A stretch of 53,044 nucleotides of DNA from Phycisphaerae bacterium (GTDB taxonomy: Bacteria; Planctomycetota; Phycisphaerae; Phycisphaerales; SM1A02). Under the pieces are notes generated by a model. That model made no database searches. It had not been told where the DNA came from and saw nothing but the letters and a program-made list of their open reading frames with translations. The position numbers and the translations under genes are program-made. This document shows, one piece after another, positions 1 to 53,044 of this stretch (the stretch's first letter is position 1; each line of letters opens with the position of its first letter). The DNA lies in assembly GCA_002862305.1 (NCBI GenBank), contig PKCS01000033.1, positions 1 through 53,044 on the forward strand, given 5' to 3'.

Positions 1-1613
1 TCCTTCCCGCTCGCGAACTCCTGGATCTCCTTGGAGATCCGGACGCTGCACCAGTCGTGCCCGCACATCGCGCAGAAGTCGGTGTCCACGTCGAGGTCCT
101 CGTCATGGAACGCACGGGCGGTGTCCGGGTCGAAGGAGAGCTCGAAGTGCTTCTTCCAGTTGAGCGCGGCCCGGGCCTTGGTGAGCTCGTCGTCGCGGTC
201 CCGGGTCCCGGGGATCCCGAGCGCGATGTCCGCGGCGTGAGCGGCGATCTTGTAGGCGATGCACCCCTGCTTGACGTCATCGCGCTTGGGGAGCCCGAGG
301 TGCTCCTTGGGGGTGACGTAGCAGAGCATCGAGGCCCCGTGGTAGGCGGCGGCGGTGGCCCCGATGCAGGAGGTGATGTGGTCGTAGCCGGGGAAGATGT
401 CGGTGACCAGCGGTCCGAGCACGTAGAACGGCGCTCCGTGGCAGAGTCTCCGCTGGAGCTTCATGTTGAACTCGATCTGGTCGAAGGGAACGTGTCCGGG
501 GCCCTCGATCATCACCTGGACCCCGCAGCGCCAGGCCCGCTCGGTCAGGTCCCCCAGTGCGCTCAGTTCCCCGAGCTGGGCCGCATCCGTGGCGTCGGCG
601 AGTCCGCCGGGGCGGAGTCCGTCACCGATCGAGAAGGTGACGTCGTAGCGCCGCATGATCCCGCAGATCTTCTCCCACGCGGTGTTCATCGGGTTCTCGC
701 GACCCTGGTGGTGGATCATCCACTTCGCGAGCAGGGAGCCCCCGCGGGAGACGATCCCGATGAGCCGGTCCTTCACCAGGGGAAGGTGTTCCCGCAGGGT
801 CCCGGCGTGGATCGTGAAGTAGTCGACCCCCTGGGCGGCCTGGTGCTCGAGGGTCTCGAGGATCATCGACTCCTCGAGCTCCTCGATCTTGCGACCGATG
901 ATCATCGAGTAGATCGGCACGGTCCCGATGGGGACGTTGCTGTTCCGGATGATCGCCTGCCGGGTGGCGTCGAGGTCCCCGCCGGTGGAGAGGTCCATGA
1001 CGGTGTCCCCGCCCCACTGTTCGGCCCACTTGAGCTTCTCGACCTCCTCGTCGGTCGAGCTCGAGACCGGGGAGGCCCCCATGTTGGCGTTGATCTTGGT
1101 CTTGGTGGACCGGCCGATGGCCATTGGATCCAGCTGGTGCTCGAGGTGCACCCGGTTCGCGGGAATCACGAGGCGTCCCGCCGCCACCTCGTCCCGCACC
1201 TGGTGCGGGGTCAGGTGCGGTTCGCGCTCGGAGACCCGCTCCATCTCGGGGGTGACGACGCCGAGCCGTGCCTGTTCGAGCTGGGTGACGGCCTCGAATC
1301 CCTCGGGCGCACGACAGCGGATGAAGCCCGTCCCCGGGCGTCCGTGTCCGGAACATCCCTCTTCGATGGAATCGACTTCCTCGATCGTCCATCCCTCGGG
1401 CAGGAAGTCCCAGGCGGTCGACTGGCTGGGCGGCGGCATGCCCGGGGTGTCGGGGGAGGAGAAGCTCAGGGGGCCCCCGATGTCGGGACGATTCGCGAAG
1501 GAACCAGGGGTGGTGCCCTGGGCCTGACTCGATGGGTTCAGGGCACCGTTCACGGGCATCGCCCATTCGAGGTCTTCGATCGAGATCGAGGGTTCGGATT
1601 CTTTGTGGATCAT
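1..1613 (-). CDS. thiC: Phosphomethylpyrimidine synthase ThiC (3' end off the window)
   Basis: ThiC is a radical-SAM enzyme that rearranges aminoimidazole ribotide into hydroxymethylpyrimidine phosphate for thiamine synthesis in the cytoplasm. The minus-strand frame starts with [17 protein letters not shown] at 1613 and stays open to base 1, so only the last few codons are missing. Visible family signatures are [13 protein letters not shown], the [13 protein letters not shown] segment, [33 protein letters not shown] and the C-terminal cluster-binding motif CAMCGHDWC (C-x2-C-x4-C) close to the left edge. An AGAGGAG ribosome site precedes the ATG. The visible part is about 537 aa, slightly shorter than the usual 580-630 aa, mainly at the N-terminus. 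A TPP riboswitch lies upstream, which confirms the assignment. Confidence 0.97.
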
Positions 1614-1623
1614 CTCTTGAGCA

Positions 1624-1642
1624 CTCCTCTGGCGGCGAGAAG
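1624..1642 (-). promoter_or_regulatory. Hairpin masking the thiC ribosome binding site
   Basis: Read on the minus strand, CTTCTC (1642-1637) can pair with GAGGAG (1629-1624) across a 7-nt GCCGCCA loop, with one G-U pair. GAGGAG is the thiC Shine-Dalgarno sequence, so this could be the expression platform of the TPP riboswitch. Only the pairing is seen; the switching is inferred. Confidence 0.45.
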
Positions 1643-1681
1643 CCTCGGGATGCACGACGCCTGAGTCGGGTCGGGGATCCA

Positions 1682-1757
1682 GACGCTTCCCTACGCCGGT
1701 TCCAGCCGGATCAGGTTCAACGGGTGCCTCTCAGTCCCGATTGGGGACGCCCCGAGC
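1682..1757 (-). promoter_or_regulatory. TPP riboswitch (THI element) controlling thiC
   Basis: On the minus strand this stretch carries the conserved thi-box pieces in order: the GGGGCGTCCCC stem, CTGAGA, then ACCTGATCCGG and GGCGTAGGGAAG. These bind thiamine pyrophosphate and lower expression of thiamine genes when TPP is plentiful. The element ends about 68 nt before the thiC start. No run of U follows it. Instead a small hairpin (1624-1642) can mask the ribosome binding site, so control is probably translational (inference). Confidence 0.96.
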
Positions 1758-1767
1758 GATAGGCTGT

Positions 1768-1773
1768 ATTCTA
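1768..1773 (-). promoter_or_regulatory. Candidate -10 box for thiC
   Basis: The minus strand reads GTCGGCTAGAAT just upstream of the riboswitch. A start 6-7 nt downstream would put the RNA 5' end near 1760, immediately before the TPP element. No convincing -35 box is visible. The same GTCGGCTAGA string precedes the glycosylasparaginase gene (14915-14920). Confidence 0.45.
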
Positions 1774-1864
1774 GCCGACGTGTCCACCGAAGGTGGTCGG
1801 CCGGGTGGAGAACCGACCTCGGACGGCCCCAGCAGCCGCAAGAACGCATCGAGGAAGACCCAAC

Positions 1865-2374
1865 ATGAAGACCGTCGGAATCATCATCGCCATCCTTGTC
1901 CTGCTCGGAGGCTGCTGCGTGGGAGGCGGCTTCACCCTCTTCTACCTGTTCGAGCAACAGGTACAGACCGCGATCACGCCCCAGGTGGAGGGGACCGCGG
2001 CGGTGGAGCGCTTCATCGGGAAGGTCGAGACGGTGAAGCTGGACGTCAACCAGACGGTCCAGCAGGCCCAGTCCGGCGACGACGACCGACTGGCCATGTC
2101 GATCAGCGGCGACAAGGGCGCGGGGCTCCTGCTCGTCAAGCCCTCCGAGGAAGGCACCCTCGCCAAGCTGGAGTGGGCGATCCTTGAATACGACGGCACG
2201 TCCTACGTGGTGCTCGGCACGCCGCCGGAGACCCTGGACGCGATCACCCTGTCCGGCAGCGACAACCCCTCGCCTCCGGCCGACGAGTCCGGAGTGAAGC
2301 CGGCGGAACCGGTCGGTGAAGCAAGCGGATCGAGCGGTGAGGCCGAACCGGCGACCACGCCCGCGGCGGGCTGA
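1865..2374 (+). CDS. Small membrane-anchored protein of unknown function
   Basis: This 169-aa protein begins MKTVGIIIAILVLLGG, an N-terminal hydrophobic anchor (residues 3-30) that includes GGCCVGGG. A soluble domain of about 110 residues and a Pro/Glu/Ala-rich tail follow, consistent with a protein tethered to the outer face of the inner membrane. The start was chosen because GAGGAAG lies just upstream; an in-frame GTG further upstream would place basic residues before the anchor. No family was recognised. The dehydratase gene starts 16 bp after its stop, so the two may be co-transcribed, but no functional link is evident. Confidence 0.72.
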   Translation: MKTVGIIIAILVLLGGCCVGGGFTLFYLFEQQVQTAITPQVEGTAAVERFIGKVETVKLDVNQTVQQAQSGDDDRLAMSISGDKGAGLLLVKPSEEGTLAKLEWAILEYDGTSYVVLGTPPETLDAITLSGSDNPSPPADESGVKPAEPVGEASGSSGEAEPATTPAAG

Positions 2375-2390
2375 CGAACGGGACGTTCGC

Positions 2391-3341
2391 ATGGTCGGTA
2401 TCGAGGACATTCGTGAGGCGGCGGAGCGGATCGCCCCGTTCGCCCATCGCACCCCGGTGCTGACCAGCGAGACGCTGGACCGCCGTGCGGGGCGCACGCT
2501 GTTCCTGAAGGGAGAGCACCTCCAGAAGGTGGGCGCGTTCAAGTTCCGCGGGGCCTGCAACGCGGTGATGGGACTCGATGAGGAGGAAGCGAGGGCCGGC
2601 GTGGTGACCCATTCCAGCGGGAACCATGCGCAGGCCCTGGCCCTGGCGGCAAGGATCCGGGGGATTCGGGCGACGATCGTCATGCCGCGGGGTGCGCCGA
2701 GGGTGAAGCGACGGGCGGTCGAGGAATACGGCGGCCGGGTCATCGAATGCGAGCCTTCACAGCAGGCGCGCGAGGAGGGCGCGGCGAGGGTCATGGCGGA
2801 GGAGGGTGCGGTGTTCATACCCCCCTACGACGACCCGCGGATCATCGCCGGGCAGGGCACGACCTTCCTGGAGCTCGACCAGCAGGTGGGGGAACTCGAC
2901 GCGCTGGTGGTCCCCCTCGGGGGAGGCGGACTGCTCTCGGGAATGGCCCTGGCGGCCAGGGCGCTCCGTCCGGAGCTCCACATCATCGGGGTCGAGCCGG
3001 AACTCGCGGACGATGCGCGCGAATCGATCGAGCGAGGGCGGATCGTCCCCCAGCGACCTCCCCGGACCATCTGCGACGGGCTGCGAACCTCGCTGGGGGA
3101 ACTGACCTTCCCGATCATCCGCGACCACGTGGACGAGATCCTCACCGTGTCCGACGAGTCCACCACCGAGGTGATGAGGTACTGCTGGGAACGCTGCAAG
3201 ATGGTGGTCGAGTCGAGCGGGGTGATCGGCGTCGCGGCCGTGCTCGACGACGAGTTCAGGCGACGCCCGGGCCTCGAGCGGGTCGCGGTGGTGATCACCG
3301 GGGGGAACCTCGACCTCGAGCACCTGCCCTGGCAGGAGTGA
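2391..3341 (+). CDS. Serine/threonine dehydratase or serine racemase-like PLP enzyme
   Basis: This is a fold-type II pyridoxal-phosphate enzyme of 316 aa, the usual length for the serine racemase / catabolic threonine dehydratase group. The PLP lysine is K51 in GAFKFRGA. SSGNHAQALA is the substrate-binding loop and VPLGGGGLLSG the phosphate-binding glycine loop. The C-terminal part has VVESSGVIGVAAVL and VITGGNLD. No C-terminal ACT regulatory domain is present, so feedback control by isoleucine is not expected. The likely reaction is deamination of L-threonine or L-serine to the 2-oxo acid and ammonia; racemase activity cannot be excluded. The ATG at 2391 was chosen because the upstream in-frame GTG lies inside the preceding gene. 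Confidence 0.88.
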   Translation: MVGIEDIREAAERIAPFAHRTPVLTSETLDRRAGRTLFLKGEHLQKVGAFKFRGACNAVMGLDEEEARAGVVTHSSGNHAQALALAARIRGIRATIVMPRGAPRVKRRAVEEYGGRVIECEPSQQAREEGAARVMAEEGAVFIPPYDDPRIIAGQGTTFLELDQQVGELDALVVPLGGGGLLSGMALAARALRPELHIIGVEPELADDARESIERGRIVPQRPPRTICDGLRTSLGELTFPIIRDHVDEILTVSDESTTEVMRYCWERCKMVVESSGVIGVAAVLDDEFRRRPGLERVAVVITGGNLDLEHLPWQE

Positions 3342-3346
3342 ACCGG

Positions 3347-4396
3347 TCAGGGAGTCCAGGCGAACAGGAGCTCGGTGAGGTCGGAGCCGTTCACCACCCC
3401 GTCGCAGTTGAGGTCGGCCGGGGCGTCGGTGCCCCCCCAGGCGAAGAGCAGGTTCGCGAGGTCCGCGCCGTTGACGAGGTCGTCGCCGTTGAGGTCGGGA
3501 TCGCCCGGGCAGGACTGGTCCACGACGCCGTTGGCGAGGATGGAGATCGCGAAGCTGGCGACCGCGGTCCCGGCACTGGGAACCCCGCTGAGGAGGATGT
3601 TCGCGGTCCCCCCGGGCGGCAGGATGGTCGGCAGCGGCAGGGGAACGGCGTCGAACGAGAAGCCCTCGGTGGGGATCGCGTCGTCGAACGTGGAGGATGC
3701 GGTGATCTGGAAGTCGTAGCCGCCGGGGGTGGGGATGAGCAGTCCGGAGACCGGGAGCGACAGCGGCACCGGATCGGGGGTGGTCTCCTCCCCGAAGAGG
3801 GTGAAGGAGAAGCTGCTCTCCACCTGCACGGTCCCGGTCACGGGATAGGTCCCGGATTCATCGGGCGCCCCGAGGGTCAGGCTCGAGATCCCGACCTGTT
3901 GCAGGACGAGGTTGCTGAGGGTGATCTCCCCGAGCGGGACCGGGATCGCGAACCCGCCGATGTAGAGGGAGTTTGGATCCACGGTCCGGAAGGTGTCGTA
4001 GGTGAAGTCGAGTCCGGCGTCGAGCGAGCTCGTTCCGCCGCCGAGCACGTCGGTGACCAGCCCCGAGATCTCGAGCAGGTTCCCGGGAAGATCGAGCTCC
4101 ACGCTGAAGGAGCCGGAAGGCGCGAACTCCTGGGAACTCGAAAGGCTCGCATCCGCGGTGTAGCTGATCGGGTTGTTCCCGCTTCCACCGAAGAAGCCGG
4201 GAAGGGTCCGGGTGCCGGTGGGATTGGTCTCGGCGTCGTAGTCCCCGATCAGGGTGCCCCCGAAGGAGAACTGAACGTCGAGGGCGCCGTTGATCAGGCT
4301 CTGCTGCTGGTCGACGGTGAAGTCGACGTCCTGCGCGAGGACGGAACTGGAGGCGAGCAGGAGCGGGATGGCGACGAGGTTCGATCGCGGGTGCAT
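3347..4396 (-). CDS. Secreted protein with C-terminal dockerin-like tag
   Basis: The 349-aa product has a signal peptide (MHPRSNLVAIPLLLASSSVLAQ). About 260 residues of Ser/Thr/Gly-rich, beta-type sequence follow. The end carries two dockerin-like repeats, DLNGDDLVNGADLANLLFAW and DLNCDGVVNGSDLTELLFAW. Each has the Asp/Asn calcium-binding spacing of type I dockerins, but they sit in a planctomycete-style GDPDLNGD...WTP arrangement. GGAG precedes the ATG at 4396; an upstream in-frame start would spoil the signal peptide. The central domain was not recognised. In this lineage such tags mark many exported proteins, but their partner is unknown. It may be co-expressed with the next minus-strand secreted genes, although a 116-bp gap separates them. 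Confidence 0.78.
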   Translation of the reverse strand: MHPRSNLVAIPLLLASSSVLAQDVDFTVDQQQSLINGALDVQFSFGGTLIGDYDAETNPTGTRTLPGFFGGSGNNPISYTADASLSSSQEFAPSGSFSVELDLPGNLLEISGLVTDVLGGGTSSLDAGLDFTYDTFRTVDPNSLYIGGFAIPVPLGEITLSNLVLQQVGISSLTLGAPDESGTYPVTGTVQVESSFSFTLFGEETTPDPVPLSLPVSGLLIPTPGGYDFQITASSTFDDAIPTEGFSFDAVPLPLPTILPPGGTANILLSGVPSAGTAVASFAISILANGVVDQSCPGDPDLNGDDLVNGADLANLLFAWGGTDAPADLNCDGVVNGSDLTELLFAWTP

Positions 4397-4512
4397 GGAT
4401 TCGTTCTCCGGGGTCTGGATCGACGGGCATTCTGGTCCAAGGCTAGGGAAAAAGCCTGTGGAGTGGAAGCCCCGATCCATGAGTTGAATGATCCTGCTCG
4501 ATTACAGGACAG

Positions 4513-5556
4513 TCAGGGGGACCACTCGGAGAGCAGTCTCGACAGGTCCGCTCCATCGACGACCCCGTCGCAGTCGACATCGCCGTCCGGTCCCGACCCT
4601 CCCCACGAGACCAGGAGCAGGGCGAGGTCCGCTCCGTTCACCAGGCCGTCTCGGTTCAGGTCGACCCGACCGCTGCAGGGCTCCGGATCACAGCCCAGTT
4701 CCAGCAGGTAGCGGTTCCCGAAGTAGGACGGTCCGGGCTCCTCGCCGTCGTCCAGCTCGTCGAGTGCGCAGGGCAGTCCCTGGCGCAGGGCCAGTTCCTC
4801 CCGGCCGGGCGCGACCACGATCGACCACTGTCCCGCGGGCACCTCGAGCTCGACTTCGGCGGGTCCGGTGCACAGGACGGACTCGAGAATCGAGCGAACC
4901 TGGATGGGGCCCGCGCACGGCCCGTCGAGGACGACCACCTGCGCGGGGAACTCGGACTCGATGGACACCCGGAGCAGGGTGGTTCCCGGAAGATCGACCC
5001 GGTACCAGTCGGTGTCGCGGGGAGCGCCGGTCGTGGTGGTGCCGAGGATCCGATCGCCGCAGGCGAGCTCGCCGAAGGTCGGTTCGAGGAGGTTGCACCC
5101 GTCGTTGAGGCGCTCGTTGCACGGCTCCTCCTCCAGAACGGCGTCCGGGGGGGCCTCGAGGATGCAGGCGGGCCGGTCGCAGAGGTCCAGCGAGAGGTCG
5201 ATGCAGTACTGGTCCCAGTCCACGTAGCAGCAGTGCCAGTCGTGGTCGCAGGTGATCCGGCAGCAGGCCTGGTCGGAGCAGCCCGGAACGTCCGAGCGGA
5301 TGGTGCAGGGCTGGGAGCCCGGACAGGACAGCCCGTCGCAGAAGGCGTCGACGGCGTCGAGGCAGAGCGAATCCCACTCGAAGTCGCAGCAGAGGGGATC
5401 CGCCGCGCACACTGCATCGCAGCACTCGGTGACCACGCACCCCGGGTCCGCGTGCGGCTCGTCGCAGGGACCGGTCGCACCCGGATTGCATTGAGCATGG
5501 CCCGGGGTGGCGGTAGCGAGGAGGGCCGGCAGGAAGAGGAGGATGCAGGACCTCAT
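4513..5556 (-). CDS. Secreted Cys-rich repeat protein with dockerin-like tag
   Basis: This 347-aa protein starts with a signal peptide (MRSCILLFLPALLATATPGHAQ). Two cysteine-rich repeats follow, of the type ECCDAVCAADPLCCDFEWD and ACCRITCDHDWHCCYVDWD, each ending in a C-x-D motif. Next comes a domain of about 150 residues (GTTTTGAPRDTDWYRVDL...) that resembles the bacterial pre-peptidase C-terminal beta-sandwich. The end has a dockerin-like pair, DLNRDGLVNGADLALLLVSW and DVDCDGVVDGADLSRLLSEW. The many cysteines imply disulphide bonding outside the cytoplasm. Its ATG overlaps the stop of the upstream VCBS gene by 4 bp, so the two are translationally coupled. Confidence 0.8.
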   Translation of the reverse strand: MRSCILLFLPALLATATPGHAQCNPGATGPCDEPHADPGCVVTECCDAVCAADPLCCDFEWDSLCLDAVDAFCDGLSCPGSQPCTIRSDVPGCSDQACCRITCDHDWHCCYVDWDQYCIDLSLDLCDRPACILEAPPDAVLEEEPCNERLNDGCNLLEPTFGELACGDRILGTTTTGAPRDTDWYRVDLPGTTLLRVSIESEFPAQVVVLDGPCAGPIQVRSILESVLCTGPAEVELEVPAGQWSIVVAPGREELALRQGLPCALDELDDGEEPGPSYFGNRYLLELGCDPEPCSGRVDLNRDGLVNGADLALLLVSWGGSGPDGDVDCDGVVDGADLSRLLSEWSP

Positions 5557-6947
5557 CGAGGGGCTCCGGTCACCGGGTCGCCCCCCGGGTCGAGGACGGT
5601 CCGCGTGGGATCCCCGCAGAGATCGCTCAGCCACTTGGCGAGCGCGACTCCGTCGGTCCGGAGCTCCGGAGGCACGACTGAACCGGGAGCCCGCGGGGCG
5701 GGCGTCGGCTGGTCCGGGGATCGCGGCGAGGCGCCCCCGAGTCGATTGTTGCGCAGGATGACCAGCCGGTCCCCGGTGAAGTCCGCCGCGAGGAGGTCGA
5801 GATCGCCGTCGAGGTCGAGGTCCACCGTGCGCAGGAATCGGGTGAACTCGGAGGCCGGGAACGACTGGGGCGCCAGGAACGCGGGCGGGCCGCCCGGGGT
5901 GGTGACGTTCTCGAAGAACGAGATCAGCCCCGGCAGGGCGTGGCCGATGACGACGTCCGGATCGCCATCCCCGTCGAAGTCCCCCACCTCGGGAAACCAC
6001 GAGATCCCGGTCAACGAGCCAGCATGGAGGGTGGTACCCGCGACGTCGCCGGCCTCGTCGACCTCGATCACCGCGAACTGCTGGCTTCCGAAGCTGGTGA
6101 GGGTGAGCAGGCACTCGAGGCGGCCGTCGCCGTTGAAGTCGGCCCAGGCGCCGTAGGAGCATCCCGGGATCGTTCCGTTGTCGAGGACCGGTCCGACCCA
6201 GGAACGGGCCTCCGGGAAGGTGGCCGATCCGTCATTGATCGCGATCTCGAGCGACCGGGTGCCGATGCCCACGGACGTGAGGTCGAGCCGTCCGTCCCCG
6301 TCGAGATCCGGCAGCTGGACGCTCTGGGGGTAGGCGTATCCGTTCTTCCAGGATCCACAGCGAAGCCGGCGGACGGTCTCGAAGCCGCCGGTCCCGTCAC
6401 CGACGAGGACTCGCACCTCGTCGCTGGCATGTCCGACCGCGACCAGGTCGAGGTGCGTGTCGCCATCGAGGTCCGCGAGCCGGGCGGAGCGCAGTTCACG
6501 ACCGAAGCGGAATACGAGGGAGGTCTCGGCGAAGCCGCCGCCAGCCAGTCCCCGCAGGAGCTCGAGCCGGCCCGAACGGGACCTGGCCGCCAGCACCAGG
6601 TCCAGGATGCCGTCCTCGTCGAGGTCCCCGAGCTCCAACCAGTCGATCGGCTGCTCGAGACCGAGGTCCGTCGGAGGACCCAGCGATCCGTTCCCGAGTC
6701 CCGGCAGGACCAGGACCCCTCCTTCCTGCCCCCTTCCGCAGACCACGAGGTCGGTCACCCCGTCCTGGTCGAGGTCACCGAGGTCGAGGCAGGTGGGCGC
6801 GAACCCTGCCGGCAGCTCGATGAGCTCGGGCGCGGCGAAGTCGAAGGTGGTGGACTGCGCGAGGAGCGGGCCCCCGATCGATGGAAGCAGGCATGCCAGG
6901 AAGATCGGCAAGGCCGGGAACGGGCACCATGCTCGGTTGATCTCCAT
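5553..6947 (-). CDS. Secreted FG-GAP/VCBS repeat protein
   Basis: The 464-aa product begins MEINRAWCPFPALPIFLACLL, a signal peptide cleaved near LLAQ. At least six repeats of the FG-GAP/VCBS type follow, with calcium-binding cores such as DLDQDGVTDLVV, DLDEDGILDLVL, DLDGDTHLDLVA, DLDGDGRLDLTS, DFNGDGRLECLL, DFDGDGDPDVVI and DLDLDGDLDLLA. Together they should form a beta-propeller on the cell surface or outside the cell. A Pro-rich linker and a short C-terminal segment follow, with no dockerin tag. GGAGG at good spacing supports the start at 6947. The stop overlaps the next gene's ATG (ATGA), linking it to the Cys-rich dockerin-tagged protein. Confidence 0.88.
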   Translation of the reverse strand: MEINRAWCPFPALPIFLACLLPSIGGPLLAQSTTFDFAAPELIELPAGFAPTCLDLGDLDQDGVTDLVVCGRGQEGGVLVLPGLGNGSLGPPTDLGLEQPIDWLELGDLDEDGILDLVLAARSRSGRLELLRGLAGGGFAETSLVFRFGRELRSARLADLDGDTHLDLVAVGHASDEVRVLVGDGTGGFETVRRLRCGSWKNGYAYPQSVQLPDLDGDGRLDLTSVGIGTRSLEIAINDGSATFPEARSWVGPVLDNGTIPGCSYGAWADFNGDGRLECLLTLTSFGSQQFAVIEVDEAGDVAGTTLHAGSLTGISWFPEVGDFDGDGDPDVVIGHALPGLISFFENVTTPGGPPAFLAPQSFPASEFTRFLRTVDLDLDGDLDLLAADFTGDRLVILRNNRLGGASPRSPDQPTPAPRAPGSVVPPELRTDGVALAKWLSDLCGDPTRTVLDPGGDPVTGAPR

Positions 6948-7064
6948 GGGCGGGTCCTCCGGTCGATCCATGGTAGATGTGAACGACCTGCGGCCCGCCG
7001 GGAAACCATGAATTCAACCCAGCCGGCGATGTCCGTGGGGACCGGATCCCCGAGGGAGCCCTGC

Positions 7065-7889
7065 TCAGTCGGCGTCATCCCGCGAGGGGGCGACCGCGGC
7101 GGGCGGGAGGGGGCGACTCTCGATCCGCCAGCCGGGCTCGGTGCGGGCGCGGGCGATCAGCTGGTTGAACTGCTCGATCCGTCCGTCCGATGGATCGTCC
7201 TCCGCACGCCCGGAAGGCTTCCTGAGCCAGGCGGTCGTCCGATCCCCGTTGCGGTGCGTGAACCGCATGCCGATCGGCAACAGCGTCTCGCGGTCGTAGA
7301 GGAGGTCGATCGACTCGTGGTCCTCCGAAGCGGGGGTCCCCGGTCGCGGCACGAGGTGGAGCACCTCCGCCTCCTTGATGGAACGGAAGAGCGGCTCGTC
7401 GGGGACCGTTCCCAGGGAGACCTTGAAGCGCCTCATCACCTCGTCCGCGTCCTGCTTGAACGGCAGCGGGAGTGGCCCCTTGCCCAGCTCGAAGGGATCG
7501 TCCGAACTGCCCGGGGCGACGATCTGGCGACGGATGAAGTTCTTGCGGCGGGGATCAAGCTCCGTCCACCATCCCTGCTGGAACAGGTGGAACTCGGCCT
7601 GATCGGTGCCGTGCCCCGAGACGTCGATGATTCGATCGAAGACCAGCATCATCTCCCGACGTGGTCCCTCGCCCTTCACGGACACCTCGCCGATCCGGGT
7701 CTCGAAATCACCTTCCAGGCCGTACTCCTTGCGATAGGTGAGCGGGGAGACGAAGACGTCGACCTCCGCGTGCGCGGCCTCGAGCCGCTCGAGCAGTGCG
7801 CGGGCGCCCGACTCGGGGGAGACCTCCTGCGGGATCGCCACCACGAGGGAGCTCATGGATGCGAGGCAGAGGTGGAGTAAGGTGCTCAT
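7065..7889 (-). CDS. Putative exported LolA-like protein
   Basis: This 274-aa protein starts MSTLLHLCLASMSSLVVAIPQE, a probable signal peptide. A LolA/LppX-like sheet pattern follows: YRKEYGLEGDFETRIGEV, an MMLVFDR strand, and late in the protein LLYDRETLLPIGMRFTHRNG, a phrase typical of outer-membrane lipoprotein-carrier-like proteins. It ends in a basic segment. This suggests periplasmic binding of a lipid or lipoprotein, but the similarity is by eye and the assignment is tentative. A GGAG site about 11 nt upstream supports the ATG at 7889. The gap to the VCBS gene is about 117 bp, so it is probably a separate unit. Confidence 0.65.
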   Translation of the reverse strand: MSTLLHLCLASMSSLVVAIPQEVSPESGARALLERLEAAHAEVDVFVSPLTYRKEYGLEGDFETRIGEVSVKGEGPRREMMLVFDRIIDVSGHGTDQAEFHLFQQGWWTELDPRRKNFIRRQIVAPGSSDDPFELGKGPLPLPFKQDADEVMRRFKVSLGTVPDEPLFRSIKEAEVLHLVPRPGTPASEDHESIDLLYDRETLLPIGMRFTHRNGDRTTAWLRKPSGRAEDDPSDGRIEQFNQLIARARTEPGWRIESRPLPPAAVAPSRDDAD

Positions 7890-7952
7890 GGTCGGGGCGT
7901 CTCCGGCTACATCGTATCGAGGTCGACGGGGCTCCGACGAAGGGAGGCATCC

Positions 7953-8354
7953 ATGAGGAAGGTGACCGGACGAGACGGTCGTGATCGGGTCGATGGTGGA
8001 TCCGAGTGGGAACGACGAATGAGCTACTCCAGGGCGATGCGGGCCGGTCCGCTGATCACCATCGCGGGGTGCGTGGGGATCGACGAGGCCGGACGGTATC
8101 CGGATACCGCGTCCGAACAGGCACGTTGCGCGCTTGGGCGGGTTCGGGAGGGGCTGCTCGAGCTCGGAGCGGACCTCGGGCACCTGGTGCGGATCCGCAT
8201 CTACACCACCTGCATCGACCGCTGGGAGGAGTTCGCGGAGGTGATCGGCCCGGCCCTCGCGGAGTCCAGGCCGCCGAACGTGCTGGTGGAGGTGGCGGGG
8301 TTGGTGGATGAGGCGGCGATGATCGAGATCGAGGCGGATGCCTGGGTCGACTAG
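7953..8354 (+). CDS. RidA/YjgF-family protein
   Basis: This 133-aa Rid-family protein has the trimeric chorismate-mutase-like fold pattern: GPLITIAGCVGID, then ALGRVREGLLELGADLGHLVRIRIYTTCIDRWEEF and VEVAGLVDEAAMIEIEADAWV. RidA enzymes deaminate reactive enamine/imine intermediates released by PLP dehydratases. The usual RPARxxVEV segment reads RPPNVLVEV here, so the conserved substrate-binding arginine is replaced by Asn. This suggests a Rid subgroup without classical deaminase activity. A GGGAGG site fixes the ATG at 7953. The N-terminus is about 20 residues longer than typical. Confidence 0.88.
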   Translation: MRKVTGRDGRDRVDGGSEWERRMSYSRAMRAGPLITIAGCVGIDEAGRYPDTASEQARCALGRVREGLLELGADLGHLVRIRIYTTCIDRWEEFAEVIGPALAESRPPNVLVEVAGLVDEAAMIEIEADAWVD

Positions 8355-8371
8355 CGGTGGATTCGCCTCGC

Positions 8372-9574
8372 TCAGTCCCGCAGCGGGACCGAATCCACCA
8401 CCTCGAGCCCGAACCCGTGCAGGGTCGGCCAGGGGCGGGGGTGGTTGGTGATCAGGCGGAGCTTCGAGAGTCCGAGGTCGCGGAGGATCTGGCTCCCGAT
8501 CCCGAACTCGCGCTGGTCCATCGGCATCACCCGGGTGCCGATCCCGTCGGGTCGGGCCAGGTCGGGTGCATTGACGTCGTCCACGGAACGGGACATCTCG
8601 TGGAGCCCGCGGGTGAGCTCGAGGTTCCCGGATTCCGGTCGCATGTAGACGAGGGCCCCGGAGCCGGCGTCGTGGATGATCTGCAGGGCCCGGAGCAGGT
8701 CCTCGCGACTGGAGTGCTCCTCGGAGGAGCCCTGCACCCCGAAGATGTCGCCGAGGAGGTCGCGACGGTGGACGCGCACCAGAGTGGGATCGGCCAGCTC
8801 GATCCGGTCGCCGTTGCGGTCCAGGGCCCCCACCTCCCCGGCGCAGAGCGCGATGTGGGGCAGGGCGTCGATGGTGCTTCGCCAGGTGAAGAGTCGGAAC
8901 CGGCCGACCGGGGTCTCCAGCTCCACGCCCTCCGCGGGGTCGCCCCGACGCACCAGCGTCTCCTGCGCGAGTCGATACTCGATGACCTGCTCGACCGAGC
9001 ACATCTTCAGGTCGTGCTCCTCGCAGAGCTTCTCGAGGTCGGGCATCCGGGCCATCTCCCCGTCGGGCTTCACCACCTCGATGATCGCCGCCGCGGGACG
9101 CAGGCCGGCCAGGCGGCACAGGTCGACGGAACCCTCGGTCTGGCCGGTGCGGACCAGGGCGCCGCCGTCACGGGCGCGAAGGGGATTGATGTGCCCCGGT
9201 CGCACGAAGTCGTCGGGCCTGGCGTCGGGTCGGGCGAGCAGCCGGATGGTGGCGGCACGATCCGCGGAGCTGATCCCGGTACCGACCCCGTGGCGGGGAT
9301 GGCCGTCCACGCTGATCGTGAAGGGGGTCTGGCGAAGGCTGGTGTTGTTGCGCCCCTGCGGCTCGAGGTCGAGGCGCTCGCAGGTCTCGCCGTCGAGGGC
9401 GACGCACAGGTACCCCCCACCCACCCGGGTGAGGAAGTTGACCAGCTCCGGGGTGATGAATTCCGCGGCGACCATGAAGTCGCCCTCGTTCTCTCGGTTC
9501 TCGTCGTCGACGAGGACCACCACTCGGCCGGAGCTGAGCTCACTGATGATTTCGGGGATCGAGGCGAGGCTCAT
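8372..9574 (-). CDS. DHBP synthase with degenerate GTP cyclohydrolase II domain (RibBX-like)
   Basis: The 400-aa protein has the RibBA layout. Residues 1-205 are 3,4-dihydroxy-2-butanone 4-phosphate synthase (DDENRENEGD at 23-32, RPGHINPLRARDGG near 125-138). Residues 210-395 are cyclohydrolase-like. The second half keeps REFGIGSQILRDLGLSKLRL but lacks every zinc cysteine: the canonical C...RCDCG region reads DLLGDIFGVQGSSEEHS. The catalytic GRGIGL segment is also replaced (RPESGNLELTRG). It therefore probably makes only the butanone phosphate for riboflavin, and a separate GTP cyclohydrolase II must exist elsewhere. In the first half, the usual GHTEA motif reads GQTEG. No FMN riboswitch is visible, and the transcript may be leaderless. 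Confidence 0.93.
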   Translation of the reverse strand: MSLASIPEIISELSSGRVVVLVDDENRENEGDFMVAAEFITPELVNFLTRVGGGYLCVALDGETCERLDLEPQGRNNTSLRQTPFTISVDGHPRHGVGTGISSADRAATIRLLARPDARPDDFVRPGHINPLRARDGGALVRTGQTEGSVDLCRLAGLRPAAAIIEVVKPDGEMARMPDLEKLCEEHDLKMCSVEQVIEYRLAQETLVRRGDPAEGVELETPVGRFRLFTWRSTIDALPHIALCAGEVGALDRNGDRIELADPTLVRVHRRDLLGDIFGVQGSSEEHSSREDLLRALQIIHDAGSGALVYMRPESGNLELTRGLHEMSRSVDDVNAPDLARPDGIGTRVMPMDQREFGIGSQILRDLGLSKLRLITNHPRPWPTLHGFGLEVVDSVPLRD

Positions 9575-9580
9575 TCCGTG

Positions 9581-9586
9581 ATCTTA
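9581..9586 (-). promoter_or_regulatory. Candidate -10 box, leaderless ribBX-type gene
   Basis: The minus strand reads TAAGAT, then six bases (CACGGA), then ATG. A transcript starting 6-7 bases after the box would begin at the start codon. No Shine-Dalgarno sequence is present. Confidence 0.45.
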
Positions 9587-9636
9587 GCGGGTCGGGATGC
9601 CGGGTGTTTCCTGCGGTTCCCGGGATTCCCCGAGGG

Positions 9637-9642
9637 TAGAAT
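9637..9642 (+). promoter_or_regulatory. Candidate -10 box, leaderless M42 peptidase gene
   Basis: TAGAAT is followed by CGGGCC and the ATG at 9649, with no Shine-Dalgarno sequence. It faces the divergent TAAGAT box of the ribBX-type gene about 50 bp away, so both promoters share one short intergenic region. Confidence 0.45.
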
Positions 9643-9648
9643 CGGGCC

Positions 9649-10791
9649 ATGAGCACGAAACGCGACGACTCGGAATCCCTCCTGCTGGAACTGACCGCCC
9701 TGCCCACCGCGGCGGGGAAGGAGCACCGGGTCCAGGAGTTCCTCGACCGCTGGCTGGCCCGACGCTCCAGGAGCCTGAAGTGGAGGCGGGACCGGACGGG
9801 GAACCTCCTCATCAGGAGGAAGGCGCCCGGCCGGACCCCCCCGCTCCTGATCACCGCCCACCTCGACCACCCCGCCTTCGTGGTACGGGCCTCGGAGGGC
9901 CGCGATCTCGAGCTGGAGTTCAGGGGCGGCGTGCACGACGCCTACTTCGTGGACTCGAGGATCGAGGTCTTCACGAGCGACGGGGGGAGGCGGCTCGGCC
10001 GGATCACGGAGCTCGATGCCGCGGCGAAGCCGTTCAAGCGGGTCCGGGCGAGACTGACCGGGGGCTCCGGGAAGGTCGGCGCCGGTGACGTCGGCCGGTG
10101 GCTGTTCCCCCCCGCCACGATCTCGAGGGACCGGCTGCGGACGAACGCCTGCGACGATCTGGCGGCGGTCGCGGCGGCACTGGAGGCCTTCGATTCCATT
10201 CGGACCCGGCGGGGCTGCGAGCACGTGGGGCTGCTGTTCACGGTGGCCGAGGAAGTCGGGTTCCTGGGTGCGATCGAGGTGGCGCGCAACGCCACCCGGG
10301 GCCGCGGCGGGCTGGTCCCGAGGTCCTCGCGGCTGGTCTGCCTGGAGAACTCCCGGAGCTTCGCCGAGAGCCCGATCGGCGGCGGTCCCATCGTGCGGGT
10401 CGGGGACCGGATGAGCGTCTTCAGTCCGGACCTCACCAACTCGATCTCCAGGATCTGCCAGGAGGAGTCGGATCGGGACCCGGAATTCAGGTGGCAGCGG
10501 CGACTGATGCCGGGCGGGGCCTGCGAGGCGACCGCCTTCTCGAGCTTCGGGTTCGAATCGACGTGTCTCTGCCTGCCCCTGGGCAACTACCACAACATGC
10601 AACGAGTGGACGAGGTCCTGGCGGGCAAGGCCCCGGCCAGGGTGGGTCGGGAGGAGATCTCGATGTCCGACTACCGGGGGCTGGTGCGGATGCTCGAGCT
10701 GGTGGCGAGGCGACTCGACCACGAGAGCGGTTCGACGAGGAGTCGACTCGAGCGCCTGCACGAGGAACGCCGGTTCGTGATGGAGGGCTGA
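9649..10791 (+). CDS. M42-family zinc aminopeptidase
   Basis: This 380-aa cytoplasmic metallopeptidase belongs to the M42 (FrvX/glutamyl aminopeptidase-like) clan MH, which trims peptides from their N-terminus using two metal ions. Metal and catalytic residues are visible in order: H71 and D73 in ITAHLDHP, the bridging Asp in NACDDLAAV (169-170), the base/ligand pair E201-E202 in TVAEEVGFLGA, and a late His in GNYHNM. An inserted barrel segment lies around residues 80-160, as expected for M42. The usual GGGTDA motif is changed to GGACEAT, so substrate preference may differ. It has no signal peptide. It is followed 21 bp later by argS, which has its own -10-like box. Confidence 0.9.
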   Translation: MSTKRDDSESLLLELTALPTAAGKEHRVQEFLDRWLARRSRSLKWRRDRTGNLLIRRKAPGRTPPLLITAHLDHPAFVVRASEGRDLELEFRGGVHDAYFVDSRIEVFTSDGGRRLGRITELDAAAKPFKRVRARLTGGSGKVGAGDVGRWLFPPATISRDRLRTNACDDLAAVAAALEAFDSIRTRRGCEHVGLLFTVAEEVGFLGAIEVARNATRGRGGLVPRSSRLVCLENSRSFAESPIGGGPIVRVGDRMSVFSPDLTNSISRICQEESDRDPEFRWQRRLMPGGACEATAFSSFGFESTCLCLPLGNYHNMQRVDEVLAGKAPARVGREEISMSDYRGLVRMLELVARRLDHESGSTRSRLERLHEERRFVMEG

Positions 10792-10800
10792 GCCAGTCCG

Positions 10801-10806
10801 TATACT
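10801..10806 (+). promoter_or_regulatory. Candidate -10 box, leaderless argS
   Basis: TATACT is followed by CGGGGG and the ATG of argS at 10813. The spacing equals that of the other leaderless candidates. GGGGG could alternatively act as a very close ribosome site. Confidence 0.45.
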
Positions 10807-10812
10807 CGGGGG

Positions 10813-12666
10813 ATGTCCGAGACCACCACAACCGACCTCGAACCGGCCGGAAAGCTCGACCGGCTCTTTCGCCGGGCCATCGAGGTGGCGCTCGACGAGC
10901 AGGGTGACTTCGACCCGGTCATACGCCCGGCGCAGAACCCTGAGTTCGGCGACTACCAGTGCAACGCGGCGATGTCGCTCGCCAAGTCCCGGGGGCTGAA
11001 GCCACGGGAGCTCGCGGAACGGATCATCGAGGCGGTCGAGCCCGGGGACTTCATCCAGACGATGGAGGTGGCCGGTCCCGGATTCATCAACATCACGATC
11101 GACCCGGCCGCACTGGGCGAGATGCTGCAGGAGATGTCCGGACCCGACCTGGGGGTCGGAACCCCCGGGGCGGGACACGTGATCTGCGTCGACCTCTGCG
11201 GGGTGAACGTGGCCAAGCAGATGCACGTGGGCCACCTGAGATCCACGATCATCGGGGATGCGATCGCGCGACTGCACGAGCGAACCGGCTGGACCGTGCA
11301 CCGGGAGAACCACCTCGGGGACTGGGGACTCCCGATCGCGATGACCATGAGCTCCCTGCGGGATTCCGACACCAACACCGCGGCCCTGACCCTGGACGAC
11401 CTCAACCGGGCCTACCGCGACGCGCAACTTTCGGGGAGGTCGGATCGGCGCGGGCTCGAGGGGGCGATCGCGAACGGATGCGGGCCCCACCGGGTCATCG
11501 AGCTCCAGGAACAGAATGCCGGCGCGGACGAGGTGATCGGGCGCGCCAAGCAGGTCCTGCTGGCCCTGCAGTCCGGGGATCCGGTCATGGTCGCCGAGTG
11601 GAACGACCTGATCCAGTGCACCATGAACGAGGTCTTCGACACCCTTTCGATGCTCAACGTACGCATCGGACCCGAGCACAATCGAGGGGAATCCTTCTAC
11701 AGCCGACGCCTCCCGGAGGTGGTCGAGGCCTTCGTGGACGCGGGGATCGGCATCGAGGACGACGGGGCGATCGTGGTTCGGATCGAGGGGCAGGAACGTC
11801 CCCTGCTGATCAGGAAGTCCGATGGGGGGTTCCTCTACGCCACCACGGACCTGGCCGCGATCCGGCACCGGGTGGTCGACCTCGGATCCGAACGGGTCGT
11901 CTACGTGGTCGATGCACGACAGCGCGACCACTTCAGGGACGTGTTCGCCGGGGCGAGGCTCATCGGCTGGGACCGGACCGGTGAGGGGATCCGGTCCGAC
12001 CTGCACCACCTCCCCTTCGGTTCGGTGCTGGGAGCGGACAAGAAACCGCTGAAGACCAGGTCCGGTGACAACTTCACGCTCCGGGCATTGCTGGAGGAGG
12101 CGATCTCGCGAGGAGTGGCCGAGGTCGCCGCGCGGGCCGCCGACGAGCAGGCTCCCACCCACGGGATGGACGAAGCAGGGCTGCATGCGATCGGCAGGGC
12201 CGTGGGGATCGCCGCGGTGAAGTACGCGGACCTCTCCAGCGGGGTGATGAAGGACTACGTGTTCGATCTCGACCGGATGATCGCCTTCGAGGGCAATACC
12301 GGTCCGTACATGCAGTACGCGCATGCACGGATCTGCTCGATCCTCCATCGCGCCACCGAGGAGGGGGTGGAATGGGACCACGCCGCCCCGGAGATCGGCA
12401 CCATCGAGGAGAAGCAGCTTGCGATCATGCTGCTCCGCTACCCGGGGACGGTACGCGAGACCACCGACCAGCTCGAACCGCACCGGCTCTGCACCTACCT
12501 CTACGAACTCGCCAACGCGTACAGTTCCTTCTACCAGGGGTGCCCGGTGCTCAAGGCGGATCGACCGGAGATCGTCCGGTCCCGGCTCCGGCTGTGCGAG
12601 CTCGTGAAGCGGACGCTCGAGGACGGCCTCGAGCTTCTCGGGATAGAGGCCCCCGACAGGATGTGA
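10813..12666 (+). CDS. argS: Arginyl-tRNA synthetase
   Basis: ArgS charges tRNA-Arg with arginine in the cytoplasm. The 617-aa class I synthetase has the N-terminal Add-1 tRNA-binding domain (residues 1-115), then the Rossmann domain with the HIGH-type motif HVGH at 138-141 in VAKQMHVGHLRST. NHLGDWGLP follows, and the KMSK-equivalent loop is KKPLKTRSG. The C-terminal DALR anticodon-binding domain has NTGPYMQYAHARICSI and the final VKRTLEDGLELLGIEAPDRM. It is about 40 aa longer than the E. coli enzyme. The upp gene starts 7 bp after its stop, so argS-upp is a likely bicistronic unit. Confidence 0.97.
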   Translation: MSETTTTDLEPAGKLDRLFRRAIEVALDEQGDFDPVIRPAQNPEFGDYQCNAAMSLAKSRGLKPRELAERIIEAVEPGDFIQTMEVAGPGFINITIDPAALGEMLQEMSGPDLGVGTPGAGHVICVDLCGVNVAKQMHVGHLRSTIIGDAIARLHERTGWTVHRENHLGDWGLPIAMTMSSLRDSDTNTAALTLDDLNRAYRDAQLSGRSDRRGLEGAIANGCGPHRVIELQEQNAGADEVIGRAKQVLLALQSGDPVMVAEWNDLIQCTMNEVFDTLSMLNVRIGPEHNRGESFYSRRLPEVVEAFVDAGIGIEDDGAIVVRIEGQERPLLIRKSDGGFLYATTDLAAIRHRVVDLGSERVVYVVDARQRDHFRDVFAGARLIGWDRTGEGIRSDLHHLPFGSVLGADKKPLKTRSGDNFTLRALLEEAISRGVAEVAARAADEQAPTHGMDEAGLHAIGRAVGIAAVKYADLSSGVMKDYVFDLDRMIAFEGNTGPYMQYAHARICSILHRATEEGVEWDHAAPEIGTIEEKQLAIMLLRYPGTVRETTDQLEPHRLCTYLYELANAYSSFYQGCPVLKADRPEIVRSRLRLCELVKRTLEDGLELLGIEAPDRM

Positions 12667-12673
12667 GGTTCCC

Positions 12674-13321
12674 ATGCCAGTGGACCACGAGCAATTCAGC
12701 AACCTCCGGGTCTTCGAGCACCCGCTGGTGCACGACAAGCTCAGCCGGGCGCGGAACGCGGCCACGCAGCCCGCGCAGTTCCGACGCCTCCTGAACGAGA
12801 TCGCGGGCCTGATGACCTACGAGGTCTGCCGGGAGCTGAAGACCGCGCGGACCACGGTCCGGACCCCGATGGGCGAGACCAGCGGACTCATCCTCGACGA
12901 ACCGGTCACCCTGGTCCCGATCCTGAGGGCGGGAATCGGCATGACCGACGGGATCCTCGCCCTGCTGCCCGAGGCGCGGGTCGGGCACATCGGCCTGTAT
13001 CGGGACGAGAACACCCTCGAACCCGTGGAGTACTACGCGAAGATGCCCCCCGACGTGACGGAAGGCGTCGTGCTCCTGGTCGATCCCATGCTGGCCACTG
13101 GGGGGAGCGCGAGCGCGGCGGTCACGCTGTTGAAGAGGCGGGGCTGCCGGCGGATCCGGCTGATCTGCCTGGTCTCGGCACCGGAGGGGGTGGCGCGACT
13201 CGAGAGGGACCACCCGGACGTGGTGGTCTACAGCGCATGCCTCGATGAATCGCTCAACGAGGACGGGTACATCGTGCCCGGACTGGGGGACGCCGGGGAC
13301 CGCCTCTTCGGGACCCAGTGA
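12674..13321 (+). CDS. upp: Uracil phosphoribosyltransferase
   Basis: This enzyme salvages uracil by joining it to PRPP to give UMP. The 215-aa protein has the family N-terminus NLRVFEHPLVHDKLSRAR, the TLVPILRAGIGM segment, the PRPP-binding loop LLVDPMLATGGSASAA and the uracil-binding end DGYIVPGLGDAGDRLFGT, all at the usual spacing (normal length 208-220 aa). GAGGTTCCC lies before the ATG. It follows argS by 7 bp and converges on the PduO-type gene. Confidence 0.96.
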   Translation: MPVDHEQFSNLRVFEHPLVHDKLSRARNAATQPAQFRRLLNEIAGLMTYEVCRELKTARTTVRTPMGETSGLILDEPVTLVPILRAGIGMTDGILALLPEARVGHIGLYRDENTLEPVEYYAKMPPDVTEGVVLLVDPMLATGGSASAAVTLLKRRGCRRIRLICLVSAPEGVARLERDHPDVVVYSACLDESLNEDGYIVPGLGDAGDRLFGTQ

Positions 13322-13330
13322 AGACCGGGT

Positions 13331-13885
13331 TCAGCCGGAACCGGAGATCCACGGGACATCGGGCAGGCCGTTGAGCTTGTTGGCGAGCCGGGAGGACGCG
13401 AAGAGCAGGTCGCTGAGTCGATTGAGGAAGATGATCGCCTCGGGGGTGATCTGGTCCCGGTGACCGAGCCGGACCGTCTCACGCTCCGCGCGGCGGCAGA
13501 TGCACCGGCAGAGGTGAAGCCTCGCGGCGAGCTCGCTTCCCCCGGGCATCACGAAGGTCGTGATGTCGTCGTTGAGGGCGTCGACCTCGTCGATCGCCTG
13601 CTCGAGCACCTTGACGTGCTCGGCGTTCATCCTCGCGACGACGTCGCTCTTGCGGGAATCGATCGGAGTGGCGAGGTCCGCACCGAGGTCGAAGAGCCGG
13701 GACTGGACCGGGGCGAGGTTCCGCTGCAGGACCTCGTGGTCGCACGCCACCAGCGCCAGGCCGAGGGATGCATTGAGTTCGTCGACGGCTCCGTAGGCGT
13801 CGATCCTGACGTCGTCCTTGGAGACACGGTCCCCTCCGAAGAGTCCCGTCGTTCCGTCGTCACCGGTTGAGGTGTAGAGCTTCAT
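13331..13885 (-). CDS. PduO-type corrinoid adenosyltransferase
   Basis: The 184-aa protein transfers the adenosyl group of ATP to cob(I)alamin to make adenosylcobalamin. The ATP-binding N-terminus TSTGDDGTTGLFGGDRVSKD (residues 5-24) is diagnostic. YGAVDELNASLG and the late C-R-R-A-E-R and FLNRLSDLLFASSR motifs, with the ATP-contacting arginines, follow. The length is normal for the single-domain PduO/MMAB type. It lies 16 bp downstream of the glycosylasparaginase gene on the same strand, so both are probably co-transcribed. No cobalamin riboswitch is visible. Confidence 0.95.
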   Translation of the reverse strand: MKLYTSTGDDGTTGLFGGDRVSKDDVRIDAYGAVDELNASLGLALVACDHEVLQRNLAPVQSRLFDLGADLATPIDSRKSDVVARMNAEHVKVLEQAIDEVDALNDDITTFVMPGGSELAARLHLCRCICRRAERETVRLGHRDQITPEAIIFLNRLSDLLFASSRLANKLNGLPDVPWISGSG

Positions 13886-13901
13886 GGGGTGTTGTCACCA
13901 G

Positions 13902-14882
13902 CTAGGTTCCAGGATGCAGGACGAACTCCGGCTCCATGACGCGGGCGCCTCGATCGTCGCCGACCACCCAGCGAAAGCCCTCACGCAGGGAGACAGCGGA
14001 GTGGGCGCCGTCCGGAGCACAGACGATGATGCCGACTTGGTGGTGTTTTTCAAGCTCGAAGGCGTGATCGATCCTCTCGAGCACCTCGCGGGCGGCGTGA
14101 TCGGGGGTGAGCCCGCCGCGAAGTCGCTCGATCGCGGCGTGGGCCGCACAGCTGCCCATGATCAGTTCCCCCTCGCCGGTGCAGACCGCCATCCCCCACT
14201 CGGGATCCACGTAGAGCCCCTGGCCGATCATCGGGGAGTCCCCCACCCGACCCGGGGGCTTGAAGGGCATCCCGCTGGTTGAGCAGGCCCCGGCCAGTCG
14301 GCCGTCGCTGGTTCGAGCCAGGACGCCGATGGTGTCGTGGTACCTCCAGCGGTCCTCGGAATCAGGCCCGGAGGCCTCACCAGCGCCCGGGGCGAAGAGG
14401 GCCCCGGGAGCGTCCCGACCACGGTCATGGGGTCGGAGGCCCGGTTCGGGACGGTGGGCGCGCTTTCGGCCGGAGCGACTCCACTCGAACCAGGCCTCGC
14501 GAGCGGAGGGGGCGAGCAGCACCCTTTCCTCGAGGCCGTGGGTGGCGGCGAGGCGATCCGCCGCGGCTCCCGCGATCATCATGCTGGGCGTTCGATCCAT
14601 GACCAACCGGGCCAATCGGGTGACCTCCAGGTGGTCCTGGACGCAGCAGACCGCGCCGTTCTCCCGGGGGGAACGCATGACCATTGCATCGAGCGTGACC
14701 ACACCCGAGGCATCCGGCAGCCCCCCGTAGCCCACCGAATCCACGTCTTCCGTGCGCTCCGCTTCCGAACAGATCGCTTCGCAGGCGTCCAGAGGATCTT
14801 CCAAGCCGGTCCTGAGCTCGAGCACGCGCTGGACCGCGGGAAGCGAGAACGACCAGGTGGCGAGGAGGAGGGGCGTGCCCAT
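13902..14882 (-). CDS. Glycosylasparaginase / isoaspartyl peptidase family Ntn hydrolase
   Basis: This 326-aa N-terminal nucleophile hydrolase belongs to the asparaginase-2 family and is closest in pattern to N4-(beta-N-acetylglucosaminyl)-L-asparaginase, which cuts the GlcNAc-Asn bond. Visible motifs are ATWSFSLPAVQRVLEL, SVGYGGLPDASGVVTLDA, and the autoprocessing site YHDTIGVLA with nucleophile Thr184. GRVGDSPMIGQGLYVD and TGEGE follow in the beta chain. Unlike many secreted homologues it has no signal peptide, so it probably acts in the cytoplasm. AAGGAG lies 8 nt before the ATG. It shares an operon with the PduO-type gene; the functional link is unclear. Confidence 0.92.
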   Translation of the reverse strand: MGTPLLLATWSFSLPAVQRVLELRTGLEDPLDACEAICSEAERTEDVDSVGYGGLPDASGVVTLDAMVMRSPRENGAVCCVQDHLEVTRLARLVMDRTPSMMIAGAAADRLAATHGLEERVLLAPSAREAWFEWSRSGRKRAHRPEPGLRPHDRGRDAPGALFAPGAGEASGPDSEDRWRYHDTIGVLARTSDGRLAGACSTSGMPFKPPGRVGDSPMIGQGLYVDPEWGMAVCTGEGELIMGSCAAHAAIERLRGGLTPDHAAREVLERIDHAFELEKHHQVGIIVCAPDGAHSAVSLREGFRWVVGDDRGARVMEPEFVLHPGT

Positions 14883-15177
14883 CGCGGGAACTCCTTTCAG
14901 GCGTCAGGAGGGTGAGTCTAGCCGACCCAAACCGTTCAAAAGAGCCTTGGAGGATCAAGAGGGGGTGATTATCAGACAAATCCCGCCGATGGCGATTGGA
15001 GACCCGCCGGAAGCCCCGGATGCGGCGATTTTATGGAGTCGGCTTCTTGCTGGGGGTGATTTGCCAGATACCATGAATGGGCTTCCCCGGAAGCCGGAAG
15101 ATGCATGGCACGGCATGCCAACATTTCTCAAGCCCGTGCCGGATAGAATCTTTCCTGACAACCAAGGAGTCATCCCG
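14883..15177. other. Intergenic region without a recognised gene
   Basis: About 300 bp of lower coding quality lie between the divergent glycosylasparaginase and prepilin-like genes. The minus strand has a -10-like TAGACT at 14915-14920 for the glycosylasparaginase. The plus strand has a -10-like TAGAAT at 15144-15149 upstream of the small frame at 15178. A minus-strand open frame covering 14955-15248 has no ribosome site or protein-like composition. Nothing else was recognised. Confidence 0.5.
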
Positions 15178-15300
15178 ATGTCTGGTGACTCCGATCGGGC
15201 CTCAGCAAGCAGTACGAGGTCCTGCCACGGTTCGCTCCGACGGTTCACCGGCCTCCAAATCGGAAGTACGGCAGAACCGTCCTCCCCGGACTGCGGATGA
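15178..15300 (+). CDS. Possible 40-aa leader ORF upstream of the prepilin-like gene
   Basis: A good AAGGAG site sits 8 nt before an ATG that opens a 40-codon frame beginning MSGDSDRASASS and rich in Ser and Arg. It ends 55 bp before the prepilin-like gene, and a -10-like TAGAAT lies about 30 nt upstream of the ATG. It could be a small secreted or regulatory peptide, a leader peptide, or chance. The composition does not resemble a folded domain and no homologue was recognised, so support is mainly the ribosome site. Confidence 0.3.
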   Translation: MSGDSDRASASSTRSCHGSLRRFTGLQIGSTAEPSSPDCG

Positions 15301-15355
15301 ACAGGGACCGCACACCGCGGCCGTGACCCACGACCTCTGAAAGGACACTCTGAAC

Positions 15356-16468
15356 ATGAACATCAAGCCACGAAAAGGCTTCACCATCATCGAGCTTCTG
15401 GTGGTGGTCTCGATCATCGCACTGCTGATCGGCATTCTCCTGCCGGCGCTCGGCCGAGCGCGCGACAGTGCGCTGCAGTCGACGAGCCTCTCCAACCTCC
15501 GCCAGATCTCCGCGGGACTCGCCGCGTACGCGGGCAACTGGAGCGACCGGCAGCCGACCCTCATTCCCGACGACTTCTGTCAGGCTGCGGGCGGCAACAA
15601 CCCCACCAGGGCCGCGAACTACATCGCGAACATCCACTGCCTGCCGCAGCCGATCCTCGGCTGGTACAACGACAACGGCGTCCGAACCCTCTGGGGCTAC
15701 TACATCAACAACGGAAACCCCGACTGCGGAACCGTCGGACAGGTCGGAAACGTCGTGGTGGCCACGCCCTACGACGCGGACACCCTGATCGGCTACTTCC
15801 GGATCATGAACCACAAGATCTTCGCCCAGTACATGAACGACCGGTACTACGACGAGGTCTTCTACGCCCCGAAGGACCGCAGGAAGCGCGAGAAGGTCGA
15901 GGAGTTCTTCGACCTTCCCGACGAGTTCAACTCGGATTCCTCGGGCGGTGCCATCGAGTGGCCTTCCTACTGCCTCGCGGCCTCCGCGATGATCGCCCCC
16001 GACGTGGCCGCAGGCGAGCGGTGCCAGGCCGGCACGTTCGTCGAGAACCCGACCCAGATGTGCGACCCCTGCGACTTCAAGGGTGGCTACAAGTCCCCGC
16101 CGGTCGGCATGGCGTCGTACCCGGACCTCAAGCTTCGCTGCTGGGAGCACGAGTGGCTTCAGAACAACCCCAATGAGCTGAACCCGCTCTTCAACCAGGA
16201 GACCCCCTACTACTACAACCACAGTCCGCAGTCCGCGCCCTGTGCGTTGATGTACGACGGGTCGGTCAGGATCTTCAGTGCCAACGAGGCGGTCCAGTCC
16301 AACCAGCGAGTCGAGCGACAAGGGTCCGGCTCCCTCTGGATCAACGACTGGAACGGCCAGGACTACTTCGAGGGCGCCAGCCACGGCTTCCCCGAGGAGT
16401 GGACCTCCTTCGGTGTCCACACGCGTGACGGCATCAAGGGCAAGGACACCACTGGTGCCGAAGGCTGA
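15356..16468 (+). CDS. Prepilin-type N-terminal methylation protein (type II secretion / pilin-like)
   Basis: The 370-aa product starts with a short basic leader and a type IV prepilin processing site, KGFTIIELLVVVSIIALLIG. The peptidase would cut after the Gly and methylate the Phe, with the Glu at +5. A long N-terminal helix (GILLPALGRARDSALQ) is followed by a globular domain with many Tyr, Asn and paired Cys. Near the end is a conserved His...DG segment (NHSPQSAPCALMYDGSVRIF) like the H-x9-DG tails of planctomycete pseudopilin families. It should be inserted in the inner membrane and assembled or displayed outside. AAAGGA precedes the ATG. A strong hairpin terminator follows. Confidence 0.9.
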   Translation: MNIKPRKGFTIIELLVVVSIIALLIGILLPALGRARDSALQSTSLSNLRQISAGLAAYAGNWSDRQPTLIPDDFCQAAGGNNPTRAANYIANIHCLPQPILGWYNDNGVRTLWGYYINNGNPDCGTVGQVGNVVVATPYDADTLIGYFRIMNHKIFAQYMNDRYYDEVFYAPKDRRKREKVEEFFDLPDEFNSDSSGGAIEWPSYCLAASAMIAPDVAAGERCQAGTFVENPTQMCDPCDFKGGYKSPPVGMASYPDLKLRCWEHEWLQNNPNELNPLFNQETPYYYNHSPQSAPCALMYDGSVRIFSANEAVQSNQRVERQGSGSLWINDWNGQDYFEGASHGFPEEWTSFGVHTRDGIKGKDTTGAEG

Positions 16469-16526
16469 TTCCACCCGGCGTGCACCCGTCGTCTGCTGAC
16501 GGCGGTGCTCCCGGAACAGAGTGTCG

Positions 16527-16558
16527 AAAGCCGCCGTGCCTCAGGGCACGGCGGCTTT
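16527..16558. terminator. Perfect hairpin terminator between convergent genes
   Basis: AAAGCCGCCGTGCC (16527-16540) pairs fully with GGCACGGCGGCTTT (16545-16558) over a TCAG tetraloop, a 14-bp stem with A/T ends. It lies between the prepilin-like gene and the convergent DUF1294 gene and can work on both strands. Confidence 0.88.
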
Positions 16559-16578
16559 GTCATGTGCGCGGGCTTCGG

Positions 16579-16884
16579 TCAGGCGGTCCCCACCGCCAAC
16601 CAGGACACCATCAGCAGCAGGGCGAATCCGAGCACCGAGCAGCACAGGGTCCGCACCAGGAATCCCGGCTTGCGGGACTTGTGGCGGAGGGTGAGGATCG
16701 CCACCCAGGCCATGGGGAACCCGCCCAGCAGCTCGAGGAGGTGAAGACGGCGCTCGGGAACGCGGGTGCGGTGCCGGCGGGCTGCCCGCTTGTCCCAGGC
16801 GTAGGCAAGGAAGGTCAGGACGTTGATCAGGAGGTACCAGGACAGGGCGGCGAGGAGCTGAACCTGCATGGACCATTCCGACAT
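16579..16884 (-). CDS. DUF1294 family membrane protein
   Basis: This 101-aa protein has about three membrane segments and the conserved DUF1294 core: YAWDKRAARRHRTRVPERRL followed by HLLELLGGFPMAWVAIL and an RHKSRKPGF basic loop, then a C-terminal hydrophobic helix. The family is widespread, sits in the inner membrane and has no known function. GGGAGGGA lies 8 nt before the ATG. It is 20 bp downstream of another small membrane-protein gene, so the pair is probably one operon. Confidence 0.88.
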   Translation of the reverse strand: MSEWSMQVQLLAALSWYLLINVLTFLAYAWDKRAARRHRTRVPERRLHLLELLGGFPMAWVAILTLRHKSRKPGFLVRTLCCSVLGFALLLMVSWLAVGTA

Positions 16885-16904
16885 CGAGCGATCCCTCCCG
16901 GGAC

Positions 16905-17285
16905 TCAGACCGGGACGGGGCCGGCCAGCATCGCGAAGAACAGCCAGACCAGCGATGCCAGGATCACGGCAAGCACCGCCACCACCAGGAGTCGACGGCG
17001 TCGAACCACGCGTTCCCGACCGAGGTCGACGTACCAGCGGCCGTCATCGAGCCTTCGAGCGACCCCGGACCGCCGCCAGGGACCCAGCAGCATCTCTCGC
17101 GGGATGCCGAGCGAGCTGATCTTGCGGGCGGTCTCCGGGGAGGTCGCCCCGGCGTCGATCAGCTTGCGGACCGGACTGGCCGGACGTCTCAGGATCATCG
17201 AGGCGATCATGATCGGGGTGATGAGCATCCCGAGACCGAGGCCAGCACCGAGCCCGCCACCACCGAATGGATTCGCCGGTTCCAT
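16905..17285 (-). CDS. Small two-helix membrane protein of unknown function
   Basis: The 126-aa product has a Gly-rich start and a first membrane segment (GLGLGMLITPIMIASMIL). A basic cytoplasmic-type middle (SPVRKLIDAGATSPETARKI, then GPWRRSGVARRLDDGRWYVD) is followed by an RRRR stretch and a second strongly hydrophobic segment near the C-terminus. The positive-inside pattern suggests that the central loop faces the cytoplasm. It is not a family I recognise. It lies directly upstream of the DUF1294 gene and downstream of groEL, from which it is separated by a terminator. Confidence 0.7.
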   Translation of the reverse strand: MEPANPFGGGGLGAGLGLGMLITPIMIASMILRRPASPVRKLIDAGATSPETARKISSLGIPREMLLGPWRRSGVARRLDDGRWYVDLGRERVVRRRRLLVVAVLAVILASLVWLFFAMLAGPVPV

Positions 17286-17345
17286 GAAGTCACCGTCGGC
17301 AGGTTCGCGTCACGGACATTGAATCCCTCCGCGAAAAGGGCGAAG

Positions 17346-17375
17346 AAAAAGCCCGGGTGCGCGAGGCACCCGGGC
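17346..17375 (-). terminator. Rho-independent terminator after groEL
   Basis: On the minus strand, GCCCGGGTGC (17375-17366) and GCACCCGGGC (17360-17351) form a perfect 10-bp GC stem with a 5-nt loop, followed by TTTTT (17350-17346). It begins 25 bp after the groEL stop. Confidence 0.92.
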
Positions 17376-17399
17376 GGTTCGTCGGAAGGGGACGGGGGT

Positions 17400-19034
17400 T
17401 CAATAGTCCATGCCGTCCATGCCGGCGCCGGCGGGGGCGCCATCCTTCTTCTCCTTGATCTCGGTGATCGCGCAGTCGGTGGTGAGCAGCAGCCCGCTGA
17501 TCGATGCGGCGTTCTGCAGGGCCACGCGCTCGACCTTGGTGGGGACGATCACGCCGGAGGCGACCAGATCCTCGTATTCACCGGTCATGGCGTTGAAGCC
17601 GAAGGTGGCCGAGTCGTTCTCGATCACCTTCTGGCAGACGATCGAACCGTCCAGCCCGCAGTTGTCCGCGATCTGGCGGATCGGGGCGGCCACCGCGCGG
17701 TGGACGATGTCGCAGCCGATCTTCTCGTCTCCCGTGCAGCCCTTGCGGACCTTCTCGATCGCGGCACGCGCGCGGATGACCGCGACGCCGCCGCCGGGCA
17801 GGACGCCCTCCTCGACCGCGGCACGGCACGCGTGGAGCGCATCCTCGACGCGAGCCTTCTTCTCCTTCATCTCGACCTCGGTCGCGGCGCCGACGTTGAT
17901 CTGGGCGACGCCCCCGGCGAGCTTGGCGAGGCGTTCCTGCAGCTTCTCCGCGTCGTAGTCGCTGGAGGAGGCGTCGATCTGGGCCTTGATCTGCTCGATC
18001 CGGGCCTGGATGTCCGAGGTCTTGCCGGCACCCTCGACGATGGTGGTGGTGTCCTTGGTGATGGTCACCTTCTTGGCACGACCCAGCTCCCCGATCTCGA
18101 GCTTCTCGAGATCGATGCCGAGCTCCTCCATGATCGCGGTGCCACCGGTCAGGACCGCGATGTCCTCGAGCATGGCCTTCCTGCGATCCCCGAAGCCGGG
18201 CGCCTTGACGGCTGCGACCTTCAGGACCCCGCGAAGCCGGTTGACCACCAGGGTCGCGAGCGCCTCGCCGTCCACGTCCTCGCAGATGAGAAGGATCCCC
18301 TTGCCGCTCTCGGCGATCTTGCCGAGAACCGGGATGAGGTCCTTGGCGGAGGAGATCTTCTTCTCGTGGATCAGCACGTAGCAGTCCTCGAGCGTGCACT
18401 CCATCTCGGCGGTGTCGGTCACGAAGTGGGGGCTGAGGTAGCCCTTGTCGAACTGCATGCCCTCGAGCAGCTCGACCTCCGTGGAGAGGCTCTTGCCTTC
18501 CTCGACGGTGATCACCCCGTCCTTGCCGACCTTGTCCATGGCCTCGGCGATGATCTTGCCGATCTCCTTGTCCTGGTTCGCGGAGCAGGAGCCGACCTGC
18601 GAGATCTCCGTGGAGTCCTTGACCGGCTTGCTCATCCCGGCCAGGGCATCGATGACCCCCTGGACCGCGGCGTCGATCCCGCGCTTGACGGCGTTCGCGT
18701 TGGCTCCCGCGGTGATGTTCTTGAGGCCCTCCTGGAAGATCGATTCCGCGTAGATGGTGGCGGTGGTGGTCCCGTCGCCGGCGTCCTTGCTGGACTTGCT
18801 GGCGACCTCCTTGACCATCTGCGCTCCCATGTTCTCGTAGGGATCCTCGAGCTCGATCTCCTTCGCCACGCTGACCCCGTCCTTGGTCACGGTCGGGGCG
18901 CCGAAGCTCTTCTCGAGCACCACGACCCTGCCCGAGGGGCCGAGGGTGACCTTGACGGCCCGGGAGAGCTTCTTGATTCCCGCGAGGATCCGCTCTCGCG
19001 CTTCGTTGTCGAATGCAATCTGCTTTGCAGACAT
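17400..19034 (-). CDS. groEL: Chaperonin GroEL (60 kDa)
   Basis: GroEL forms the double-ring chamber that folds cytoplasmic proteins with GroES and ATP. The 544-aa sequence is full length, with the N-terminal equatorial motif [17 protein letters not shown] and ATP-binding [16 protein letters not shown]. The apical-domain segment and the signature [20 protein letters not shown] follow. The C-terminal tail is short, ending [10 protein letters not shown] rather than carrying a long Gly-Met repeat. GAAGGAAG precedes the ATG. It is the last gene of a minus-strand unit after groES and a 75-aa unknown gene, with a 109-bp gap before it. No CIRCE inverted repeat (GAGTGC...GCACTC type) was seen here or upstream of groES. 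Confidence 0.98.
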
Positions 19035-19143
19035 GGTGTACTTCCTTCTGGTTTGGTGGGCGGGTGCCCGTCTTGCTTGCTGTGGTTCTTGCCGTGGTTG
19101 CTGTGGGGTTGGGTTCTTCGTTCCGGGTCCGCACCGGAGGTGC

Positions 19144-19371
19144 CTATCGGCCGTCCTCCCGGGCCTGGTAGGCGGCGGCGACGTGCGAGGCGTCGATCCA
19201 GATCAGGTTCTGCCGGGTCGTGACCTGGAGTCCCTGCGAGCTGTGGAGCTCGAAGACGTCCTCGACGTTCCGGATCTCCAGGTGGGCCGATTCGCCACTG
19301 ATGACGAGGTCGAGCTCACGGTCGGTACCGACCATGTCCTTGAGTATCCTGAGCAGTGGACCGCGTTCCAT
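19144..19371 (-). CDS. Unknown 75-aa protein encoded between groES and groEL
   Basis: This small frame begins [19 protein letters not shown] and has an AGGAG site 8 nt before the ATG, so it is very likely translated. It lies 26 bp after groES and 109 bp before groEL on the same strand. The sequence alternates short hydrophobic strands ([41 protein letters not shown]), compatible with a small beta-barrel of the SH3/Sm kind. No family was recognised, and no signal peptide or membrane segment is present. By position it could be a partner or regulator of the chaperonin, but this is only inference. Confidence 0.72.
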
Positions 19372-19397
19372 GGTTCGTTCTCCTCGATCCCGGGGGA

Positions 19398-19688
19398 TCA
19401 GTCGATGATCCCGAGGATGTCGTCCTCGGTCATGATCAGGACGTCCTCGCCGTCGATCTTGACCTCGGTCCCGGAATACGAGCTGAAGATCACCTCATCG
19501 CCCTTCTTGACGGTGAACGGAACCCGGGCGCCGGTCTCCTTGTTGAGGTTGCCATCGCCCAGGGCGATGACCTTGCCCTGCTTGGGCTTGTCCTTGGCGC
19601 TTTCGGGCAGGTAGATTCCCGAGTCGGTCTGGGTTTCCGCCTCGTGTCGCTTGACGATGATCTTGTCACCGAGTGGTCTGACCTTCAT
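19398..19688 (-). CDS. groES: Co-chaperonin GroES (10 kDa)
   Basis: GroES caps the GroEL ring. The 96-aa protein starts MKVRPLGDKIIVKRHEAE, has the mobile loop ETQTDSGIYLPESAKDKPKQ and the roof/core motifs GKVIALGDG and VKKGDEVIFSSYSGTEVKIDGEDVLIMTEDDILGII. The length is canonical. The start at 19688 was chosen because MKVRPLGD is the family N-terminus and AAAGAG lies just upstream; an upstream in-frame start would add 24 unrelated residues. A receiver-like gene lies 75 bp upstream on the same strand. Confidence 0.98.
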   Translation of the reverse strand: MKVRPLGDKIIVKRHEAETQTDSGIYLPESAKDKPKQGKVIALGDGNLNKETGARVPFTVKKGDEVIFSSYSGTEVKIDGEDVLIMTEDDILGIID

Positions 19689-19763
19689 GTCTCTTTGACT
19701 CCATACGTCCAGGGGGCAGGAATGCCCGTGCTTGAATGCGACGCGGGGTGGGCGAGCCACCGT

Positions 19764-20240
19764 TCACGCCGCGGACCAGTGATCCGAATAGTGCCGACGA
19801 ACGATTCGCCGGAGGACCTCGAGCATCGGCTCGATCTTGACGGGGCCGTCCATGACCGTGTACGCACCCTCGCGGAGTGCGCTCGAGAGGCCCCGGGTGG
19901 AGCCTCGCAGCGTCGCCGGCCGGGGCCGGACCACCACCGTGGGTGGTGGCGCGTCCTGGCGGCGGAGGATCTTCAGAAGCCGCTCCCCTCCGGGCTCGTC
20001 CGCGGTGCGGTCGAGGGGGATCCGGAGGTCGATGACGGCGATGTGAACGGGCCTGACCTGCAGGAGCGTGGTCGCCTCCTCGGCCGATCCGACCCTGAGG
20101 CAGTCGATGCCCATGGGCTCCAGCAGGCGCGGGAGCTGTTCAGCGAAGTTCTGGCGCTCCCAACCCCCGTAGCTGAGCATCAGCGACAGGCGGTTGCCCT
20201 CGGCGGTCGTCTCGGCTGGATTCGGGGAAGGAAGTGTCAT
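19764..20240 (-). CDS. Response-regulator receiver-like protein
   Basis: This protein of about 158 aa has a receiver (CheY-like) domain pattern. [12 protein letters not shown] is followed by [13 protein letters not shown], where the Asp after the hydrophobic strand matches the phospho-acceptor. [16 protein letters not shown] resembles the beta4 region, and [18 protein letters not shown] the conserved Lys and last helix. The acidic pair at the end of beta1 is not clear, so phosphorylation is uncertain. No output domain follows. The start could be the ATG at 20240 or an in-frame GTG at 20279; neither has a good ribosome site. It precedes groES on the same strand. Confidence 0.65.
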
Positions 20241-20473
20241 GCCGGGAGGGGGCAAGGGGCGTGCCGATTCGGGATCCACGGCGCCCCCCGCTCAGGAGCC
20301 CTGAACGGGCGTGCTGGGGGGGCGGCGGGCCCGGCTGGTGCCACAGCTCCGGGCAGGGCGGCGCCGCGCTGCCATTCTGGCACGTCATCCAGGTTGCCCC
20401 GGACCGACCGAACCGGGGATACTGGATCTCCCGGAGCCGCGTGGGCTCCGACCCCCCCACCTGGAAGACCACC

Positions 20474-21892
20474 ATGCCAGCCGGAACTCCGATAGCGGAC
20501 CTCTACTCCTCACCACCGGACTCCCTGATCGGCAGGACCCTCGAGGTCACCGGCTGGGTGAGGACCCGACGGGACTCGAAGGCCGGGATCTCCTTCCTGC
20601 AGGTCTCGGATGGATCGTGTTTCGATGCCTTCCAGGTGGTGGTCCCCAGCGAGCTCGAGAACTACGAATCCGAGGTCCTCAGGATCACCACCGGTTGCGC
20701 GGTCCGCTGCCGGGGCGAAGTGGTCGAGAGTCGCGGGAAGGGGCAGGCGCTCGAGATGAAGGCGGCGGGCGTCGAGGTCGTGGGCTGGATCGAGGATCCC
20801 GACAGCTACCCGATGCAGGCCAAGCGGCACTCCTTCGAGTACCTCCGGGAGGTGGCCCACCTGAGGCCGAGATCCAACACCTTCGGTGCGCTGGGCCGGG
20901 TCAGGCACTGCCTCTCGATGGCCGTGCACCGGTTCATGGACGAACACGGGTTCCACTGGATACACACCCCGATCATCACCGCGAACGACTGCGAGGGCGC
21001 GGGCGAGATGTTCAGGGTGTCGACCCTGGACCTGGCCAATCTTCCACGCGACGAGGACGGCGCGGTGGACTTCGGGCAGGACTTCTTCGGCCGGGAATCA
21101 CACCTGACGGTGTCCGGACAGCTGAACGTGGAGACGTGGTGCAGTGCCCTCAGCAAGGTCTACACGTTCGGGCCCACCTTCAGGGCGGAGAATTCGAACA
21201 CCAGTCGACATCTCGCCGAATTCTGGATGGTGGAGCCGGAGATCGCGTTCGCCGACCTCAGCGATGACGCGGACCTCGCGGAGGCGATGCTCAAGTACCT
21301 CTTCCGGACCCTACTCGAGGAACGGGCCGACGACATGCGGTTCTTCCAGGAGCGGGTCGACGAGGGATGCATCGACCGGCTCGAGACCTTCGTCGACTCG
21401 TCGTTCGAGCGAATGGAGTATGGCGAGGCGATCCGAGCACTCGAGCAGGCGGTAGCGAAGGGACGTCGGTTCGACTTCCCGGTGTCCTGGGGGATCGACC
21501 TGCAGTCGGAGCACGAGCGGTACCTCACCGAGGAGCTCGTGGGACGGCCGGTGGTGGTCATGAACTACCCCAAGGACATCAAGGCGTTCTACATGCGCAT
21601 GAACGACGATGGACGGACCGTGGCGGCGATGGACGTGCTGGCGCCGGGGATCGGGGAGATCATCGGGGGTTCGCAGAGGGAGGAACGGTTGGAGGTGCTC
21701 GACGATCGCCTCGAGGAGATGGGACTCGACAAGGCCGATTACTGGTGGTACCGGGACCTGCGTCGGTACGGCACCGTGCCCCATGCGGGCTTCGGGCTCG
21801 GCTTCGAACGCACCATCCTCTACGCGACCGGAATGGCCAACGTGCGTGACGTGATCCCCTTCCCCCGGACGCCGAACTCGGCGGAGTTCTAG
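20474..21892 (+). CDS. asnS: Asparaginyl-tRNA synthetase
   Basis: AsnS charges tRNA-Asn in the cytoplasm. The 472-aa class IIb synthetase has an N-terminal OB-fold anticodon-binding domain ([20 protein letters not shown]) and the hinge [19 protein letters not shown]. The catalytic core has motif 2 ([28 protein letters not shown]) and motif 3 ([17 protein letters not shown]). [11 protein letters not shown] at the end is typical of AsnS rather than AspRS. GGAAG lies 9 nt before the ATG at 20474; longer upstream frames have no coding character. A GGATACTGG extended -10-like box lies near 20417. The short leader that follows can form a GGAGCC/GGCTCC hairpin. Confidence 0.97.
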
Positions 21893-22164
21893 GCTTCTGG
21901 GCCCTTGATCGAGTCTGATAACCAGTCTCGGACCGGCCTGGAATCCCCTGTGGACGCTTCAGAGCTTCGAACGAGGCGTGGCCGTTCAAAAGTTAAGTAA
22001 TTGGAGTCCTTGAGGTTGAGTGTGGGACGAATTGACGTATTCTCGGGATACGAACTGTATCAGTTCACCCAGGAAACGGGTTTTACCAGAGCCCGGTCGG
22101 GACCTCCGCTGTGTGTGGCGGATTCCTGAGTTCCCTGGAATGGATTGATCGATGGGAGTCGTTC

Positions 22165-22728
22165 GTGAAGAGATGTAGTGCCATAGCAGTGGTCGTTGCA
22201 TGTTCTGTCGGTGCTGTCGCACACGCGGACTACAACCTGCAACTGGAATTCTTCTCGGCGTATGGCGGTGAGTTCCAGCAGGTCACGGTTGGGGATCGCG
22301 ACACGCTCGAGGGATCCCTCACGACGGTTGCCGCCAATTTCGTGATGACCGCGAGTGAGGGATTCACCTACTCCAACGACCTCACGGTCCTGATCGCGGC
22401 AGACCTGAATTCCGATCCGATCATCCAGATCGGTGGATTCACCGACTGGGGAGCGGGGTTCCGCTACGAGTGGCCGAACGGTGCGAGCTCGACTCCGGGG
22501 ACGACCGGAGGTGGCGACATCTCGATCCCGTCCATCCCCGTGACCGGGCTCAAGATGTTCGTCGGCAACGGCTACGACGGCGGCCTCACGGCGACCGGAA
22601 CGTGGCTGGGCAACGTCGTCCTGTTCGGAGTCGACCTCGTCGTCGACCCGGGCCCGGCGATTCCCGCTCCGGGTGCGATCGCGGTCCTCGGCCTGGCCGG
22701 GGTGTTCACCCGCCGACGCCGACGCTGA
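22165..22728 (+). CDS. Secreted PEP-CTERM-like protein, paralogue 1
   Basis: The 187-aa product starts with GTG (VKRCSAIAVVVACSVGAVAHA, a signal peptide) with GGGAG 6 nt upstream. A globular domain has SEGFTYSNDLTVLIA, IIQIGGFTDW and GTTGGGDISIPSIPVTGL. A C-terminal sorting tail follows, PAIPAPGAIAVLGLAGVFTRRRRR: a Pro-rich motif, a hydrophobic span and an Arg cluster, as in exosortase/PEP-CTERM substrates. It is clearly homologous to the next gene along its whole length. The protein is probably processed at the envelope and released or anchored. Its function is unknown. The AT-richer upstream region has a -10-like TATTCT at about 22039-22044. Confidence 0.82.
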   Translation: MKRCSAIAVVVACSVGAVAHADYNLQLEFFSAYGGEFQQVTVGDRDTLEGSLTTVAANFVMTASEGFTYSNDLTVLIAADLNSDPIIQIGGFTDWGAGFRYEWPNGASSTPGTTGGGDISIPSIPVTGLKMFVGNGYDGGLTATGTWLGNVVLFGVDLVVDPGPAIPAPGAIAVLGLAGVFTRRRRR

Positions 22729-22989
22729 GCGGCCCCAAGGCCCCAAAAAGTGAGGCAACAAAGGCCTTATTTTTCAATTTTGAGTGAATTCGAATGTCTT
22801 CACTTGTGAACCCGCCCCCGTGACCTAGTGTGGTGTAAGTACCTGTTCCAGAGTGGGTTCTCTCGGGAATCCCCGACCCTCGGAGGTGAGAAAGTCTCGC
22901 CCTGCACCCATCCTTCCCCGTTTCTGGGGGGGATCACGCAGGGATGTTCTGCTTGATGAAGAAAAGAGATAAAAAGGAGACTCTCACAA

Positions 22990-23541
22990 ATGGGCAAGCA
23001 ACTCTTATTGGGGGCCGTAGCCACGGCCACCATGGCCTCGGTGGTCTGCGCCGACGTCAACATTTCATTCGAGAACCTGGAGGCATCGGGCTTCCAGTTC
23101 GTACGTCAGGGATTCGACGAGTCAACCCAGCAGTTCCAGACCCTCGAAGGCTTTCTCAGCGGGTATGCGGGGAGCTTCGTGCTCAACGAGCAGGGACAGA
23201 ACTTCACGTACTGTGACGACCTCTGCATCCTGATCGCGAACGAGGATCTGACGGAGATCGTGGCGCAGATCGGTGGCTTCAGCACCGTTGCCCCGATCAA
23301 GTACAGCTGGACCAGCGGCGGCAGCGACGCGGCCGGTACCACCGGTGGCGGCGCAGGCGACGTCCTGCCCGAGATCGACGTGACCGGCTACGCCCTGTGG
23401 ATCGGCAACGGCTACGGTGGCGGCGGAATCGGTGACTGGACCGGAGACATCTCCCTCCAGGGGGTCAATCTGGTCCCGGCACCCGGTGCGCTGGCCATGC
23501 TCGGACTCGCAGGGATCTGCGCCCGAAGGCGGCGGATCTGA
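22990..23541 (+). CDS. Secreted PEP-CTERM-like protein, paralogue 2
   Basis: The 183-aa product has a signal peptide (MGKQLLLGAVATATMASVVCA) and a domain matching paralogue 1 (NFTYCDDLCILIANEDL, VAQIGGFS, GTTGGGAGDVLPEIDVTGY, IGNGYGGGG). The sorting tail reads VPAPGALAMLGLAGICARRRR. AAGGAG lies 9 nt before the ATG. The 260-bp gap after paralogue 1 is AT-richer than its surroundings and may hold its own promoter, so the genes may be expressed separately. A hairpin terminator follows. A paired Cys (TYCDDLC) is absent from paralogue 1. Confidence 0.85.
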   Translation: MGKQLLLGAVATATMASVVCADVNISFENLEASGFQFVRQGFDESTQQFQTLEGFLSGYAGSFVLNEQGQNFTYCDDLCILIANEDLTEIVAQIGGFSTVAPIKYSWTSGGSDAAGTTGGGAGDVLPEIDVTGYALWIGNGYGGGGIGDWTGDISLQGVNLVPAPGALAMLGLAGICARRRRI

Positions 23542-23589
23542 CCGACTCACCGCTCGCGCGTGCGATTCGCGCGACACGCAATCATCCCA

Positions 23590-23630
23590 GGGTACCCTTT
23601 CGCTTCGTGTGGAAGGGTGCCCGTGCTTTT
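23590..23630 (+). terminator. Candidate terminator after PEP-CTERM-like paralogue 2
   Basis: GGGTACCCTTTC (23590-23601) pairs with GGAAGGGTGCCC (23611-23622), with two G-U pairs and a 9-nt loop, followed by GTGCTTTT. It lies between convergent genes. Confidence 0.65.
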
Positions 23631-23634
23631 GGGC

Positions 23635-24075
23635 TCACCAGGCCCACCAGGGCCAGTTGCTGGCCACGGGCTCACCACCGGGCGTCATCCAGCCCGCCTG
23701 CTGGGGCGTCCAGGCATCCGCCGGGTAGGTCTGCGTCTCGAACCGCCGCTGCCAGTATCGGTCGTTGGCCTCGCTGAGCAGGTTTCGTCGACGCTCCTCG
23801 ACGTTGCCGATCCGGACCTCCCGAAGGGTCCGCTCGGCGTCAGTCATCGATTCGTCGTAGCTCCCCGAGCCGCGGGCAACGCCCTGCCCCGGGATACGAG
23901 GCGTGCTGGTGACGGCGACCACCCGCTGCGGGTGCCCGGTCCGGTCGTCAGGGATCGCCCGGTCGGAGGGAGGCATCATCGGCGGTCCCGCGGACGCACC
24001 AACCCCGCACAGAGCGAGGACCAGGCAGGGGGATGCCGTCCGGACGGCACGTTCGACCAGGCATGAATGGGTCAA
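23635..24075 (-). CDS. Small exported protein of unknown function
   Basis: The 146-aa frame ends in a Trp-rich tail (ASNWPWWAW). Its N-terminus appears to be a signal peptide (SCLVERAVRTASPCLVLALCGVGASA). The best start is a TTG whose TTGA overlaps the stop of the upstream lipoprotein gene, which implies translational coupling. An internal ATG-ATG would remove the signal peptide. The middle is charged and helical (DAERTLREVRIGNVEERRRNLLSEANDRYWQRRFE). No family was recognised. With the lipoprotein and nagZ it forms a minus-strand envelope-related unit. Confidence 0.55.
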   Translation of the reverse strand: MTHSCLVERAVRTASPCLVLALCGVGASAGPPMMPPSDRAIPDDRTGHPQRVVAVTSTPRIPGQGVARGSGSYDESMTDAERTLREVRIGNVEERRRNLLSEANDRYWQRRFETQTYPADAWTPQQAGWMTPGGEPVASNWPWWAW

Positions 24076-24557
24076 TTTCGTATCTCCAGGGCGATGTTCA
24101 CGAGACCGGAGTCGGGGACTTGGAAGTGCTCGAGCGGGGAATGTGGTTCCACGAACGCACGCGGCAGGTCCTGAGGAGGCCATGATTCCTCGAGCACCCC
24201 GTCACGGTTTCGATCGAGGAACGCCAGCACGAAGTAGGAACCAATGGGAAGGTGGCTGAAGGTGACCTGCAGGTTTCCGCTGGCCGGCACCCCGCGGGCG
24301 GCGGCGATGGGCGTGAGACTCCCGGGCACCTTGCCGCCTTGGGGCAGGTCCCCGGAGTCGAGGAGGAGGATGGTGACGGGCTCGGTACGTGATTCACGAA
24401 CGCGGACGTTGATCCGACCACCGTCCGAGTCGAGCTCGAGTTCGGCGCTGCGCCAGGTCGTCCGACCCTCGAGCACCGCATCATACGTCGAGGTCGAGCA
24501 GCCTCCCAGTGACAGGGCCAGGGCCAGGGCCGGCATGGTGAGGCGAGCGTGTCTCAT
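24072..24557 (-). CDS. Putative lipoprotein
   Basis: The 161-aa product begins MRHARLTMPALALALSLGGC, with a lipobox LGGC at the end of a hydrophobic signal, so it should be lipidated and membrane-anchored. The mature part is beta-rich and has a segment like a carboxypeptidase-regulatory/Ig fold (GSYFVLAFLDRNRDGVLEE). That segment includes a calcium-like DRNRDG loop, and EPHSPLEHF follows. The start at 24557 was chosen because it gives the correct lipobox position; a TACCCT box lies six bases upstream. It begins 16 bp after nagZ. Its function is unknown. Confidence 0.75.
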   Translation of the reverse strand: MRHARLTMPALALALSLGGCSTSTYDAVLEGRTTWRSAELELDSDGGRINVRVRESRTEPVTILLLDSGDLPQGGKVPGSLTPIAAARGVPASGNLQVTFSHLPIGSYFVLAFLDRNRDGVLEESWPPQDLPRAFVEPHSPLEHFQVPDSGLVNIALEIRN

Positions 24558-24573
24558 GGGCACAGGGTACACC

Positions 24574-25542
24574 TCATCGGGCGTACCGGGCGAGGAATTC
24601 ACCGACGCGCCCGATCGCGGCATCCAGTCGCGGCGAGGGGCCGGACTCGAGGAGGGTGCCCAGCAGCGCTCGCTGGCGATCCTCGCGATGGCAGCAGAGC
24701 AGCAGGTCGATCCCCGCCTCCAGAGCCCTCGGGCCGGCCGCCTCCACGGGCATCAGCGAGGTGACCGCCTCCATCTCGAGGTCGTCGGAGAGCAGCAGTC
24801 CCTCGAAGCCCAGCTCGGTGCGGAGGAGGTCGTGCAGCACGGTCCGGCTGAGGGTCGCGGGCAGGTCGGGATCGAGCGCCTGGTAGACCACGTGGGCGCT
24901 CATGATCGCGGCGACCCCGCAGTCGATGGCGGCGGCGAATGGAGGAAGCTCGACCGAGTGGAGCCGGGCCAGATCGTGCCCGACGTGCGGCAGCTCGCGA
25001 TGACTGTCCTGGCTGGTATCGCCGTGCCCGGGGAAGTGCTTGGCGCAGGCAGCCACCGATTCGGACTGCATGGCCCGGATCCATGCGGCGCCGAGGCGGG
25101 CGGTGCGATCGGGATCGCTCGAGAAGGACCGATCACCGATGACCGGGTTGTCGGGATTCGAGTCGACGTCCACCACCGGGGCGAGGTCGAAGTCGATCCC
25201 CACCGAACGCAGCTCGCGAGCGGTGGTGCGTGCCGCGTCCGCGACCGCCTCGGGGCCACCGTCCGAAAGTTCGCGCATCGAGGGAACGCTCGAGAATCCA
25301 TCGACCAGTCGACGACTCGTACCGCCCTCCTGGTCGACCGCGATCACGATCGGGCGATCGGCTGCCTCCCTGATCAGTGAACAGGTCCGGGTGCTGACCT
25401 CAGGATCACCCACGTTTCGAGCGAAGAGGATCACCACCGAGACGCCCTTCGCCAGCGCCTCGACCAGGAAGGGGGTCGGCTCGAGGCCGTCGAACCCCAC
25501 GCAGAGCAGCGAGGCGGCGGGATGGAGCAACGGGGGATTCAT
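24574..25542 (-). CDS. nagZ: Beta-N-acetylhexosaminidase NagZ (GH3)
   Basis: NagZ removes GlcNAc from anhydro-muropeptides during peptidoglycan recycling in the cytoplasm. The 322-aa single-domain GH3 enzyme has VVILFARNVGDP, IAVDQEGGTSRRL, the GIDFDLAPVVDV strand, the flexible catalytic loop with His in CAKHFPGHGDTSQDSH, and the nucleophile Asp in GLLLSDDLEM. The length is normal for NagZ and there is no signal peptide. It heads a minus-strand group with a lipoprotein and a small exported protein. A TAGCCT box 7 bases before the ATG suggests a leaderless transcript. Confidence 0.94.
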   Translation of the reverse strand: MNPPLLHPAASLLCVGFDGLEPTPFLVEALAKGVSVVILFARNVGDPEVSTRTCSLIREAADRPIVIAVDQEGGTSRRLVDGFSSVPSMRELSDGGPEAVADAARTTARELRSVGIDFDLAPVVDVDSNPDNPVIGDRSFSSDPDRTARLGAAWIRAMQSESVAACAKHFPGHGDTSQDSHRELPHVGHDLARLHSVELPPFAAAIDCGVAAIMSAHVVYQALDPDLPATLSRTVLHDLLRTELGFEGLLLSDDLEMEAVTSLMPVEAAGPRALEAGIDLLLCCHREDRQRALLGTLLESGPSPRLDAAIGRVGEFLARYAR

Positions 25543-25549
25543 GCGGGTC

Positions 25550-25555
25550 AGGCTA
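25550..25555 (-). promoter_or_regulatory. Candidate -10 box, leaderless nagZ
   Basis: The minus strand reads TAGCCT, seven bases (GACCCGC), then ATG. There is no purine-rich ribosome site. Confidence 0.35.
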
Positions 25556-25654
25556 GTCGTTCGGGATCGCGACCGGGGTACGACACCGGGCCGGCGGGAG
25601 GTTTTCCAGAAAGGCGGACGATCACCGCTGGAGAAGCTACCATCGGCGCTTCTG

Positions 25655-25728
25655 CAGGGCGTAGCTCAGCTTGGTAGAGCGGCGGTTTTGGGAACCGCAG
25701 GTCGCAGGTTCAAATCCTGTCGCCCTGA
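25655..25728 (+). tRNA. tRNA-Pro (anticodon TGG)
   Basis: A full cloverleaf of 74 nt is visible. The acceptor CAGGGCG pairs with CGCCCTG, the D arm is GCTC...GAGC, the anticodon stem GCGGT/ACCGC encloses loop TTTGGGA (anticodon TGG), and the T arm is GCAGG-TTCAAAT-CCTGT. The discriminator is A. No CCA is encoded. Confidence 0.97.
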
Positions 25729-25777
25729 TTCGATCCGGCCCCGCGGGGCCGACTCCCGAGGCAGGACGTGGCTTTCC

Positions 25778-27499
25778 ATGAGCAGCAAGCAAGACCGGCG
25801 CACCTTCGTCTCCATGCTGGCCGCGATGGCCGCGATCGGACCCGGAATCCGGATGACCGGGGAGGAGGCGGACGTCTCCATCGGGGCGGGGCTGGACCCG
25901 GCGTCACCTCCGGATGGGCAGGGCGCCCCGCCGGACCTCGACGCGGTGACGCTCGAGCAAGCGGAGAGGCTGGCCGGGATCTCGTTCACCCCCGGTGAGC
26001 GTGAGCAGATCCTCCGTACGATCGCCGAGCAGAGGGCCATGATCGCCCGACGACTCGAACTCGGCCCCCTGCCCAACGAGTTGCCACCCGCGGAAGTGTT
26101 CCGGGCTCAGTTGCCGGGCGTTCCCCTCGAGCGGGCCACCGGAACCGGCGAACCCTCCAGCGACCTTCCGGATCCGGGTCCGTGCCCGGACGATGACCTC
26201 GAACTGGCCTACGCACCGGTCTGGCGACTCGGCCAGTGGCTGAAGCGGGGATCGATCACCAGCCTTCGGCTGACGAAGCTGAGCATCCGGCGACTCAAGG
26301 AGGCAGACCCTCGACTCAGGTGCGTGGTCTCGCTCACCGAGGAACGTGCCCTGGCCCAGGCCCGCCAGGCGGACCGGGAGCTGCGGTCCGGTCGTTGGCG
26401 GGGGCCACTGCACGGCGTCCCCTGGGGGGCGAAGGACATCATCGACGTCGCGGGGACCGCCACCACCTGGGGAGCCGGCCCGTTTCGCGAACGGATGTCG
26501 GACGGGACCGCGGAGGTGGTGCGGAGGCTGGACGAATCCGGGGCGGTGTTGGTCGCCAAGCTGTCGGTGGGCGCACTCGCCTACGGTGACATCTGGTACG
26601 GCGGGACCTGCCGGAACCCCTTCGATCCCGAGCAGGGTTCCAGTGGCTCGAGCGCGGGAAGCGCCGCCGCGACCGCGGCGGGACTGGTCCCCTTCGCCCT
26701 CGGCAGCGAGACCCTGGGCTCGATCGTCTCCCCCTGCGATCGATGCGGGGCCACGGGCCTGCGCCCGACCTTCGGGAGGGTGGCGAGAAACGGGGTCATG
26801 GCGCTCTGCTGGAGCATGGACAAGATCGGCCCCATCACCCGATCGGTGCTTGATTCGGCGCTGGTGCTGGAGGCGATCAACGGAGCGAGTCCCGGCGACC
26901 CGTGCAGCGTGGACGAACCGTTCTACTTCGACGCGGGCCAGAACGCCCGGGGGCTCAGGGTGGGCTACGACCCCTCGTGGTTCGCCGAGGGGAACCGGGC
27001 GCTCCGGGTCCTGCGGGAGGCGGGAACCGAGCTGGTGCCGATCGAGCTGCCCCAGATCGAGACCGCGCCGCTCATGGTCCCGTTGTTCGCCGAGAGCGCC
27101 GCGGCCTTCGAGGAACTGACCAGAAGCGGACGCGACGACGAACTCGAATGGCAGGCCGATGCCGCCTGGCCGAACACCTTCCGCCAGAGCTGGTTCATCC
27201 CCGCGATCGAACTCCTCCAGGCGAGTCGGGTGCGAAGGCAGGTGATGAGGACCATGGAATCGTTCATGAACGAACGGTTCGATGCCATCATCGCTCCCCC
27301 CTTCACGGACCTGCTGGTGGTGACCAACTCCACGGGGCACCCCACCCTGGTGCTGCGAAGCGGTTTCTCGGAGCAAGATCGTCCGGAGTCGATCACCCTC
27401 GTCGGGCGTCTCTTCGACGAGGGCACCCTGTGCCGCCTCGGGGACGCCCTGGAACGCGGACTCGCGGTCAGCGAGAGGCGCCCGGAGGGATTTGCCTGA
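25778..27499 (+). CDS. Amidase-signature enzyme with Tat-type signal
   Basis: The 573-aa protein belongs to the amidase signature family (Ser-cisSer-Lys hydrolases that cut amides, like GatA or peptide amidases). The catalytic Lys219 lies in WGAKDIIDV. The cis-Ser lies in the Gly/Ser-rich QGSSGSSAGSAAATAAGL and the nucleophile Ser in GSETLGSIVSP. The N-terminus MSSKQDRRTFVSMLAAMAAIGPG has a twin-arginine-like DRRTFV followed by a weakly hydrophobic stretch, so export by Tat is likely. An Asp/Pro-rich linker of about 150 residues precedes the catalytic domain. It is not GatA, since it is exported and lacks gat neighbours. The substrate is unknown. It starts 50 bp after tRNA-Pro. Confidence 0.88.
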   Translation: MSSKQDRRTFVSMLAAMAAIGPGIRMTGEEADVSIGAGLDPASPPDGQGAPPDLDAVTLEQAERLAGISFTPGEREQILRTIAEQRAMIARRLELGPLPNELPPAEVFRAQLPGVPLERATGTGEPSSDLPDPGPCPDDDLELAYAPVWRLGQWLKRGSITSLRLTKLSIRRLKEADPRLRCVVSLTEERALAQARQADRELRSGRWRGPLHGVPWGAKDIIDVAGTATTWGAGPFRERMSDGTAEVVRRLDESGAVLVAKLSVGALAYGDIWYGGTCRNPFDPEQGSSGSSAGSAAATAAGLVPFALGSETLGSIVSPCDRCGATGLRPTFGRVARNGVMALCWSMDKIGPITRSVLDSALVLEAINGASPGDPCSVDEPFYFDAGQNARGLRVGYDPSWFAEGNRALRVLREAGTELVPIELPQIETAPLMVPLFAESAAAFEELTRSGRDDELEWQADAAWPNTFRQSWFIPAIELLQASRVRRQVMRTMESFMNERFDAIIAPPFTDLLVVTNSTGHPTLVLRSGFSEQDRPESITLVGRLFDEGTLCRLGDALERGLAVSERRPEGFA

Positions 27500-27676
27500 C
27501 GGCGGTGACGACGCGGTGCGGCCCTGGATGGCGTTCACGACCGGAAACGGGGCCGGGACCTCCGGTGGTCGGGTCCCCGGGGCGGGACTGGACCGCTCCG
27601 ACGTCGAGCGGGTAGGATCGGTCGTCCCCGAGGGCGGGGAGGCACCCGGGGTCCGGGGACCAGAGGAGATGCGGTC

Positions 27677-28075
27677 ATGAGCCTGCTCATCGCGGAAGTG
27701 GATCTTGCCTTCTACATCCCAATCCTCGTGATCCTGCTGATGGCGCTCGCCTTCGTGGTGGCCAACCTGATCCTGAGCCACGTCATCGGACCCCGTGAAC
27801 AGGGATCGACCAAGGCGATCGCCTACGAATCCGGGATGAATCCCATCGGATCGACGAGGAAGCGGTTCAACGTCCGTTTCTACGTGCTGGCGATGACGTT
27901 CCTGGTGTTCGACGTGGAGATCATCTTCCTCTACCCGTGGGCGGTGACCTACACCCAGCTGGAGCCGGGGGGGCAGGAGGCACTACTGTTCCTGGGGCGC
28001 ATCCTGTTCTTCATCGGGACCAGCATCGTTGCCTACATCTACGCCTGGAAGAAGGGCGTGTTCCGCTGGGATTGA
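27677..28075 (+). CDS. nuoA: NADH-quinone oxidoreductase subunit A
   Basis: NuoA is a three-helix membrane subunit of respiratory complex I near the quinone chamber. The 132-aa sequence has helix 1 (FYIPILVILLMALAFVVANL) and the conserved loop YESGMNPIGSTRKRFNVRFY. Helix 2 carries TFLVFDVEIIFLYPWA, with the conserved acidic residues, and helix 3 is ILFFIGTSIVAYIYAW. All expected motifs are intact. Unusually, no nuoB follows: the next gene is convergent. GAGATGCGGTC precedes the ATG, and TAGGAT near 27613 may be its -10 box. Confidence 0.96.
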   Translation: MSLLIAEVDLAFYIPILVILLMALAFVVANLILSHVIGPREQGSTKAIAYESGMNPIGSTRKRFNVRFYVLAMTFLVFDVEIIFLYPWAVTYTQLEPGGQEALLFLGRILFFIGTSIVAYIYAWKKGVFRWD

Positions 28076-28090
28076 TCCCTCGGGGTCGGG

Positions 28091-28633
28091 TCAGGCGACG
28101 GACGCGCGGGAGCCCAGGGTCGGATCCTCGGCAAGCACCCCGGCATCGAGCTCGTCGAGAAGGGTCTTCACCTGCCGGACCGGCAGGTCCCGTCGATCGA
28201 CGAACTTGGCCAGGGCGCAGAGGCAGGAGATCCTCCGGCTGGACTCCGAATTCATCGCGGCCCGGGCCAGGCTGCGCACGATCGCGACGTCGATCGAGGC
28301 ATGGGTGCCCAGCATCAGCTTCTGGTAGACGGGATCCCTGAGGCCCAGCAGCCGGTCGAGGGGGAGTTCGTAGGACGCGGTCATGCGCGAGCATTCCTGC
28401 TCCCGCACCATGAGTCCGCTGAGCACGCCGGAGGCGGCATCTGCGGTGAGTCCCACCACCAGCCCCTCGAACCCGTGCTCGATCCCGGATCGCCTCAGGA
28501 TCCGGACGTCCACCCTCCGGTGCTCGTGGATCGGCCAGAGTCTGGCGAACCGGCGACCGAGGAGCCCGGGCTTCTCCTGTCCGGGGATTCGTGACCACAT
28601 CTCGAACCTGCTGTGCGAACAAATCGGCTTCAT
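28091..28633 (-). CDS. Hypothetical protein
   Basis: The 180-aa frame starts MKPICSHSRFEMWSRIPGQE with GGAGG 7 nt upstream, so it is probably a real gene; a longer open frame upstream lacks a ribosome site. It is mostly helical, with charged residues (ELPLDRLLGLRDPVYQKLML, VAIVRSLARAAMNSESSRRI, KTLLDELDAGVLAEDP). No signal peptide or membrane segment is present and no family was recognised. It converges on nuoA with 15 bp between stops. Confidence 0.6.
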   Translation of the reverse strand: MKPICSHSRFEMWSRIPGQEKPGLLGRRFARLWPIHEHRRVDVRILRRSGIEHGFEGLVVGLTADAASGVLSGLMVREQECSRMTASYELPLDRLLGLRDPVYQKLMLGTHASIDVAIVRSLARAAMNSESSRRISCLCALAKFVDRRDLPVRQVKTLLDELDAGVLAEDPTLGSRASVA

Positions 28634-28853
28634 GTGGAAGCCTCCGTCTCGTGTTCTGGGGATCCGGCGCTGATCGACCCGAAGTCCCACGCAGGATTCC
28701 GAGGAACGCGTGCTGGTCCTACGGGAGGCGCCCCCCCGGGGTTCGGAAAACGGGCTGCTGCGCGAGAAGTTTGAGTCGACCATGGGGACCGGCGCCGCTA
28801 ACATCTGACAGAATCGACCCCGACCGCCACGATTTCGAAGGAACAAGCATCCC

Positions 28854-31811
28854 ATGACCGCCGCAGGTATCGAGGCCAAGGGCCCCATGACCGACCCTTC
28901 ATCAACCGCCAGAACTCCGTTCGAGCCGACCGATCGCTTCGTCGATCGCCACATCGGGCCCGACCGGCGGGAGGTCGCGGAGATGCTCGCCACCGTCGGC
29001 TACGAGGACATCGAGTCGCTGATGAACGCCGCGATCCCGGGGTCCCTGAGGTACCGGGACGAGCTCCGACTCGATGCGCCGGCCACCAGTCACGGCCTGT
29101 CGGAGGCCGAGGCCCTCGAAGCGATCCGCAGGATGTGCGATGAGAACCAGTGCTGGAAGAGCCACATCGGAATGGGATACCACGGCACCATCACGCCGGC
29201 GGTGATTCTCCGCAACATCGTCGAGAACCCGTGCTGGTACACGCAGTACACCCCGTACCAGGCGGAGATCTCCCAGGGGCGACTCGAGGCATTGCTGAAC
29301 TTCCAGACGATGATCTCGGACCTGACCGGGCTGCCGATCTGCGGAGCGTCGCTCCTGGACGAGTCCACCGCCGCGGCCGAGGCCATGGGGATGTGCCTGG
29401 CCCAGCATCGCGGGACACGCTGCGACTTCTTCGTGTCCGACCAGTGCCACCCCCAGACGATCGAGGTGATCATGACCCGCGCCCCGGGACTCGGGGCGAA
29501 GGTGACGGTCGGGGATGTCGCCGACTTCGATCCCGAGGGTGGCAACTGGGCCGGAGTGCTCGTCCAGTACCCGGCCACGGACGGAAGCATCGAGGACTTC
29601 TCCGGACTGGCGGAATCCGCCGCCCGGCACAAGACGCTGGTGGTCGCGGCCGCCGACCCGATGTCCCTGTGCCTCCTGAAGCCGCCGGGTGAATGGGGAG
29701 CCGACATCGCGGTGGGATCGACCCAGCGATTCGGGGTGCCGATGGGATACGGGGGGCCGCACGCCGCCTACCTCGCCTGCAAGCAGCCGTTGGTCCGCAA
29801 GATGCCGGGGAGGCTCATCGGGGTCTCCCGGGACGCCCAGGGCAAGACCGCGCTTCGCATGGCGATCCAGACCCGGGAGCAGCACATCCGACGGGACAAG
29901 GCGACCAGCAACATCTGCACCGCGCAGGTCCTGCTGGCGATCGTCGCCTCCATGTACGGGGTGTACCACGGCCCGGACGGGCTGGAGGCGATCGCCTCCA
30001 GAATCCACCGCATGACCTGCGCGCTCGCGGAGTGCCTGCGGAGGCTTGGTCACTCCACGGGGGACGGCTCGTTCTTCGATACCCTGAAGGTCGGGCTCGG
30101 GGCGGGGATGACCGGCGAGCAGGTGCTGGAGGCGGCGGCGAGGGAACGCATCAACCTGAGGCACTTCGCGGGGGAGGACGCGTTCGGCATCACGCTCGAC
30201 GAGACGACGCGGCTCGAGGACCTCGAGTGCCTGGTCCGGGTCTTCACGCCTCGGGGCGAAACCGACCTGCCGAATCCCGGCGAGCTGGCGGACCAGGAGC
30301 ATCGACTGGGATCCAACGAGCGCAAGACCGGGTACATGACGCACCCGGTGTTCAACGAGCACCGCTCCGAGACCGAACTACTGAGGTACGCGAAACGACT
30401 CCAGTCCCGGGACCTGTCGCTGGCGGATTCGATGATCCCGCTGGGATCGTGCACCATGAAGCTGAACGCCGCGGCGGAGATGCTGCCCGTCACCTGGCAC
30501 GGTTTCGCGGACCTGCACCCCTTCGCCCCGGTCGAGCAGGCGCAGGGCTACGCGAGGCTGTTCGAGCAGCTCGAGGGCTGGCTGGCCGAGATCACCGGAT
30601 TCCGTGCCGTCAGCCTCCAACCGAACGCGGGTTCCCAGGGGGAGTACGCGGGACTCATGGTGATCAAGGCCCTCCACGAGTCGCGGGGGGACACCGCACG
30701 AACCAAGTGCGTGATCCCGATGTCGGCGCACGGGACCAATCCCGCCTCCGCGGTGATCGCGGGCATGGAGGTGGTCCCGGTGAACTGCTGCGAGGAGACC
30801 GGGGACATCGACCTTGCGGACCTCAGGAACCGGATCGAGGAGTGCGGCGAGCAGCTGGCCGCGATCATGGTGACCTATCCGTCGACCCACGGGGTCTTCG
30901 AGGAGGGGATCCGGGAGCTCTGCGACCTGGTGCACGACGCAGGCGGCCTGGTCTACATGGACGGAGCGAACATGAACGCGCAGGTCGGCCTGACCCGGCC
31001 GGGTGACCTCGGGGCCGACGTCTGCCACCTCAACCTCCACAAGACCTTCTGCATCCCCCACGGCGGGGGTGGGCCGGGCATGGGACCGATCGGAGTGACC
31101 GAGGAGCTCGCTCCCTTCCTCCCGACGCACCCGGTGGTCGCCCCGCGATCGGCGGGGGACACGCCCATCGGGGCGATCTCCGCCGCACCCTACGGATCCC
31201 CGATGATCCTGCCGATCTCGTGGATGTACATCGCGTGCATGGGAAGCCGGGGCCTGCGGCAGGCCAGCGAAATCGCCATCCTCAACGCCAACTACATGGC
31301 GAAGCGGCTGGGCGATTCCTACGACATCCTCTTCACGAACCAGAACGGCTGCTGTGCGCACGAGTTCATCATGGACTGCCGAGGGTTCGAGAAGACCGCG
31401 GGCATCAGGATCGACGACATCGCGAAGCGCCTGATGGACTACGGATTCCACGCCCCGACCATGAGCTGGCCGGTGGCGGGCACCCTGATGGTGGAGCCGA
31501 CGGAAAGCGAGTCACTCGAGGAACTCGACCGGTACTGCGACGCGCTGATCTCGATCCGGGCCGAGATCCGCGAGATCGAGGAAGGCCGGGCGGATCCGGA
31601 GGACAACCTCCTCAAGAACGCGCCGCACACCATGGAGATGATCGGTTCCGAGCAATGGGAGCATCCCTACCCGAGGTCCCAGGCGGCCTGGCCCGTGGAA
31701 TGGCTGAAGCAGGGCAAGTTCTGGGCGCACGTCGGGCGGGTCGACAACCCCTTCGGTGATCGCAACCTGGTCTGCAGCTGCGAGGGCATGCAGGCCCACG
31801 GCGAGGAATGA
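28854..31811 (+). CDS. gcvP: Glycine dehydrogenase (decarboxylating), P-protein
   Basis: GcvP is the PLP-dependent P-protein of the glycine cleavage system; it decarboxylates glycine and passes the aminomethyl group to the H-protein lipoyl arm. The 985-aa protein is the fused P1+P2 form. [17 protein letters not shown] and [20 protein letters not shown] lie in the N-half, and [14 protein letters not shown] and [16 protein letters not shown] in the C-half. The PLP lysine is K730 in [20 protein letters not shown]. The start at 28854 has GAAGGAA upstream; a second Met 11 codons later is possible. gcvT and gcvH are not in the window. A TAACAT -10-like box lies near 28799. No glycine riboswitch was seen. 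Confidence 0.97.
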
Positions 31812-31860
31812 GCGCATCGCTCGCCACCCACGTTCGGACCCGGATCGGGAACGGTGCAGG

Positions 31861-32691
31861 ATGACATCGAGCGCCGTGAATTGGCAGCGGATCGAGGATC
31901 CCGACGATCCTCGAATCGAGGACTACCGGGACATCCGCGAGAAGGACCTGCTGGGGAAGGGCGGACGCGCCGGGCTCTTCATCGGGGAGGCGGTCCTGGT
32001 GGTCGAGGTGATGCTCGAGCGGCCGGGCATGACGAGGTCCGTCCTGGTGTCGGAGGCCCAGCTGGAACGGGTCGGGGACCTGGTGGCGAAGTCCCCTTCG
32101 CCCGAGACCCCGATCTACGTCGCGGACCAGAAACTGATCGAGTCGATCGCGGGGTTCGACATCCACCGCGGGGTGCTGGCCTGCGGCAATCGTCCCGCCG
32201 AGGACGCATGCACCCTCGATGCGGTGCTCCCGCCGCCCGGGAGACCTGCGCGGGTCCTGGTGTGCGACCGGATCAACAACATCGACAACATCGGATTGTT
32301 GTTCAGGAACGCGGCGGCATTCGGGGTGGACTGCGTGATCCTGAGTCCCGACTGCCACGACCCGCTGTACCGAAAGAGCCTGCGGGTCTCGATCGGACAC
32401 GCACTACGGGTCCCCTACCATCGGGCCAGGGACTGGGAGGAAACATTGGTCGAGCTGAAGCGACGAGGCATCGAGGTTATCGGGACCTCGCTGGACCCCA
32501 CCGCGCGTCCGCTCAAGGAACTCGAGGCCGGCAACCGGATCGCGCTCGCCGTGGGCAGCGAGTTCGAGGGACTCGGAGCGGGTTCGCTGCGCCAGTGCGA
32601 CCGACTGGTCAGGATTCCCATGGCCCCGGGCACGGACAGCCTCAATGTCGGGGTGGCCGCGGCGGTCTGCCTGCACCACCTGTCCGCGTGA
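31861..32691 (+). CDS. TrmH/SpoU-family RNA 2'-O-methyltransferase
   Basis: The 276-aa SAM-dependent enzyme methylates ribose 2'-OH groups in tRNA or rRNA. An N-terminal L30e-like RNA-binding domain (LFIGEAVLVVEVMLERPGM) precedes the SPOUT knot. Motif 1 is NIDNIGLLFRNAAAFGVDCV, with the catalytic Arg; motif 2 is ALAVGSEFEGLG; motif 3 is IPMAPGTDSLNVGVAAAVCL, with the conserved Ser-Leu-Asn. The exact RNA target cannot be told from sequence alone. The ATG at 31861 was chosen because the longer upstream frame overlaps gcvP. It follows gcvP by 49 bp and may be co-transcribed. Confidence 0.92.
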   Translation: MTSSAVNWQRIEDPDDPRIEDYRDIREKDLLGKGGRAGLFIGEAVLVVEVMLERPGMTRSVLVSEAQLERVGDLVAKSPSPETPIYVADQKLIESIAGFDIHRGVLACGNRPAEDACTLDAVLPPPGRPARVLVCDRINNIDNIGLLFRNAAAFGVDCVILSPDCHDPLYRKSLRVSIGHALRVPYHRARDWEETLVELKRRGIEVIGTSLDPTARPLKELEAGNRIALAVGSEFEGLGAGSLRQCDRLVRIPMAPGTDSLNVGVAAAVCLHHLSA

Positions 32692-33064
32692 ATCGGGTTT
32701 AAGCGAGCAATGGCGGGGTCTCGGCGGATCGAAGCCCGATTCGGCGAATTCGGATCGAACCGCCCCGGACGCGATGCGTACTGAGCCTGTTCCCGACGGG
32801 GCACGACACAAATCGGCACACCGGAGGGAACCAGCTGAATCAATGCCCTGGCGCGGTCGTCAGGGCGGGTCACGGTGGCTGCCCCTCCGCCGTGGCCTAT
32901 TTATTGAGCCTGCATCCGGATCGAGGAGCCGTACCGGGGACTGGTAGGGAACTTTTCCGCGTGGTCCGGGACCCCACCCCGATAGACTTGACGAACCCAC
33001 TCGTCCGGACCGGGACCGCGACGAAGGACGTCCCTCGGCGGGACGCCGGATTGAAAGCCCCTCC
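32692..33064. other. Intergenic region upstream of the ebo cluster
   Basis: This 373-bp gap has no convincing open frame. It contains the hairpin described at 32871-32894, followed by an AT-rich CCTATTTATT patch. A CCCGATAGACTTGACG stretch near 32980-32995 could hold promoter elements for eboD. No structured RNA family was recognised. Confidence 0.5.
32871..32894 (+). terminator. Weak candidate terminator after the TrmH-family gene
   Basis: CACGGTGG (32871-32878) pairs with CCGCCGTG (32887-32894), with one G-U pair and an 8-nt loop. The AT-rich CCTATTTATT follows shortly after it. It lies 180 bp beyond the stop, so it could equally be a leader structure of the ebo transcript. Confidence 0.35.
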
Positions 33065-34270
33065 ATGACTGACGATTCACAATCCGGGTCCGGCTTCGAC
33101 ATGGAGGAGTCCTTCGACGTCCGCTGGCGTCACGTGCTCAAGTTCACCAGCGACGCGTTCGCCGTCGGGAACCCCTCGCTGGCGAATGCCCTGGCCGAGG
33201 CGACCGATCGCGCGGAGACCCGGAGGATGATCGCGGTCTTCGACGCGGGGGTCGTCCGGTCCAATCCGGGGATCGAGGACGGCCTTCGCGGGTACCTCGA
33301 AGCCCATGCGGACCGGGTCCCGCACCTCGAGGACGTGATCCTCACCCCGGGGGGCGAGGTCGCCAAGCAGGGCGACGAACTGGTCGACCGGGTTCTCGAG
33401 TCGATCAGCGAGAACAGTATCTGCCGCAAGTCCGTGGTGCTGGTGATCGGAGGTGGCGCGGTGCTGGACGCGGCGGGCTACGCCGCGGCCGTCGCCCACC
33501 GTGGGGTGCGCCTGGTCCGCATGCCCACCACCGTGCTGGGCCAATGCGATTCGGGGGTCGGCGTCAAGAACGGGATCAACCGGTTCGGCAAGAAGAACTT
33601 CGTGGGGGCCTTCGTCCCCCCCTGCTCGGTGCTGTGCGACCAGGAGCTGCTGCGCAGCCTCGAGGATCCGGACTGGACCAGCGGGTTCAGCGAGGTCGTG
33701 AAGATCGCGCTCCTCAAGGACCCCGGGCTGTTCGCGGAACTGGAGCGGAACCGACGGGCGATCTCGGACCGGGACCTGGAGTCCGCCATGCCGCTCATCG
33801 CGAGGTCGGGGCAGCTGCACATGGAGCACATCACCCGGGGTGGGGACCCCTTCGAGCTGAACGAGGCGCGCCCGCTCGACTTCGGACACTGGTCGGCTCA
33901 TAAGCTCGAGCAGATGACCGACTTCCGGCTCCGGCACGGCGATGCGGTCTCGATCGGGATCGCGCTGGACATGGTCTACGGCGGGTGCACGGGGCTGACC
34001 GATCCGGCGCTGGTCGACCGGAGCCTGCAGCTGCTCGCCGGACTGGGCCTGCCCGTCTTCATCCCGGAACTCGAGCGCACGGTGGATCTTGCGGAGGGAC
34101 TCGAGGAATTCCGCGAACATCTGGGAGGTGAATTGACGATCACTATGGTGCGGGACGTCGGTGATCCGGTGGATCTGCACGAGATCGACCTGCAGGCCAT
34201 GTCCCAGGCCGTCACCGAACTGAAGCGACGTTCCCGGCAACTCCAGCAAGACGGGTCCCTGAGCCAATGA
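33065..34270 (+). CDS. eboD: EboD-like 3-dehydroquinate synthase-family enzyme
   Basis: The 401-aa protein belongs to the dehydroquinate synthase superfamily (NAD- and metal-dependent sugar-phosphate cyclases). It shows the NAD loop VIGGGAVLDAAGYAAAVAHR and MPTTVLGQCDSGVGVKNGIN. The metal ligands are kept: Glu in GFSEVVKIALL, His in LDFGHWSAHKLE and His in LRHGDAVSIGI. It is longer than AroB, and its neighbours are eboB, eboE, eboC and eboF homologues, not shikimate genes; this is why it is called EboD. Its substrate in ebo clusters is not established. The next gene overlaps its stop by ATGA. There is no strong ribosome site before the ATG (only GAAAG). A primary AroB role cannot be ruled out without a genome-wide check. 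Confidence 0.85.
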   Translation: MTDDSQSGSGFDMEESFDVRWRHVLKFTSDAFAVGNPSLANALAEATDRAETRRMIAVFDAGVVRSNPGIEDGLRGYLEAHADRVPHLEDVILTPGGEVAKQGDELVDRVLESISENSICRKSVVLVIGGGAVLDAAGYAAAVAHRGVRLVRMPTTVLGQCDSGVGVKNGINRFGKKNFVGAFVPPCSVLCDQELLRSLEDPDWTSGFSEVVKIALLKDPGLFAELERNRRAISDRDLESAMPLIARSGQLHMEHITRGGDPFELNEARPLDFGHWSAHKLEQMTDFRLRHGDAVSIGIALDMVYGGCTGLTDPALVDRSLQLLAGLGLPVFIPELERTVDLAEGLEEFREHLGGELTITMVRDVGDPVDLHEIDLQAMSQAVTELKRRSRQLQQDGSLSQ

Positions 34271-34572
34271 CGAATCCCGACGAACGATGTCCGGTTCCCG
34301 CCGACGAGGTGGTCGGGAGGTACTTCCTCGAGCATCGAGCGAAGCTGCTGGACATCGCGGCGTTCCTCGACCGGGTGGAGCGGGCGGGTGCTCCCGACGA
34401 CGACTTCAGGATCGAGGCCATGCATCGGGCGATCGACCAGCTCGGGGTGAAGGGGCACGATCGAGCGAGGCGAATCCAGGAGATCTTCAGCGACCCCAGC
34501 CTGGAGCCGGTGGATGCCGCACCGATGAAGGGTGCACTGGGTGCCCACGACCCCGAGTCCGCGGACGACTGA
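34267..34572 (+). CDS. Unknown 101-aa protein inside the ebo cluster
   Basis: The ATG overlaps the eboD stop (ATGA), and eboB starts 13 bp after its stop, so it is an integral part of the operon. The product is soluble and helical: [54 protein letters not shown]. It ends in an acidic tail. It lacks a signal peptide, Cys residues other than one near the start, and any recognised motif. It sits where a subunit-like gene could be expected, but it is much shorter than the EboA proteins I know of (roughly 200 aa or more), and I see no evidence that it is EboA. Confidence 0.75.
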
Positions 34573-34585
34573 GAGGGAGCCCTGC

Positions 34586-35389
34586 ATGTACATCGACCCC
34601 CATGTCCACATGGTGAGCCGGACCACGGACGACTACGAGAGGATGGCCCTCGCGGGGTGCGTCGCGATCACCGAACCCGCCTTCTGGGCCGGCTACGACC
34701 GATCGAGTGCCGCGGGCTTCTTCGACTACTTCCGGACCCTGACGGAGTACGAGCCGCGCCGGGCCGCCCAGTACGGCATCGCCCACCACACCTGGCTGTG
34801 CATCAACCCCAAGGAGGCGGAGGACCTCGGGCTGGCCCGGGAGGTCATGTCGATCATTCCGGAATTCCTCGAGCGTCCCAGCGTGCTGGGGATCGGGGAG
34901 ATCGGTCTCAACAAGAACTCGCGGAACGAGCTCCGGATCTTCGAGGAGCACCTCGAACTTGCAGGCAGGCACGACCAGATGATCCTGATCCACACCCCCC
35001 ACCTCGAGGACAAGCTCAAGGGAACCCGGCTGATCCTCGATGCCCTCGACGACGCGGGCGTGGACCCCGGGCGAGTGCTGGTCGACCACGTGGAGGAACA
35101 CACCGTGGAACTGGTGCTGGACCGGGGATACTGGGCGGGCATGACCCTCTATCCCGAGACCAAGTGCACCCCCCAGAGGGCGGCGGACATCTTCGAGGTC
35201 TACGGCCAGGAGCGGATCTGGATCAACAGCGCCGGTGACTGGGGCCCGAGTGATCCGCTCGCGGTACCCAAGTGCCAGCAGGAACTCAGGTCCCGCGGTC
35301 ACCTCGAGGAGATGATCCGCAAGGTCTCCTTCGAGAACCCGCTGAAGTTCCTCTCCCAGAGCGGGAAGTTCCGCACCACAAGTTCCTGA
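34586..35389 (+). CDS. eboB: EboB-like TatD-family metal hydrolase
   Basis: The 267-aa TIM-barrel protein has the TatD/amidohydrolase metal ligands. These are HVH in [11 protein letters not shown], Glu in [13 protein letters not shown], His in MILIHTPH, His in [10 protein letters not shown] and Asp in [17 protein letters not shown]. The barrel order and length fit the EboB group rather than nucleases of the TatD type, and the neighbours confirm this. GGGAG lies 6 nt before the ATG. The natural substrate is unknown. EboE follows after 3 bp, implying tight co-translation. Confidence 0.86.
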
Positions 35390-35392
35390 TCG

Positions 35393-36526
35393 ATGGCGAA
35401 CCCACCACCGCTCATCGGGTACTGCACGAACGTCCACGCGGGCAACAGCCTCGAGTTGACCCTGGAGAACCTGGGTCGGTACTCGGCCGCGGTACGGGAG
35501 GAGCTGGGGGACCGGGAGCTGGGCGTGGGTCTCTGGCTTCCCGAAGCGGTGGTCGGGGAGCTCGAGGACGACGCTCGACTCGGTCGATTCAGGTCCGAGC
35601 TCGAGGCCCTCGGGCTCTTCGTGTTCACCATCAACGGATTCCCGCAGGGCGACTTCCACGCCGAGGTGGTCAAGGGGGCGGTGTACCGGCCTGACTGGCA
35701 GGATCGCCGGAGGCTGGACCACACGCTGCGACTCGCACGCCTGCTTGCGGACATCGCACCCCGGGAAATCGACAGCCTGTCGATCTCGACCCTGCCGATC
35801 GGCTGGCGGAACTCGATCGAGTCGGTCGAGTCGGCGGTGGACCACCTGGTCGAGGCCGCCAGGCAGCTCCGGGAACTGGAATCACGGACCGGACGACTGG
35901 TGCACGTGGACCTTGAACCCGAACCCGGCTGCTACCTGGATCGCGCCCGGGACGTGGTCGGGTTCTTCGAGCGACTGCCGGACTTCGCTCGACGGTACCT
36001 GCGCGTCTGTCACGACATCTGCCACGGGGCGGTCATGTTCGAGAACCAGGCCGAGGTGATCGGGACCTATCGCGAGGCGGGGATCGGGATCGGGAAGGTC
36101 CAGGTGTCATCGTGTCCGGAGGGACGGGTGGTCGAGGGCGACCCGGCGGTCGCCCGAGCCCTGGCCGACTTCGCGGAGCCGAGGTACCTGCACCAGTCGG
36201 TGCTTCGATCGGACGACGGGACCTGCACGTTCTTCGAGGACCTGCCTCGACTCCTCGAGCGTGGAATCGGGACGGGCACCGTCCGGGTGCACTTCCACGT
36301 GCCGCTCTTCGTCGAGGCCCTGGGTCCGCTCGGGACCACCCAGTCTGAGATCCGCGAGTTCATCCGGGCCTTCCCCGACGAACTACCCCCCCTCGAGGTG
36401 GAGACCTACGCCTGGAACGTGCTGCCGGAAGCCTACGCGCCGTCGGGACTGGCGCGGGGCATCGCCGAGGAGCTACGCTGGGTGCGTAGGCTCGTCGAGC
36501 AGGAAGGGTTCGGAACGACCGGATGA
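35393..36526 (+). CDS. eboE: EboE-like TIM-barrel metabolite traffic protein
   Basis: The 377-aa protein has the layout of xylose-isomerase-like TIM barrels, with the EboE-type beginning LIGYCTNVHAGNSLELTLEN. It has FTINGFPQGDFHAEVVKGAVY, VHVDLEPEPGCYLD and the metal-site-like LRVCHDICHGAVMFE, then KVQVSSCPEGRVV and VRVHFHVPLFVE. Several His, Asp and Glu at strand ends look like a divalent metal site. The family is found almost only in ebo clusters. There is no signal peptide. Its stop overlaps the eboC start (ATGA). Confidence 0.88.
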   Translation: MANPPPLIGYCTNVHAGNSLELTLENLGRYSAAVREELGDRELGVGLWLPEAVVGELEDDARLGRFRSELEALGLFVFTINGFPQGDFHAEVVKGAVYRPDWQDRRRLDHTLRLARLLADIAPREIDSLSISTLPIGWRNSIESVESAVDHLVEAARQLRELESRTGRLVHVDLEPEPGCYLDRARDVVGFFERLPDFARRYLRVCHDICHGAVMFENQAEVIGTYREAGIGIGKVQVSSCPEGRVVEGDPAVARALADFAEPRYLHQSVLRSDDGTCTFFEDLPRLLERGIGTGTVRVHFHVPLFVEALGPLGTTQSEIREFIRAFPDELPPLEVETYAWNVLPEAYAPSGLARGIAEELRWVRRLVEQEGFGTTG

Positions 36527-37590
36527 ACGTGACCTGGCGAACATGGTTCGAGCTGACCCGGATCTCAAACCTGCCGTCGGTGATCACCAGCTGCCTGGTC
36601 GGGGTGTTCATGATCACCCCCCTGGCGCTGGATCCGCTGCTGGTGGTCGGGACGGTGCTGCCGCTGCTGCTGGCCATCGCGTTCATCTACCTCGGCGGGT
36701 TCGTCCTGAACGACGTCTTCGACCTCGAGATCGACCGCAGGGAGCGGCCAGGTCGCCCACTCCCCTCGGGCCGAGTCAGCGTGTTCGGGGCGGGACGGCT
36801 CGCCATCGCCCTGATGTGCTCGGCCCTGGTGCTGGTGATGCTGGGGGAACTGGTCAGTGCGCGGGCCGCGGGGGAGACGGGTGGCCTGCAGATCGCCTTC
36901 CCCTGGGGCCTGGCGGCCGCACTGGTGCTGGTGGTCCTGGTGTTCCTGTACGACTGGTTCCACACCCGGAGCGCCTGGTGGGTGCTGGCGATGGGAGGCT
37001 GCCGGGGCATGGTCTACGTGACCTGCCTGCTGGTGATGACCGACCAGCTCGAGTTCACCGCGCGGCGACCGCTGGTCCTCGAATACCTGACGTGGCCCAA
37101 CCTGATCGCCCTGCCGGTGGTCCCGTTCATTCTCTCGATGTCCCTCTACGTGGCGGCCTTCAGCCTGATCGCGAGGAGCGAGGTCCGGGACGAACAGGGC
37201 GAGGGAGCGACGATTCCCCGCTGGCTCCGCAACGGGTGCCTCGCCTGCACCTTCCTGCCCCTGATGACCCTGATGGTGGTGAAGCTCGCCGGGGGACTGG
37301 TCGCGTGGTCGCGGAACAGCGAAGCGGTCATGAACTCCCCACTGTTCCGGGGCGACATGCTGATGACGGTGGTCTCCAGCGGACTCGCCGCGGTGTGGTT
37401 CATCCTCGCCTGGCGGCGCTACCTCGCCCGGCCGCACTCCCCGGGAGGCGCGATACAGATGTGGATCGCGGGGATCGCGCTCCTGGATGCCGTCTACCTC
37501 ATCCAGTACGGTCAGGGGATACTGTCGGTGGCCTGCCTGCTCCTGTTCGCGGTGACGGTGTGGGGGCACAAGAGGATCAAGGGGACCTGA
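36523..37590 (+). CDS. eboC: EboC-like UbiA-family prenyltransferase
   Basis: The 355-aa membrane protein has about eight to nine transmembrane segments. The first Asp-rich prenyl-diphosphate motif is NDVFDLEIDRRERPGRPL (N63 onward), and a YDWFH segment follows in the middle. A second motif position is less clear, around ARSEVRDEQGE. UbiA enzymes attach a prenyl chain to an aromatic or polar acceptor within the membrane. In ebo clusters this member is thought to modify or help move a metabolite, but the acceptor is unknown. The start overlaps the eboE stop by 4 bp, and eboF follows after 18 bp. Confidence 0.9.
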   Translation: MNVTWRTWFELTRISNLPSVITSCLVGVFMITPLALDPLLVVGTVLPLLLAIAFIYLGGFVLNDVFDLEIDRRERPGRPLPSGRVSVFGAGRLAIALMCSALVLVMLGELVSARAAGETGGLQIAFPWGLAAALVLVVLVFLYDWFHTRSAWWVLAMGGCRGMVYVTCLLVMTDQLEFTARRPLVLEYLTWPNLIALPVVPFILSMSLYVAAFSLIARSEVRDEQGEGATIPRWLRNGCLACTFLPLMTLMVVKLAGGLVAWSRNSEAVMNSPLFRGDMLMTVVSSGLAAVWFILAWRRYLARPHSPGGAIQMWIAGIALLDAVYLIQYGQGILSVACLLLFAVTVWGHKRIKGT

Positions 37591-37608
37591 CGGTCCGGGT
37601 GTGAACCG

Positions 37609-38958
37609 ATGCAACGCGTAGCCCTGCTCGACATCGTGGCCCTGGGAAGGAACCACATCGGAGCCCACACCCCGGCGATCCGCGATTTCGCGGAACGGTC
37701 GGGTGGCGTCCGGATCCTGGCCCCCGCGTTCCCGGCGGTCACCACCACGGTGCAGACCAGCATGCTGACCGGCCGGCCGGTCAGCGAGCACGGGATCGTC
37801 TCCAACGGCTGGTACGACCGGGGGGAGGGCGAGGTGAAGTTCTGGAAGCAGAGCCAACGCCTGGTGGAGTCGGAACCCGTCTGGCGGGAGGCCCGCAGGA
37901 GGGACGATCGATTCACCTGCGCGAACGTCTGCTGCTGGTACGCGATGAACTCGGACGTGGACGTGTTCGTGACCCCCCGGCCGATCTACCGGGCGAACGG
38001 CCGGAAGCTGCCGGACTGCCTGACGCGACCCGCGGAACTTCGGGACCTGCTGCAACGACGGCACGGAGTGTTCCCGTTGTTCAGGTTCTGGGGACCGGGT
38101 GCGGGGATCGAGTCGACGCGCTGGATCACCGAGGCTGCGATCGAGGTCGCCGACCGCTACCGACCGACCCTCCAGATGGTCTACCTGCCCCACCTCGACT
38201 ACCCCCTCCAGAAGCTGGGACCCGACCACCCGGAGATCGAGCGTCACCTCCGCGAACTCGACCACGAAGCGGGACGGCTGATCGAACACCTGGAAGGACA
38301 GGGGGTCCGCGTGCTGATCGCCAGCGAGTACTCGATCGAGGCGGTGGAACGACCGGTGGCCCTCAACCGGGTCCTGCGGGAGCACGGATACCTCGAGCTC
38401 CGGGAGGAGCGAGGCAGCGAGATGCTGGTTCCCAGCGAGAGTCGGGCCCTGGCGGTGGCGGACCACCAGGTGGCGCACGTCTACGTGAACCGAGGGTCCG
38501 AGGTCGATGCCGTTCGAACGCTGCTGCAGCAGGTGCCCGGCGTGGAGCGAATCGTCCCGCCGGATGAACTCGGCCTCGGCCACCATCGTGCGGGGGACCT
38601 GGTCGCGATCGCGGAGCATGGCAGCTGGTTCGTGCACGACTGGTGGTCGTCCGAGGATCGAGCCCCGGACTACTCGAGGACGGTTGATATCCACCGAAAG
38701 CCCGGCTACGACCCCCGGGAGCTGTTCGCCACCAGCCGGCTCAGGGCCGCATGGAAGGTGGCGCTGATGAAGCTCGGGATCCGGACGACCCTGGACATCG
38801 TGCCGCTCGATGCGAGTCTGGTCCGCGGGAGCCACGGACGGACCGATTCGAGGACGGGCCGGGAACCGGTCCTGCTGGGGGTGGACGAGCCAGACCGGGG
38901 GGACGCGATCCCGTGCGAGGCGGTTCGGTCTATCCTTCTGGAGATGATGTTCGGCTGA
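37609..38958 (+). CDS. eboF: EboF-like alkaline phosphatase superfamily phosphodiesterase
   Basis: The 449-aa protein resembles type I phosphodiesterase/nucleotide pyrophosphatases. A metal-site Asp is D8 in ALLDIVALG. The nucleophile Thr probably lies at about T45 in FPAVTTTVQTSMLTGRPVSEHGIV. MVYLPHLDYPLQKLGPDH carries Asp/His ligands, IASEYSIEAV replaces the common SDHG motif, and HRKPGYDP near the C-terminus supplies a late His. No signal peptide is visible, so it may act in the cytoplasm. It is the last recognised ebo gene. The next gene, a secreted hydrolase, starts 41 bp later. Confidence 0.86.
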   Translation: MQRVALLDIVALGRNHIGAHTPAIRDFAERSGGVRILAPAFPAVTTTVQTSMLTGRPVSEHGIVSNGWYDRGEGEVKFWKQSQRLVESEPVWREARRRDDRFTCANVCCWYAMNSDVDVFVTPRPIYRANGRKLPDCLTRPAELRDLLQRRHGVFPLFRFWGPGAGIESTRWITEAAIEVADRYRPTLQMVYLPHLDYPLQKLGPDHPEIERHLRELDHEAGRLIEHLEGQGVRVLIASEYSIEAVERPVALNRVLREHGYLELREERGSEMLVPSESRALAVADHQVAHVYVNRGSEVDAVRTLLQQVPGVERIVPPDELGLGHHRAGDLVAIAEHGSWFVHDWWSSEDRAPDYSRTVDIHRKPGYDPRELFATSRLRAAWKVALMKLGIRTTLDIVPLDASLVRGSHGRTDSRTGREPVLLGVDEPDRGDAIPCEAVRSILLEMMFG

Positions 38959-38999
38959 GACCGGCCGGACGACGGTCCGATACAGGAGAACCAGGGTCG

Positions 39000-41507
39000 A
39001 TGCGATATCCGACACGATCGTTGCTTTCGGTGCTGGCGCTGGCCTGCACCATGGTGCACGCCGAGGAGCTGCCCGAACCGATCCACCAGTTCGAGGAGGC
39101 ACTGGTCATCGGTGGCGTGCGCAACGGGGGGCGCAGGCCGGTCCGGAGCGACGTCATCGAGAGCCAGCTGGTCCAGGGCAGCTTCGAGGGCCCGACGGAG
39201 GGTGATGCGGTCGAGAACCCGCGAGGCATGACCAGGAACTGGAGGCGGATGGAGGCCGGTGCCAACGGGTGGATGACCTCCTCGGTGCTCCGGGGCGGAT
39301 ATGCCTACTGCACCTACGAGGCGGACGAGCCGGGCACGGTGCTGCTGGATGCCCGCGGGCATTCCATGGTCTACGTCAACGGGGTACCGAGAGTCGGGGA
39401 TCCGTACCGGTATGGAGCCACGGTCCTTCCGGTGGAACTCCGGAAGGGCACCAATGAATTCCTCTTCTTCTGCGGGCGTGGTGGATTCAAGGGGTCGATC
39501 AGGCCCCTGCCGGAAGACGAATCGGGTGCCGGGATGGAGACCTTCTTCCTCGAACGGGACGACACCCTGCCCGACGTGCTGCGCGGTCGGTCGGAGGACC
39601 TCTGGCTGGGGATCGTGGTGGTGAACGCGGCCGCCGAACCGAGAACGGTCGAACTCACGGGACACCGGGAGGGGGTTCGATCGTCGGTGGGGACGGTCAC
39701 CCTGCCGGCACGCTCGCTCTCCAAGGTGCCGGTCCGGATCCCGAGCTCGCTGCTCGTCCCCGAGGATGAACGTGACGAGGTGGAACTGGAGCTGGAGGCG
39801 GGCGAGGACCGGCGTCGGGTCCGGTTGCGGGTCCGGGACCAGGACCAGAAGCACCGGGTGACCTTCCAGAGCGGCATCGACGACGGGGTCCAGTACTACG
39901 CGGTGGTCCCCCCCCGGGAATCGGAGGGCGATCCGGGCCTGATCCTCTCCCTGCACGGAGCCAGCGTGGAGGCCCAGCGGCAGGCGGCCTGCTACCGACC
40001 GACGGATTTCGCGGTCATCGTGGCCCCGACCAACCGGCGTCCGTTCGGGTTCGACTGGGAGGACTGGGGGCGCTGGGACGCGCTCGAGGTCATGGACCAC
40101 GCCCGTGAGCGCTTCTCGACCGACCCCCGCCGGCAGTGGCTCACCGGGCACTCGATGGGAGGCCACGGGACCTGGCACATCGGGGCGATGTTTCCGGATC
40201 GATTCGCGGCGATCGCGCCCAGCGCGGGCTGGCCTTCCTTCCAGAGCTACACCGGGGCCAGGGCCGACGAGATGGTCGAACGGCATGGGGTCGAGGACGT
40301 GATGATGAGGTCGGCGGGAAGCTCCGACACCCTGCGCTTCAAGTCGAACTACGCCCCACTGGGGGTGTTCATCCTCCACGGAGACGTCGATGACAACGTA
40401 CCGGTCGGCCAGGCGAGGTTGATGCGACGCGAACTCGGCACGTTCCACCCCGACTTCACCTACCAGGAGATCCCGGGTGCCGGGCACTGGTGGGGCGACC
40501 AGTGCATGGACTGGCCTCCGCTGATCGAGTTCCTGAGGGCCCGGACGCTACCCGCGCCCCGGGACCGGGACACCATCGACTTCACCACGCCGGGGCCGGG
40601 GATCTCCCCCAGCTTCGACTGGGTGACGGTGGTCCAGCAGGAGCGGTCGATGGAACCGAGCCGGGTCCGCATCCAGCGGGATCTCGATGCCGGGACCATC
40701 ACCGGCACCACCGAGAACGTCCGGATCCTGGAACTCGACCTGGGCGCGTTCGGGGGCGCGGAGGACGATCGGGTCCTGATCGAACTTGACGGAAGCACGG
40801 TGCAGGTGCTGGGTGACGTCGTCGGCCGGCGATCCCTGCCGTTGCAGCGAGCGGGGGACGGCACCTGGTCGCGGGAGGCGACCGGCAATCGTGATGCCTC
40901 GCGCGGGCCCGCGAAGAACCCGGAACGGAGCGGGCCGTTCAAGGACGCCTTCCGGAGGAGGATGGTCTTCGTGGTCGGGACCGCGGGGACCGAGGAGGAG
41001 ACCAACCTCCTGAGGAACCTCGCACGGTTCAACGCCGAGCAGTGGTGGTACCGGGGCAACGGCTCCGTCGAGATCGTCGACGACCAGCTCCTCGTCGATC
41101 GACCGGACTCGGTCGGTGATCGCAACGTCATCCTCTTCGGGAATTCGGACACCAATCGTGCGTGGCCGCTGCTGGTCGACGACGCGGTGGACGTCGACCG
41201 GGGCGGGGTGACGATCGGGGACCACCGGGTGGAAGGCGGGGACCTCGCGGTACTCATGGTGCGTCCGCATCCCCGGGACCCCGGGACCAGCGTCGGGATC
41301 GTCACCGGCACCGGCATGACGGGCAATCGCCTCGCCGGGGTGCAGCCCTACTGGGTCTCGGGAGTCGGCTACCCGGACCTCACCGTGCTCGGGGCCGAGA
41401 TGCTCCGGGGCGACGGCGACGGCGTGCGCGCCGCAGGGTTCTTCGGCAACGACTGGAGCATCCGGGAGGGCGAACTCGTGATCCCCGGTCCGGAAGCCGA
41501 GCGATGA
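39000..41507 (+). CDS. Secreted alpha/beta-hydrolase (prolyl oligopeptidase / esterase type)
   Basis: The 835-aa product has a signal peptide (MRYPTRSLLSVLALACTMVHA) and an N-terminal beta domain of about 300 residues. The hydrolase domain follows: nucleophile Ser385 in LTGHSMGGHGTWH, Asp in FILHGDVDDNVPV and His in IPGAGHWWGDQ. VVAPTNRRPFGFDWEDWG resembles the PHB-depolymerase/esterase group. A C-terminal region of about 300 residues (FVVGTAGTEEETNLLRNLAR) is of the kind seen in large planctomycete secreted peptidase-esterases. AGGAG lies upstream of the ATG at 39000. It starts 41 bp after eboF, and its stop overlaps the next gene, so it may belong to the same transcript. Confidence 0.88.
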   Translation: MRYPTRSLLSVLALACTMVHAEELPEPIHQFEEALVIGGVRNGGRRPVRSDVIESQLVQGSFEGPTEGDAVENPRGMTRNWRRMEAGANGWMTSSVLRGGYAYCTYEADEPGTVLLDARGHSMVYVNGVPRVGDPYRYGATVLPVELRKGTNEFLFFCGRGGFKGSIRPLPEDESGAGMETFFLERDDTLPDVLRGRSEDLWLGIVVVNAAAEPRTVELTGHREGVRSSVGTVTLPARSLSKVPVRIPSSLLVPEDERDEVELELEAGEDRRRVRLRVRDQDQKHRVTFQSGIDDGVQYYAVVPPRESEGDPGLILSLHGASVEAQRQAACYRPTDFAVIVAPTNRRPFGFDWEDWGRWDALEVMDHARERFSTDPRRQWLTGHSMGGHGTWHIGAMFPDRFAAIAPSAGWPSFQSYTGARADEMVERHGVEDVMMRSAGSSDTLRFKSNYAPLGVFILHGDVDDNVPVGQARLMRRELGTFHPDFTYQEIPGAGHWWGDQCMDWPPLIEFLRARTLPAPRDRDTIDFTTPGPGISPSFDWVTVVQQERSMEPSRVRIQRDLDAGTITGTTENVRILELDLGAFGGAEDDRVLIELDGSTVQVLGDVVGRRSLPLQRAGDGTWSREATGNRDASRGPAKNPERSGPFKDAFRRRMVFVVGTAGTEEETNLLRNLARFNAEQWWYRGNGSVEIVDDQLLVDRPDSVGDRNVILFGNSDTNRAWPLLVDDAVDVDRGGVTIGDHRVEGGDLAVLMVRPHPRDPGTSVGIVTGTGMTGNRLAGVQPYWVSGVGYPDLTVLGAEMLRGDGDGVRAAGFFGNDWSIREGELVIPGPEAER

Positions 41508-41899
41508 TCGACCCCTGGACCGCACTGATCCTGCTGGGGGCCGCGGCGGTGGTGGGGACCCTCGTGCACCTCAGGATCCGCTACCTGGGCCGGGCGACCC
41601 TGCTGGCCTGGCTGCTCGTCGAACTCGGTGCGCTGGGCTGGTACCTCGTCTTCGGGGGGACGATCTTCGGCTACACCGCGCTCACCACCGCGATGCCGAT
41701 CGCGATGCTCATCCTCGCGATCGGGTTCCCCTTCGAGCTGACCAGGCGATCCCGCATGCGAAGGAATCGAGGCCAGCCCCCCGCGGGGGACGGATTCACG
41801 TGCCCGCACTGCGGATGCGTCTACGACAAGGAACTGGAACGAGGTCGCTGTCCGGACTGCGGCGGCGCCTGGGACGGCGCGCCGGGCGTGCTCGGTTGA
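41504..41899 (+). CDS. Membrane protein with C-terminal zinc ribbon
   Basis: The 131-aa protein has three hydrophobic segments (TALILLGAAAVVGTLVHL, ATLLAWLLVELGALGWYLVF, LTTAMPIAMLILAIGFPFEL) and a basic loop. A two-Cys-pair zinc ribbon, CPHCGCVYDKELERGRCPDC, follows. Its ATG overlaps the stop of the secreted hydrolase gene (ATGA), so both are translated together. No named family was recognised. It could be a small membrane regulator or assembly factor, but nothing shows this directly. Confidence 0.75.
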   Translation: MIDPWTALILLGAAAVVGTLVHLRIRYLGRATLLAWLLVELGALGWYLVFGGTIFGYTALTTAMPIAMLILAIGFPFELTRRSRMRRNRGQPPAGDGFTCPHCGCVYDKELERGRCPDCGGAWDGAPGVLG

Positions 41900-41925
41900 G
41901 GGTTCCCCGGGAGAGCGACCTCTCC

Positions 41926-41931
41926 TAGAAT
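41926..41931 (+). promoter_or_regulatory. Candidate -10 box, near-leaderless dusB
   Basis: TAGAAT is followed by CGGCCACC and the ATG at 41940. No ribosome site is present. The box and spacing match the M42 peptidase gene at 9637. Confidence 0.42.
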
Positions 41932-41939
41932 CGGCCACC

Positions 41940-42980
41940 ATGAACCTGGGACCGGTCAAACTCGAGACCCCCCTGCTGCTGGCGCCCATCGCGGGCTACT
42001 GCGACCTGCCGTTCCGGATCCTCTGCCGCGAACTCGGGGGGCTGGGGATCGCCTACACGGACCTGCTCAACAGCCGGGCCCTCCTCTCGGGCGTGCCGAA
42101 GTCCGTGAACCTGGCCCAGACCAACGCCCTCGACCAGCCGGTGGGCATGCAGCTCTATGGGAACTCCGAGGATCCCCTCCCGGAGGCGGCGCTCTGGGCG
42201 ATCGACCACGGGGCGCGGGTCATCGACATCAACATGGGCTGTCCGGTGGACAAGGTCGCCAAGAAGAACGGTGGATCCCTCCTGCTGAGGGACTGTCCCT
42301 CGACGCTGAGGCTGGTGGAGCGGATCATCTCGGCGGTCGACCGTCATGCGGCCGGACGAGTGCCGGTCACCGCGAAGATCCGGCTGGGCTGGGACGAGGA
42401 TTCGATCGTCGGTCCCCGGCTCGCCCGGGACATGGAACGCTGCGGGATTGCGGCGGTGACCGTCCACGGTCGGACCACCGCGCAGATGTTCAGCGGCCGG
42501 GCGGACTGGCAGGCGATCGGGGAGGTCGTGGCGGCGGTCGACTCGATCCCGGTCATCGGCAACGGCGACGTGACCGAACCACACCACGTGGTGGAGCTCA
42601 TGCAGGCCTCGGGATGCCAGGGAGTGATGATCGGGCGGGGAGCGCTGCGAACCCCCTGGATCTTCGAACGAGCGAGGATCCTGCTCGAGACCGGGGTGGT
42701 GGGTCCCGAACCCTCGTTCAACCAGAAGTGCCGGGCGATACTCAGGCACATCGACCTGCTGGACCGCTACGCGGAACTCCCGCAGGCGCTCAAGGGCATG
42801 AACCAGCGGATCAGTCGCTACGGCAAGACCATGGGCCACATCAAGCCGCTCAAGGAGGTCATCAGGACCGCCCGGGACTTCGAGACCATGAGACGGGAGG
42901 TCCGTCGCTGGATGCTCCCCCACCGGGACCACGTGACCGCCATCTCCCGGGAGGAGCGTCGACTGCAGAGTGCGATGTGA
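41940..42980 (+). CDS. dusB: tRNA-dihydrouridine synthase (DusB type)
   Basis: The 346-aa flavoenzyme reduces specific uridines of tRNA to dihydrouridine using FMN and NADPH. The N-terminal TIM barrel starts LLLAPIAGYCDLPFRILCRE. The active-site motif is INMGCPVDKVAKKNGGSLLL with catalytic Cys101. The FMN/RNA-binding Lys is in VTAKIRLGWDE, followed by VHGRTTAQMFSG, IPVIGNGDV and GCQGVMIGRGAL. A C-terminal helical domain follows. The length fits the bacterial DusB group. It has its own -10-like box, so it may be separate from the upstream operon. It converges on scpB. Confidence 0.93.
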   Translation: MNLGPVKLETPLLLAPIAGYCDLPFRILCRELGGLGIAYTDLLNSRALLSGVPKSVNLAQTNALDQPVGMQLYGNSEDPLPEAALWAIDHGARVIDINMGCPVDKVAKKNGGSLLLRDCPSTLRLVERIISAVDRHAAGRVPVTAKIRLGWDEDSIVGPRLARDMERCGIAAVTVHGRTTAQMFSGRADWQAIGEVVAAVDSIPVIGNGDVTEPHHVVELMQASGCQGVMIGRGALRTPWIFERARILLETGVVGPEPSFNQKCRAILRHIDLLDRYAELPQALKGMNQRISRYGKTMGHIKPLKEVIRTARDFETMRREVRRWMLPHRDHVTAISREERRLQSAM

Positions 42981-42984
42981 ACGG

Positions 42985-43008
42985 GGACCTCGTGGGGCCT
43001 AGAGGTCC
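42985..43008. terminator. Hairpin across the convergent dusB/scpB ends
   Basis: GGACCTC (42985-42991) pairs with GAGGTCC (43002-43008) over a 10-nt loop, and it overlaps the last scpB codons. No U-run follows on either strand, so termination is only a possibility. Confidence 0.3.
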
Positions 43009-43592
43009 TTGGCCTGCGGGAGGTCCTTGAGGCTGGAGAGGCCGAAGACCTGCAGGAACTCCTTGGTGGTGCCGTAGAGCATCGGGCGACCGATCTCGTC
43101 GGCGCGACCCGTGATCCGGACCAGTCGACGATCGAGCAGTCCACGCAGGACCTCCCCGCAGGCGACCCCGCGAATCGACTCGAGGTCGGCCCGGAGGATG
43201 GGCTGCCGATAGGCGATGATCGCGAGGGTCTCGAGAGCCGCCGGGGTGATCCGCTGCAGCTGGCGCTCGCCCCGGAGTCGGGAGAGCAGCTCCCCGTGCT
43301 CGGGCAGGGTCATCACCTGGTAGCCGCCGGCGAGCTTCACGATCCGGAAGGCACGGGCGGTCTCCTCGTAGACGTCGTTCAGTCGTTCGATGGTCGAGCG
43401 CACGCGCTCGATGGCGGCGCTCCGGACCTCTCCGGGATCCTGGGCCCCCTCGATGTCGAGGACCTCGATCAGTCTCTGTTCGGGAATCGGCCGGTCCGCA
43501 ACCAGCAGCAGGGCCTCCACCTCGGCCATGAAGCGGGGATCGTCTCCGGTCATCCTCTTGTTCATGGCTTCGTCCGCCTGGGCAACGATCAT
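42999..43592 (-). CDS. scpB: Segregation and condensation protein B (ScpB)
   Basis: ScpB binds ScpA and, through it, the SMC ATPase to help condense and separate chromosomes. The 197-aa protein has two winged-helix domains: the first with EALLLVADRPIPEQRLIEVL and FRIVKLAGGYQVMT, the second with ITPAALETLAIIAYRQPILRADLESIRGVACGEVLRGLLDRRL and RPMLYGTTKEFLQVFGL. The length is normal. AAGGA 5 nt before the ATG at 43592 supports this start; the longer open frame upstream has no ribosome site. scpA is not adjacent. Confidence 0.95.
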   Translation of the reverse strand: MIVAQADEAMNKRMTGDDPRFMAEVEALLLVADRPIPEQRLIEVLDIEGAQDPGEVRSAAIERVRSTIERLNDVYEETARAFRIVKLAGGYQVMTLPEHGELLSRLRGERQLQRITPAALETLAIIAYRQPILRADLESIRGVACGEVLRGLLDRRLVRITGRADEIGRPMLYGTTKEFLQVFGLSSLKDLPQAKDL

Positions 43593-43671
43593 GAAGTCCT
43601 TATCGGCACTGGCTGGGGTCCAACCGCAGAAATTGCCCTGCAGCCCTTCGAGGACCGGGGAAGGGTGGGGA

Positions 43672-44100
43672 TCAGATCGAACCGGGGCGCGAGGAGGTGG
43701 CCCTGGCGAGCTGGACCTTGGCCTGCGCGCGATCCTGCGCCTGCTCGATCTCCTTGCGCTGGTGTGCACTGGTGCGTCCGGCCTCGGTGGCCGCGGCGCT
43801 GGCGGCGGCGAGCTCCTCCTCGGCCTCGCTCAGTTCGATCTGGTCGGCGGGGATGATGTCGTCGGCGAGCAGGGTGAGGACGTCATCCTGCATGCGGGCG
43901 AACCCCCCGTCCAGCAGATAGAGGCGGCTCCCGTTGCCGAATTCGATCCGCAGGGAGCCGGACCCGGCGTTCATCAGGAACGGCGAGGTTCCCGCGATCA
44001 CCCCGACCTGTCCGTCCCACGCGGGAAACGAGACGTATTCCACCTGCTCGTCGAGCACGGCTTCGGAGGGGGTCACGATCTGGCAACGAAACTGGCTCAA
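43672..44100 (-). CDS. atpC: F1 ATP synthase epsilon subunit
   Basis: The epsilon subunit belongs to the central stalk of the F-type ATP synthase and regulates rotation. The product is about 142 aa. It has the N-terminal beta-sandwich (FRCQIVTPSEAVLDEQVEYV, PAWDGQVGVIAGTSPFLMNA, FGNGSRLYLLDGGFARMQDD, VLTLLADDI) and a C-terminal two-helix hairpin rich in Ala, Glu and Gln. The start appears to be TTG at 44100, with GGAGG 7 nt upstream; the ATG-free N-terminus otherwise begins unusually. No atpD or other ATP synthase gene is adjacent. Confidence 0.93.
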   Translation of the reverse strand: MSQFRCQIVTPSEAVLDEQVEYVSFPAWDGQVGVIAGTSPFLMNAGSGSLRIEFGNGSRLYLLDGGFARMQDDVLTLLADDIIPADQIELSEAEEELAAASAAATEAGRTSAHQRKEIEQAQDRAQAKVQLARATSSRPGSI

Positions 44101-44172
44101 GGGAGGGCCTCCAGGAGGTGCCGTGGATCGTCCACGGGACCGCAATGGTAGCGGACACCGAGGCGTTCGTCA

Positions 44173-44715
44173 TCAGTCCTCGAGGCCGGGGAGGCCGGCG
44201 GATCTGGCGAGGTGGAAATTCCTGAACTGCGGCTCCTCGGTCACCTCCCGGACCACGTGCCGACCGATCCAGGGGGGCACGACGAGGGGGGTATCGACCG
44301 CGGGAAGCTCCGCCTCGGCCAGGACCAGTTCGGAGTCGAGGCCGTGGAATCGATCCAGCTCCCAGACCTGTCCCGCGACATCGATCCGCAGCCGGGTCTT
44401 GCGCAGTCGTCGGCCCCGGGTCAAGGGCCAGAGCTCCCGGAACTCCTCGGAGGGGATCACCCGTTCGTGCTCCTCCCGGACCAGCCCGACCCCGGACTTG
44501 ATGGTGTGGGTGAACACCTCCGACCCGTCGGGGAGCCGGACCCGTCGAATGCGTCCCTCGGGGCCGGGTTCGACGGACGCGGAGGTCGATTCGGGTGGCG
44601 GCGCGAAGTATCCCTGCTCGACCAGCCAGGTCTCGGCCTGCTCGAGGATCGCTTCGGGAATCTCCTCCGGCATGCGATCCAGCAGGAAGACCCGTTCGAT
44701 CTCCCGGGCGTTCAC
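44173..44715 (-). CDS. CYTH-domain protein (triphosphatase-like)
   Basis: The 180-aa protein has the CYTH fold pattern used by inorganic triphosphatases and class IV adenylate cyclases. The acidic strand is EIERVFLLDRMP, EQGYF follows, then VREEHERVI, the basic RKTRLRID, WELDRFHGLD and LVLAEAELP. The signature ExExK is altered, with Val in place of Lys (EIERV), so phosphate chemistry may differ. The GTG start at 44715 overlaps the holB stop (GTGA), implying coupling; an ATG 24 bases upstream inside holB is less likely. Confidence 0.8.
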   Translation of the reverse strand: MNAREIERVFLLDRMPEEIPEAILEQAETWLVEQGYFAPPPESTSASVEPGPEGRIRRVRLPDGSEVFTHTIKSGVGLVREEHERVIPSEEFRELWPLTRGRRLRKTRLRIDVAGQVWELDRFHGLDSELVLAEAELPAVDTPLVVPPWIGRHVVREVTEEPQFRNFHLARSAGLPGLED

Positions 44716-45809
44716 GACGAGGGTCCCCCGGCGAGGCACCGGTGCAGATTCGAGGCCAGTCCGGCGAGGGCGAGCTTGCGGTTCACGTTGGAGGCGATCT
44801 GGACCTCGGCCTCGACCAGCACGTCCAGCGCGTCCGCGAGGCGTTCACACCGCGCGGGATCGTCGACGGATTCCACCAGTCGTTCGCGGAGCTGGAAGCC
44901 GATCATGGACACCAGAAGTCCGGTCGCGCGTCGTCCCGCAGCCTCCTTGGAGGTCAGGGCATCCGCCTTCTCGGCGGCGCTGGCGGACTCCTCGACCACC
45001 CGGTTCATCTCCGCGGACAGCCCCTCCGGGAAACGGCCGGAATGCAGCTGCTCGAGCATCGGCACGAGCGCTTCCTGCCAGGCATGGAGTCCCTCCTCGA
45101 TCGCGGCCACCACGATCCCCGGCGCTCCCTGTGCGTAGCGGATCGCCCACTCGAGCTCGTGGGGCTCGGCTTCAATCGGGTTGTGGGTGATCCACTCGGA
45201 CATCTCCGACTCGTCGAGGGTTCCGAAGCGCACCGGCTGGCATCGGCTGTGGATGGTGGGGAGCAGGGAATCCGGTCGAGTGGTGACGAGGATGAAGTAG
45301 GTGTTCGGCGGGGGCTCCTCGAGGGTCTTGAGCAGGAGGTTCTGCGCCTCGGGACCGAGCAGTTCGGCCTCGTCGATGATGAACACCTTCGCGTGGCCGT
45401 GGTAGGGCTTGATGTAGGCGGGGCCGTCGAAGGCGTGGTTCTCGACCACTCCCCCGATGACCTGCTGCCGGAGCACCGCGACCGGGATGGTCCGGAGCTT
45501 GCGTTCGCGAACCTCGCGGATCGGGGATTCACGGGCCAGCTCCTTGGTGACCAGGTGGAGATCGGGATGGGTTCCCGCGTGGAACAGCACCCCGGAGGCG
45601 GACTCCTCCCGTGGACGGAACGCCTCGACGTCCTCCGGGGTGGTCTCGGGATCGAGGATCAGTCCGGCCAGCGCCCTGGCGGTGGTGCACTTGCCCACCC
45701 CGGCCGGCCCCCCGAAGATCCAGGCGGGGAGGGAATGACTCGAGAGCACCCCGCGGCGGAGAATGTTCTTCACCCGCTGGTGGCCGATCACACGACGGGG
45801 CGGGTTCAC
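44712..45809 (-). CDS. holB: DNA polymerase III delta-prime subunit
   Basis: Delta prime is the stator subunit of the clamp loader that places the sliding clamp on DNA. The 365-aa AAA+ protein has the Walker A-like loop FGGPAGVGKCTTA (33-45), Walker B VFIIDEAELL, the sensor segment LLLKTLEEPPPNTYFILVTT and SRCQPVRF. A helical C-terminal collar domain follows. The four cysteines of the classical zinc module are absent. The start is GTG with GGAG upstream. It is longer than some homologues, and a DnaX (gamma/tau) identity is less likely because of the delta-prime-like C-terminus. The CYTH gene overlaps its end. Confidence 0.88.
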   Translation of the reverse strand: MNPPRRVIGHQRVKNILRRGVLSSHSLPAWIFGGPAGVGKCTTARALAGLILDPETTPEDVEAFRPREESASGVLFHAGTHPDLHLVTKELARESPIREVRERKLRTIPVAVLRQQVIGGVVENHAFDGPAYIKPYHGHAKVFIIDEAELLGPEAQNLLLKTLEEPPPNTYFILVTTRPDSLLPTIHSRCQPVRFGTLDESEMSEWITHNPIEAEPHELEWAIRYAQGAPGIVVAAIEEGLHAWQEALVPMLEQLHSGRFPEGLSAEMNRVVEESASAAEKADALTSKEAAGRRATGLLVSMIGFQLRERLVESVDDPARCERLADALDVLVEAEVQIASNVNRKLALAGLASNLHRCLAGGPSS

Positions 45810-45840
45810 GGTCGGGCTCCGGGTTGGTCCGTGGGCGGGC

Positions 45841-46863
45841 TCAATTGGGAACCTCGATCAGAATGGGAGTCACGGGGCGTCCGGTCTGGGGATTCAGGAT
45901 CGGTTCACCGTTGATCAACAGGACCTCGAATCGCTCCATCAGGACCTCCACCTCCGGGGCGTACAGGGTGCTGCGGGAGTCGTAGGCGTCCGAACCGAAC
46001 ACCCCCACCGACACCACGCTCAGCTCGCGGGCGTGGTTGTGGTCGAACCAGGCGCTGAGTCCCTGCGCCCGGAGGGCCCTCGCCATGGCCTCCGCACGAT
46101 CCATGCAGGTGGGGTAGTCGATGGACGTATCGCCGAACGTACCCCACTCGGCGACCTTGAGCGAGTACACGATCCGGCCCAGTCGGTACTGGGATCGCAG
46201 GCTGTCGAGGGAGAGGGGCGATCGGGCCTCGGCCACGTCCGGCTGCGCGGGCATCGCACGCGGGAACGCAAGGGCGCCGTTCGCGAGCTTCAGCGCACCG
46301 ATGCGCTCCATCATGGCGCGCGAGGCGGGGCTGGAGGGGCTGTCGTACCGACCCACGAAGACCGCCGAGGAGCCGCCCCTGGACAGGGTGCCGCTGAAGA
46401 TCGGCTGCAGTTCGGGGTACCGGGTCCGGATCTGGTCGCAGAGCGACCTGGCCACCGCCTGGTGGTCCACTCCGGAGAGGGTGGCCAGCGCGATCGACCA
46501 TCTCGAGCCGGGATCCCGGGGCGCGGGGACTTGCCGGGCGCCGGCTGAGGCCTCCTCCTTCTGGAGCAGCTCGTCATCCCCGGGCTCGAAGAGGGCAGGG
46601 GTGCCCGACCGGTCCACGGTGGGATCAGGCGATTCGGGAGCCGCGGAGGCACATCCTGCGCAGTTGAAGAAAAAACCGGAAAAAAGCAGGTACGCGAGCA
46701 GCCCGGCAAAGCTTGCCGAACCCCGGATCCCATGCCATAAAAGGGCCCTTGCCGAGCTTTCATCCCCGATTTGTCCCCGATCGAGGGCTACAGTGGTTCG
46801 AGACCACGCACTCGACCCCGAGTTCGGGGGTTTCCGGCGAAAGGCCTGTGGCTTGAAAGTCAT
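45841..46863 (-). CDS. Hypothetical secreted or lipoprotein-like protein
   Basis: The 340-aa frame has a long N-terminus before a hydrophobic segment with Cys residues (FAGLLAYLLFSGFFFNCAGC). This could be a lipoprotein signal if translation starts later than the ATG at 46863. The soluble part has WSIALATLSGVDHQAVARSL, AVFVGRYDSPSSPASRAMME and VSVGVFGSDAYDSRSTLYAP. It resembles a SPOR/amidase-associated pattern of alternating strand and helix, but no family was assigned. The true start is uncertain because no ribosome site is clear. It lies 31 bp upstream of the holB start on the same strand. Confidence 0.6.
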   Translation of the reverse strand: MTFKPQAFRRKPPNSGSSAWSRTTVALDRGQIGDESSARALLWHGIRGSASFAGLLAYLLFSGFFFNCAGCASAAPESPDPTVDRSGTPALFEPGDDELLQKEEASAGARQVPAPRDPGSRWSIALATLSGVDHQAVARSLCDQIRTRYPELQPIFSGTLSRGGSSAVFVGRYDSPSSPASRAMMERIGALKLANGALAFPRAMPAQPDVAEARSPLSLDSLRSQYRLGRIVYSLKVAEWGTFGDTSIDYPTCMDRAEAMARALRAQGLSAWFDHNHARELSVVSVGVFGSDAYDSRSTLYAPEVEVLMERFEVLLINGEPILNPQTGRPVTPILIEVPN

Positions 46864-46948
46864 TGTGTATCAGGGCCTTGCATGATCAAAGGGTCGAGGA
46901 TCGACCGACTCAAGTAAATCGGCTGCGAGCGACGATATGAAGAGCACG

Positions 46949-46984
46949 GGGCTTGAGCAAACCCGAATGTCCAATCTCAAGCCC
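46949..46984. repeat. Perfect 9-bp inverted repeat upstream of flgM
   Basis: GGGCTTGAG (46949-46957) and CTCAAGCCC (46976-46984) form a perfect 9-bp stem with an 18-nt loop, about 63 nt before the flgM start. The string GGGCTTGAG recurs near 47451, upstream of the amidohydrolase gene. It could be an operator or an RNA hairpin. Confidence 0.5.
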
Positions 46985-47046
46985 GCACCATAACCAAGTC
47001 CACACGCCGACCGCGCTGTCATGCGCCCGGCAGGGAGTCAACCGGA

Positions 47047-47373
47047 ATGACTGACATCGGATTCATCAACAATCCCCCGCTCGATCCCGGGTCCCAGATC
47101 CCAGGCCGATCCGCGGAACCCGTCCAGGGAATCGGGTCCGATGCCCGGACCAAGGCCGCGCCCGGGACCCGACCGGCACCGGTCGACCGGGTCGAGATCT
47201 CGAGCGAGTCGGTCGAGCTCGAACGACACCTCTCGGCGATGAGGGAACTCCCGCTGGTCCGTGAGGAAAAGGTCGCGGAGGCCCGGGCCGCCATCGAGGA
47301 AGGTCGCCTCGACACCAACGCGGCCCTGAGCGCCGCCCTCGAGGTCATGATCCGGGAGGCGGAGCTCCTCTAG
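47047..47373 (+). CDS. flgM: FlgM-like anti-sigma-28 factor
   Basis: FlgM binds the flagellar sigma factor FliA and holds late flagellar genes off until the hook is complete. The 108-aa protein has the family pattern: an unstructured Pro/Gly-rich N-half and a C-terminal core VDRVEISSESVELERHLSAM. LVREEKVAEARAAIEEGRLDT follows. This fits the sigma-binding helices. GGGAG lies before the ATG. No other flagellar gene is near. A weak sigma-28-like pattern (TCAAGTAA ... GACGATAT, 46910-46938) lies upstream, but its spacing is off. Confidence 0.82.
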   Translation: MTDIGFINNPPLDPGSQIPGRSAEPVQGIGSDARTKAAPGTRPAPVDRVEISSESVELERHLSAMRELPLVREEKVAEARAAIEEGRLDTNAALSAALEVMIREAELL

Positions 47374-47396
47374 AGTTCCTCCAAGGGCCCCTCCTG

Positions 47397-47425
47397 GAGG
47401 CACCGACCCGACGGGTTGGTGCCTC
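47397..47425 (+). terminator. Long hairpin after flgM (no U-run)
   Basis: GAGGCACCGACCC (47397-47409) pairs with GGGTTGGTGCCTC (47413-47425) over a GAC loop, a 13-bp stem with one G-U pair. It begins 23 bp after the flgM stop. No T-run follows, so it may be a weak or Rho-assisted terminator or an mRNA-stabilising structure. Confidence 0.5.
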
Positions 47426-47528
47426 AACCGGCCCCAATTCCACAACATCGCGGGCTTGAGCCGCTCCAAACGGCGGAGAGGGCTTACACTCGAAAATGGT
47501 GGCCAGCGCCACATTCGAGGAGTAGCCC

Positions 47529-50500
47529 ATGCCATTCAGGACCAGTTCGTCGTTCACACGCACCCTCGCCCTGGCCTGCGCCATCGGGTCGGTCCAGCCG
47601 GGACTCGCCCAGGACGCCCCCCCCACCACGATCCGTCAGTCGGAACTGAGGCAGGACGCCCTCACCAACCTCGAGATCGTGGTTCGACCGGGCGAGGTCA
47701 TCGAATCGGGGACCATCCTGCTCAAGGATGGGGTGATCACCGCGGTCGGTGCCGACGTCGAGGTACCTCCGGGGTACCGGGTGCACGACCACCGGGGATT
47801 CACCGCCTACCCCGGCCTGATCGAGCCCGCCCTCGTGATCAGCAACGAGGAGGCCTACAAGGCCGCTGGCCAGGAACGAGGCGCCTACCACAATCCGAAG
47901 ATCGTCCCGCACCTCGACGTGGCGGGGAGTCCGAACGTGGCCGGTGGTGATGCAGCGGCCCTCAGAAGGATGGGTTTCTGCAGCGCGATGGTCCTCCCGG
48001 AGGACGGCATCCTCCAGGGGCGGGGCGCGCTGGTCCTGCTGGGGGAGGAAGCGGGGGACCAACGAACCATCGGGGGACGGCGACCGCTGGCGATCACGAC
48101 GCGGGGATCGGGGGGATGGGGCAGCTACCCGGGCTCCAGCATGGGAGTCAACGCGGTGATCAGGCAGGCCCTCATGGACGCGGACTGGCAGATCCGATGT
48201 CGGGACGTGTTCGTCGAGGATCCGGAGGGACACGAACCACCCTACGAAGGGCTCGCCCTCGAATCGATGCGCGACGTGCTGGACGGCCGCGAACCGGTGG
48301 TCTTCGACGCCTCGACGGAGATCAGGGCCCTCAGGGCGGCGCGGATCGCCGATGAGTTCGACCTGGAGGCGATCATCCTCGGGGGAGGCTACGAGTTCAG
48401 GCGGGTCGCGGAGATCGCCGAGATCGACCGCCCCGTGATCGTCCCGCTTCCGTTCCCGGAGGAACCGAAGGTCGAGGGCCTGCGCAGCACCGAGGACATC
48501 ACCCTGCGGACGCTCCTCACCTGGAAGCACGCGCCGGAGAACCCCGCCCGACTGGTGTCCGCGGGAGTCCCGATCGCGCTCACCACCCACCGGCTGGACA
48601 ACCGGTCCGACTTCAGGAAGAACCTCTCCAGGGCGGTCGAGCATGGCCTCGATCCCGAACAGGCGCTCGCCGCGGTCACCGTCAACCCGGCGCGCATGAT
48701 GGGCGCCGAGGATCGGCTGGGGACGCTGGAGGCTGGACGCATCGGGAACGTCGTGATCGTGGACGGGGACCTGCTGGACCCCGCCGACGACATCCGCGAG
48801 GTGTGGGTCGCGGGTCGTCGCCACGAGTTCAAGTCGGATCCGAAGTTCGACTTCACCGGGGAGGGCACCCTGGTCATGGACGAACTGACCCGATCGGTCA
48901 AGGTCGATCGTCGAAGGAAGGTCCTGGAGGTCTCGACGGTCGTCACCGAGGACCCGGAATCCGGGGACGAACCGGAAGCACCGGAGGACGGGGAGCTCGC
49001 GGACGCCGGGGAACCCTCGGAGGAAGGGTCCGAACGGACCAGCTGGCGCGCCCGCAACCTGAGTTTCAGCGAGAGCGGGGTCGCAGGCATCATCGACGGG
49101 GCGGCACTGGACCAGGAGGGCCCGCTTCGCTTCGACATGATGCTGCTCGATGGTCGGCTCAACGGGATCGCGCGGACGAGGACCGGAGAGACCATCCACT
49201 TCACGATCACGGAGGACGCCCTGGCCGAGGCGAAGACCGAGGACGAGACCGGGGAGGAGGCCCCCGAGGCGCCCGAGGAACCCTACGAGCTCGTCGAGCT
49301 TCCCGTGCCCCTGGGCGCCTACGGACGCCTGGAGCAGCCCGAACAGCAGACGGTCCTCTTCCGCAACGGACGGATCTGGACCGCGGCGGATGAAGGCATC
49401 CTGGAAGGCCATGACCTCCTGATCAGGGACGGGATGATCGAGTACGTCGGGTACGGGCTCGATGCACCCGAGGACGCCCTGGTCATCGACCTGGACGGCC
49501 GCAACGTCACGCCGGGACTCATCGACTGCCATTCGCACACCGGCATCGATGGCGGGGTCAACGAGGGTGGACAGAACAACACCGCCGAGGTGCGCATCGG
49601 GGACGTGCTGAACCCCGACGACATCAACTGGTATCGCCAGCTGGCGGGTGGACTGACCGCCGCCAACCAGCTCCATGGATCGGCGAATCCGATCGGCGGG
49701 CAGAACGCGGTGGTGAAGCTGCGCTGGGGCGCGCCGGTGCACCGCATGCACATCGAGGACGCCAAGCCGGGCATCAAGTTCGCGCTGGGCGAGAACGTGG
49801 TCAGGCCGAGCGGGCGCTATCCGGACACCCGGATGGGGGTGGCGGCGTTCATGGAGGATTCGTTCCGAGCGGCCTCCGAGTACCGGGACCGCCATGAGGA
49901 CTACCTCGCGCTCCCCGTGGAGCAACGGCTCGCGACCATGCCCCCGAGGCGTGACCTGGAGCTGGAGGCCCTGGTCGAGGTCCTCGAGGGTGAGCGACTG
50001 ATCCACTGCCACAGCTACCGCCAGGACGAGATCCTGATGCTGCTGCGTACCGCGGAACGATGGGGATTCACCATCGGCACGCTTCAGCACATCCTCGAGG
50101 GCTACAAGGTGGCGGACGCGATCGCGGACCACGGGGCTGGCGCCAGCAGCTTCAGTGACTGGTGGGCCTACAAGATGGAGGTCATGGACGCCATTCCCTA
50201 CAACGGCGCGATCATGGCCGAGGCCGGGGTGCTGGTCAGCTTCAACAGCGATTCGAATGAGCTGGCGAGGCGGATGAACACCGAAGCCGCGAAGGCGGTC
50301 AGGTACGGCGGCCTCGAACCGCACGAGGCACTCAAGTTCGTGACCATCAACCCCGCCAGGCAGCTTCGAATCGACGACCGAACCGGCTCGATCGAGGTGG
50401 GCAAGGATGCCGATCTCGCGATCTGGAGCGGTGATCCCCTGAGCAGCTTCAGCCGATGTGAACAGACCTGGATCGACGGGCGGAGGTACTTCGACCTCGA

Positions 50501-51134
50501 GGAGGATCGTGCCACCATCGACCAGGTACGCAAGACCCGGTCGATGATGCTGGCGGAGCTGGTCGACGAGGGCTCCGGAAAGTCCGACGGGGCCCGGGGA
50601 GTGGCCGGGGCTGATCCGGTCAGCGGGACCTGGGTCTGCTCAATCGAGACCAATCGCATGGGCACCCTCGAGGTGACTCTGGATCTCCAGCTCTCCGAGG
50701 ACGGCGCCGTCGAGGGAATGGCCAGCATGGCGATGATGGATCTCCAGATGGAAGCGGGAGGTCGCTTCGACAAGGGGAACTCCACGCTGGAACTCGAGCT
50801 CACGATGGAGGGCAATTCCGTCTCGGTGATGGAACTCGTCATCAAGGGGGAGTCGCTCGAGGGATCGGGCGAGTCCACCACCATGCCGGGCAGCCCGTCC
50901 GCGGTGATCACCGGCAAGCGAATCAGCAAGCCCGGCGTCGACGCCGACCAACCCCCGAGCACGGTGCTCCGGATGGGACGCGGGAGCCTGATCGCCCGGA
51001 TGCTCTCCCAGGGTGACGACCAGGTCATCGAGATGGTGCGGAGCGGGCTCGATCCCGCCGAGATACGCCCCGGGCAATGCTGCGCGGGGGGACAGGAACT
51101 GAGAGAAGCCATTTCCCGGGAGGCCGGACAATGA
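47529..51134 (+). CDS. Secreted double-domain amidohydrolase
   Basis: The 1201-aa protein begins with a signal peptide (MPFRTSSSFTRTLALACAIG...LAQD) and holds two amidohydrolase (imidazolonepropionase/dihydroorotase-like) domains in tandem. Residues of about 45-430 resemble the barrel and composite sandwich domain, but the metal-binding HxH is missing (FTAYPGLIEPALVIS). About 170 acidic residues follow. The second domain (about 615-1010) has the intact GLIDCHSHTG (H668, H670), LIHCHSYRQDE, and the C-terminal EVGKDADLAIWSGDPL signature. A last region of about 180 aa is beta-rich. The second half is probably the active one. GAGGAG precedes the ATG. It overlaps the next amidohydrolase by ATGA. 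Confidence 0.9.
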   Translation: MPFRTSSSFTRTLALACAIGSVQPGLAQDAPPTTIRQSELRQDALTNLEIVVRPGEVIESGTILLKDGVITAVGADVEVPPGYRVHDHRGFTAYPGLIEPALVISNEEAYKAAGQERGAYHNPKIVPHLDVAGSPNVAGGDAAALRRMGFCSAMVLPEDGILQGRGALVLLGEEAGDQRTIGGRRPLAITTRGSGGWGSYPGSSMGVNAVIRQALMDADWQIRCRDVFVEDPEGHEPPYEGLALESMRDVLDGREPVVFDASTEIRALRAARIADEFDLEAIILGGGYEFRRVAEIAEIDRPVIVPLPFPEEPKVEGLRSTEDITLRTLLTWKHAPENPARLVSAGVPIALTTHRLDNRSDFRKNLSRAVEHGLDPEQALAAVTVNPARMMGAEDRLGTLEAGRIGNVVIVDGDLLDPADDIREVWVAGRRHEFKSDPKFDFTGEGTLVMDELTRSVKVDRRRKVLEVSTVVTEDPESGDEPEAPEDGELADAGEPSEEGSERTSWRARNLSFSESGVAGIIDGAALDQEGPLRFDMMLLDGRLNGIARTRTGETIHFTITEDALAEAKTEDETGEEAPEAPEEPYELVELPVPLGAYGRLEQPEQQTVLFRNGRIWTAADEGILEGHDLLIRDGMIEYVGYGLDAPEDALVIDLDGRNVTPGLIDCHSHTGIDGGVNEGGQNNTAEVRIGDVLNPDDINWYRQLAGGLTAANQLHGSANPIGGQNAVVKLRWGAPVHRMHIEDAKPGIKFALGENVVRPSGRYPDTRMGVAAFMEDSFRAASEYRDRHEDYLALPVEQRLATMPPRRDLELEALVEVLEGERLIHCHSYRQDEILMLLRTAERWGFTIGTLQHILEGYKVADAIADHGAGASSFSDWWAYKMEVMDAIPYNGAIMAEAGVLVSFNSDSNELARRMNTEAAKAVRYGGLEPHEALKFVTINPARQLRIDDRTGSIEVGKDADLAIWSGDPLSSFSRCEQTWIDGRRYFDLEEDRATIDQVRKTRSMMLAELVDEGSGKSDGARGVAGADPVSGTWVCSIETNRMGTLEVTLDLQLSEDGAVEGMASMAMMDLQMEAGGRFDKGNSTLELELTMEGNSVSVMELVIKGESLEGSGESTTMPGSPSAVITGKRISKPGVDADQPPSTVLRMGRGSLIARMLSQGDDQVIEMVRSGLDPAEIRPGQCCAGGQELREAISREAGQ

Positions 51135-52507
51135 ACATCCTGAATCGGAACGTCCCGAGTGCGAGATGCGCCTGGCTGGCGGCGATCCTCCTGGCGAGCT
51201 CGCAGCTCCACGCGCAGTCCAGGCAGGTCCCGGCGGGCAGGCAGTCCGCACCCACCGTGATCGTCAATGGAACCCTCCACAACCCGCCCCCGGATCGATC
51301 CGGACGGGACGAGGTGGTGGTGGAGGATGCCTGGATCATGTTCGAGGACGGTCGGATCACCCAGGTCGGCACCGGCGAGATGGAGATTCCCGACGGCTGC
51401 GAGGTACTCGATGCCGAGGGCCTGCACATCTACCCGGGGCTCATCGCGGGACCGACCCAGCTGGGACTCATCGAGACCGAGCAGGTCCGGGCCACGGACG
51501 ACACGACCGAACTCGACAGCGAGCATCCGGAGATCCAGGCCTGGGTCGCGATCAATCCGGACAGCGACCTGATCCCCGTGGCCAGGAGCTCGGGGATCAT
51601 GAGTGCGGTGGTGTTTCCCGGGGGCGGGATCATCAGCGGACAGCCCTCCATGATCCGGCTCGACGGCTGGACCACCGAGGACCTGACCATCCGGGAGAGC
51701 CTCGGGGTGATCGTGAACTGGCCGATGATGAATCCGGTGACCTCGCGGTTCGTCCGCCGTTCGGCGAGCGACCAGAAGAAGCGTTCCGCCGAACGAGTCA
51801 AGCGGATCGACACGTACTTCGATGATGCCGAGGACTGGCTGAAGGCGCGCGAAGCGGATCCGTCCATCCCCTGGAACACGCGATACGCCGCCCTCTCCGG
51901 GGTGATTTCCGGCGAGGTTCCGGTCTACCTCGATGCCTCACGGCCCAGCCAGATCGAATCGGGGGTGGCCTGGGCGAAGGGGCGGGGCTACCGGGTGGTG
52001 ATCGTGGGTGGGGCGGGATCCGGCTCCTGCGCGCGGATGCTCGCGGAGGAGGACGTCCCGGTCATGCTCAAGGGCACGCACCGCCTCCCGCTGGCACGAC
52101 ACCATGCCCACGACGAGATCTACGGGACCCCCGAACGACTCCGCGAGGCCGGCGTGCTGTTCTCCATCGGAAATTCCGAGAGCGGGGCGTTCGCGCCCGC
52201 CCAGGAGCGGGACCTCGCCCACCAGGCCGCCAGCGCGGCCGCCCACGGACTTCCTGCCGGCGCGGCGCTGAGGTCGGTCACCCTGTCGCCCGCGGAGATC
52301 GCCGGGGTGGGGGACGAACTCGGCTCGATCGAAACCGGCAAGTCCGCCACCCTGATCGTCACCACCGGGAACCCGCTCGAGCTGACCTCCGAAGTGCTTG
52401 TCGCCTACGTCGACGGCCGCCGGATCGACCTCTCCGACCGACAGAAGATGCTCGCCGAGAAGTACCGGGAGAAGTACCAGCAGATCGAGGATGAACGCCA
52501 GCCGTGA
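51131..52507 (+). CDS. Secreted amidohydrolase-like protein, HxH-less
   Basis: The 458-aa protein has a signal peptide (MNILNRNVPSARCAWLAAILLASSQLHAQ) and an amidohydrolase fold: IMFEDGRITQVGTGEMEIPDGCEVLDAEGLHIYPGLIAGP at the start and ELGSIETGKSATLIVTTGNPLE at the end. The metal-binding HxH after the first barrel strand is absent (IYPGLIAGPTQLG); a late LARHHAHDEIYG segment is present. It therefore resembles the inactive first half of the preceding gene. Its ATG overlaps the preceding stop (ATGA), so both are translated together and may form a complex. The C-terminal tail is a charged helix. Confidence 0.88.
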   Translation: MNILNRNVPSARCAWLAAILLASSQLHAQSRQVPAGRQSAPTVIVNGTLHNPPPDRSGRDEVVVEDAWIMFEDGRITQVGTGEMEIPDGCEVLDAEGLHIYPGLIAGPTQLGLIETEQVRATDDTTELDSEHPEIQAWVAINPDSDLIPVARSSGIMSAVVFPGGGIISGQPSMIRLDGWTTEDLTIRESLGVIVNWPMMNPVTSRFVRRSASDQKKRSAERVKRIDTYFDDAEDWLKAREADPSIPWNTRYAALSGVISGEVPVYLDASRPSQIESGVAWAKGRGYRVVIVGGAGSGSCARMLAEEDVPVMLKGTHRLPLARHHAHDEIYGTPERLREAGVLFSIGNSESGAFAPAQERDLAHQAASAAAHGLPAGAALRSVTLSPAEIAGVGDELGSIETGKSATLIVTTGNPLELTSEVLVAYVDGRRIDLSDRQKMLAEKYREKYQQIEDERQP

Positions 52508-52517
52508 GGCCGGCCGG

Positions 52518-52991
52518 TCAGCCCTCGCGCCTCAAGGTGATCCCCGAGCTGAAGACCGCTCCTCCGGGGAGGGTGGCCAGCACCCGCACCCGGATGGGTG
52601 AGCCCGGCAGGGGTGGCTGAGACCATTCAAGGTCGAGCTTGAACCGGTAGGTCATGGTGACGCGGTCCCAGTGCAGCTGGTTGACCTCGGAGTCCGCGAG
52701 GTTGAACTCGAACGTCCGCTTCTGGGAATCGAGGTTGGAGTCGGGGATGATGGTGAAGGTCACGAGACCAGGGAACTTGGTCGGATCGCCCTCCCCGTCC
52801 GTGAAGAGGACCCGCAGGGAAAGTAGCTCCTCGTCGGCATCGATCATGAACCGGCTGAGTCCGTGCAGCTCGACCTGGGACGGCATCCAGGGCCAGTTGG
52901 CGTTCGTGACGACCGATTTCTGACAACCGGGAGTGGTCAGGAGGAGGGCGGTCGCCCAGAGCAGCATGATCGGTCCGACCGGTCGTCGCAT
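52518..52991 (-). CDS. Putative lipoprotein
   Basis: The 157-aa product starts MRRPVGPIMLLWATALLLTTPGC, a signal peptide ending in a lipobox (TPGC), so it is probably lipidated. The mature part is beta-rich and has segments such as ELLSLRVLFTDGEGDP and DRVTMTYRFKLDLEW. No family was recognised. A TAGGCT box lies six bases before the ATG, and GGAAG overlaps the same spacer. It converges on the second amidohydrolase with 10 bp between stops. Confidence 0.75.
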   Translation of the reverse strand: MRRPVGPIMLLWATALLLTTPGCQKSVVTNANWPWMPSQVELHGLSRFMIDADEELLSLRVLFTDGEGDPTKFPGLVTFTIIPDSNLDSQKRTFEFNLADSEVNQLHWDRVTMTYRFKLDLEWSQPPLPGSPIRVRVLATLPGGAVFSSGITLRREG

Positions 52992-52997
52992 GCTTCC

Positions 52998-53003
52998 AGC
53001 CTA
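52998..53003 (-). promoter_or_regulatory. Candidate -10 box, leaderless lipoprotein gene
   Basis: The minus strand reads TAGGCT, six bases (GGAAGC), then ATG. A TTGGCG-like -35 box sits 18 bases upstream. This is the only leaderless candidate here with a plausible -35 element. Confidence 0.45.
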
Positions 53004-53044
53004 CGAGCTGGGTAGGGAATTCGCCAACGCGGTACACTTTTTAG

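Follow-up and report, generated by a model that had tools for sequence, protein, structure and literature searches.

We found that a 75-aa gene, ORF75, lies between groES and groEL in one lineage of planctomycetes, that it is restricted to this lineage and belongs there to one particular chaperonin operon, and that its product is predicted to be an Sm-like small beta-barrel protein. The stretch of DNA analyzed, hereafter the window, comprises 53,044 nucleotides from a Phycisphaerae bacterium (GenBank assembly GCA_002862305.1, contig PKCS01000033.1, positions 1-53,044). ORF75 and its homologues are referred to as family A, and a different small gene found in the same interval of related genomes as B. 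The features of the operon in the window are as follows:

17351-17375, minus strand: terminator-like hairpin just 3' of the groEL stop (10 pairs, 9 of them G-C, followed by a T run)
17400-19034, minus strand: groEL (Cpn60), downstream neighbour of ORF75 (PF00118, E 9.7e-71)
19035-19143, minus strand: interval between ORF75 and groEL, 109 nt, too short for gene B (66-78 aa)
19144-19371, minus strand: ORF75 (family A), encoding a 75-aa protein predicted to form an Sm-like small beta-barrel
19380-19384, minus strand: Shine-Dalgarno sequence AGGAG (CTCCT on the plus strand), 8 nt 5' of the ORF75 ATG, read from the sequence
19398-19688, minus strand: groES (Cpn10), upstream neighbour of ORF75 (PF00166, E 4.8e-34)
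19764-20279, minus strand: receiver-like gene at the head of the presumed operon (PF00072, E 0.0047, under its cut-off)

ORF75 is a genuine gene

A sequence-only reading of this DNA had described a well-initiated 75-aa gene between groES and groEL, and comparison with relatives confirmed it. In the window ORF75 starts with ATG and stops with TAG, and its frame is open across 72 codons in all 60 homologous loci; these loci were picked by their recognisable peptide, so that the absence of broken frames is partly selected for, while gene order is not. An SD-like tetramer lies 5' of the start in 45 of the 60 loci, against a background of 20%. In all 21 pairs with a protein identity of at least 90%, drawn from 58 of the 60 loci (two with an indel were omitted), dN/dS was 0.018-0.212, demonstrating that these pairs are under purifying selection. 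Distant pairs gave dN/dS of up to 0.65, with a median of 0.35 over the 158 pairs with pS below 0.55; we attribute these higher values to third-position saturation at high G+C, and therefore restrict the selection evidence to the 21 close pairs.

The window is 67% G+C, and G+C-rich genomes could harbour spurious ORFs of this size. The five other frames over the same 72 codons are open in 3, 10, 33, 6 and 0 of the 60 loci, and the frame that is open in more than half of them is what such an explanation can point to. Against it stand the unbroken ORF75 frame, the conservation of start, length and residues, and the low dN/dS of the close pairs, which together leave a spurious ORF with a negligible chance. 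The conserved columns of the alignment comprise a near-invariant N-terminus (M1-E2-R3-x-P5) and, on the surface formed by beta3 to beta5, T52, N55, I57, W58, D60, S62, H63 and V64.

The operon around ORF75

The order of the operon is receiver-like gene, groES, A or B or both where present, groEL and the terminator-like hairpin. The hairpin was called by a consensus scan, which is not proof of a terminator; the same scan found no other terminator-like site on the minus strand from 16800 to 20600, hence none between the operon genes, and it gave no sigma-70-like promoter on that strand within the operon either. We infer that ORF75 is co-transcribed with groES and groEL. Also upstream, and divergent, is a relative of the window's class II tRNA-synthetase gene (PF00152; by our reading of the asparaginyl type), present at 59 of the 60 ORF75 loci; the one locus without it lies at a contig end.

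The receiver-like gene is upstream of groES in 60/60 ORF75 loci, is kept in all 12 loci that are missing both A and B, and precedes groES in loci of all six families examined. Asp84 of its product is kept in 97% of 61 rows of the alignment, no output domain was recognised in the protein, and the other usual receiver switch residues, an acidic pair, a Thr and a Lys, are not evident in the alignment.

The genome of the window carries three groES genes: the window copy, one between two groEL genes (G000:C7, L001) and a very divergent one (G000:C53, L003). None of the three is ORF75, which has no Cpn10 (PF00166) match. The lineage also has a second groESL-like locus, in which two groEL genes flank groES. 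An ORF75-type gene is absent from it: the intervals measure 28-59 nt at L143-L147 and L150, and the window genome's own interval (L001) is 28 nt.

Elsewhere in the window we noted two similar secreted-looking proteins (22111-22728 and 22990-23541) without a Pfam match, both of which end in a PEP-CTERM-like PAPGA...LGLAG..RRRR tail, and a protein whose N-terminus carries a methylation motif like that of type IV pilins (15356-16468; PF07963).

ORF75 keeps one place in one family

An initial search found ORF75 in 22 of 61 genomes, the window's own included, and all 22 loci had the order receiver-like gene, groES, ORF75, groEL. A profile built from these 22 members identified the gene in 64 of the 181 genomes of the family, in a single copy in each, and in 64/64 groES and groEL flank it and the receiver-like gene stands upstream; relatives share 47-72% identity. 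A peptide-pattern scan of all GTDB contigs yielded the 60 loci described above, all of them assigned to Planctomycetota or to subordinate classes or orders except for one labelled just 'bacterium', and here too groES precedes and groEL follows ORF75 in every locus. The gaps in these loci are 5-101 nt between groES and ORF75 and 18-407 nt between ORF75 and groEL, the latter being 18-30 nt in 18 of the 60. The three samples share many contigs and organisms and are not independent.

In a sample of 251 genomes of the order there were ORF75 matches in 39, one of them from outside the family (G276); this match covers 33 residues, is weak and has an internal stop, and was rejected as a chance-like fragment, which leaves no convincing match outside the family in that sample. 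Two genomes of the same genus, G001 and G003, lack ORF75. Their assemblies are 54% and 79% complete and show no groES of the window type, only the paralogous locus in which groES is enclosed by two groEL genes (G001 additionally carries a very divergent groES copy), and they therefore do not test the presence of ORF75.

The expectation that the gene always lies in groESL was thus borne out for every genome that carries it, whereas the reverse fails: 22 orthologous receiver-groES-groEL loci are without ORF75, of which 10 have gene B and 12 have neither gene. In the latter 12 the interval between groES and groEL is 19-158 nt.

A second small gene, B, in the same interval

Gene B is a different gene of 66-78 aa that occurs between groES and groEL either alone or directly after ORF75. 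As a gene of 66-77 aa it stands alone at the 10 ORF75-free orthologous loci just mentioned (L124, L126, L128-L132, L135, L136 and L138) and is also present, always behind A, at 21 of the 60 ORF75 loci (among L061-L120). No B match was found in the window genome, which has ORF75 only. Within the family of 181 genomes A is present in 64, B in 62, both in 22 and neither in 77, some of the 77 being incomplete assemblies. B is more widely distributed, with 183 of 400 genomes of the order carrying it, in the window's family and three further ones (families f1, f2, f3 and f4 in our labelling). Among 392 genomes sampled across the phylum it was confined to the order, bar one partial match of 37 residues (G574) that we rejected as chance-like. 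Its place is as fixed as that of A: B lies between groES and groEL in 49/49 loci with a readable groEL (L159 ends before groEL) and in 8/8 additional loci.

The wider spread of B (four families, against one for A) suggests that it predates A. In a quick tree of GroES and GroEL from 113 loci, used only loosely, the A and B labels cluster, with 7 changes per label. At one ORF75 locus (L073, 6226-6500) we observed an apparent decayed remnant of B, and a close relative (L084) has B intact. An hhalign comparison did not show sequence homology between A and B (E 0.061 and 0.1, with a probability below 1%). Since only position, size and predicted topology link the two, we term B a second Sm-like gene and not a proven paralogue.

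Different small ORFs of about 80 aa were also seen beside B in the groES-groEL interval, at L135, L176 and L177 in family f4 and at L136 and L186 in f2. The interval seems to collect small genes.

ORF75 and B are predicted to have an Sm-like fold

A small beta-barrel pattern had been proposed for ORF75 from its sequence, and structure prediction returned such a barrel with high confidence (AlphaFold2, mean pLDDT 94.4, pTM 0.82), its nearest folds being Hfq, Sm, WYL and DUF3107. The model has a helix at residues 3-13 and strands at 19-24, 30-34, 36-41, 47-52, 56-60 and 64-67, an order of elements that we read as Sm-like: helix, beta1, bent beta2, beta3, beta4, turn, beta5. A model of B built from B's own alignment (pLDDT 89.6) has the same element order, and Hfq heads its fold list. 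Both predicted models thus show the helix and five-strand bent small barrel, with a turn between beta4 and beta5, that define the Sm-like (LSm/Hfq) fold, to which ring-forming RNA chaperones such as Hfq belong.

The fold matches of both proteins have modest scores. A Foldseek search with ORF75 was led by Hfq (4noy_F, E 0.032, probability 1.00), with nothing below 0.001, and further matches were de novo small barrels, archaeal Hfq-like proteins and an octamer entry of DUF3107 (7rus_B). In a structural second look WYL domains came out on top (7tzv_M, Z 6.0, rmsd 2.8 over 69 residues), with DriD, PafBC, BrxR and CapW at Z 6.0-5.0, followed at Z 5.2 by 1b34_B, one of the chains of the human Sm D1D2 complex, and at Z 4.9 by Hfq. 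Z values below 8 are common for chance arrangements, and those of ORF75 may reflect merely a common arrangement.

In sequence searches nothing convincing in Pfam, NCBIfam, PHROGs (searched with one A and one B protein) or the PDB sequence families claimed ORF75. With the HMMER filters applied, none of 22 A members matched the Hfq profile (PF17209) at E<=1, and no Pfam WYL match was listed for A members. DUF3107 (PF11305) gave no match to A at E<=1 and matched 12 of 21 B members, at best with E 0.0009 in the C-terminus (cut-off not shown); B also matched PDB 9nip, a DUF3107 entry named 'Small RNA-Binding protein', at E 0.035. Three further matches look like chance: ORF75 to Arl2 in the PDB (E 0.0035, 47 residues), NIR_SIR_ferr in 2 of 22 members (E 0.028, under its cut-off) and Phage_int_SAM_2 in 1 of 22 A members (E 0.0014). 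The A proteins (n=61) have a median pI of 5.0 (range 4.4-8.2) and a net charge of -5, and the B proteins (n=21) a median pI of 4.8 (range 4.3-5.7) and a net charge of -4.

Hfq, HrcA and regulatory elements

None of 61 genomes, the window's own included, has a match to Pfam Hfq, compared to 5 of 14 controls, and none of 21, again including its own, has a match to HrcA, compared to 7 of 14 controls; a missing profile match for either is not proof of a missing function. Allowing up to 5 mismatches, we found no CIRCE-like site in the window. Over the 60 loci there were two such sites with 4 mismatches each, located some 2 kb downstream of groEL in L071 and within the receiver-like gene in L100. 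Because all 21 genomes are without an HrcA match and the window is without a CIRCE-like site, groESL is probably regulated by means other than HrcA/CIRCE. No Rfam element reached its gathering threshold in 16500-21000.

Discussion

The chaperonin operon described here includes a gene for a small barrel predicted to be Sm-like. Like other bacterial groESL operons, this one has groES upstream of groEL, co-oriented, and a terminator-like hairpin after groEL. However, groESL is usually a two-gene operon, whereas here a receiver-like gene stands in front and one or two small genes (in some families other ones) lie between groES and groEL. In the literature that we surveyed, a partial coverage, no gene between groES and groEL was named in planctomycetes. 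A and B resemble Hfq/LSm proteins in their predicted N-terminal helix, bent beta2, beta4, short helical turn and beta5 and in their length of about 70 aa, and differ from them in having no Pfam Hfq match, in being mostly acidic, in showing no evident Lys-His motif of the Hfq kind and in being encoded within groESL. The likeness of A to the WYL proteins DriD, PafBC, BrxR and CapW lies in a small barrel of similar size, although A, at 75 aa, stands alone and has no DNA-binding domain. DUF3107 (Rv3208A/TB9.4; PDB 7rur, 7rus and 9nip) is likewise a small protein, with 7rus_B among the fold matches of A and a C-terminal sequence resemblance to B, while A has no sequence match to it; DUF3107 is not known to be linked to groESL.

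The sequence-only reading had put forward both a chaperonin-associated adaptor and an RNA-binding regulator of the operon. Function does not follow from a common fold, and strict linkage to groESL fits an accessory of the chaperonin and a cis-regulator equally well. Post-transcriptional control of its own groESL mRNA, or of mRNAs more widely, by an Hfq-like RNA-binding protein would suit a lineage in which Hfq is not recognisable, as in 0/61 genomes versus 5/14 controls, and in which neither HrcA matches nor, in the window, a CIRCE-like site is found. The Sm-like fold favours nucleic acid, Hfq is the leading Foldseek match for A as well as for B, the sequence of B bears some likeness to the C-terminus of a family with an entry named for RNA binding, and a cis-regulator is expected to remain in its own operon. 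The proteins themselves agree less well with this explanation: A and B are mostly acidic, A has no Hfq profile match, and the Lys-His pair, the proximal RNA-binding motif of Hfq, seems to be replaced by Asp-Ala/Ser, judging only from the strand register of the model. In addition, there is no Rfam match, and the shortest A-groEL gaps (just 18-30 nt, as noted) leave scant space there for a conserved RNA target. We regard such a regulator as somewhat unlikely.

Within the family A and B occur patchily, singly, together or not at all, which would also fit a dispensable passenger, that is, an unrelated small housekeeping protein that needs only chaperonin-like expression levels. Such a protein would, however, be expected elsewhere in some genomes, and the single match per genome lies in groESL in 64/64; we consider it unlikely. 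The constant presence of the receiver-like gene before groES (60/60 A loci, 64/64 family genomes with A) and the WYL domains as highest structural match (Z 6.0) could instead point to a signalling partner of the receiver-like protein, in a stress-sensing module whose co-expression with the chaperonin would be incidental. This is distinctly improbable, given that the receiver-like gene is kept in 12/12 loci without A and B, that canonical switch residues beyond the Asp are not evident and that Z values in this range are common for chance arrangements.

The explanation that we tentatively favour, at somewhat below even chances, is that ORF75 is a protein-binding accessory of this GroES/GroEL pair. 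Protein binding is preferred over RNA binding because of the acidic composition and because no Hfq profile match was seen; the pI of up to 8.2 in A, which shows that acidity is not universal, speaks against it. As such an accessory, A would be co-transcribed with groES and groEL and would self-assemble via exposed barrel strands; Sm-type barrels commonly self-assemble in this manner. It would bind GroES/GroEL, for instance to tune assembly or the handling of clients during stress, and the N-terminus together with the beta3-beta5 surface would form the contact surface. A is dispensable for the chaperonin, because the same operon is found in many relatives that have neither A nor B (12 of the 22 ORF75-free loci), and by the same frequent absence neither an accessory nor a regulatory role is essential. 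As a long shot, A and B might be ring-forming Sm-like subunits on the seven-fold face of GroES/GroEL, an extra co-chaperonin layer; if true, this Sm-like ring layer would be a third structural component of the bacterial chaperonin, encoded in its operon.

An order of planctomycetes thus keeps one or two extra small proteins, predicted to be Sm-like, strictly within groESL. This raises the question of whether the two proteins partner the chaperonin or stand in locally for control of the Hfq/HrcA type.
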